Source: a virus
Reading direction: 5' to 3' (one strand)
DNA: 32,081 nt
IMG/VR virus record: IMGVR_UViG_3300050342_000061
Span: 1 to 32,081 of that record
This document shows, piece by piece, positions 1 to 32,081 of this stretch. The notes beneath the pieces were generated by a model. That model was given only the letters and a program-made list of their open reading frames with translations, was not told the origin of the DNA and ran no database searches. Position 1 is the first letter of the stretch, and every line of letters begins with the position of its first letter. The translations under genes were made by a program, and so were the position numbers.

Positions 1-756
1 TTATTGAGATAACTTTTCCAATTTTTCTATTTCTGCTTTTAACTTTTCCCAGGGAATTTCTTTCTCTCCAGCAATTTTGCAAATTTCAAAGAATTCGCAC
101 TTTTCACATTGCCAATTTTCTGGCCAATCTACCAATCTAATCGGAACTAAATCTTTTTCGATTTTTTCTTTTAACTTTGAAAACCAATTCAGAATTTTTT
201 CAACCAAAACTTTATCGTAATCCAAAACGAATTCAGTAATTTCTTGAGTATCTTTATTCAAATAAAGCAAAATTCCTTTTTTGATTTTGAAATAATGCAA
301 ATAGAGCTGTAATTGATTGACATGATCTGGAAGCGGAAGTTTTTTCAAATTCATCTTTCCAGAAATGCTTTTTATTTCTAAGACATAGGGAATCCCAGGT
401 TCAACTTTTTCTTTAATCTCAATTCCCAAATCAGAAAATGTATGGTCTGTAAAAGAAACAATTGCGTCTGCCCTCCCTGCTACCAATTCCTGAGGGGGAA
501 TTTGAATTTCTGTTGCCCTGACTACTCCCAAAGAAAACAAATGTCTTAAAATCCTTTGCTGGATTATTTCTCCTTCCTCAAAGACCCTTAACCTTTCAGG
601 TTCAATTTCCTCTGCTGGAGCTTTTTTGAACCTAAAAAATATCATCCTTGGACATCTTCCAGCTTCGCTAATAAAAAATCTTATCCTCTCTTTTTCCTTT
701 TTCCTTTTTTCTCTCTCCCTTTCTAAATAGAATCTATCGATTAATTCCTTGAGCAT
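1..756 (-). CDS. Cas4/RecB-like PD-(D/E)XK exonuclease
   Basis: The predicted protein has 251 residues from the ATG chosen here; the frame stays open further upstream, but that stretch is a hairpin plus leader and looks non-coding. Visible motifs are an N-terminal Cys in GRCPR (C35), a Glu-rich helix EEGEIIQQR (60-68), GRAD with D97, VLEIKS with E127 and K129, QLQLY (148-152), and a C-terminal CxxC-x5-C cluster (C217, C220, C226). One Cys before and three after a PD-(D/E)XK core is the arrangement of Cas4/AddB-type iron-sulphur nucleases, which trim DNA ends 5' to 3'. No cas genes are nearby, so a phage recombination or replication role is more likely. It is last in the strand and served by the promoter at 974-1001. 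If the genome is circular its stop codon abuts the replication initiator. Confidence 0.8.
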   Translation of the reverse strand: MLKELIDRFYLEREREKRKKEKERIRFFISEAGRCPRMIFFRFKKAPAEEIEPERLRVFEEGEIIQQRILRHLFSLGVVRATEIQIPPQELVAGRADAIVSFTDHTFSDLGIEIKEKVEPGIPYVLEIKSISGKMNLKKLPLPDHVNQLQLYLHYFKIKKGILLYLNKDTQEITEFVLDYDKVLVEKILNWFSKLKEKIEKDLVPIRLVDWPENWQCEKCEFFEICKIAGEKEIPWEKLKAEIEKLEKLSQ

Positions 757-800
757 CTTATTAATCCATTTTAACCATTTTTTAGAAAAAATCAAAATCT

Positions 801-828
801 GCGGATCAAAAACCCGTATTTGATCCGC
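801..828. promoter_or_regulatory. Perfect 10-bp inverted repeat in the nuclease leader
   Basis: The arms GCGGATCAAA and TTTGATCCGC flank an 8-base spacer. The repeat lies between the promoter at 974-1001 and the nuclease start, so it is in the nuclease leader. It could be an operator for a dimeric repressor or an attenuator hairpin; T-rich sequence follows on the minus strand, but not immediately after the stem, so it is a weak candidate for an intrinsic terminator. Confidence 0.5.
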
Positions 829-943
829 TGAATTGAAAAGTAAATAAATTTGCACGCCAAATACAAGTTTTTGGTTTGCAAGCCTGAGCGATTACCTCTT
901 TTATGTATCTTGGTTCTTTTTTTGGTTTTTGTGTTTCATTCAT
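806..943 (-). CDS. Possible small protein, 45 aa
   Basis: A short frame starts at an ATG about 25 nt after the predicted start of the transcript from the promoter at 974-1001. The N-terminal half is Lys/Pro-rich (MNETQKPKKEPRYIKEV) and there are two cysteines in ACKPKTC. Its end runs into the inverted repeat at 801-828. No Shine-Dalgarno site is seen. It may be a leader peptide of the nuclease operon or simply untranslated leader. The family is not recognised. Confidence 0.25.
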   Translation of the reverse strand: MNETQKPKKEPRYIKEVIAQACKPKTCIWRANLFTFQFSGSNTGF

Positions 944-973
944 AGAATTTTTGAATCTTCCACACCTACTTCC

Positions 974-1001
974 ATTATAGGAAAGCAAGAGACCTTGTCA
1001 A
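974..1001 (-). promoter_or_regulatory. Sigma70-type promoter for the nuclease transcript
   Basis: On the minus strand TTGACA is followed after 16 bases by TATAAT, both perfect consensus. It lies just downstream of the integrase and fires toward the nuclease. The same -35/-10 pair, with AG after the -35 and GRAA after the -10, occurs before the integrase at 1997-2025, so the two are probably related. Confidence 0.8.
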
Positions 1002-1025
1002 GACCCCCAAAATCCCGAAAAAAAT

Positions 1026-1937
1026 TCAGAGTTTTCCACAGGTTTTCATTTTGTCCATAATTCTTAGGTAGCGATTTTTTGCTTTTCTTTCACTCCATTT
1101 AATATAGCATCTCAAAGTTGTTCTTTCACTTTTGTGCCCCAAAATTATTTGCACATCTTTAACATTAGCACCTTTCTCAAATAAATAAGTCCCTAAAGTC
1201 CTTCTAAAAGTGTGAAATTTAACTTTCTTTGCCAGATATCCCAATTTCTTTCTAAATCTCAAAATATAAGATTTTGCCGTTGTGTATTTTAAAGATTCAC
1301 CATAAGCATTCGTAAACATTGCTGGCGAATTATCATTTCTTTGCTTTAGATATTCTTCCAGCCAATAAATTGCTCTATCGCTAAAAAATACTTTTCTTTC
1401 ATCTCCCCCCTTACCTTTGATTATTAATTCTTTTTTGTTTTTGATTTCTTCTATCTGATCCCTTCTCAATGTTAGCGCTTCACTAATTCTCATTCCAGTT
1501 GCAAATAAAACTTCGCACAATGCTCTCATACAGAAAGCCATTTTTCTTGCTCCAGTGTTTAAATGATAAATCGGAAAACTTTCCATTAATGCTTCAAATT
1601 CATCTTTCTCTAATATTGGTTGCTCTCTTGATGGGACTTTTGGCACTGGAATATCTCGCCAATCAAATTGAAGTTGCATTCCTTTTTCCTTTGCAAATTT
1701 TAATAATTGTCTAAAAACGCAAACTGCTCTTTGTGGACCATAAAGCCCGTGCTGTCTTCCACTTTCAATAATGCTTGCAACATCTGCCAATGTAATCTTT
1801 TCAATATTCTTCTCAATTAATAAAGAATGCGAAATTGCGCCCAAAAGAAATCTTTTATGTTCTCTAATGGTTTTTTCTTTTAGACCTTTTTGCTCTAGCC
1901 ATTTCAGATAAGGGGGAATTAAATCCTTAATCTTCAT
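1026..1937 (-). CDS. int: Tyrosine site-specific recombinase (integrase)
   Basis: This 303-aa protein is typical of phage integrases, which insert the phage DNA into the host chromosome through a covalent phosphotyrosine intermediate. An N-terminal SAM-like DNA-binding region spans about residues 5-90. The catalytic set is visible: R150 in TGMRISE, K175 in KGKGGDERK, HTFRR (H242, R245), GH at 267-268, and nucleophile Y278 in TLRCYIK. It has its own consensus promoter and an AGGAGG site 16 nt upstream, interrupted by a tiny frame that overlaps the start (see 1937-1987). No recognisable repressor or excisionase adjoins it. The attachment site was not identified. Confidence 0.93.
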   Translation of the reverse strand: MKIKDLIPPYLKWLEQKGLKEKTIREHKRFLLGAISHSLLIEKNIEKITLADVASIIESGRQHGLYGPQRAVCVFRQLLKFAKEKGMQLQFDWRDIPVPKVPSREQPILEKDEFEALMESFPIYHLNTGARKMAFCMRALCEVLFATGMRISEALTLRRDQIEEIKNKKELIIKGKGGDERKVFFSDRAIYWLEEYLKQRNDNSPAMFTNAYGESLKYTTAKSYILRFRKKLGYLAKKVKFHTFRRTLGTYLFEKGANVKDVQIILGHKSERTTLRCYIKWSERKAKNRYLRIMDKMKTCGKL

Positions 1938-1987
1938 TATTCATTGATCATTACCTCCTGACCTTGTGGAAGTTTTAGAACTTCCAC
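1937..1987 (-). promoter_or_regulatory. Structured leader and mini-ORF before the integrase
   Basis: The predicted transcript from 1997-2025 begins almost directly with a perfect 9-bp hairpin, GTGGAAGTT/AACTTCCAC, with a 4-nt loop. AGGAGG (1954-1959) follows, then a four-codon frame MINE-stop (1951-1937) whose TAA shares its last base with the integrase ATG. The 16-nt gap between AGGAGG and the integrase start is too long for ordinary initiation, so coupling through the mini-ORF is plausible. Read on the plus strand, the same hairpin is followed by a T-run and could stop rightward transcription. Confidence 0.55.
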
Positions 1988-1996
1988 GCTTTTTTC

Positions 1997-2025
1997 ATTA
2001 TAGAAAATTCAAAAAATCTTGTCAA
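1997..2025 (-). promoter_or_regulatory. Sigma70-type promoter for the integrase
   Basis: Perfect TTGACA and TATAAT are separated by 17 bases on the minus strand. The -35 overlaps the end of the metallophosphoesterase gene. The start point would fall near 1990, at the foot of the leader hairpin. Confidence 0.85.
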
Positions 2026-2993
2026 GTGTTATACAAAAAGCAATTAAATTTTTCGTTTTCTTTCACAAGTAATCCCCAGCCATTTTGCCAATCTGGATTT
2101 GATAAATAAGCAGGTTCCAAAGAACAGAGACATCCTACTTCTGCCCCTATTTTTGTCTCTGTGAGATAAGTTTTATAACTTAATCCTAATCTATGTGTGT
2201 GTCCCGTAATGATATTTGCTGAAAATGCATCTCTTAACCAGCGCCCGCTGTATCCTGCATTTTGTAAATTTTTATCAAAGTGTCCAATGTAAAAATTATC
2301 TATTTGCACAAAATTGTGAGAGAATTTGTTTGCCTGCGGTCTTAAAGGAATATAATTTACTTTCAATTTCTTCAAATTTAACAATTCTGTTAACTTGAGA
2401 GAAACAAAATCATAAAAGATAAAAGCATAATCTATAAGATATTTTCTCCATCTAAATTCGTGATTCCCTTCTACATAAAAAATTGTTATTTTTGGGAATA
2501 AACTCCTAACCCTCTCAAAAAATTCTTTTCCCATTTCGATTTCTTCTTTCAAAGAATAAGGAACTTTCGGCACTCTTCGAAAATAAGAAATCTCGTGAAA
2601 ATCCAATAAATCGCCACAATGAACAAAATATTCTGGCCTTTCTTCTTTTAAAAATTCGAAAAACTCTTTTTCTGCTTTTGGATTGTTAAATGGATAGTGA
2701 TTGTCGCCTGCGACTACAATTTTGACCAATTTTCGTTTCCTAAGGGAAACAAAACGATTAATTAATTCAATTTGATTTGCCTCTTGTATTTTTCTTTGTA
2801 ATTTGCTATCATTAAATTTTGGTTTTCTCTCTTTTTTAACTCCAAAAGCCGATGCTTGATCGATAATTGCTTTATAAGTTCTGCCGTGTTCTTTTCCCCA
2901 TTCTACTACTTCTTCTTTTGTTAAATAGGGATATTTATTTTTCAACCAATTGATTTCTTCTTTTGTCCAGGGATGTGAATATTGATTTGGCAT
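2022..2993 (-). CDS. Calcineurin-like metallophosphoesterase with N-terminal helical domain
   Basis: In this 323-aa protein residues 8-55 (PWTKEEINWLKNKYP onward) look like a SANT/HTH-type helical domain. The rest carries the dimetal phosphoesterase signature in order: GDNHY (D97, H99), GDLLD (D128), GNHE (N177, H178), HFD (H238) and GHTH (H265, H267). The family hydrolyses phosphomono- or diesters, including nucleotides and DNA ends; the substrate here cannot be told. It follows a small membrane protein by 3 nt and an ATP-grasp ligase, the tail end of the late operon. DNA repair, nucleotide turnover or host-surface modification are all possible. Confidence 0.85.
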   Translation of the reverse strand: MPNQYSHPWTKEEINWLKNKYPYLTKEEVVEWGKEHGRTYKAIIDQASAFGVKKERKPKFNDSKLQRKIQEANQIELINRFVSLRKRKLVKIVVAGDNHYPFNNPKAEKEFFEFLKEERPEYFVHCGDLLDFHEISYFRRVPKVPYSLKEEIEMGKEFFERVRSLFPKITIFYVEGNHEFRWRKYLIDYAFIFYDFVSLKLTELLNLKKLKVNYIPLRPQANKFSHNFVQIDNFYIGHFDKNLQNAGYSGRWLRDAFSANIITGHTHRLGLSYKTYLTETKIGAEVGCLCSLEPAYLSNPDWQNGWGLLVKENEKFNCFLYNT

Positions 2994-2996
2994 TTT

Positions 2997-3215
2997 TTAT
3001 TGAGATTTTTTCCCATTATGAAATCTTAAGAATTCGAGAAGTTCTTTTACTACTTCGGCCAATTTCTCATCGATTTCTGTGTGTTTTTCAATAGTTCTTC
3101 TTAAGTGTTCCATATCGTTGCTTAAAAAATCCAAAAATGTTCTTACGATAAAATACACTATCGCCACCGAGAATATCGCCACTCCAAATTGTGCAAATTC
3201 TATTAATTCTGGCAT
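2997..3215 (-). CDS. Small single-span membrane protein with coiled coil (holin-like)
   Basis: This 72-aa protein has one hydrophobic segment (about residues 8-30, FGVAIFSVAIVYFIVRTFL) followed by a charged helix (EHLRRTIEKHTEIDEKLAEV). The layout recalls small phage holin or haemolysin-XhlA-like proteins, which have a membrane anchor next to an amphipathic helix, but no specific family can be assigned. It lies 4 nt after the ATP-grasp gene and 3 nt before the phosphoesterase, so it is translated from the same message. A second holin candidate lies at 30848-31042. Confidence 0.6.
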   Translation of the reverse strand: MPELIEFAQFGVAIFSVAIVYFIVRTFLDFLSNDMEHLRRTIEKHTEIDEKLAEVVKELLEFLRFHNGKKSQ

Positions 3216-3219
3216 AATT

Positions 3220-4527
3220 TTATACTTTTATTTTCTGTTCTTTAATGACCCGTTGAATATGCGAAAACGCCTCGTTTAAATCTGCCTCTGGCATTGTTTC
3301 TATTCCTTCTCCACCAATATCTACTTTCTTTTGCAAATAAGAAATTCCTTTTTTGATTTTCTTTAAATCATTGCCAACTCCTACAATGACGAATGTATAT
3401 TCTGTTACATTCGGCACGTGATAATATCCTTTTTGATACTTCAAAGACCTTGCACCCGCAGTAGGATAAATTGCAAAATAACAATCTCCAATCTTTATTC
3501 CGTTTTGTGCTTTCTCTGGAAAAATTAAATGCACCCATTCTTCATTCGCTACTGGATTTCCTACTGGTAATACCACAAAGAATTTTCCTCTTATTTTTGC
3601 CTCCACTGGAATTCCTCTTGCTACTTTGTAAATTATTTCTGCGAAATTCTCGTATAAAAGTGGAAATCCTAAACCCAAAGGATGAGGTGCCCTGGCACAA
3701 ATATCTATTAAATATGGCTTTCCATCTCTAACTTTCATTTCAGTAGAAATAAATCCTCGCCAATCTAATTTTTGTAAAAGCGGTTTTAACCCATCTCTTA
3801 CTTGTGCTATTACTTTTGGAACTTCTAAAGAACAAACTCCACAATAAGGTCCTTTCTTGATTTCCCAGCCCCATAAATAAGGCTTTACATATTCTGTTTT
3901 GTTAAAGATCATATCAAAACCTGGTTCGTCTCCTTCTATTTTTTCTTCAACAATGAAATTGTAATCATAAGCGAATGGTCCAAAACTCTTTTCTAATTTT
4001 TTAAGTTTCATATCGACACTATTTGCATCTTGTGCGTGCCAAGTTTCTGCATCCCCTCTGAAAATATCTAATTTTATGATTTTATCTGGATTTTTCTCTA
4101 AATACTTTTTCAAATTTTCAATTCCTTCAACTAATGCATATTTCATCACTGGCAATTCCAATTCTTTTAATTTTTTCTTTACCCATTCCCTGTGAAACTC
4201 CATTATGTCTCCCAAACCTGCAGCAAATACTGAATATCCCATTTGTTTTAAAAAGTGCGCCAAATCTCCAGCTCCAACATCTGGAAACATTATTGTCACA
4301 TCTTCCTTTTTAAACTTGAGGAGCTTTTGAAAAAAGTAAAGAGGCTTTTTCACATTTCCCATATTCAAACCAATGGCGTATCTCTTAAATGTCACGCTTT
4401 CATAAAATGGCGTGAAATAATAAACCTCGTGTCCCTCATTTGATAGAGAAATCGCAAATTGTGAAAATAATCCTCCTACATCGTAAATGAAGAAAGTATG
4501 TTTTTTATTTAATCCTCCATAAGCCAT
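3220..4527 (-). CDS. ATP-grasp ligase, PurD/carbamoyl-phosphate-synthase-like fold
   Basis: This 435-aa protein begins with a pre-ATP-grasp Rossmann-like part (FFIYDVGGLFSQFAISLSNEG) and continues with FPDVGAGDLAHFL, a lysine-bearing ATP-binding strand DKIIKLDIFRGDAET (about 148-162), and the metal-binding strand YLIDICARAPHPLG (about 272-285). ATP-grasp enzymes join a carboxylate to an amine or thiol through an acyl-phosphate. Purine synthesis is unlikely because no other pur gene is present. Sitting at the end of the virion-protein block, it more probably modifies a peptide, virion protein or host-wall component, as proposed for other phage amidoligases. GGGTCT lies 11 nt before the ATG. 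Confidence 0.75.
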   Translation of the reverse strand: MAYGGLNKKHTFFIYDVGGLFSQFAISLSNEGHEVYYFTPFYESVTFKRYAIGLNMGNVKKPLYFFQKLLKFKKEDVTIMFPDVGAGDLAHFLKQMGYSVFAAGLGDIMEFHREWVKKKLKELELPVMKYALVEGIENLKKYLEKNPDKIIKLDIFRGDAETWHAQDANSVDMKLKKLEKSFGPFAYDYNFIVEEKIEGDEPGFDMIFNKTEYVKPYLWGWEIKKGPYCGVCSLEVPKVIAQVRDGLKPLLQKLDWRGFISTEMKVRDGKPYLIDICARAPHPLGLGFPLLYENFAEIIYKVARGIPVEAKIRGKFFVVLPVGNPVANEEWVHLIFPEKAQNGIKIGDCYFAIYPTAGARSLKYQKGYYHVPNVTEYTFVIVGVGNDLKKIKKGISYLQKKVDIGGEGIETMPEADLNEAFSHIQRVIKEQKIKV

Positions 4528-4528
4528 T

Positions 4529-6649
4529 TTATTCTGTTAGACCCCCTTCTTGTCCTAATAATTCAATTACTTGTTTTCTTACTTCTGGTGTTAGAATTCC
4601 TTGCTTTATATATCTTTGATAAAGCTCTATTCTTTCCTCTGGTGTTTTTAGTTTTTTTAGTTGTTTTACAATTTCCATTGCTCTTTCCCCGCTTTTTACT
4701 CTTTTTAGTTTTAAAGATTTTTCCTTTGGCCCAATCCCCAATTGTTCTTCTTTTATTACTTGCATTAATTTTTTGAATAAATCTGGATTTTTTCTTTTTA
4801 TTTCTTGAACAATACTTAATCTCAATTCTGGTGGCATTTGTTTCAATTGTTGCCAAAAGGCTTGAACATTATATTCTTTAGAAGGTTCAAGTGGTTTTCT
4901 CCCAAAAAGTTTTTCTGAAATATATTCTCCTATATCTAATCTTGGTCTCACTTCTATTGTTGGTTTTCCTAATGGACTTACGCCCTCAACTAATTCTTGA
5001 GTTCCATAAGTTTGAAGTCCTACTCCAAAAAGCACTGGAATAATTCCAATTGTTCCTTTTAATAATCCTTTTTCTCTTACTAAATCAAAGTAATCTTGGG
5101 TTATCATTGGAATAAATATGTTGTTAATAAATTCTGCGGGTATATTTACTTGCCCTCCAACTGCAGTTTCTTTGGTAAGGATATCAATTAACAAAGAAGC
5201 AAGAGGAGCAGTTTTTTGTCTAAAGAATCTGGCAATAACATCCCAAGGTGTTACTTTACCATAACCTTTTCCAGATCTAATTTCCCTTCCTGTAGTAGAG
5301 CTGATTATTACAGGAATATCTACGCCAGGAATAAGATTTATTAACGAAAGCGTCAATTGTGTTAAAAATCGGAAATATTGCTGAAAACCTCCCCAAATAT
5401 CCCATCTTGAATTACCAAATTTAATTTTTCCAAAATCTGCATTTCGAGGATCCAGCACAACTTCTGCTCCTGCTAAACGAGCCAATCCCAATATAGTTAG
5501 ACCAATAAATAAAGCTCTCAATCCACTTTCTAAAGCGTATTTTCTAACAGGCGGAGGAAGAGAAGCATAAAAGAAAGGATTCATCAAATTCAATCTCGAT
5601 GCAATTAATCTTGGAGAAAAGAAGGTTGCATTTAAAAGGGGGGCAAATCTATTTAACGCTTTAGGTAATGTTCCTCTACCTGTTGCGTTGTTAATAAATC
5701 GAGCAATTTCTGGCGCTAATTCTGTAACATCATAACCCAACGCTGCAAAATCCTTAACCATACTATCAAATACATCCGCTCTTAATTTATTTAAAAATCC
5801 AACATAGGCTCTATTTGAACCTCTTAGTACCTTTCCGAAAAATGGAATTTTCTCTGCCATTTGTCCTCCCATATAAGCCTCTTCTTTTGATAAAATTGGA
5901 GCGTCTATATCTGTTAATTGTAAACCTGCTTCTTGCATTAATTTATAGGTTGGCCTTCTCATTATTTCTTCCATTAGTCCTTGATATGCTTTTTCGCTAA
6001 AAAACATTTTAATTTCTGGCCAAATCGCTTTCCAAAATTCTTTTCTTCCAATCAAAAACCATCCCTGCCTGAAAGGAGCAGAAAAATCAGCACTCGCTCG
6101 TATAGCTCTTGGAATATTAATTATCTCACCAATTAATGAGGAAGTTTGTTTATTTTCATTCAATAATCTTACAAATTCTTCTGGATAAACCAATTTCAAA
6201 GTTTCTAATTCGCTTTTCGCTACATTACTTCCCGTTAACAATTTTCTCAAGGCAGTTTTGGCAACAATTTTTTGATATGGCAGCAAAAAGTCTGCATCCT
6301 CAATTCCTTTGAATAATTGATCGATATCTTCTTGAGAAAAGAAATTTCTAATCATTTCTGGAGTTACTTTTGGTAATTCTCCCTTCAAAGCAGCCAATTG
6401 CATATAATATCCTACCTCCCCTGGAATTTCTCCAGATTTTATTTTTTCTCCAATGCGTGCTATAATAGCAGCCCTTCTTCCCCTTTCTTCTTTGTAAAGT
6501 TTTTCCGTTTCTTTTATTGCATTTTCAGCATTTTTATAGAATTGAATCAATTTTGCTACAGGATCTGGTTTTGGCTGGGGAACTTCTGCTGACGAAACTT
6601 GTGGCGGTTTTGGAGGAACTTCTGCTGGAGGAGTAATCTTAGTAAGGTT
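4529..6649 (-). CDS. Large internal virion/polyvalent protein, C-terminal part
   Basis: About 700 codons are open in this frame. There is no good start: the first initiator-like codon is a TTG near 6550, and upstream the frame continues through a proline-rich linker (PPAEVPPKPPQVSSAEVPQP) before a stop. The body is helical and includes INNATGRGTLPKALNRFAPL and FFSPRLIASRLNL, a pattern I associate with large polyvalent phage proteins that are packaged and ejected with the DNA. Hydrophobic stretches such as RALFIGLTILGLARLAGAEV could insert in a membrane. It very likely continues the J-domain gene upstream, separated by three +1 frame breaks. The intact product would have about 1040 residues. 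Confidence 0.7.
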   Translation of the reverse strand, partial: NLTKITPPAEVPPKPPQVSSAEVPQPKPDPVAKLIQFYKNAENAIKETEKLYKEERGRRAAIIARIGEKIKSGEIPGEVGYYMQLAALKGELPKVTPEMIRNFFSQEDIDQLFKGIEDADFLLPYQKIVAKTALRKLLTGSNVAKSELETLKLVYPEEFVRLLNENKQTSSLIGEIINIPRAIRASADFSAPFRQGWFLIGRKEFWKAIWPEIKMFFSEKAYQGLMEEIMRRPTYKLMQEAGLQLTDIDAPILSKEEAYMGGQMAEKIPFFGKVLRGSNRAYVGFLNKLRADVFDSMVKDFAALGYDVTELAPEIARFINNATGRGTLPKALNRFAPLLNATFFSPRLIASRLNLMNPFFYASLPPPVRKYALESGLRALFIGLTILGLARLAGAEVVLDPRNADFGKIKFGNSRWDIWGGFQQYFRFLTQLTLSLINLIPGVDIPVIISSTTGREIRSGKGYGKVTPWDVIARFFRQKTAPLASLLIDILTKETAVGGQVNIPAEFINNIFIPMITQDYFDLVREKGLLKGTIGIIPVLFGVGLQTYGTQELVEGVSPLGKPTIEVRPRLDIGEYISEKLFGRKPLEPSKEYNVQAFWQQLKQMPPELRLSIVQEIKRKNPDLFKKLMQVIKEEQLGIGPKEKSLKLKRVKSGERAMEIVKQLKKLKTPEERIELYQRYIKQGILTPEVRKQVIELLGQEGGLTE

Positions 6650-6820
6650 TCATTTTTCTTTCTTCAATCGACAATCCCATAGGAATTCTCATTGTTGGCT
6701 GGAAAGTTTCTACTGGCACATAACCTGCTCTTTCTAGGTAGCATTGGGACAATTGGATATTTCTCTGCTAATGGTAGAGTAATTTCTCCAAGGTTTCCAG
6801 GATGATAAAGTTCAAACTGG
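6645..6820 (-). other. Three +1 frame breaks joining two halves of the large virion protein
   Basis: No single frame is open here, but protein-like sequence runs through all three. The first part ends GYVPV-stop at 6812. The +1 frame continues FELYHPGNLGEITLPLAEKY, a second +1 step near 6746 gives LERAGYVPVETFQPTMRIP, and a third near 6648 leads to LTKITPPAEVP and the C-terminal part. GYVPV occurs twice, so the segment may also hold a small duplication. Each join requires dropping one base. Confidence 0.65.
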
Positions 6821-7654
6821 CACATAACCTTTTTCTACTGGAGATAATAATCTTTGAGCTACTACACTACCAGTTCTCGCTTGAATAATATCTTTCCAGG
6901 TTGGAATTCCTCCTTCTTTTAAGATTTTATAAGCATCATTAATTGCTGCCATTATTCTTTCATCTCCTCCTAATTTATCTGGATGAAATTGTTTTGCTAA
7001 TTCTTTTCGAATTGTATTTGCTTCTTCTACAGATTCTGGATATCCTAAAAATTGCCAAGCGGCTACTTTTTCTGCTGCAGTTGCTCCTCTTTTTGCTAAA
7101 GCCTTTGCTCCGCTTTCTATTAAAGAACCTACAAAAACGGTATCTAAAATTGCTTCGCCGCCAGTTCCTAAAATAGTGGCAGCTGCTGCTTGATGTGGAG
7201 TTAATCCCATTTTTTCATAGTCATCTAATTTTCTTTTCACATCTTGATAATAAGAAGTAATTTCTCCTAAAACTGGGAGGCGCCAAGTTTTTTCTGGAAC
7301 CTTTTCTCCTTTGCTTTTAGTTACTTCTGGAAGTTCAATTAATGATTTAGTAACTTTAATTGGCGCTGTGACAAACCCTTTCCCAATGTCAATTGCTGTG
7401 CTTATTAATTCTTTTCCAAATTCGGCAGGAAAATAATAAGCCGTGGTCAAGGGCATTACTAAAGAAGGGTATTGTTTTTCTACTTTTGTATAGAATTCAG
7501 CTCCTCTTTGCCTTAAAATATCCATTAACGGGGATTTTTCTATTGTCTCTCTTGGAGAAGTTAAAAATTCCTCAACCTTTTCTGTTGGTTTTTTAATAAC
7601 TTTTTCGTAGAACTCTTTGGCTCTCTTTTTTAAATCTTCGATTGTGATTGCCAT
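6812..7654 (-). CDS. Virion protein with internal J-domain, N-terminal part
   Basis: There are 280 codons to the in-frame stop. Residues 1-60 are charged helix and 65-110 mildly hydrophobic. Residues about 198-247 are a J-domain: AAWQFLG, KELAKQFHPDKLGGDERI with the HPD triad at 224-226, and INDAYKILKEG. J-domains stimulate the ATPase of DnaK/Hsp70 chaperones. Here it sits inside an apparent ejection protein rather than a DnaJ chaperone, because the Gly/Phe and zinc regions are absent. It may recruit host DnaK after ejection or during assembly. The frame breaks immediately after the domain (see 6645-6820). The ATG has an A-rich leader and no clear Shine-Dalgarno site. Confidence 0.75.
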   Translation of the reverse strand: MAITIEDLKKRAKEFYEKVIKKPTEKVEEFLTSPRETIEKSPLMDILRQRGAEFYTKVEKQYPSLVMPLTTAYYFPAEFGKELISTAIDIGKGFVTAPIKVTKSLIELPEVTKSKGEKVPEKTWRLPVLGEITSYYQDVKRKLDDYEKMGLTPHQAAAATILGTGGEAILDTVFVGSLIESGAKALAKRGATAAEKVAAWQFLGYPESVEEANTIRKELAKQFHPDKLGGDERIMAAINDAYKILKEGGIPTWKDIIQARTGSVVAQRLLSPVEKGYVPV

Positions 7655-7659
7655 TTTTT

Positions 7660-9051
7660 TTATTGCCCCAATTTAGTTATTTTTTCTATTTCTTCTGGTG
7701 TTAATTCCTCTGATGATTTCCCCTTCGTTGTTGTTCTAGGTTTTATTACCTTTCCCCACTCCCATTCACCCATCCATTGCCAATAGGGGAATGCCGCTTC
7801 AAATTCATTTACTGTTCCTCCCAATGCTATCCATCGTTTTCTTGCCTCTAACCAATCTTCTGCTGATACATATCCATCTTTTCCTCTTCTACTTTCAAGG
7901 AATGCTTGAATTAATGCTATTCTTTGATCATCTCCCATTTTTCCTCTTGCTTTTTCTTCTAAAATTCTTCTAATTTCTGGAGGTGTTACATCTCGATAAG
8001 TTTTAGTCTTTGGATCGTATTCAATTACAAAATTTCCAACAGTAAACCTAACAGGTGCCATTGCTTCATAAATCGTCTCATACAATCCTGCCTGTTTTAA
8101 AAGATTTTCTAATCTTTGTTGTTGTTCTTTTAACCATCTATTGTATTCTTCTTCTCTTGCTCTCCTTTCTGCTTCTGCCAAGGCTTGTTGTGCTGCTAAA
8201 ATATCTCCTGCTGCAGCTTGTTCTAATGTTGCTCTTTCTCTTGCTTGCCTTTCTCTTTCTTCTCCTAATGCTTGAGTTACAATTCCTGGAACTCCTGCCA
8301 TTGGCCCTGCTAAAATTCCTGGTTCTGAAAATCCTGCTGCTGCATATCTTGCAATTAATCTTTGTTGTTCTTGTTGATGTTTTCTTTCTAAATCTTGAAG
8401 AGCTTTTTCATATCTTTTCTTTAATTCTTCAGTTGTTTGTTCATAAATTCCTCTCTCTTCTGGGGTTAAACCAGTCATTGGCGGTGTAGCCTGTAAAGTT
8501 TTTTCGTATGCTGCTAAAAGTTGATTCATTCTCTGAAGAAATTGTTGATATGGATCGGTAATCGTTGTTTCAGCTGGCGGCGTAGTAGCAACTCCACCTG
8601 TTGGAGTCCCACCTGTTGCTGGTGCTGGCGTTCCTCCAGCTGCAGGTTTTTGCCCAGATTTCAATAATGCAAGTAATTGAAGATTTTGTTGTGCCGTCCC
8701 TCGATAATCTTTAATTCCGTATTGTTCTGCTAATTTTTGTCTTGAAGCAAAATCGCTTGGCATTCCAATGCTTTTTAGATAATCGACAATCGAAACATCA
8801 GTGCGCAAACCTCCACTCGTGCCTGTAGTAACTTTGCTCGTTGTTTTAGTTGTTTCTTTTTGTTTTTCTGGTGCTATCGACATTCCCCCGTAAGGCGTCC
8901 AAACTACTCCTTGCTGTTGAGGAGGTAAAGTAGCGGGTTGTGGTGCTTGTTTGGGCTGAATTAAGCTCGCAACTTTTTGAGCAAGTTGTTGGGCTTGTTG
9001 TTGGGCTTGTTGAATCATTTGTCCAAGTTTTTTTAAGTCTATTGTTGCCAT
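7660..9051 (-). CDS. Gln/Ala-rich internal virion or ejection protein
   Basis: This 463-aa protein starts with a Gln-rich helix (IQQAQQQAQQLAQKVASLI). Then come a Pro/Thr linker, a compact motif IVDYLKSIGMPSDFASRQKL and YGIKDYRGTAQQNLQLLALL (about 88-130), a Gly/Thr/Pro-rich linker, and a long coiled coil (about 195-325, rich in E, R and Q). The YxGTAxQNxxLLxxL motif recurs in phage structural proteins. The low-complexity, helical character and its position just before the J-domain gene fit an ejected internal protein comparable in role to P22 gp7/gp20. No enzymatic motif is seen. Confidence 0.6.
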   Translation of the reverse strand: MATIDLKKLGQMIQQAQQQAQQLAQKVASLIQPKQAPQPATLPPQQQGVVWTPYGGMSIAPEKQKETTKTTSKVTTGTSGGLRTDVSIVDYLKSIGMPSDFASRQKLAEQYGIKDYRGTAQQNLQLLALLKSGQKPAAGGTPAPATGGTPTGGVATTPPAETTITDPYQQFLQRMNQLLAAYEKTLQATPPMTGLTPEERGIYEQTTEELKKRYEKALQDLERKHQQEQQRLIARYAAAGFSEPGILAGPMAGVPGIVTQALGEERERQARERATLEQAAAGDILAAQQALAEAERRAREEEYNRWLKEQQQRLENLLKQAGLYETIYEAMAPVRFTVGNFVIEYDPKTKTYRDVTPPEIRRILEEKARGKMGDDQRIALIQAFLESRRGKDGYVSAEDWLEARKRWIALGGTVNEFEAAFPYWQWMGEWEWGKVIKPRTTTKGKSSEELTPEEIEKITKLGQ

Positions 9052-9055
9052 ATTT

Positions 9056-9937
9056 TTATATTCTCACTGGCATCAGCGAAACTGATGCCGTGGACCCAAT
9101 TTGAATTGCAATATATGGAAATCCATTCAAAATTAATGCCCCTTTAAAATTTGGCTCTGTGTAAGGAATGTTTCTCCATAAAGTTCCATCCATTTGCCAT
9201 TCTCTCAAAAGATAATTTGCGCTATCGTATCCAATGAAAATTTTTCCCGTCCAGCATCCCATCATATCTACTCTAAAATTCAATTGCGCAATTTCTTGCC
9301 AGGTATAAGTTGTTCCTGAAATCGTAATTTTTCTAAATCTCGTTTTTGATATTCCGCTATCCCATTGCACCGTGTAAAGATAAGTTCCATCAGATGTTAA
9401 TCCGTTGATTGAAGGAATTGGGGAACTCGAAGTAATCTCTGTAATCGATGAAAAATTGTGTGGCATTTTATACAATCTATTTCCCTCTCCTACCCAAACT
9501 CCATTTCCATCTATTGCAATTCCGCTTGGCGCTTCGTTTGTTGAATGAATTGCTTTTCTATCTTTTAAAGGAAATTCTTCGTAAAGATACCAACCATCGA
9601 AATATTTGTTTGCTGGCGATCCTGAAGTTCCTGCTATCGAAACAATTAAATTTGCCGCCTCTTTTGAAAAACAACTTGAAACTTGATAAACGTTGGCATC
9701 CGATAATTGTAAAATTAAAGGACTTGCTTTTGCTTTAACTGCCAAAGCTCCTCTTAAAATCGTTCCCGGTAAAATGTTTCCTGGGTGGTGAATAACATCT
9801 TCTCCTAATTTCACATTCTTAAAATCAATTGGCTCTTTTCTAAATCTTGGCGCCTCTTTTTTAAATGCCATTTTATCGTAGCCGTATTGCTCATAAGTTA
9901 TATCCATTATTTGATTTTCTGCAAATCTTCTCATCAT
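9056..9937 (-). CDS. Beta-rich tail protein, probable propeller-like fold
   Basis: The 293-aa protein has repeated short blades such as GIAIDGNGVWVGEGNRLYKM, INGLTSDGTYLYTVQWD and MMGCWTGKIFIGYDS, with a four-stranded character typical of beta-propellers. Residues 1-60 are charged and would mediate attachment. ATGATG overlaps the TGA of the gene upstream, so the two are translationally coupled. It follows the tail-hub gene and precedes the ejection proteins, the place where tail appendage or needle-type proteins are found. The exact family is not recognised. Confidence 0.6.
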   Translation of the reverse strand: MMRRFAENQIMDITYEQYGYDKMAFKKEAPRFRKEPIDFKNVKLGEDVIHHPGNILPGTILRGALAVKAKASPLILQLSDANVYQVSSCFSKEAANLIVSIAGTSGSPANKYFDGWYLYEEFPLKDRKAIHSTNEAPSGIAIDGNGVWVGEGNRLYKMPHNFSSITEITSSSPIPSINGLTSDGTYLYTVQWDSGISKTRFRKITISGTTYTWQEIAQLNFRVDMMGCWTGKIFIGYDSANYLLREWQMDGTLWRNIPYTEPNFKGALILNGFPYIAIQIGSTASVSLMPVRI

Positions 9938-11361
9938 CTTTTTGTGAATTTTTTAGGAATGACCCTTGATTCTTTTGGAATTTCTCCAAAAAAGACAATT
10001 TGGTATAATTCTGGTCCTGGTAATTTTGAAATCTCGTGAATTCTAAATTTAATATCCATTGCCTGCGGCGCCACATTGCCCAATCCTTTTTCCTTCCCAA
10101 TTGCTTGCATCATTGCCGCAACCCTTTTCCAATCTGAATTATCCACTGAAACTTCCAATGTCATTGGTGAATTTGCTTGATAACTCATTCTCCAACCAAC
10201 CTCTGAAAATTCAATCGGTGTTAAAGGTTCTCCAAGTTGGAACAAATGACTTTCGTACTCTAACTCAATATCTTTTCCTCCCGTGCCATCGTCAGCATCT
10301 GCGTATCCTTCCCATAATAACCAAACATTTCCTTTTGAATCTCCAAAATATTGTCTTAAGACTCCACTTTGATTAATAAATGTTGTTGCTGATTTCACAT
10401 CCATTCCGTCATCATAAGCCCAATAATCCAAAACTGTGTCATACATTAAAACTACATTTTCTCTTCCGTCTGCGTTTCCGATAAAAAGATGATAAATATC
10501 GCCATCTTCCCAACCAACCCAATCTTGATGATTTCCCAGCCCCTCTAAAATCTCATCAATTCTATAACTGATTTTCTCTGGCGTTCTTCCAGAAAATTGA
10601 TAAATTCCTTTTCTTCCTGCAAAATGTAATACTCCATTAACTATCCAAATTGTTCGCCAACTATCGACTCCGATTCCGTATGTTAAAGGCCTTAAAGATA
10701 ATGGCTGGTTTTCTTCATCAACATCAAATTGCCAAATTGAATTCTTTTTGAAAATAAGCAATGAATTGAAAAATGGCTTTAATCCCGTAATTTCGTCTCC
10801 GTCGTTCAATCCCACATTGATTACATTAAATGCTGGCCAACTTTCTGGATTTGCCACATCTGAAAATCTAACTTGACTTCCTGAAGCAATATAAACTCTA
10901 TCTTTAAAAGTGGCAATGCAAGTTCCGTTTGGTGGATTTCCACCCAATGTTGCTAATGTTGAACCATTCCATTTTAAAACCTGAGATGCCGCATTTACAA
11001 TTATTGCCAAATTTGCATAAGTTGTTGCATCTGGAATTCCTGTTGAATTTAAACTAATTGATCCTGTTGCATCAACCCAAGTGTTTGTGCTTTCGTTTAA
11101 ATAGTAAAATTTATTCCCTGAAATCCTTAACAATTGCCTCAATGGCGAAACCCCTGTTTTGTAATATGGATACAAAAATCTGACTGGATTTGTGTCTGGT
11201 GTATTTCCTACTTTTTTATATCCTAATCTCTTTTTTAAAGAGCCAATTCTTGACAATCTGGCATTTCTTACCAAATATGCTTCATCGATTTTTGCCAGTA
11301 ATGGCGAAACCTTTCTGTTCATTCCTCCTCCAAACGAATTGATTTCCAAAATTGCTGGCAT
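9934..11361 (-). CDS. Packaged-DNA stabilisation/tail-hub protein, P22 gp10-like
   Basis: This 475-aa protein starts at the ATG that overlaps the preceding stop (TAATG); an upstream in-frame start would extend it into the neighbouring gene. The N-terminus SFGGGMNRKVSPLLAKIDEAYLVRNARLSRIGSLKKR follows the pattern GG-N-x-SPLL...A-x-x-NA-x-x-x-G-L-x-x-R seen at the start of gp10-like and tail-tube proteins of short-tailed phages. Repeated beta strands follow (ATFKDRVYIASGSQVRFSD, GVLHFAGRKGIYQFSG). It would close the portal channel and form the tail hub. Coupled with the connector gene upstream. Confidence 0.65.
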   Translation of the reverse strand: MPAILEINSFGGGMNRKVSPLLAKIDEAYLVRNARLSRIGSLKKRLGYKKVGNTPDTNPVRFLYPYYKTGVSPLRQLLRISGNKFYYLNESTNTWVDATGSISLNSTGIPDATTYANLAIIVNAASQVLKWNGSTLATLGGNPPNGTCIATFKDRVYIASGSQVRFSDVANPESWPAFNVINVGLNDGDEITGLKPFFNSLLIFKKNSIWQFDVDEENQPLSLRPLTYGIGVDSWRTIWIVNGVLHFAGRKGIYQFSGRTPEKISYRIDEILEGLGNHQDWVGWEDGDIYHLFIGNADGRENVVLMYDTVLDYWAYDDGMDVKSATTFINQSGVLRQYFGDSKGNVWLLWEGYADADDGTGGKDIELEYESHLFQLGEPLTPIEFSEVGWRMSYQANSPMTLEVSVDNSDWKRVAAMMQAIGKEKGLGNVAPQAMDIKFRIHEISKLPGPELYQIVFFGEIPKESRVIPKKFTKR

Positions 11362-12533
11362 TAGTAATATGGATATGACCCACTTTCCCAAGGCGTCTCC
11401 CAATCTTCTGCAAATCTATGAACAAATTTTGGAATGTCTTCTGCTCTTCCCGCAATTGCTGTCAACCAAGCTGAAACCCCATTTTCATAAGCCTGCAAGA
11501 AATATGATGCTCTTTCTGTCTTAAATGCTTTCTCATAAACCCTCGCAATGCAATAATCCACTAAAATCTTTGATGCTAAATCTGGGGCAGGTAAAGGTAA
11601 TTTATCTGTGATATATTCCAATGGCTTTGGCGAATAAACATAATACAATCTCATTTTTCCATTATTTGTTTTCGGCGTTGGGTTTATCATTATTTTGTCG
11701 TGTAATAAACAATATCCAGGTTCATCTTCTGAAAAAACATCTCTCTCATCTATTAAGGCCAAATCCATTCTCTTTGCTATTGCGAAATTCCCGTTTCCCG
11801 AATAATCAATTAAAACTTTTACCATTTTTGAAAAATCTTCTGGCAAATCATAAGTATTAATTCCCGCTCTTAACTGAATGTCATTGTCTATTTTTTTCGT
11901 TGCGTATCCTTCTCCTAATGCTGACATTCTTGTGAACAAATCAATAAAGCCTTCGTTCAAATAGTTCAAAAGCATTTCGTCAGATTTAATAAATTTTTGT
12001 TCTGGGTCATTGTATAAGTCATAAACTCTGTCTAAAATCCTTCCTAATTGTGAAAATCCAAGCCCTGTTCCTAAAATTGCATCTGATAAGGGCCCCTCTA
12101 AATAAGTTTTTGAATTGTAAGATGCAACTTTGAATAAAGCACTTGGCGCCGCTGGTGAAACATAAACTGTTTGATTTGAATCTGGCGCAATTGGAATTGT
12201 GTCTGCTAAATTGTAAGAAACCCCGCCATCGTTTGAAATGTAAATTTTAAAATAATCAAATGGCATAAATCTCACTGGAGTGTTTACTGAATGTGCAAAC
12301 TTTAAACCACTTGCCAAAGTAATTTGAGTATCAGTTGGGTCTGTCGTTGAAGAAACATAAGCAATTTCTGCGTTTTCCTCGCCATAATTTCCGATTAATA
12401 AAATATCGTTTTTCTTAAATCCTCTTCCAGATAAAACATTCAAAACCGTGTCATTAGCTGCCGCTGGCTTTGATAACATCGTCATTTCAAAATCTTCCAA
12501 TGCTGGATTTGTGATTGTTAAATAAACTGCCAT
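11361..12533 (-). CDS. Head-tail connector, P22 gp4/T7 gp11-like, with N-terminal beta domain
   Basis: In this 390-aa protein residues 1-150 form beta-rich sequence (VLNVLSGRGFKKNDILLIGNYG) resembling an accessory Ig-like or fibre-attachment domain. From about residue 160 comes the connector part: RILDRVYDLYND, FIKSDEMLLNYLNEGFIDLF, YDLPEDFSKMVKV, and LYYVYSPKPLEY followed by LPLPAPDLASKILVDYCIAR. This order (helical YLNEG segment, YDLPxDF, final D..A helix) is the pattern of gp4-like adaptors that seal the portal. It precedes the gp10-like gene, the canonical synteny. The start ATG has only an A/T-rich leader. Confidence 0.65.
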   Translation of the reverse strand: MAVYLTITNPALEDFEMTMLSKPAAANDTVLNVLSGRGFKKNDILLIGNYGEENAEIAYVSSTTDPTDTQITLASGLKFAHSVNTPVRFMPFDYFKIYISNDGGVSYNLADTIPIAPDSNQTVYVSPAAPSALFKVASYNSKTYLEGPLSDAILGTGLGFSQLGRILDRVYDLYNDPEQKFIKSDEMLLNYLNEGFIDLFTRMSALGEGYATKKIDNDIQLRAGINTYDLPEDFSKMVKVLIDYSGNGNFAIAKRMDLALIDERDVFSEDEPGYCLLHDKIMINPTPKTNNGKMRLYYVYSPKPLEYITDKLPLPAPDLASKILVDYCIARVYEKAFKTERASYFLQAYENGVSAWLTAIAGRAEDIPKFVHRFAEDWETPWESGSYPYY

Positions 12534-12534
12534 A

Positions 12535-12750
12535 TTATAAGAATTTATATTTTGCCCTGACCCTCTCTTTTGTTATTTTTAAAACCGCTTTAATTTTTGA
12601 TAATGTGATAATTCCCAATTGAATTGGAAAATTTGAAATTTTGTTCATATAACACCACAAAGTCATCGTAAAATTTCCCAATTTTCCCACATCCCACCTC
12701 ATTCTTTTCTCTCCGTATAAAATTTGTCCCCAATAAACTTCTCCAAACAT
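12535..12750 (-). CDS. Small tail-region protein, paralogue of the gene at 14302-14632
   Basis: A 71-aa product starting MFGEVYWGQILYGEKRMRW. The N-terminus matches MFGEALYGEILFGG encoded at 14632, and the C-termini also share an IKxVLK...VR pattern, so the two are probably paralogues. Residues 20-60 are amphipathic and hydrophobic (MTLWCYMNKISNFPIQLGII). The function is unknown; location among fibre-like genes suggests a virion or fibre-assembly role. Confidence 0.5.
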   Translation of the reverse strand: MFGEVYWGQILYGEKRMRWDVGKLGNFTMTLWCYMNKISNFPIQLGIITLSKIKAVLKITKERVRAKYKFL

Positions 12751-12751
12751 A

Positions 12752-13015
12752 TTAACGAATAAAAATTAACGGAATTATTGATGACCTCTTTTCTAAACTT
12801 CCTGCTGAACTAAATGCTGGTTCGGGGGAAGTGTATTTGGATACAAAAAACCAATCTGCATAAAAGTAAGAAGTGCTTTCCCCATGTCTTAATCCAACAG
12901 TTTGAGCAGTTGAAAAAGTTGAATCTGTTGTTGATATAAAATATCCTCCGTCCACGTTTGCACTTAAATATGAACCATATAATAGAAATTCTGATATATG
13001 ATAATTAGTATTTGG
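12752..13015 (-). CDS. C-terminal part of a DUF2341/LamG-like tail protein
   Basis: This frame continues the product of 13005-13271 after a +1 step at the five-base G/C run at 13014-13018. The joined sequence reads SLTPNTNYHISEFLLYGSYL and ends IIPLIFIR. The beta-rich middle (DGGYFISTTDSTFSTAQTV, TSYFYADWFFVSKY) is typical of the last strands of a LamG/concanavalin-like sandwich. In its own frame only an ATG-less N-terminus or an internal GTG/ATG start is available, so independent translation is unlikely. Confidence 0.5.
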   Translation of the reverse strand, partial: PNTNYHISEFLLYGSYLSANVDGGYFISTTDSTFSTAQTVGLRHGESTSYFYADWFFVSKYTSPEPAFSSAGSLEKRSSIIPLIFIR

Positions 13016-13271
13016 GGGTAAGAGAAACGTAAACTAATTCTGTCCAGGTTCCACTAACTCTTTTAAATATTTGATGTTTATTTGCTATTGGACCATACTG
13101 CTCTAAATAAAGATTATTAGCATCTGCAGTTCTTGCTATTACTCCAAAAAAATTCCCACTAGTTGCAACAAGGCGAAATCTTGTTTTAATTCTACAATTT
13201 AAAATAGAAAAAGCACTTGCTACTATTTGAGTGTCATCAACAGTTGGGCTTTGTAAAACTGTATTACCCCC
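13005..13271 (-). CDS. Middle part of the DUF2341/LamG-like tail protein
   Basis: This frame opens at the six-base run at 13267-13272, where the upstream part stops (GGG GGG TAA). It reads GNTVLQSPTVDD, FSILNCRIKTRFRLVA and NFFGVIARTADANNLYLEQY, a LamG-like carbohydrate-binding sandwich. It ends at a TAA after LTPKY, three codons past the next homopolymer. Dropping one base at each run restores a single 324-codon gene from 13728 to 12752. Confidence 0.55.
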   Translation of the reverse strand, partial: GGNTVLQSPTVDDTQIVASAFSILNCRIKTRFRLVATSGNFFGVIARTADANNLYLEQYGPIANKHQIFKRVSGTWTELVYVSLTPKY

Positions 13272-13728
13272 CATCTGTTGTAATTGTCCAAATTCCACTT
13301 CTTATTGTCCATTTATCTAAATTGGTATCAAAATCATCAAAGAAATCAAATGTATTGTTTCCGTTGCTCACATTTGATGCCGACTGGTTACCAAAGTAAA
13401 TATACAAAGTTTTAGTTTGGTTTGCACTCAAAGAAGGAATTTTAACCCAAACATAAGCAATTCTATTTGGTGAAGTCCCTGTAACATCTTCTACCCAGAA
13501 ACTTAATTCATTTTGCCCATCGTGAAATCTTAAATCTCCTCCATCATTTTTCCCAGAAGGAAAAATTGCTGATAATCCTTCCAAATGAAAATTTGCTCCA
13601 GAAGCACCTGAACTTTCACCAATTTTCAAAAGAACCTGGTAATCAGTTAAATTTTGTCCTGCCTGCTCTGTAATCTGGAATGCTTTCCTATATTTCCATT
13701 GGCTTAAAGAAAGTGGAAATGATGGCAT
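13264..13728 (-). CDS. DUF2341-like receptor-binding domain, N-terminal part of a split tail gene
   Basis: Start at the ATG encoding MPSFPLSLSQW, 4 nt after the stop of the gene upstream. The sequence follows the DUF2341 pattern: WKYRKAFQITEQAGQNLTDY, a GDLRFHDG block, LSFWVEDV, AYVWVKIPSLSANQTKTLYI and YFGNQSASNVSNG, then FDFFDDFDTNLDKW, which normally leads into a LamG-like domain. Such proteins bind glycans at the cell surface. The frame stops at GGG GGG TAA, and the expected LamG sequence continues in the +1 frame. Confidence 0.65.
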   Translation of the reverse strand: MPSFPLSLSQWKYRKAFQITEQAGQNLTDYQVLLKIGESSGASGANFHLEGLSAIFPSGKNDGGDLRFHDGQNELSFWVEDVTGTSPNRIAYVWVKIPSLSANQTKTLYIYFGNQSASNVSNGNNTFDFFDDFDTNLDKWTIRSGIWTITTDGG

Positions 13729-13732
13729 ACTT

Positions 13733-14053
13733 TTATGCAAGTAAATCCCAAGTATTCGTATCAACTTTTATTAAAACCACAGTTTGATATTGCGTTGTAA
13801 TTGTATTTCCAAATGGTGCGTTTATTGTCACTCCTGACGCTCCTGAAATTGTTACATTCCCTGCTCCTCCTTTTCTCACATAAATTCTCGTTCCTATTGG
13901 AAATGGCACTGAAGAATTTGCTGGCACAGTTAAAGTCACTGCTGAAGATGAATTCATATTTATCAATTTTCCTGCATCGGCAAAAACCAAAGTATAGTTT
14001 GTAGTTTGCGTGTTTATCGGAATGTATTCTAATTCCTGCAAAATTGAAGCAAA
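13733..14053 (-). CDS. Tail-fibre-type beta domain, C-terminal part of a split gene
   Basis: The frame lacks a good start codon and reads ASILQELEYIPINTQTTNY, TLVFADAGKLINMNSSSAV, TLTVPANSSVPFPIGTRI and GAGNVTISGASGVTI. This is a common phage tail domain (N-Y-T-L-V-x-A-D-A-G-K, then T-V-P-x-N-S-x-x-P-F-P-x-G-T). It belongs with the part at 14065-14301. Removing one base at the A/T run 14051-14056 and one at the G/C run 14075-14079 gives a 188-aa protein spanning 14301-13733. Confidence 0.6.
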   Translation of the reverse strand, partial: FASILQELEYIPINTQTTNYTLVFADAGKLINMNSSSAVTLTVPANSSVPFPIGTRIYVRKGGAGNVTISGASGVTINAPFGNTITTQYQTVVLIKVDTNTWDLLA

Positions 14054-14064
14054 AAATTCTCAAT

Positions 14065-14301
14065 TCAACAGAAGCCCCCTGCTGCGTGCGCTGCTGCTGT
14101 TGTTCCTTCAACTCCTCTTATTAATGAGGAAAAAGTATCTCCGCTTTTTGCGCCAACTTCAATGATTTCATTATCAATGATTATCCTAAAAGGAGGATCT
14201 GGAAATTTTGCTCCCTCTCCCGTTGCCACCGTCAAAGAAGTATCAGTTGATGAAATTCCTGCTGCTAATGTGGATTTTGCGAAGTTTTTAATTTGAAGCA
14301 T
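14065..14301 (-). CDS. Phage tail protein N-terminal domain, split gene
   Basis: The 78 codons from ATG read TSLTVATGEGAKFPDPPFRI, IIDNEIIEVGAKSGD and LIRGVEGTTAAAHAAG. This beta domain is found at the start of many phage tail or baseplate proteins and normally continues G-A/T-x-V. Here it runs into GGFC-stop at a run of five G, while the +1 frame gives the expected GASVELRI. GGGTCA lies 11 nt before the ATG. Confidence 0.65.
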   Translation of the reverse strand: MLQIKNFAKSTLAAGISSTDTSLTVATGEGAKFPDPPFRIIIDNEIIEVGAKSGDTFSSLIRGVEGTTAAAHAAGGFC

Positions 14302-14632
14302 TTATTGATTTTTGACCCGAAATCTTACTTTTATTGGATAAAATATCGCTTTCAAAACTTGCTTTATCCCTTCTAAGAAGATTGGGAATGATGAAATCTT
14401 TTCAAAATATTTCCTAATGAAAATCACAAATCCGCCGATTCTTTCAATGAATTTTCGAATAGAATTTGATAATACTCCTATTCTTTCAATAAATCCTCTA
14501 ATAAACATCGCGAACCCTCCTGTTTTACTTACAAAATTGAAAATTGCAATTGGTAAATTTAAAACCCTTTCAATTAAATTCGCTCTTTTACCCCCCAAAT
14601 AAAATTTCTCCATAAAGTGCCTCTCCAAACAT
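14302..14632 (-). CDS. Small repetitive tail-region protein, one frame break at a G6 run
   Basis: From the ATG at 14632 the frame reads MFGEALYGEILFGG and stops at GGG GGG TAA. One base fewer continues KRANLIERVLNLPIAIFNF to RFRVKNQ, 109 aa in total. The start matches the paralogue at 12535-12750. The body has three or four copies of an amphipathic unit (FIRGFIERIG, SIRKFIERIG, FIRKYFEKIS). An alternative start in the second frame (TTG at 14628 or ATG at 14613) would lose the conserved N-terminus. Function unknown. Confidence 0.55.
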
Positions 14633-14647
14633 ATTTTTTATGCGGTT

Positions 14648-15610
14648 TCACCCCGCTGATTGAATGAACGTTGTATTATTTCCTACTGCTGACGCCCCCG
14701 CTGGCACCATTAATCTCACCCAAATTCCAAAATATCCTCCTGGTGAAATATCCCCAATTTTTATTCCTGTATCATAACTTGCAACATCTCCACCCTCTGC
14801 ATTGACAATTTGATTATTCGTATCTACTTTCTTTCCAAACCACAAAAACGAAACTTTTTTATTTGGGCCAATCGTTCCCAAGGTTGAACCCCCGCTTCCT
14901 TGTTTTATTGTGATGGTATTTGATGAATTCAAACTATCAACATAAGCCAAATAAAGCTTTGAGAAAGTGTTCGTGCTCAAAACCTCTGTTGTTCCATTTA
15001 AAGTAACATTTTCTGTAATTGGATTTCCGCTTGCGTCCAATCCTTTTAAAGTTACCACTCTTGTATCGCTTCCGCTTGAAACTAAAGCAATTTGAGCTGA
15101 ACTCGTCATTGCAACCATATTTCCTTGTGCTGGATCTGCATCATCTGCGCTATCTATCCCCAATCCAATTGAAACTGCAGCGTTTTGAAATTGTTTTGCA
15201 ATCCAATTAACTACTGAATACCAAGTAGCAGCTGAACTGGCATTTTTCCTGAAAAATTTCCTGTAAAGTGTAACCCCTGTTGTGGATTGTGCCGCTGAAA
15301 CATCTGGGAAAAGATTGTTTTTCTTTGCGACTGTCGTTCCAATTGCGTAAGAATTTGCTAAAGCAATATTTAAACTAAAAGTAGTTCCGTTAATTGCGGT
15401 AATTGTTCTCTTTTCTCTATTTGTTCCATCATCAATTACAATTTCATCGTTAACTGTAAAACCGCCAGCATCATAAACTGAAATTGAAGTTGCTCCAGCT
15501 GAAACTGCAGCAGACAATTGCGTCGCTGGAATTTGATTAGTGGAAATTGCTCCTCCTTCTGAATTTCCGCTTGTTGAATAATAATCTTTTAATTGATCTG
15601 GTGTTATCAC
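14648..15610 (-). CDS. Beta-rich structural protein, probable tail appendage
   Basis: The 320-aa product starts at a GTG with GGGTCA 11 nt upstream. It has many short strands rich in Ser, Thr, Gly and Asn: GATSISVYDAGGFTVNDEIV, IDDGTNREKRTITAINGTTF, VVTLKGLDASGNPITENVTL and GDISPGGYFGIWVRLMVPAG. The N-terminal motif (SxSVxDAxxFxVxDEIxIDDG) is one seen in phage tail and cell-surface proteins. No enzymatic site is seen. It lies among fibre-like genes, so a virion surface location is likely. Confidence 0.6.
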   Translation of the reverse strand: MITPDQLKDYYSTSGNSEGGAISTNQIPATQLSAAVSAGATSISVYDAGGFTVNDEIVIDDGTNREKRTITAINGTTFSLNIALANSYAIGTTVAKKNNLFPDVSAAQSTTGVTLYRKFFRKNASSAATWYSVVNWIAKQFQNAAVSIGLGIDSADDADPAQGNMVAMTSSAQIALVSSGSDTRVVTLKGLDASGNPITENVTLNGTTEVLSTNTFSKLYLAYVDSLNSSNTITIKQGSGGSTLGTIGPNKKVSFLWFGKKVDTNNQIVNAEGGDVASYDTGIKIGDISPGGYFGIWVRLMVPAGASAVGNNTTFIQSAG

Positions 15611-15626
15611 GATTTTATTTTTGACC

Positions 15627-15782
15627 CTATTTTAATAATTCTCGTAAATAAATCAAAATCAGAAATAGTAAATCTTCGTTTGTTAAATTAACTTCTTTTT
15701 CTTTTTTTAATTTTTCTTGCAAACTCTTTTGAAATTTGATTTTTTTAATCTCTATGAATTTGTCTAAATAATCTAAATCCAT
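15627..15782 (-). CDS. Small charged protein, 51 aa
   Basis: ATG to TAG encodes MDLDYLDKFIEIKKIKFQKS, a Lys/Glu-rich helix (LQEKLKKEKEV) and a hydrophobic end LLFLILIYLRELLK. It fits exactly between its neighbours, 3 nt from the stop upstream, and the TAG overlaps the GGGTCA motif that precedes the next gene. It looks helical throughout and could be a chaperone-like or accessory virion protein. Unrecognised. Confidence 0.6.
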   Translation of the reverse strand: MDLDYLDKFIEIKKIKFQKSLQEKLKKEKEVNLTNEDLLFLILIYLRELLK

Positions 15783-15785
15783 AAT

Positions 15786-16868
15786 TTATTGAAACCTAAT
15801 ATATTTCGATAAAGATATATGTTTTATGACTTTTACAGTCCTCGAAATTACCGTTCCAATAGCCGATAATAATCCTTCTCCTAATAATGTTGCTCTTCCA
15901 ATTATGGTTTTTACTCCGTTGGCCACTAAATTTCCAATTCCGTTTAAAGTTGCTATTCCAGTTTTAATTAAAACTCCAATAGCAGACATTATTCCCTCTC
16001 CTACTAAACTTACCTGTCCAATAAGTATTCTTACTCCTGTTGCTGTTAAAGACCCAATTCCTGATAATGTTGCCGCCGCTTGTCGTAAAAAACTACCTAT
16101 TGCGGTTAATGAACCAATCCCTGATAAAACCGCCGCTCCTTGTTTTAATAAACCCCCTAATGCTGATAGTATTCCTTCTCCTACTAAAGTTGCTTGTCCG
16201 ATTAAAGTTTTTACTCCTCTTGCTATTAACGAACCAACTCCGTTTAAAGTAGACCTTCCAGCCAATATCAATCTTCCAATTCCTGTTAAATTCCCTATTC
16301 CTGATAAGGTCGCCAACCCATGTTTAATAAGTGCTCCTATTGCCGATAATGCTCCTATGCCTGATAAAATCGCACTACCATATACAAAACTTGGAACCGT
16401 ATAATCAACCGTAATTTTTACATAGTCAATATAGAAAGTAACAGCGGTGTTAGAGGCTCCTCTTACGCTCCTTAATCTCATTCTTACATAATCGTCAGTT
16501 CTCAAATCTGTAAGGGTAATACCAGTAGTTACTTGATGAGTTTTGATTACATCACTAAGGGGTTCGCTGGCATCGCTCTGTTCAGTTCCCAATCCCATTG
16601 TTCCTTTGAATGTTTGCCAATACTGAGTAGCAATAGAAGCAGTAGTGCTAACGTGATATTCAAATTCTGTCGTTACAGAATTGATAGTAGCACCATCTGG
16701 AATTTCGTCAGTAGTAAAAGCGGGAAATCCAAAATAAGCAGAAACTTCAGCATTTTTGGCAGGTGCGGCCGTGGCATAAACTCCATCATCAGCGTAGGCA
16801 TTAGACGGGTTTGTATAACCAGTCGTTATTGGTGTATGATATGCGGCGAATTTACTAATGGTTGGCAT
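15786..16868 (-). CDS. Fibre-like protein with nine 20-residue glycine repeats
   Basis: In this 360-aa protein residues 1-160 form a beta-sandwich-like domain (NPSNAYADDGVYATAAP, EIPDGATINSVTTEFEYHV, RMRLRSVRG, FYIDYVKITVDY), of a kind found at the head of phage and surface proteins. Residues 166-345 are nine tandem 20-aa units of the form x-x-L-x-G-x-G-x-L-x-A-x-G-x-x-x-x-x-G-x. A 15-residue basic tail closes the protein. The regular small-residue/hydrophobic alternation suggests a beta-solenoid or stacked fibre shaft. It follows a small tail-fibre protein by 2 nt. Confidence 0.65.
   Translation of the reverse strand: MPTISKFAAYHTPITTGYTNPSNAYADDGVYATAAPAKNAEVSAYFGFPAFTTDEIPDGATINSVTTEFEYHVSTTASIATQYWQTFKGTMGLGTEQSDASEPLSDVIKTHQVTTGITLTDLRTDDYVRMRLRSVRGASNTAVTFYIDYVKITVDYTVPSFVYGSAILSGIGALSAIGALIKHGLATLSGIGNLTGIGRLILAGRSTLNGVGSLIARGVKTLIGQATLVGEGILSALGGLLKQGAAVLSGIGSLTAIGSFLRQAAATLSGIGSLTATGVRILIGQVSLVGEGIMSAIGVLIKTGIATLNGIGNLVANGVKTIIGRATLLGEGLLSAIGTVISRTVKVIKHISLSKYIRFQ
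15834..16373 (-). repeat. Nine tandem 60-bp coding repeats
   Basis: 540 bp is exactly nine units of 60 bp, each encoding 20 residues such as ATLSGIGNLTGIGRLILAGR, AVLSGIGSLTAIGSFLRQAA and ATLLGEGLLSAIGTVISRTV. Units fall into LSGIG, LNGxG and LVGEG subtypes that alternate roughly every three units, so the array probably grew by duplicating a three-unit (180-bp) block. No insertion breaks the frame. Confidence 0.8.
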
Positions 16869-16870
16869 TT

Positions 16871-17257
16871 TTAGTCAAAACTTATCTGCAAATCTCCTGC
16901 ATTAATTTTGAATGTATCTCCACTATTGACCGTTTTTGATTGCGTCAAGTTAGCCCACATCAATAAATTTCCGCCAGTCGCAGCATCAAAAATTCCAACA
17001 GCCACTATCGTTCCCCAATCTGCTGTCGCAGTGGGAAAAACAATATCGGCACTATTTGATGTTGTTCCTCCTGAAGCAGGATTTAAAGTTATTGGTTGTC
17101 TTTGATATCCTCCACCCGACACTTCCGTTCCTCCACCCGCATCTGATGGTGCTACTGTGTAAAGTGCTAAATAAATCGTAGAGGGCGGGGTGAATGCCTG
17201 CCCTCTCAACATATGGTCAATAATTTTGTTTTCGTAATAATCTGATATTGATGCCAT
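16871..17257 (-). CDS. Tail-fibre/structural protein
   Basis: This 128-aa protein opens ISDYYENKIIDHMLRGQAF, then TIYLALYTVAPSDAGGGTEV and GGYQRQPI. The LxLYTxxPxxxGxGxEVxGxGYxRxx pattern is a widespread phage tail-fibre or baseplate family. The remainder is beta-rich with DWGTIVAVGIFDAATGGNLL, also typical. The family forms trimeric or receptor-proximal structures. GGGTCA lies 15 nt before the ATG. Confidence 0.7.
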   Translation of the reverse strand: MASISDYYENKIIDHMLRGQAFTPPSTIYLALYTVAPSDAGGGTEVSGGGYQRQPITLNPASGGTTSNSADIVFPTATADWGTIVAVGIFDAATGGNLLMWANLTQSKTVNSGDTFKINAGDLQISFD

Positions 17258-17283
17258 GATTAAAACTGTTTTTGACCCAACCT

Positions 17284-17691
17284 TTAAATTATTTTGTAAG
17301 ATAAGTTAATCGTTTTTCCCGCTACCTCACAATAAACATATACTTGCTGGTTTGCCCCTAAATCTATTGAAAGGGAACTTCCAGGGGTAATTTTTATTCC
17401 TGCAGTCGTCCCTGGAGTAAATCTGAAATAAATATCAGTATCGGAGGCATTATAGATTATCAAAGAATAATTCTGCGGAGGTGGATTAACAGGAATAGCA
17501 TAAGCAGTATTCGCATTGGTAAGAGTGAAAGTTTCGTCTGTTCCTATTCCTGATATAGCTGGAATATCAACCAACAATCTTTTATTTTTTGGGTTAACTC
17601 TTAATTGAATGATATTTTGATTTTCATCATCTGTAATTCCAGCCATTACAGGAACCTTATTCGCATCTTGTTTTATAATTTCATCTGCCAT
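17284..17691 (-). CDS. Small beta-rich virion protein
   Basis: This 135-aa product contains VPVMAGITDDENQNIIQLRV, NKRLLVDIPAI and a C-terminal part NYSLIIYNASDTDIYFRFTP and ISPGSS-like KITPGSSLSIDLG, reading as a small beta barrel. It resembles decoration or fibre-base proteins that precede tail-fibre genes, but no family is assigned. GGGTCA is 9 nt before the ATG, the tightest spacing of that motif in the window. Confidence 0.5.
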   Translation of the reverse strand: MADEIIKQDANKVPVMAGITDDENQNIIQLRVNPKNKRLLVDIPAISGIGTDETFTLTNANTAYAIPVNPPPQNYSLIIYNASDTDIYFRFTPGTTAGIKITPGSSLSIDLGANQQVYVYCEVAGKTINLSYKII

Positions 17692-17706
17692 TTTTATTTT
17701 TGACCC

Positions 17707-17895
17707 TTATTTTCTCTTTTGTGCTAATCTTCTTAAAGTTAAAGCCAGCCTCGCTCTCCTTCCTAATTTGCCAGGTTTTTTTGCTGCTTCTTTTAATTTT
17801 GATAATGGAATCTTTTTTCCTGCCTTAACTCCTAATTGTCTTCTTAAAGCACCAGGTTTTTGAATTGCTTCTTGTATCCAATATTTCTTGGACAT
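17707..17895 (-). CDS. Small highly basic phage protein
   Basis: The 62-aa product is almost entirely Lys/Arg with hydrophobic helix positions: WIQEAIQKPGALRRQLGVK, GKKIPLSKLKEAAKKPG and KLGRRARLALTLRRL. The KPGALRRQLGVKxGxKIP and GKLGRRARLAxTLRR blocks recur in small proteins near capsid genes of many phages. It probably binds DNA or the capsid interior. GGGTCA lies 11 nt before the ATG. Confidence 0.6.
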   Translation of the reverse strand: MSKKYWIQEAIQKPGALRRQLGVKAGKKIPLSKLKEAAKKPGKLGRRARLALTLRRLAQKRK

Positions 17896-17898
17896 TTT

Positions 17899-18159
17899 TT
17901 ATTTTTTGACCCTTCTTTTTGTTTTTGGTTTTTCTTCTTTAATTTTCACTTTTGCCCCGCAACAAGGGCATTCAATTTCCTCTGGCCAATCGCCCTCGAA
18001 TTCAAAACAATCTTTCATCTTAATTGCAACGAATCTTAAATCTTCTTCTCCACCCCAAAAATCCATTTCTGTCCAATGATGGCCTGCTGGCAATTCAAAA
18101 ACTCTGCCATACATTCTAATTGAAATTGTGTGATCTGTTTTATTTTTTATGCTCTTCAT
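17899..18159 (-). CDS. Small protein with CxxC zinc-ribbon-like end
   Basis: In this 86-aa product residues 1-40 form short strands (ISIRMYGRVFELPAGHHW). Then IECPCCGAKVKIKEE carries a single CPCC knuckle, and a basic tail ends KTKRRVKK. With only one full CxxC plus H26/H27 and C51, a metal site would need other ligands. It overlaps the gene upstream by 20 nt, indicating translational coupling. It may be a neck or capsid accessory protein. Confidence 0.5.
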   Translation of the reverse strand: MKSIKNKTDHTISIRMYGRVFELPAGHHWTEMDFWGGEEDLRFVAIKMKDCFEFEGDWPEEIECPCCGAKVKIKEEKPKTKRRVKK

Positions 18160-18355
18160 CGAATTTTTTAACTTCGGAGGATTTTAAAACCTCCTCCAAG
18201 ATTCTCTCTGAAGAAAGACCTTTATTTTTTAGCCTTTGCATCACTTTAAAAGTTTCTTTGGCTTCGTGCCTTACTCTATCTCTTAATTTTTCATTGACTT
18301 TTTCGTGAAATTTATCTTTTGCTTGTTTTATCTTCCAAAATAATGGATCTGCCAC
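18140..18355 (-). CDS. Small charged helical protein downstream of the capsid gene
   Basis: A 71-aa, Lys/Glu-rich, helical protein (DRVRHEAKETFKVMQRLKNK, LSSERILEEVLKSSEVKKF). It starts at a GTG preceded by GGAG at a normal distance, one of the few clear Shine-Dalgarno sites in the structural region. It follows the capsid gene after a structured gap of about 100 bp. No family recognised. Confidence 0.5.
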   Translation of the reverse strand: MADPLFWKIKQAKDKFHEKVNEKLRDRVRHEAKETFKVMQRLKNKGLSSERILEEVLKSSEVKKFDEEHKK

Positions 18356-18396
18356 TTTTTTCGCTCCTTCTTTGGAGACCGACCCGCCGTCCCCAA

Positions 18397-18418
18397 GTTA
18401 GGAGCGAAAGCTCCTAAC
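18397..18418 (-). promoter_or_regulatory. Perfect 9-bp hairpin after the capsid gene
   Basis: GTTAGGAGC and GCTCCTAAC flank four bases (GAAA on the plus strand, TTTC on the minus). It sits in a GC-rich 105-bp gap between the capsid stop and the next start, with no T-run after it on the minus strand. It therefore fits an mRNA-stabilising or processing element better than an intrinsic terminator. The stretch 18361-18395 beside it is also GC-rich. Confidence 0.6.
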
Positions 18419-18460
18419 CCTGCCACAAGGAAAGCAGAAAGAGAGAGATTATTTCAAATT

Positions 18461-19651
18461 TTATGCGGTTCTCTTTTCAATTCTTGAATGAGCTCCTCTG
18501 TTGCGGCAGACTAATTGCAAAGAGGTGTAGATTATAGCTTCCCATTCAGTCTTTCCGTAAGCCTTAAAGAGCCTTCCTTCGTTTCCAGGTAAGAAATCAA
18601 GATCGCTCAAAATTCCAAGAGAAAGTTCTTTGGAAGAAATGTGGAAGACGTTATCGTCTGGGCAATCATAATCAAGCACAAACTCGTGGCCCATATAATC
18701 GACTCCAACCCAACCTCCGTGCAAGACTGGTTTTTCAGTTACTTGCACTTGAGGATTGGATTTGAGCAAGCTGATGAACTTGTTGTACAAAGTCTTGTTG
18801 GCGAAAGTGTAATCTACCTTTCCTCTCTGATTTGCCTCAACGTGAGCTTTGTCAATATCAGCCAAAGTCAAAACCGTTGCTGAGGTAGGAGAATCAACAT
18901 AAGATTTCCACATTGCGTAGTTTGCAGGATTAATTCCACCATAAGTTCCAGTGCCAATTGCTGCTAACAATCCAGTCAAGCAAGTCATTGGGTTTCCATC
19001 GCCATCTAAAACATAAATTGGAGTATTATCTTCCCAAGATTGAGCGTCAGCAATTGTAACGGTATTCTTTCCAGTGTGAGCCACAACAGTAGTTGCTGCG
19101 TTAGTTCCAATCTTTATTTTTGTCCCAGGTGGCAAATAAACTGCGTAATCAATATCTCCGTTTTTTACTTCTCTTCCTTCATCAATAACTAAAGTGGTGG
19201 TGTCTGTTCCTGCGCCATCAGTGTAGAAAACTAATCTTCCATTGGAATCTGGAGCTCTCCATAATTGATAGTTCAATTGTCTTACAATCAAATCCTTCAC
19301 TCCCTCAGTTTGCATTTCCAAAGTGTCAACAACAGCCCCCTTGCCAGCATCCAAAGTGATTTTGTCAATACTGAATGAACCAGCAACCTGAATCACTTCG
19401 AAGCTGGCTTCAACTGGCTTTACTGCTCCTTTATTCAAGGTTGGAGTTGAAGTTGGCCCAAAAGTCGTAAATCCAGCAGGTAAAGCCAGTTTTACAGGGA
19501 CATAAAATTTGTTGTTGACAAACTTTTGGGGAGTGAATTTGCTCTTTGCAATCTGGTAAATCAAAGCCTCCTGCTTTACAGCATCAACCACAGCAGGTAA
19601 AATGTCTTTCTTGAGTACTGCCGCAACCTCATTCAGGGTTACGCTTGGCAT
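18461..19651 (-). CDS. Major capsid protein, HK97 fold
   Basis: The 396-aa product fits a HK97-type capsid subunit. It has an N-terminal helix (VAAVLKKDILPAVVDAVKQE), the strand VEASFEVIQVAGSFSIDKIT with its continuing spine helix GVKDLIVRQLNYQLW, an inserted beta-rich region around 130-230, and a P-domain end HEFVLDYDCPDDNVFHISSKEL. Codons are somewhat less AT-biased than in neighbouring genes, as expected for a highly expressed protein. It lies directly after the acidic scaffold-like gene and is followed by a stable hairpin. GGGTCA is 14 nt upstream of the ATG. Confidence 0.8.
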   Translation of the reverse strand: MPSVTLNEVAAVLKKDILPAVVDAVKQEALIYQIAKSKFTPQKFVNNKFYVPVKLALPAGFTTFGPTSTPTLNKGAVKPVEASFEVIQVAGSFSIDKITLDAGKGAVVDTLEMQTEGVKDLIVRQLNYQLWRAPDSNGRLVFYTDGAGTDTTTLVIDEGREVKNGDIDYAVYLPPGTKIKIGTNAATTVVAHTGKNTVTIADAQSWEDNTPIYVLDGDGNPMTCLTGLLAAIGTGTYGGINPANYAMWKSYVDSPTSATVLTLADIDKAHVEANQRGKVDYTFANKTLYNKFISLLKSNPQVQVTEKPVLHGGWVGVDYMGHEFVLDYDCPDDNVFHISSKELSLGILSDLDFLPGNEGRLFKAYGKTEWEAIIYTSLQLVCRNRGAHSRIEKRTA

Positions 19652-19675
19652 TTTCTATTCAATTTTGACCCAATT

Positions 19676-20437
19676 TTAGATTCCAGTTTGTTTTTCCAAC
19701 TCTTCAAGAGTTTCCAACATTGCCTCCCTCAAGGAAACTTCTTCTTCTGGATTAGTTGGCACTCCGAAAACTCTTCTTTTTGGTTTTATTTCTCTTTGAA
19801 CTTTTCCTTGTGCGCTTGGCGGAGGTTTGGGAGCTTGTTGTTTTTGTCTTAAATACCAATCGACTAATTCATCATAATGTAAGAGTTTGTATCCATCTTC
19901 GGGATTAGAAATCCCGTGTTGGATACAAAACTCAAGCACTTTTTTTCTATCGAATTTTGGTCTTCCATCTGAACCATCGTAAGTGTATTCTAATGCCTGC
20001 AAATAATCTTCCAATGCCTCATCTTCTTTCATTCTTTCGAGTTCGTCTCTCGTTACAACTCCCAATTTTTCTTTTAGGTATCTTTTCGTTATTTCATCTA
20101 TATCTCCGCCAGCTGTCTCCCTTGAAGGAGGTTGCTGGAGCTCTTGAAGTCGTTGGCTTAACTCCCGCACTTGTTGCAGGAGTGGTGCGTACATTCTCCC
20201 TAATCTTTCGTAATCTTTAGCGAGCTCCTGGACCTGGTCAGGTTTGGAGAGATCGTATTCTCTCCCTAAAATACTGACTGTTCCAGTAGAAGGTGCCGCA
20301 CCTTCACCTTCTTTTTCTCCAGCTGTTGCCGCTTCCTTTTCTTCTTTTACTTCTTCTTTTTCGGAAGACGGCTCCTGGCTGGATGGCTCGCTGGGAGTTT
20401 CTTCTAATTGTTTTTCAATGTCCAATTCTTCTTCCAT
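19676..20437 (-). CDS. Scaffolding-like protein
   Basis: In this 253-aa protein residues 1-50 are very acidic (EEELDIEKQLEETPSEPSSQ). The middle contains coiled coil (ELAKDYERLGRMYAPLLQQV, RELSQRLQELQQ) and the C-terminus is basic then acidic (IKPKRRVFGVP, LREAMLETLEELEKQTGI). Acidic helical proteins directly upstream of the capsid gene are usually scaffolds, which template procapsid assembly through a basic C-terminal capsid-binding helix. No protease domain is seen. Confidence 0.7.
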   Translation of the reverse strand: MEEELDIEKQLEETPSEPSSQEPSSEKEEVKEEKEAATAGEKEGEGAAPSTGTVSILGREYDLSKPDQVQELAKDYERLGRMYAPLLQQVRELSQRLQELQQPPSRETAGGDIDEITKRYLKEKLGVVTRDELERMKEDEALEDYLQALEYTYDGSDGRPKFDRKKVLEFCIQHGISNPEDGYKLLHYDELVDWYLRQKQQAPKPPPSAQGKVQREIKPKRRVFGVPTNPEEEVSLREAMLETLEELEKQTGI

Positions 20438-20495
20438 TGTTTTTATTGCTGTACCCCCTTAATGGGAGCCCTGGCGACGAACTGTATCCAGCTTT

Positions 20496-21107
20496 TTATG
20501 TCTCTTGACCCATAGAGACTGCTGGACCCTGGTTCAAAAATTCTTTTAATTGTTCTCTTGTATTATTTTTAAAACCATATTTTTTATGAAATTCATTATG
20601 GCATTTTTTACATAAAGTAATTCCATTTTCTACTAAATATCTATATTCTGGAAAATCAGCAAAGTTAAATATATGATGTGCAACTAACCGACCTCCGCTT
20701 TGACCACATTTTTGGCAAGTAAAATTATCTCGCTGAAATACTGCTTTACGCCATAATTTTCCTTTTGAAATTTTTCTTAAAATATCATTTTGATATGTAA
20801 TCCCACCTTTCCATTTTGGATTTTTTGCTCCTTTCATTGCTTCGCTTATTTTCTTTCTTACCTCTAATCGCTTTGCAGGATTTTTCTCTCCTTTCATTCT
20901 TTCTTTTAGTCTTTTTCGTCTAACTTCTCTTAATCTTGTAAGAACTTTATTTTTAAAATTTAGATCCTGCCACTTTCTTTTTATTCCCTCGATTACTTTT
21001 TTTCTATATTCTGGATCTTCCCATTTTTTAATCATTGCCCTTCTTGTTCCTTCACTTACTTTTCTTTTCCATTTTTGATATTCAATCGGATCTTTCGGTG
21101 TTGGCAT
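20496..21107 (-). CDS. HNH homing-type endonuclease
   Basis: In this 203-aa protein residues 1-110 are basic helices with NUMOD3-like repeats (KISEAMKGAKNPKWKGG). The HNH core follows: VFQRDNFTCQKCG with C131/C134, AHHI (H144, H145), NGITLCKKCHNEFH with N161, C166/C169, H170 and H174. Such enzymes nick or cut DNA and mobilise their own gene. It separates the Pro-rich head gene from the scaffold, an intrusion consistent with a free-standing homing endonuclease. Its end overlaps a hairpin carrying GGGTCA in the loop. Confidence 0.85.
   Translation of the reverse strand: MPTPKDPIEYQKWKRKVSEGTRRAMIKKWEDPEYRKKVIEGIKRKWQDLNFKNKVLTRLREVRRKRLKERMKGEKNPAKRLEVRKKISEAMKGAKNPKWKGGITYQNDILRKISKGKLWRKAVFQRDNFTCQKCGQSGGRLVAHHIFNFADFPEYRYLVENGITLCKKCHNEFHKKYGFKNNTREQLKEFLNQGPAVSMGQET
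20500..20519 (-). promoter_or_regulatory. Hairpin with the GGGTCA motif in its loop
   Basis: GTCTCT and AGAGAC pair perfectly around an 8-nt loop that reads ATGGGTCA on the minus strand. It overlaps the last codons of the HNH gene. The scaffold start lies 63 nt further on, beyond a GC-rich stretch (20455-20490). Confidence 0.5.
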
Positions 21108-21113
21108 ATTTTA

Positions 21114-21812
21114 TTACGTTCCTATTCCGAGTTCACGCTCCCTGAGTCGTCTGAGGGCTCTCTCTAATGCTCCTGTTGGTCCAAATGGTGTTGCTCCTGG
21201 TAATGGTGTTGGAACATATCTTCCACCAGTAAGTTCAGCTAAAGCTCTAATCATTGCCTCAAATTGTCCAACTGGAATTTCAGGTCTTGGTGAAGGAATT
21301 CCTGTAAAGGCTCTTTCTGAAATTTGAACTGGTGCTGGTGGTAAAGAAGATAAAGTCGGTGCTGTAAATCCTGGCGCTGTTGCTGGCGGTGTTGGCGCTC
21401 CACCTCCTCCTGCTACTGGCGGTGGCGTTGGCGGTGGAGGAGTTGGAGTTGGTGTTGGCGCTGGTTTTGCTGTCGTTATTTCTGCCTTTGGAACTGAAGC
21501 AGGAGTGGGAACTTTTGTAGTTTCGGTTGCTTTTGTCGTTGGCCTTCCAAACACATATTCAGGTCTTACTGACATTCCTTCCATAAATCCAACTGCTGGC
21601 GCCGCTGGTGCCTGTCCTGGTTCAGCTTGTGCTGTTTCCACTTGTGGTCCCGAAGGAGTAAATTTTGCTCCTGCTAACAATAAAGCTGGCGAAGCTAATA
21701 AATATTGAGGAGATGTAACGCTTCTTGGACCTAAATAACCTCCAGGGGTTGTAAATCCTTGCACTATTCGTTTAAGCGCATCACTTAAACTTCTTAAAGA
21801 AAAACTTGGCAT
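21114..21812 (-). CDS. Pro/Ala/Thr-rich virion-associated protein
   Basis: This 232-aa protein has a short N-terminal region (FSLRSLSDALKRIVQGF), a long low-complexity linker (TPTPTPPPPTPPPVAGGGG), and a C-terminal segment with IPVGQFEAMIRALAELTGG and ALERALRRLRERELGIG. The composition suggests an extended tether. Position between the portal block and the scaffold suggests a head or portal-associated minor protein. Its ATG carries GGGTCA 12 nt upstream, and the plus-strand promoter at 21814-21842 overlaps this leader. Confidence 0.5.
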   Translation of the reverse strand: MPSFSLRSLSDALKRIVQGFTTPGGYLGPRSVTSPQYLLASPALLLAGAKFTPSGPQVETAQAEPGQAPAAPAVGFMEGMSVRPEYVFGRPTTKATETTKVPTPASVPKAEITTAKPAPTPTPTPPPPTPPPVAGGGGAPTPPATAPGFTAPTLSSLPPAPVQISERAFTGIPSPRPEIPVGQFEAMIRALAELTGGRYVPTPLPGATPFGPTGALERALRRLRERELGIGT

Positions 21813-21813
21813 A

Positions 21814-21842
21814 TTGACTTATTTTGACCCATTTGCTAAAAT
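21814..21842 (+). promoter_or_regulatory. Possible plus-strand promoter for a leaderless mRNA
   Basis: TTGACT is followed after 17 bases by TAAAAT. An ATG begins 6 nt after the -10, at the expected transcription start. It fires against the surrounding genes. Confidence 0.4.
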
Positions 21843-21848
21843 TACTTA

Positions 21849-22064
21849 ATGATGCGAAAAATTTGGAATGTAATTTATCATTTTATTTTTTTCTTCGCTT
21901 GTTGGTATTTTTTCCTATTGTTTTTAGGATTTCTTTTTCATGCTTTAAACTTCTTTCCTTTAAAAAACATTATTAATCCTTTTTCTCCATTACAGGTTTT
22001 TGCTCTTGAGTTTCTTCCTCCCCTTCTCTTCACCTATCTTTATTTTCAACTCCGAAAAAAATAA
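21849..22064 (+). CDS. Possible small two-span membrane protein, opposite strand
   Basis: A 71-aa frame begins ATGATG directly after the promoter-like pair at 21814-21842. It encodes two hydrophobic spans (about 10-36, FIFFFACWYFFLLFLGFLF; about 48-67, LQVFALEFLPPLLFTYLYF) with basic residues at both ends (MMRKIW, LRKK). Unlike other plus-strand frames in the window it does not face a minus-strand gene: nothing else codes in 21813-22054. It could be a moron-type or superinfection-exclusion membrane protein. The Phe/Leu richness could also be a by-product of A/T bias, so the call is tentative. Confidence 0.4.
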   Translation: MMRKIWNVIYHFIFFFACWYFFLLFLGFLFHALNFFPLKNIINPFSPLQVFALEFLPPLLFTYLYFQLRKK

Positions 22065-22086
22065 AAGAGGCACCTTTTAATGCCTC
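22055..22086 (-). terminator. Intrinsic terminator of leader RNA copy 1
   Basis: A 6-bp stem GAGGCA/TGCCTC with an 8-nt loop is followed on the minus strand by TTTTATTTTTTT. It ends the short RNA started at about 22122, unless transcription reads through into 21812 and beyond. Confidence 0.7.
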
Positions 22087-22122
22087 TCGTGGAGAAGCCA
22101 AGAGCACTTGGCGCTTGGCTAT
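22055..22122 (-). ncRNA. Two-hairpin leader or small RNA, copy 1
   Basis: The predicted 65-68 nt RNA starts near 22122. Hairpin 1 has stem GCCAAG/CTTGGC (22097-22119) with CCAAGTG exposed. The linker TCTCCACG (22088-22095) follows, then hairpin 2, GAGGCA/TGCCTC (22067-22086), and a T-run. Copy 2 at 24735-24801 has different stem sequences but the same loop, linker and order, which is the covariation expected of a functional RNA. It lies ahead of the scaffold/capsid block. It may act as a terminator-attenuator, an antitermination signal or a free small RNA. Confidence 0.7.
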
Positions 22123-22128
22123 TATTTT

Positions 22129-22156
22129 ATTTTAATTTTCCAAAATTCCTTGTCAA
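22129..22156 (-). promoter_or_regulatory. Promoter of leader RNA copy 1
   Basis: TTGACA, 16-base spacer, TAAAAT on the minus strand. Spacer length, boxes and distance to the first hairpin equal those of copy 2. Confidence 0.7.
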
Positions 22157-22160
22157 GAGC

Positions 22161-22349
22161 TTATTTTTTACTTGCCGCTCTTTTCATTGCTGAACTTGAA
22201 AAAGTCGGTTTCCATCCTGATTCAATTCCATATAAAAGCCTCATCTGGCGAACTGCCTTTTCTTTTGTATCGTGCGTTCCTTTAACTTTGCCAGTCTCTT
22301 TATTAATCACAACCCATTTATTTCCTCTTTTTCTGACAGCGTATGGCAT
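22161..22349 (-). CDS. Small basic phage protein, beta-beta-alpha type
   Basis: This 62-aa product reads YAVRKRGNKWVVINKETGKV, GTHDTKEKAVRQMRLLYGIE, then a Ser/Lys tail. Two strands followed by a helix with T-K-E-K-A-x-x-Q-x-R-x-L-Y is a common small phage protein, usually near the portal or capsid genes and of unknown function. GGGTCA lies 10 nt before the ATG. It is the last gene before promoter copy 1. Confidence 0.6.
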   Translation of the reverse strand: MPYAVRKRGNKWVVINKETGKVKGTHDTKEKAVRQMRLLYGIESGWKPTFSSSAMKRAASKK

Positions 22350-22351
22350 TT

Positions 22352-22678
22352 TTAATCTCTGACCCGATAACTTCCTGCGGAATCTTCTTCAATTTGTTTT
22401 CTCGTTTTTCTTTTCTTTCCTTTTAAATCCACAATTTCAAAATCAACTTTTTCTTCGCTAATTCCTGTAATTCTTAAATTCGCTTTTATTATATCACCAA
22501 CTTTTGCATCTTTCAATGCAGGAAATTTTTTTAATGAAATCGTTAAAGTAGCCTCCGAAGTTTCCGCAGGTTTTTCTGTTGTTTCCTCTTCTGTTTCGCT
22601 TTCTGGTTCTTCTTCAACTACTTCCTCTGGCGCTTCTTCAAATTCTTCATCTAAATCTGATTCAATTTCTTTTGGCAT
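22352..22678 (-). CDS. Acidic protein with small C-terminal beta domain
   Basis: The start is set at the ATG for MPKEIESDL, which has GGGTCA 11 nt upstream at the end of the portal gene; a longer upstream start would read through the portal end. The 108-aa product has residues 1-45 that are almost all Glu/Asp, then ATLTISLKKFPALKDAKVGD, IIKANLRITGISEEKVDFEI. The Glu-rich arm plus an OB-like barrel is reminiscent of DNA-mimic or capsid accessory proteins, but no family is assigned. Confidence 0.55.
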   Translation of the reverse strand: MPKEIESDLDEEFEEAPEEVVEEEPESETEEETTEKPAETSEATLTISLKKFPALKDAKVGDIIKANLRITGISEEKVDFEIVDLKGKKRKTRKQIEEDSAGSYRVRD

Positions 22679-22682
22679 ATTT

Positions 22683-24398
22683 TTATGTTTGACCCAATAA
22701 TTCTTGTAAAACTCTTCGTTTTGTTTCATCGGATAATTTTTGGAAGTCGTCAGCATCTAAAACGCTTGTTATTTTTCCTTGTTGAATTTTTTCTTCTTTT
22801 TCCATTTCCTCTAAGGCTCTTTGTGCAATTTCTTCAGTATCGCCACCAAGATTTAAAATTTCAAGCGCTGTCTTTCTATCAATCAACTTTGCTTTTGCCA
22901 ATTCAATTGCCAGTGCTCTTTTTGCCTCTGTTGTATAAGCCAAACCACTTTCAATTGAAACATCAATCCCAAAATCTGTATCTGAAACTGGAATTGCATT
23001 TGCATAACCTCCTGCATATTGTGCGCCTACAATTTCAAAATATTCGTCTTTATATTTTGCCTCAATTGGCGTTGTACCAAAGTAATAAATTAACATAAGA
23101 GTGGTTTCCCCGAGCCTTTCTAAAGTTCCTTCTAATTTCCTTACTCCGTGCTGAATTGAAGAAATTTCTGCTGATTTTAAACTCTCAATTAATTTATAAC
23201 CAACTTTCGCTCCTTTTGGAACTCTTCCCATTGCTGCAGTTGCTGCTGCAGTTTCTCCCATTAAAGATTTTAATTCATTCAAAAAGTTGAAAACCGTTCC
23301 CCCAATCTCTTGAACTTTTAACCAAGCAATTGAATCTAATGGTCCATTAACTTCGATAATTTCTCCGTGTTCTCCTAAAATTCTATTCACGTTAACTGTC
23401 TTTTGCTTTAGCATTCTCCCAACTGCTACGCTTCTTACCCAAGCCTCAATTTGTGCTAAGGTGATATCTAATGCGCGGTTTAAAGGAATCATTCTCTCTA
23501 CAAAAGAAGTTTGTAATAAAGTTTCTGGTAAAAAGCTCCAACTTACAAATGGCGGTCTCCTAAAATCATAATGCTCTTCAAACAAAATTTTCTTTTGGCA
23601 AATATGAATTACGTCCCAACCACCATTTGGATTTTCAATCCAGCATTCTCTTATTAAAACTTTTTTCTCTGCGAGTTTTCCGCCGAATCTCTCTTTTAAT
23701 TGAGTTTCTTTGAAGGAAGAACCTGAAATTTTATTTTCCTCTTTTAATTCAAATCGGTTTTCGTTGTAGTTTGGATTTGCCTTTACTCTTTCCAAATCCA
23801 CCGCCACTTCTTTTATGATGTATGGCGAATCCTGAATATCTTTAACTGTTGGATCAAATAAAATATCAAAGTTATCAATCACTCTAAATTTTGGTTTTCC
23901 ATCCCAATAAATTTCAATTACGCCAAAACCATATTTAATTCCATTCCATACCATTTCTGAAAGTTTTTCTCTTAAATTTTCAGCATCGAACAAATTGTCA
24001 AAAAATGCCGCAATTTTCTTTGTGTTTTCAATTTTTCTTTTTCTCTCTTCCTCGTCTTTAATTTGACTTAAACCAATAGGAAAAACCTTCCAGCGTGGAT
24101 CTGATGCCAAAAGCGTATTCATTATTCCCTCTGCAACTCGAATTGCATAGTGAATTGGTCGAACATTAATTCCTTTTGGGAATACAACTTTTCCAATTTC
24201 ATTTGTTGCTGGTCTCCAGATTTCAAAATGATTCCCTCTCAAAAATCTATCTATCAAATACCAGCGCTTCTCATGATTTTGTCTTTCTTTTCTTAATTCA
24301 TCGGCTAATGTATCTAATTCTTTTACTTTTTCTTCTGGAGATTTTTCTTCTTTAACCTCTTCGAGAATTTTTTGAATTGTTTCCAAACTTTCTGCCAT
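22683..24398 (-). CDS. Portal protein, podovirus (P22-like) type
   Basis: In this 571-aa protein residues 25-60 (LADELRKERQNHEKRWYLID) begin the stem region, followed by RPIHYAIRVAEGIMNTLLAS, IKYGFGVIEIYWDGKPKFRV, DNFDILFDPTVKDIQDSPYI (typical of the D-P-x-a-x-d-x-x-D-a wing strands) and the crown-side helix ETAAATAAMGRVPKGAKVGY. The dodecameric portal is the DNA entry and exit channel and the docking site for terminase. The length and pattern fit the P22/podovirus portal group rather than the shorter HK97 one. The end overlaps the GGGTCA motif of the next gene. Confidence 0.8.
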   Translation of the reverse strand: MAESLETIQKILEEVKEEKSPEEKVKELDTLADELRKERQNHEKRWYLIDRFLRGNHFEIWRPATNEIGKVVFPKGINVRPIHYAIRVAEGIMNTLLASDPRWKVFPIGLSQIKDEEERKRKIENTKKIAAFFDNLFDAENLREKLSEMVWNGIKYGFGVIEIYWDGKPKFRVIDNFDILFDPTVKDIQDSPYIIKEVAVDLERVKANPNYNENRFELKEENKISGSSFKETQLKERFGGKLAEKKVLIRECWIENPNGGWDVIHICQKKILFEEHYDFRRPPFVSWSFLPETLLQTSFVERMIPLNRALDITLAQIEAWVRSVAVGRMLKQKTVNVNRILGEHGEIIEVNGPLDSIAWLKVQEIGGTVFNFLNELKSLMGETAAATAAMGRVPKGAKVGYKLIESLKSAEISSIQHGVRKLEGTLERLGETTLMLIYYFGTTPIEAKYKDEYFEIVGAQYAGGYANAIPVSDTDFGIDVSIESGLAYTTEAKRALAIELAKAKLIDRKTALEILNLGGDTEEIAQRALEEMEKEEKIQQGKITSVLDADDFQKLSDETKRRVLQELLGQT

Positions 24399-24399
24399 A

Positions 24400-24639
24400 T
24401 TATTTCTTTAAAGCCTCTAAAAGTTTTTCAGCGGGAGCTTCCTCAATTGGAACGACCTCTTCCTCTTCTTTTTCCGTTTCTTCTTCTTTTGGTTTTTCTA
24501 TTGCGCTTTTGAATTCAAAAATATCCTTTGAAAGTTTTGATGCTAAAATTTCTTTTATGATTTCTTGATGTTGTTTTTCCTTGTAAAAGAGAAAACCGAT
24601 TAAAGCCAAAATTATTGCGGTTTCTAAAATTTCTGTCAT
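24400..24639 (-). CDS. Small membrane-anchored acidic protein
   Basis: This 79-aa product has one N-terminal membrane segment (ILETAIILALIGFLFYKEK), a short charged helix, and an acidic tail (KPKEEETEKEEEEVVPIEEA). It lies directly before the portal gene, 1 nt from its start, and follows the GC-rich folded leader at 24653-24720. Its role is unknown; anchoring portal assembly at the membrane is speculative. Confidence 0.5.
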   Translation of the reverse strand: MTEILETAIILALIGFLFYKEKQHQEIIKEILASKLSKDIFEFKSAIEKPKEEETEKEEEEVVPIEEAPAEKLLEALKK

Positions 24640-24652
24640 AATTTTTTTATTA

Positions 24653-24720
24653 GCCCCCCAAAACCGCTCTCAGGGGTGGGTCAGGCCCCTTTCAACGAGC
24701 GGGTCGACCTTTCGGGGGGC
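24653..24720 (-). promoter_or_regulatory. Nested three-stem RNA leader before the portal block
   Basis: Three nested stems can form: GCCCCCC/GGGGGGC (outer, 7 bp), CCGCTC/GAGCGG (middle, 6 bp) and AGGGG/CCCCT (inner, 5 bp), separated by internal loops. It is about two thirds G+C in an AT-rich genome and ends 14 nt before the ATG at 24639. It would be transcribed only by read-through of the terminator at 24735-24763 or from further upstream. A regulatory leader is likely; no known riboswitch class is recognised. Confidence 0.6.
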
Positions 24721-24734
24721 AAATTTTTGACCTT

Positions 24735-24763
24735 TAAATAAAAAAGGGCGCTCTTTTGCGCCT
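24735..24763 (-). terminator. Intrinsic terminator of leader RNA copy 2
   Basis: A 5-bp GC stem plus one G-T wobble pair, with a 6-nt loop, is followed on the minus strand by CTTTTTTATTT. Confidence 0.75.
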
Positions 24764-24801
24764 CACGTGGAGAGGATAGAAACACTTGGTTTCTATCCGT
24801 T
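24735..24801 (-). ncRNA. Two-hairpin leader or small RNA, copy 2
   Basis: The predicted 64-67 nt RNA starts near 24801. Hairpin 1 is a perfect 10-bp stem GGATAGAAAC/GTTTCTATCC (24774-24798) with CAAGT in the loop. The linker TCTCCACG (24766-24773) follows, then hairpin 2, GGCGC/GCGCC (24747-24762), and a T-run. Stems differ from copy 1 while single-stranded parts match. It is located before the portal block. Confidence 0.7.
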
Positions 24802-24807
24802 ATTCTA

Positions 24808-24835
24808 ATTTTAATTTTTTAAGAAACTCTGTCAA
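24808..24835 (-). promoter_or_regulatory. Promoter of leader RNA copy 2
   Basis: TTGACA, 16-base spacer, TAAAAT on the minus strand, overlapping the end of the zinc-finger gene. It has the same architecture as copy 1. Confidence 0.7.
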
Positions 24836-25037
24836 GTCTTAATCCTATTGAAATATCTTGTGAACTCTTTAACATTCTCCCGCAATGTGGACATTTCATT
24901 TCCATCAAAAACAAGGTATAAATCGGTTCTCTTGTAATAAAAAGTTTGTAATTGCAATACCTGCAATAAATTTCGAATTTTCGATCAATACTCGTAGTCT
25001 TCTTTGAATTCAAATTGTTCTGATTCTCCACTAACAT
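24819..25037 (-). CDS. Com-like zinc-finger protein
   Basis: This 72-aa product has two CxxC pairs, IYCRYCNYKLF and MKCPHCGRML, 24 residues apart. It resembles the small Com regulator family, in which a zinc finger binds mRNA to relieve translational inhibition of a following gene. It overlaps the terminase end by 53 nt in another frame. Its stop lies inside the promoter of leader RNA copy 2. Function as an RNA-binding regulator is plausible but unproven. Confidence 0.6.
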   Translation of the reverse strand: MLVENQNNLNSKKTTSIDRKFEIYCRYCNYKLFITREPIYTLFLMEMKCPHCGRMLKSSQDISIGLRLDRVS

Positions 25038-26391
25038 GCTTTCTAATGGCTTCTGCGATTTCCCGCTTTCTCATTTCTTCGTAAGTTAATTGCTCTTCAG
25101 TTTTTTCTTCTTTGATTAAATAATCTTTTAAAAGCGAAACCGCCATCTCAAATGCATCTACTAAATCGTCGTTTTCTTCCACGCCGAAATTTGAAATTTG
25201 TGAAATTAGTTTTTCAAATTTTTCTTTGTCTTCTTCAAAAATTATTTGATGATTTTGAAAATATGGCGAGAGCATTAAAACTCGACTTCTTTTATCTTTT
25301 GATCTTTTTATTAAAATCGGCGAAATTAAAAATCTTCTTTTTAATTCTTCTGCGAATGCCCTTTGATATCCAACATCTTCAACTCCTACTAAAACCGTTC
25401 CCAATTTGCTGTATAATTGTTCAAAAGTTTTCACAATATTTAAAGTTTCATTCATCGTAAAATGTCCTGAAATTGCATTCAAAATTGCAATTTTATCTGT
25501 GCCTCTTATTTTTCCTGCTACAACGATGGCAGTTTCGTCTGCTGTTTCTTTTTCTGAAATTGCTAAATCTGTGCCGATTGCGAATAAATCAATTTCTTTT
25601 AAATCGACCTTTTGAAAAATGATATCCTCCTTTTTTAAAATTTCGCTTTCTGTTGGAAATTTGCATTCATATAAAACATCGAAAAATGGCTTTCCTTTCA
25701 TTAATTCAATTTGTTCTTTTGTTATTCTTCCTTCTTTCAAGCCAATCGTGTAATCTATTACGATTTTGTTGAATTTTGGATCGTTAAATGCCTGCCAAAA
25801 ATGATTTCTTTTTAAAGGATTCCCTAATTCCACTAAAAATGGTTCTTTACTATCTCCAAGCATTCTCAAAACACCAGCATAAGTTTCATCTGAAATTAAA
25901 GAGCTTTCATCTAAAACCACATTCTGTGCACCAAAACCCAAAAGAGATTTCATTGGGTTTTCTTTTTCAGAGTGCGCAGATAGAATGAAAATTTCTGAAT
26001 ATTTGTTTTGCCCGAAAATCTTAAAAGTTATTCTCCTTTTGCTTCTTTCTCTTCTTAATCTTTCTAAACTTTCTCCTTCTTCCAATTGCAATTTTGAGAC
26101 AATGAATTCGTGGTCAAAAATATGATCTATCACATAACCCAAAATTATCTTTGCGTGTTTTTCAGTTGGCGCAACGATTGCCCATTTTTCTGGATAGAAA
26201 ATACACCTTGCCAAAACCGCCAAAGCTGTTACAAAAGATTTTCCGTATCTCGTAAAAGCAATTATCAAGTTATAAGGATGCTTTTTAAAGAAAATCAAAT
26301 CGAAAATCTTTTGCTGTGTTGGAGTCAATTGTAAAGGTTCATTTTTCTCATTTTTGAAAAGTTTTTTGATTAGTTTCTCAGTCCTCTTCAC
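24985..26391 (-). CDS. Large terminase subunit
   Basis: This 468-aa packaging motor has an ATPase part with Walker A AFTRYGKS (45-52, lacking the usual first Gly), Walker B VVLDE (158-162) and FLVELGNP coupling motif (about 185-192). The C-terminal RNase H-like nuclease shows GTDLA (D275), VLVGVED (E338/D339) and ENDDLVDAF (D409, D412). It cuts concatemers and pumps DNA through the portal. The start is a GTG that overlaps the small terminase end by 14 nt; GGGTCG lies 12 nt upstream. An ATG start is not available nearby. Confidence 0.9.
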   Translation of the reverse strand: MKRTEKLIKKLFKNEKNEPLQLTPTQQKIFDLIFFKKHPYNLIIAFTRYGKSFVTALAVLARCIFYPEKWAIVAPTEKHAKIILGYVIDHIFDHEFIVSKLQLEEGESLERLRRERSKRRITFKIFGQNKYSEIFILSAHSEKENPMKSLLGFGAQNVVLDESSLISDETYAGVLRMLGDSKEPFLVELGNPLKRNHFWQAFNDPKFNKIVIDYTIGLKEGRITKEQIELMKGKPFFDVLYECKFPTESEILKKEDIIFQKVDLKEIDLFAIGTDLAISEKETADETAIVVAGKIRGTDKIAILNAISGHFTMNETLNIVKTFEQLYSKLGTVLVGVEDVGYQRAFAEELKRRFLISPILIKRSKDKRSRVLMLSPYFQNHQIIFEEDKEKFEKLISQISNFGVEENDDLVDAFEMAVSLLKDYLIKEEKTEEQLTYEEMRKREIAEAIRKHVSGESEQFEFKEDYEY

Positions 26392-26731
26392 TTTTATCTT
26401 TTTCGACCCATTCTTTTAACAATTCTTCTAATTCAGCAATTTTTTCTATTTTTAACCCAATTTCTGCTTTTTCGGTGGCTTTTCCAAAATAGCGATCCAA
26501 AGTGTCTTTGTAGAAGGGATAATTTCCTTTAAGAATTCTTTTGATACTTTTTTTGAAAATCTCAACCCAAACTTTGTCTGGATCTTTACCTAATTTTTTA
26601 GATGCTCCTATTTCTTTGAGCGCAATCTCAAAAAGCGTCCTAAAATTTTTACTTCCTTTGGGACGTCCTTTTGTATTTCTTCTGGGGTCTTCTCCTTTTT
26701 TAAATGGTTTTAGAGTTTTCGGATTTGCCAT
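26378..26731 (-). CDS. Small terminase subunit, DUF5681-like
   Basis: The 117-aa product begins KTLKPFKKGEDPRRNTKGRP followed by KGSKNFRTLFEIALKE, the DUF5681 pattern (KPGxxxNPxGRPKGSKN) typical of small terminase-like proteins upstream of the large subunit. These recognise the packaging site and recruit the motor. The C-terminus is an acidic helix that overlaps the large terminase start. The HNH gene upstream overlaps its beginning by 32 nt. Confidence 0.75.
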   Translation of the reverse strand: MANPKTLKPFKKGEDPRRNTKGRPKGSKNFRTLFEIALKEIGASKKLGKDPDKVWVEIFKKSIKRILKGNYPFYKDTLDRYFGKATEKAEIGLKIEKIAELEELLKEWVEKDKSEED

Positions 26732-27275
26732 AGATCACATTAGAATCACAGTTTTTAGTTTTGACCCCTAAAAATTCTAATATTTGTTCGGGATTATTTT
26801 TTCTTTTGCCATAAATCTTATGAAATTCTTTATGGCACTTTTTACATAAAACTATGCCATTCTTTAAATTTCCCATTAACTCTGGGTAATCTTTTACATT
26901 ATAAACATGGTGAACCTCTAAATTTTCTTTCGTTTTACATTTTAGACATGTATAATTATATTTTTTTAAAATTTTTTCTCTCCATTCTATTAAAGCTTTT
27001 CTTTTCAAATTTAATAAATCAGTCATAAACCACTTCGCCCATCCTTCTAACAAAGACATTCGTATTTCGGAGGGGATAGTTTCTAATATTCCTTTTCGCC
27101 TTATTTCTTTTCTTATCCTTCTTTTCCCTTGTTCGCTGATTTGAGAATAAACTTTAGTTATTATACACGCTACCAGAGTCATTAATACCATCAGGCCAAA
27201 AAATAAACGTTCATTCAAATCTTTTAATTTTCTTATTTCAGATTTCCAGATTATTTTATTTTCTCTTTTAGCCAT
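26700..27275 (-). CDS. HNH endonuclease with N-terminal membrane segment
   Basis: In this 191-aa protein residues 24-42 (LFFGLMVLMTLVACIITKV) are strongly hydrophobic and the rest of the first half basic. The HNH domain occupies 105-157: YTCLKCKTKENLEVHHVYN (C110/C113, H122, H123), NGIVLCKKCHKEFHKIYG with N139. It shares the NGI-x-LCKKCH-x-EFHK-x-YG block with the HNH gene at 20496-21107, so the two are related. HNH genes beside terminase can assist cos cleavage, but the membrane segment suggests a fusion with another gene. Confidence 0.75.
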   Translation of the reverse strand: MAKRENKIIWKSEIRKLKDLNERLFFGLMVLMTLVACIITKVYSQISEQGKRRIRKEIRRKGILETIPSEIRMSLLEGWAKWFMTDLLNLKRKALIEWREKILKKYNYTCLKCKTKENLEVHHVYNVKDYPELMGNLKNGIVLCKKCHKEFHKIYGKRKNNPEQILEFLGVKTKNCDSNVIYGKSENSKTI

Positions 27276-27565
27276 TCTAAAAATTTTTGATTTAACTCTA
27301 AAATTTTTTCTTTTTCTTCTTTTTGTTTTTTTAATGCCTCGATTTCATCTCCTAATTTTGCCCGCTCGCTTGCTTGTTCCATTATTTGTTTTTCTGGTTT
27401 CTTTTTAGGGTCTAAAATTATTGGTTTTTTTGCCTCTTCTAATGCTTTTTCTTTTTCTGAAATCATAAATTCAAGCCACAAAATGTCAAGTTCTAATGTT
27501 AATAAATTCTTCTTAAATTCTGGCAGGAATTGTTTTTCTATGAATTTTTTGAGCTCTGGGTGCAT
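27251..27565 (-). CDS. Coiled-coil protein of unknown function
   Basis: A 104-aa Lys/Glu-rich protein with two helical stretches, KKFIEKQFLPEFKKNLLTLE and ERAKLGDEIEALKKQKEEKE, likely a helical hairpin. It follows the papain-like gene by 1 nt and overlaps the HNH gene by 25 nt. It may be an assembly or terminase-associated accessory protein. A promoter-like pair lies inside it. Confidence 0.45.
   Translation of the reverse strand: MHPELKKFIEKQFLPEFKKNLLTLELDILWLEFMISEKEKALEEAKKPIILDPKKKPEKQIMEQASERAKLGDEIEALKKQKEEKEKILELNQKFLEWLKEKIK
27462..27489 (-). promoter_or_regulatory. Possible internal promoter before the terminase genes
   Basis: TTGACA, 16-base spacer, TATGAT on the minus strand inside a coding region. 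The spacer equals that of the two leader-RNA promoters. It would allow separate expression of HNH and terminase genes, but a coincidence in AT-rich DNA is possible. Confidence 0.35.
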
Positions 27566-27566
27566 T

Positions 27567-28481
27567 TTATTTTTCTTCGATTACTTTTACTTTTACCCAG
27601 GTGAAATTATCTATTTTAGCGCCAACTTTTACCACTTGAAGAGTTTGACTTGGACTTAAAATTGTTAAAACTTTCCCACTTAATCCTGGACTTTCTCTTA
27701 ATTTTAATCCTACAACTGGTTTTACTAATGCTCCTTCTTGTAAATTTAAAGTTCTTAAATATTCCGCGGCGCACCAACCTTCCTCATAATCTGGTAAATC
27801 CATAACAGTCCAAGCTTCAAATGGTGGATAATTTGAAGGAATATAAAACAATCCCTTATCTCCCCAATCAGTTCCCCAGGAGTTTTGGCCGATTAAATAA
27901 TTCTTATTATATCCGATAATTAAGACGGCGTGTCCCCAAACTTTTTCTCCTTGATTTGGCGGCCTAACATAAGCAGTTTGCCATCCTTCATTTGAACCAT
28001 AAAACCCTGCCAAAAGTATTCCTCCAATATAAAGTGCCTTTTTCAATCCTTCAAAAGAATAATCATCTACTCTCACATAAGTTCCGATTTTATATTTTTC
28101 TGCTTCTTCTTCGCTTCCGTTTAAAGGCTTTGCGCCGAATTTCTGTAAAACTTTTAATCCTGCTCTTAAATAAGTTCCTTCTAAATTGGGGGCTCCATCT
28201 ATTTCTTTTGCTTTCTGATAAATCCAATCTCCATCAAAAGTTATGGCATTTCTTTCTTTTAATTCAAAGTATTGTTTTAAAGCGGCGCAAGAATAACCCA
28301 CACAATGCGGTTTGCCATCTTGATTTAAAATATCCAAATCGAAAGGTGGTGGTGCTTCTTTTGGATATCTTTTAACAATTGGCGCAACTTGTGAAAGTAA
28401 CAAATCTCTTTTATCTTCTGGTGAAGGAATGCATCCTGTTGCTGGAACTTGAAATTTTTGTTTTTTAAGAAACCAGAACAT
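27567..28481 (-). CDS. Papain-family (C1) cysteine peptidase with C-terminal SH3b domain
   Basis: The 304-aa product has NQDGKPHCVGYSCAALKQYF with the catalytic Cys at C60, WGHAVLIIGYN with H184 and IGQNSWGTDWGDKGLFYI with N200. This is the full papain triad including the oxyanion Gln at position 54. Residues 255-304 (LVKPVVGLKLRESPGLSGKV, TILSPSQTLQVVKVGA) form an SH3b wall-binding domain. C1 peptidases are uncommon in phages. With an SH3b domain and no signal peptide, cell-wall peptide cleavage at lysis is the simplest reading; processing of virion proteins is an alternative. An AAAGGAAAG site precedes the ATG. Confidence 0.85.
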   Translation of the reverse strand: MFWFLKKQKFQVPATGCIPSPEDKRDLLLSQVAPIVKRYPKEAPPPFDLDILNQDGKPHCVGYSCAALKQYFELKERNAITFDGDWIYQKAKEIDGAPNLEGTYLRAGLKVLQKFGAKPLNGSEEEAEKYKIGTYVRVDDYSFEGLKKALYIGGILLAGFYGSNEGWQTAYVRPPNQGEKVWGHAVLIIGYNKNYLIGQNSWGTDWGDKGLFYIPSNYPPFEAWTVMDLPDYEEGWCAAEYLRTLNLQEGALVKPVVGLKLRESPGLSGKVLTILSPSQTLQVVKVGAKIDNFTWVKVKVIEEK

Positions 28482-28599
28482 ATTTTATTTTCTTTCCTTT
28501 AAATTCGGGGTTTGTGCAATGAGAAACGACCTTTGGTAATTTTGGTAAAGCAAAAGTTGAAGTATAAAATTTCTTTCTTTTTATTTTTTTCTTTTTCAT
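28465..28599 (-). CDS. Possible small basic protein, 44 aa
   Basis: An ATG frame encodes MKKKKIKRKKFYTSTFALPK then LPKVVSHCTNPEFKGKKIKY and ends VLVS, overlapping the start of the papain-like gene by 17 nt. The mixture of residues is protein-like and the frame fills an otherwise empty leader. Very basic, so DNA or RNA binding is possible. No family recognised. Confidence 0.35.
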   Translation of the reverse strand: MKKKKIKRKKFYTSTFALPKLPKVVSHCTNPEFKGKKIKYVLVS

Positions 28600-28624
28600 A
28601 TTTTTTAATTACTTTTGAGTTTTT

Positions 28625-28694
28625 CGGGGCTGGCTGGAATTGCACCAGCGTCTGCGCTTATGTTGAAGCGCCGATTTCTTTAATCTACAGCCCC
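28625..28694 (-). tRNA. tRNA-like element with aberrant D and anticodon loops
   Basis: On the minus strand a cloverleaf folds: acceptor GGGGCTG/CAGCCCC (7 bp), T8 A9, D stem GATT/AATC with only a 5-nt loop, G26, anticodon stem GCGCT/AGCGC with an 8-nt loop TCAACATA, a 4-nt variable loop, T stem GCTGG/CCAGC with the loop TGCAATT, and discriminator G. CCA is not encoded. Acceptor and T arms are perfect. The anticodon cannot be assigned: a 6-bp stem would leave a 6-nt loop. It may be a decayed phage tRNA, an unusual decoder or a tRNA mimic. Confidence 0.5.
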
Positions 28695-28723
28695 ATAAAA
28701 AAGGGAGAGAGAAAATTTCTCCC
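28695..28723 (-). terminator. Intrinsic terminator after the metallopeptidase
   Basis: GGGAGA and TCTCCC form a 6-bp stem with a 9-nt loop and are followed on the minus strand by TTTTTTAT. The tRNA-like element begins directly after it, so that element would need read-through or processing. Confidence 0.7.
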
Positions 28724-28754
28724 ATTTAAATTTGTTTTTAAGGTGCTTTATCAT

Positions 28755-28837
28755 CCCCTTTTGCCAGGGGTAAGAGGGGACGCAAAATTTTACGGATACC
28801 CTCCGTGGGGGTTGTCCCATTACCCCTTTTGGCAGGG
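28755..28837 (-). ncRNA. Long structured RNA downstream of the metallopeptidase
   Basis: Four nested stems pair along about 73 nt: TGCCA/TGGCA (28762-28766 with 28830-28834), GGGGTAA/TTACCCC (28767-28773 with 28820-28826), GGGAC/GTCCC (28777-28781 with 28814-28818) and ACGGA/TCCGT (28792-28796 with 28802-28806). It starts just after the metallopeptidase stop and is much richer in G+C than the surroundings. It could be a small RNA, an mRNA-protecting element or a DNA hairpin used in replication. Nothing codes between 28724 and 28754. Confidence 0.6.
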
Positions 28838-28846
28838 TCAAAAGAG

Positions 28847-29305
28847 CTATTCTACTGGCCCATTTCCTGAATGGTATCTATCCACTTTTAATAGTTGGCA
28901 AAGTATCCTTGATAAACTTTCAACTACTGATTCTTCGGCTTCTTTAATCATTTGTGCCTCTTGCATAGTAATTCTATCTTGGAAGTATCTTATTTTGTCA
29001 GCGATTATTCCTACTTTGACGTGAAGTAGTTCGTGTGAAATTATGCTGTCAAACCATTCAATTTGAATCTCGTTTGAAATCCAAATTATTGCTTGTAGAT
29101 AGATATAATCAGCTAAAACTTCAGCAATGTGGTCTTCAGGAAGTTTTTCTGGTGAAACTATTTCCACGCTGATGTTCCAATCTTCGAGTTTTAGCAACCT
29201 TCTCCAGAAGTTTATTGTTTTCAAAAGTGCTTTTGCGAATTCTTTTTCGTCATAACTTGTCGGTTTTTCATCATATTTAATTTCTACTTTCTTGGAACGT
29301 GCCAC
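28847..29305 (-). CDS. HEXXH zinc metallopeptidase
   Basis: This 152-aa protein starts at a GTG with a strong GGGGAGGTGG site 5 nt upstream, which decides the start. DSIISHELLHVKVG holds the zinc motif HELLH (91-95). The later acidic helix KEAEESVVESLSRI could supply the third ligand (E125 or E129). Small phage HEXXH proteins of this size are usually uncharacterised, and anti-host or wall-related roles are possible. Its ribosome site is buried in the hairpin at 29311-29351, so translation probably depends on the gene upstream. Confidence 0.75.
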   Translation of the reverse strand: MARSKKVEIKYDEKPTSYDEKEFAKALLKTINFWRRLLKLEDWNISVEIVSPEKLPEDHIAEVLADYIYLQAIIWISNEIQIEWFDSIISHELLHVKVGIIADKIRYFQDRITMQEAQMIKEAEESVVESLSRILCQLLKVDRYHSGNGPVE

Positions 29306-29310
29306 CTATC

Positions 29311-29351
29311 CCACCTCCCCGAATAATGACCCACATTATTGGGGGAGGTGG
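29311..29351 (-). promoter_or_regulatory. Hairpin sequestering the metallopeptidase ribosome site
   Basis: Two 18-base arms, differing at one position, flank a 5-nt loop. The 3' arm in RNA carries GGGGAGGTGG, the Shine-Dalgarno site of the GTG start at 29305. The 5' arm contains the stop codon of the preceding gene (TAA, 29338-29336). Ribosomes finishing that gene would melt the stem, the classic layout for translational coupling. Confidence 0.7.
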
Positions 29352-29647
29352 TGACCCAATTTTTCTACTTTGTATTGTTCTTTGAATAAATTTTCTTTCT
29401 CGTATCTTTTTTGATCTGCCTCTGGGGGTAGTTTGAATTCTTCTTCTTTTAAGACATCTCTTACTGCTCTTTCTAATCCCCAGAATTCCTGATGGAAAAA
29501 TGTGACGAACTGCTCTTTCGTTATGTAGAATTTTACGTTGTGATACTCTTCCAAATATCGCCAGAAGAATAGCCCTCTTGAATATCTTGTTTCTGGATAC
29601 TTTCTGAAAATGTATCGTATTTTGTCTTTGTTGGTTTGGGGTTGCAT
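29336..29647 (-). CDS. Hypothetical helical protein
   Basis: The 103-aa product starts at the ATG for MQPQTNKDKIRYIF; a TTG nine codons upstream is possible but unneeded. The sequence is charged and aromatic (FRKYPETRYSRGLFFWRYLE, EQFVTFFHQEFWGLERAVRD), suggesting a compact helical DNA-binding fold. It overlaps the zinc-ribbon gene by 115 nt in another frame. Its stop codon is inside the hairpin that controls the next gene. Confidence 0.5.
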   Translation of the reverse strand: MQPQTNKDKIRYIFRKYPETRYSRGLFFWRYLEEYHNVKFYITKEQFVTFFHQEFWGLERAVRDVLKEEEFKLPPEADQKRYEKENLFKEQYKVEKLGHHLPQ

Positions 29648-29823
29648 ATTTTCGTTTTTTCTTTTAGTTGCCAATTTTTAACCTTGGATAAATTGATGTG
29701 CAAAGGACAATCTTCATTAATGCATACTCTACAAGTAGCGAATGGATTATCTTCTCTTTGAATTTCTACTTGTTCTCGTTTGCAGGCTGGACATTTGATG
29801 TCTTTGATTTGAGAGGTGTCCAT
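29533..29823 (-). CDS. Small zinc-ribbon protein
   Basis: Residues 10-40 hold IKCPACKREQVEIQ and ATCRVCINEDCPLHI, a zinc-ribbon type pair of CxxC motifs with an extra Cys. The last 35 residues overlap the next gene in another frame and look like its shadow (Gln/Ser-rich, no clear structure), so the functional part is probably residues 1-60. It also overlaps the nuclease gene by 58 nt. A nucleic-acid-binding accessory to the nuclease is plausible. Confidence 0.5.
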   Translation of the reverse strand: MDTSQIKDIKCPACKREQVEIQREDNPFATCRVCINEDCPLHINLSKVKNWQLKEKTKICNPKPTKTKYDTFSESIQKQDIQEGYSSGDIWKSITT

Positions 29824-30137
29824 TCTTTTAAAATTTCCAAAAATAACTCAATGTCCATTATCACCAAAATCGGTTTAAAATTCCCAGAAATCACTAAAAT
29901 TGGATTTTTATGATCTCTAATCTTTTGCCATTCTGACCAAATATGAATTTTCTCTCTATTTTTGCATTCCCAATAGAAGGGCAGTTCTGGGACAAAAATG
30001 TCCCCTTTGAAGCCTTCGGCCGCTCCGCTCAGTGGCGTTCTGTATGCTTTAATTCCCAGCTTCTCTCTAATTAACTTGGCAACTTTTAATTCCAGCCTTT
30101 TACCTTTTGCTCTTTTTGATAATGGAGTGGTTGCCAT
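29766..30137 (-). CDS. PD-(D/E)XK nuclease, Holliday-junction-resolvase-like
   Basis: This 123-aa protein has the short resolvase layout: GKRLELKVAKLIREKLG with E16, YRTPLSGAAEGFKGDIFV with D46, and FYWECKNREK with the E-x-K pair E57/K59. Such enzymes cut branched DNA, clearing junctions before packaging. The start ATG overlaps the transglycosylase stop (TAATG), so they are coupled. Length and motif spacing match archaeal Hjc-type and phage resolvase-like proteins rather than exonucleases. Confidence 0.7.
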   Translation of the reverse strand: MATTPLSKRAKGKRLELKVAKLIREKLGIKAYRTPLSGAAEGFKGDIFVPELPFYWECKNREKIHIWSEWQKIRDHKNPILVISGNFKPILVIMDIELFLEILKEWTPLKSKTSNVQPANENK

Positions 30138-30595
30138 TATTTCGTGATTTTTATTAATTCTTTCTCAATACAATCTTTTGTGCGCCAAGGTTTTAATCCT
30201 TCTTTCAATAGAATTTTGGCTGCCAATTCTGTTGAAAGTCGTGGATCTATGATATCTTTTAACGATTTCGCTCCGTATTGTTTTGATGTTTCCAAATTAA
30301 TCTGATAAAGTCCGCCATCTTGCGTTTTATTCCAGCCAAAAACCGTCCCCCCCTCGCATCGAATAATTGCCTCGAACGTCTCTTTTCGAATTCCATATTT
30401 TTCGCTTGCTTCTTGGATTGCAATTTCGATAATTCTTGGATCATCTAATTCAACTGGAACTAAAACTGGTTTTTCTACTATAATTTGTTTTTTGGTTCCC
30501 ATTTCGTATCCCACAGTCGCCCAACCGAAAAGTCCTGCTAAAACTATTATGAAGAACAAAATTTCCTTTATTCTATTTTTGATTCTTGGGCTCAT
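30137..30595 (-). CDS. Membrane-anchored lytic transglycosylase-like muramidase
   Basis: In this 152-aa protein residues 10-30 form an N-terminal membrane segment (signal-anchor, KEILFFIIVLAGLFGWATV). The catalytic region has FEAIIRCEGG with candidate acid E81, then QDGGLYQINLETSKQYG, the G-x-Y/M-Q-I-N block of goose-type/SLT lysozyme folds, and DPRLSTELAAKILL. It would cleave peptidoglycan glycan strands. The anchor suggests a signal-arrest-release endolysin or a virion-associated entry enzyme. It overlaps the KH gene by 23 nt. Confidence 0.7.
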   Translation of the reverse strand: MSPRIKNRIKEILFFIIVLAGLFGWATVGYEMGTKKQIIVEKPVLVPVELDDPRIIEIAIQEASEKYGIRKETFEAIIRCEGGTVFGWNKTQDGGLYQINLETSKQYGAKSLKDIIDPRLSTELAAKILLKEGLKPWRTKDCIEKELIKITK

Positions 30596-30833
30596 TTTCT
30601 TCTTTGATCTTTAAATAAACTGCTTGTTTATTTTTTGTGCCAATCTTTCTGGCAATCGTTAATAATGCTCGAAAAGTTGAGCCTTTTTTACCGATGATAT
30701 ATTTTCGATCACTGGGATCGCATTCAATCTCGTAAATCATTCCCATTTCGGTTAATTTTTCGTTTATTTTGACCTTTTCGGGGTTTAGAACTAATCCCCG
30801 AGTTATAATTTCTAATACGTCTTTTGTCTTCAT
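30573..30833 (-). CDS. KH-domain RNA-binding protein (KhpA-like)
   Basis: This 86-aa product has a KH core with YIIGKKGSTFRALLTIARKI, in which GKKG (48-51) is the GxxG nucleic-acid-binding loop, preceded by the beta strand MIYEIECDP. This is close to the bacterial KhpA family, which binds single-stranded RNA. Phage copies are unusual. The overlap with the transglycosylase start puts it in a membrane/lysis-type early block. It could act on the motif-bearing transcripts or leader RNAs, but there is no direct evidence. Confidence 0.75.
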   Translation of the reverse strand: MKTKDVLEIITRGLVLNPEKVKINEKLTEMGMIYEIECDPSDRKYIIGKKGSTFRALLTIARKIGTKNKQAVYLKIKEENEPKNQK

Positions 30834-30847
30834 TTTTTTTAAAATTT

Positions 30848-31042
30848 TTATTTTGCGGCCTTTATTGTTTCCTTTACTTCCTCAATGGAACTTCTTAAAC
30901 CAATGATCGACAATGCCAATAAAACCAATTCTGTTGCTTTTGCACCATCGATAAATCCTGCAATTCCTCCCCAAATTGCCCAAGCGATTAATAGAATGGC
31001 CGCAATGTAAGTTTTGTATCCACTTAAAAATTTTATTTCCAT
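30848..31042 (-). CDS. Small two-span membrane protein (holin candidate)
   Basis: A 64-aa protein begins KFLSGYKTYIAAILLIAWAI and continues AKATELVLLALSIIGLRSSI. The basic N-terminus, first span (about 8-28), short loop and weaker second span (about 36-52), then a charged tail, match small phage proteins often placed next to lysis genes. The transglycosylase lies two genes downstream. The function as holin is inferred from context. Confidence 0.6.
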   Translation of the reverse strand: MEIKFLSGYKTYIAAILLIAWAIWGGIAGFIDGAKATELVLLALSIIGLRSSIEEVKETIKAAK

Positions 31043-31048
31043 GATTTT

Positions 31049-31240
31049 TTATTTATTTTTTCGATCTTTTTCCATTAATTGAAGTATCTGGAAAGAAGCC
31101 ACTGCCATTCCTTGATAGAAATGCGCCCAGCCCAAGAAGAAATTTCTCTTTTCTAAATCTTCGCTTTTAAAGGCTTCTTCCAGATACATTTCTTGCAATT
31201 TTTTTGCGTTTTTCATTATTCTTTTAATTTCGTTGATCAT
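31049..31240 (-). CDS. Small hypothetical protein
   Basis: A 63-aa protein rich in Lys and Glu (KRIMKNAKKLQEMYLEEAFK) with an aromatic patch FFLGWAHFYQGMAVASFQIL. Helical throughout. It lies between the initiator and the holin-like gene, 6 nt before the latter. An A-rich leader precedes the ATG. Not recognised. Confidence 0.45.
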   Translation of the reverse strand: MINEIKRIMKNAKKLQEMYLEEAFKSEDLEKRNFFLGWAHFYQGMAVASFQILQLMEKDRKNK

Positions 31241-31280
31241 GTTTTTTATTTATTTTTTTCGACCTTTGGCTTTTAGCCTT

Positions 31281-32081
31281 TTATTTGAAAACGATTTCCT
31301 TTTCGTTGCCCGCAAACTCTTTCCATTCGCCATCCACTAAAACTTGCCATTTGCCAAAAACTTTTCTTAAAGGAAATCCATTCCAATACGGCCTTTTTTT
31401 CTTTTCCAATTTTCCTGCCAGCCATTGATTAATGATTGGCGCTGATAAACAAACACTTAAAGTCCAACCCAATCTATCGCCAATTTCTGAATTCAAAAAT
31501 TTATCGATTAAATCCTTTAACTGTTCCACCGAATATCTTTTGAGTTTTTCTTTGATTAATTTGCCCTCTTTGGCAAAGGACATTTCGGGCTTGAAACCCT
31601 TTAACTCTTGACATTTTTGAATAAAATAATTTCTAATAATTGAAACTTCATTAGTAGTGTTCTTTCGAACACCCTCGTAAGAGGATATATTTTCTAAATG
31701 AGTTTCTATATATGAGTTTCTTTCTTTAACTTTTTGATAATACCCCTCTTTAACTTTTTGATAAGACCTCTTTAACTTTTCGCTAATACCTCTTAAATTT
31801 ATCTTTAAGACCCTCAAATTTCCCTCTTCTTTTAAAATTTCAATTTGAATCCATCCTCCCTTTTTAAGTTGATTAATACATCTGCTAACCTGAGTTTCGC
31901 TAATTCCTAATAGTTGTGAAAAGTGCTTATTTGTTGGATAACAAACCCCATTTTGATCTGCCAAAGCATAAATTTCAGCTAAAATTAATTTTGCTGTAGA
32001 AGAAAGTGTTCTATCTTCTAATGCAATTGATGGTATAAAAGCCCAAAAACTCTTTTTTAATTGATTATTTTCTTCTGCCAT
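31281..32081 (-). CDS. Replication-initiator-like protein with HTH and internal origin repeats
   Basis: This 266-aa product has residues 10-75 that form a winged-helix region (FWAFIPSIALEDRTLSSTAK, ICYPTNKHFSQLLGISETQV-like SRCINQLKKGG), of the HTH_36/RepA-DnaT kind seen in phage replication proteins. A Lys-rich repeat follows (SYQKVKEG, YYQKVKER), then SIIRNYFIQKCQELKGF. DNA repeats of 22-24 bp lie in this gene, as in lambda O. Its ATG is the very last base triplet of the window. No polymerase or helicase gene is seen, so host enzymes would do synthesis. Confidence 0.7.
   Translation of the reverse strand: MAEENNQLKKSFWAFIPSIALEDRTLSSTAKLILAEIYALADQNGVCYPTNKHFSQLLGISETQVSRCINQLKKGGWIQIEILKEEGNLRVLKINLRGISEKLKRSYQKVKEGYYQKVKERNSYIETHLENISSYEGVRKNTTNEVSIIRNYFIQKCQELKGFKPEMSFAKEGKLIKEKLKRYSVEQLKDLIDKFLNSEIGDRLGWTLSVCLSAPIINQWLAGKLEKKKRPYWNGFPLRKVFGKWQVLVDGEWKEFAGNEKEIVFK
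31723..31812 (-). repeat. Iteron-like direct repeats inside the initiator gene
   Basis: Four units start TCTTTAAC or TCTTAAAT at 31723, 31747, 31769 and 31791, spaced 24, 22 and 22 bp, and end AATACC/AAGACC. Because 22 is not a multiple of three, the last units are read in shifted frames and encode different residues, so selection appears to act on DNA. The nearby segment 31657-31720 has two small hairpins (GTGTTC/GAACAC, CCTC/GAGG) and a repeated ATGAGTTTCT with an AT-rich stretch, the usual furniture of an origin. Confidence 0.6.

Follow-up and report, generated by a model that had tools for sequence, protein, structure and literature searches.

Two promoters that lead directly into terminators

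How can a phage serve its structural genes from promoters that are directly followed by a terminator? The question is raised by two short regions on the minus strand of a virus record that is 32,081 bases long, is classified as linear and has a G+C content of 35%; it was analyzed over its full length (the window). This strand carries large ORFs with matches to known families, among them a terminase, a portal, a head protein, an integrase and a replication protein. A sequence-only reading had described the same minus-strand architecture in both regions, and we recovered the two modules, called A and B, at these positions and in register. Each presents, in the same order, TTGACA, a 16-nt spacer, TAAAAT, a 10-position hairpin with the loop CAAGT (hairpin 1), TCTCCACG, and an intrinsic terminator (hairpin 2), which directly follows the promoter.

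The promoter of module A (22129..22156, minus strand) matches the consensus at 11/12 positions, with the −35 element TTGACA at 22156-22151 and, beyond the 16-nt spacer, the −10 element TAAAAT at 22134-22129. Its intrinsic terminator with the T-rich tail occupies 22055..22088 on the same strand and overlaps the constant block described below; the stem-loop spans 22088-22065, and the tail reaches 22055. The promoter of module B, another TTGACA-16-TAAAAT sequence with an 11/12 match (24808..24835, minus strand; −35 at 24835-24830, −10 at 24813-24808), lies within the 3′ end of the ORF at 24819-25037. Its terminator with the T-rich tail covers 24736..24762 (minus strand), the stem-loop running from 24762 to 24747 and the tail to 24736. 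The promoter region is likewise conserved between the two modules.

That the modules precede structural blocks, as had been proposed, was borne out by the ORF positions and by PHROG matches. Module B stands ahead of a 79-aa ORF and the portal gene (22683..24398, minus strand; phrog_156, E 3e-12), and module A ahead of a block that contains the gene for the major head protein (18461..19651, minus strand; phrog_14242, E 8.7e-19). Both loci thus have the general anatomy of an intrinsic-terminator attenuator, i.e., a promoter, a leader and an intrinsic terminator ahead of coding genes. From the terminator of module A to the start of the gene at 21812, the minus strand has no listed promoter-like site; from module B to the portal gene, it has one, a 10/12 match that overlaps a start codon. 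Because no other strong minus-strand promoter-like site lies in between, the terminators must be passed if the two promoters serve the structural genes. In view of the large ORFs on the minus strand, an unconditional terminator would probably also stop transcription coming from upstream.

Paired bases change while loop and linker are kept

Hairpin 1 reads AGCCAAGCGC-CAAGT-GCTCTTGGCT in module A (22096..22120, minus strand) and GGATAGAAAC-CAAGT-GTTTCTATCC in module B (24774..24798, minus strand). The 6-bp stem initially attributed to copy A proved too short, as the hairpin comprises 10 positions with one mismatch; that of copy B also has 10 positions. The two copies do have the same loop, but the form CCAAGTG first given for it counted the closing pair, and the loop proper is CAAGT. 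Similarly, the linker (22095-22088 in module A and 24773-24766 in module B, minus strand) is fixed as claimed, but the fixed sequence extends past TCTCCACG to TCTCCACGnGAGGC. The constant block, TCTCCACGAGAGGC in module A (22082..22095, minus strand) and TCTCCACGTGAGGC in module B (24760..24773, minus strand), is identical between the modules at 13 of its 14 positions. From hairpin 1 through the terminator, the two copies align without a gap.

Six of the 10 pairs of hairpin 1 are changed on both sides between the copies, three are unchanged, and one is broken in module A (C.U). In hairpin 2, one pair is changed on both sides and two on one side, three are unchanged, and three are unpaired in module B; a GGC/GCC core is common to both. 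For hairpin 1, with its six pairs, the argument from different paired bases is strong; it is weak for hairpin 2, because the constant block (GAGGC) includes the 5′ arm of the terminator, which the copies share. Module B retains the A of GAGGC although this base is unpaired in its terminator. Over the two hairpins, seven both-sided changes were observed versus 0 to 2 in slid controls, and the loop CAAGT and TCTCCACGnGAGGC remained fixed across all seven. The RNA shape is real, because the paired bases differ between the copies yet pair in both.

The predicted RNA folding energies of the two modules correspond to z scores of −4.4 and −4.7 relative to shuffles. The pattern CCAAGTGN{5,14}TCTCCACG has two matches in the window and none in 100 shuffles. 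We also scored the ensemble against 300 randomized windows, requiring an exact TTGACA, a near-consensus −10 element, a stem of at least 9 and a terminator; this promoter-hairpin-linker-terminator architecture has two occurrences in the window, whereas none of the 300 first-order Markov windows contains it. Modules A and B are related to each other, and such shuffle counts are therefore not probabilities. A lone hairpin with 10 bp and a 5-nt loop is not rare in the window (four with at least 9/10 pairs, 3.1 expected), and the significance stems from the repeated ensemble, not from the lone hairpin. A looser version of the architecture occurred 17 times in 2.8 Mb of sequence, including the two in the window and, outside it, some that are copies of one locus, versus twice in a reversed control. 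A search of the window for a third copy found none. All of the evidence, including the covariation, comes from two copies in a single genome; together, the folding z scores, the both-sided pair changes and the count of 0 in 300 randomized windows support the earlier view that the RNA structure of the modules is selected.

Searches for related modules

The modules match no Rfam family at or above the gathering score. Single-protein searches with the portal and the terminase in IMG/VR and GTDB returned nothing. The terminase of the window has relatives in IMG/VR at 30-43% identity; in the tests made, these have few or no other genes in common with the window phage, and the distant terminase-related phages gave no module match of note. 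Among the 119 IMG/VR matches listed for the pattern CCAAGTGN{6,14}TCTCCACG, a few have 8-9 pairable positions beside CAAGT, but no terminator with a T-run follows any of them, and they resemble chance occurrences. Tighter DNA patterns yielded zero matches in IMG/VR and 14 in the GTDB species genomes, which were judged to be chance, and the 108 matches to a promoter-loop pattern all lack the linker. A covariance-model search, suggested earlier as a check, was run on fetched loci and gave chance matches only, with no positive control outside the window. No counterpart of the module was found in IMG/VR and the GTDB species genomes, as searched with DNA patterns that required exact letters.

Other signals in the window

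The sequence GGGTC(A/G) is found 15-21 nt ahead of the start codon in about a dozen minus-strand genes (for example, at 14318, 15627, 17278, 17706, 17912, 19671, 21830, 22365, 22695 and 26409), and there are few GGAGG-type sites. The window has 20 occurrences of GGGTCA versus 7.0 expected, 17 of the 20 being on the minus strand; the motif is not enriched in the distant terminase relatives. A G+C-rich structured leader (24722-24650, minus strand; z −3.1) lies between module B and the 79-aa ORF, and its predicted 9-nt loop, CCUGACCCA, is complementary to UGGGUCA, the motif ahead of many genes. A long hairpin with a partial GGGTCA in its loop (29375-29300, minus strand; z −3.7) lies just ahead of the ORF starting at 29305. 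Another hairpin (9097-9051, minus strand), between GGGTCC and the start codon of the ORF at 7660-9051, could shorten the distance from motif to start.

A tRNA-like cloverleaf at 28694-28625 (minus strand) scored 46.9 bits to RF00005 in a sensitive scan; neither ARAGORN nor the fast Rfam scan had picked it up. It appears to have an unusual anticodon arm, and a terminator-like site is present ahead of it at 28723. Two consensus promoters (12/12; 2025-1965 and 1001-957, minus strand) are located upstream of the integrase and of a nuclease-like ORF. The leaders that follow them share GTGGAAG, and that of 2025-1965 has a 9-bp hairpin without a terminator.

A possible conditional terminator and its rivals

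From the sequences, predicted structures, pair changes, competing pairings and gene order, we infer transcription, termination, regulation and a factor, as follows. Each module would combine a strong sigma-70-type promoter with a conditional terminator of its own ahead of a structural-gene block, and the two would serve as promoter-proximal checkpoints, by attenuation or antitermination, of two late operons. We favor this explanation, with slightly less than even confidence, because the terminators need passing if the promoters serve the structural genes. Attenuation, previously listed as an alternative to an HK022 put-type RNA, is judged the better of the two by anatomy, the terminator coming right after the promoter. 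By default, the polymerase would make a leader of ~65-70 nt and then halt at the terminator. A factor would read the fixed signals, namely, the hairpin 1 loop CAAGU and/or UCUCCACGnGAGGC, and the polymerase would then proceed into the genes; with the same signal in duplicate, the two operons would be switched together.

Locally, this could work through pairing of UCUC with GAGG beside hairpin 1, which would occupy part of the 5′ arm of the terminator; alternatively, the factor may modify the polymerase. Prefix folding predicted a hairpin in the UCUC/GAGG region of both nascent RNAs, displaced once the 3′ arm of the terminator appears. In module A, the lowest-energy form of this hairpin uses the adjacent GAGA. 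The UCUC/GAGG hairpin, with 4 bp and about −1 to −2 kcal/mol, is weak; being invariant, it has no support from covariation. We treat the switch as a hypothesis, not a finding, because the pairing is weak and never varies.

None of the NusG/LoaP (NusG/KOW), N, Q or BglG-type families was detected among the window ORFs scanned. The sole RNA-chaperone-type family among them is represented by an 86-aa KH protein of the KhpA/KhpB type (30573-30833, minus strand; Pfam E 1.9e-11, no PHROG match), which scores below the NCBIfam equivalog cut-offs; linking it to the modules is a guess. We consider it quite improbable that the modules represent a novel family of antitermination RNAs in phages, whose CAAGU loop and UCUCCACGnGAGGC would be read by a phage-encoded RNA-binding protein (e.g., the KhpA-type KH protein) that jointly opens the promoter-proximal terminators of the two late operons. 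If the conditional-terminator explanation is right, the modules are a paired RNA switch through which one fixed signal activates two late operons in the same phage, and they offer clear point changes for testing.

The weights given to the rival explanations are a matter of judgement. Small RNAs usually consist of a 5′ hairpin, a short single-stranded segment and a U-tailed terminator, and the modules are laid out in this way. They might encode sibling RNAs of 65-70 nt that end at the terminator and act in trans on host or phage mRNAs, with the fixed loop and linker serving as pairing or protein-binding sites and the stems being free to drift. The segment common to both copies amid differing stems would agree with this, as would the presence of a KhpA-type KH protein in the phage, and there is a precedent in Stx phages, whose terminated late leader (PR′-tR′) is processed into an sRNA that acts in trans, StxS (PMC7873438). 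However, the complement of the linker, CGTGGAGA, is found nowhere else in the window, the linker or loop pairs with phage gene starts no better than shuffled seeds do, and the transcription of the downstream genes is left unexplained. Trans-acting small RNAs, an alternative raised from the start, form a serious rival, albeit an unlikely one with no significant pairing near phage gene starts, and they would be compatible with conditional termination. We consider it improbable that a duplicated promoter, a leaky terminator and a 5′ stabilizing hairpin simply yield short and long RNA in a constant ratio; no factor is required in that case, and none was found among the ORFs scanned, but a fixed CAAGT loop and a block fixed at 13/14 positions amid replaced stems would have no explanation.

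Q-type systems are laid out as a late promoter, a short leader, a terminator and structural genes. Antitermination of this kind, loaded on the DNA or on polymerase at the promoter, in which the modified polymerase passes the leader and hairpin 1 only stabilizes the RNA or causes pausing, fits the layout of the modules (PMC6624301) and the conservation of the promoter region between the copies. As it does not account for a fixed CAAGT and TCTCCACGnGAGGC next to a re-paired hairpin 1, and no Q or P7-type family is present among the ORFs scanned, we deem it quite improbable. A put-like cis-acting RNA, whose nascent hairpins would bind the polymerase directly and make it resistant to terminators with no protein factor, is very improbable. 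The length, the two hairpins, the two copies per phage and the proximity to a promoter speak for it, putL sitting just downstream of PL and putRNAs being about 70 nt long (PMC9378689). However, hairpin 2 with its T-rich (in RNA, U-rich) tail scores as an intrinsic terminator, and there is no sign of a triplex or V-shape; membership in the put class, for which HK022 had been offered as the precedent, is thus unsupported.

Other candidates were set aside. One was a leader peptide: the two copies have similar short frames, with SPREA in common, that start at a GTG in the loop, but no ribosome-binding site is evident in copy A, and the frame crosses the terminator in both. A CRISPR-repeat mimic was rejected, as the stems have no repeat in common and the Rfam CRISPR match is weak, and so was a DNA operator dyad, as the dyads of the two copies differ in sequence.

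Comparison with known systems

In BglG/LicT-type RAT systems, the terminator is excluded by a small RNA hairpin overlapping its 5′ arm. The modules are alike in that a small predicted hairpin would overlap this arm; they differ in that the alternative hairpin is weak, with 4 bp, and in that the ORFs scanned include no BglG-type family. The target of the HK022 put RNA is RNA polymerase, on which it acts via the β′ zinc-binding domain. It resembles the modules in its length of about 70 nt, its two stem-loops and its two related copies per phage, but its two stems adopt a V-shaped fold that includes an RNA triplex (PMC9378689), for which the modules give no evidence, their second stem-loop being a terminator.

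LoaP recognizes a hairpin present in the leaders of two operons of Bacillus velezensis, dfn and mln, each of which also has a putative leader terminator to pass (PMC12691694). The modules similarly place a related hairpin in two leaders. In contrast, the LoaP hairpin is of the UNCG type and near-identical in its two leaders, whereas the loop is CAAGU in both modules and the stems differ. In addition, the terminator of the modules comes within 8 nt, and no NusG-like family is found among the window ORFs scanned.

With lambda Q, P7 of Xp10 (PMC6624301) and the StxS leader (PMC7873438), the modules have in common a late promoter, a short leader, a terminator and late genes. P7 lets the polymerase bypass intrinsic terminators ahead of the Xp10 late genes (PMC6624301), and StxS is an example of a terminated leader that doubles as a functional sRNA (PMC7873438). 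Q and P7 are proteins acting on the polymerase, whereas the fixed features of the modules are an RNA loop and a linker, two per phage. If the conditional-terminator explanation is right, late-gene control would here have its signal in the letters of the RNA, not only in a protein that acts on the polymerase.
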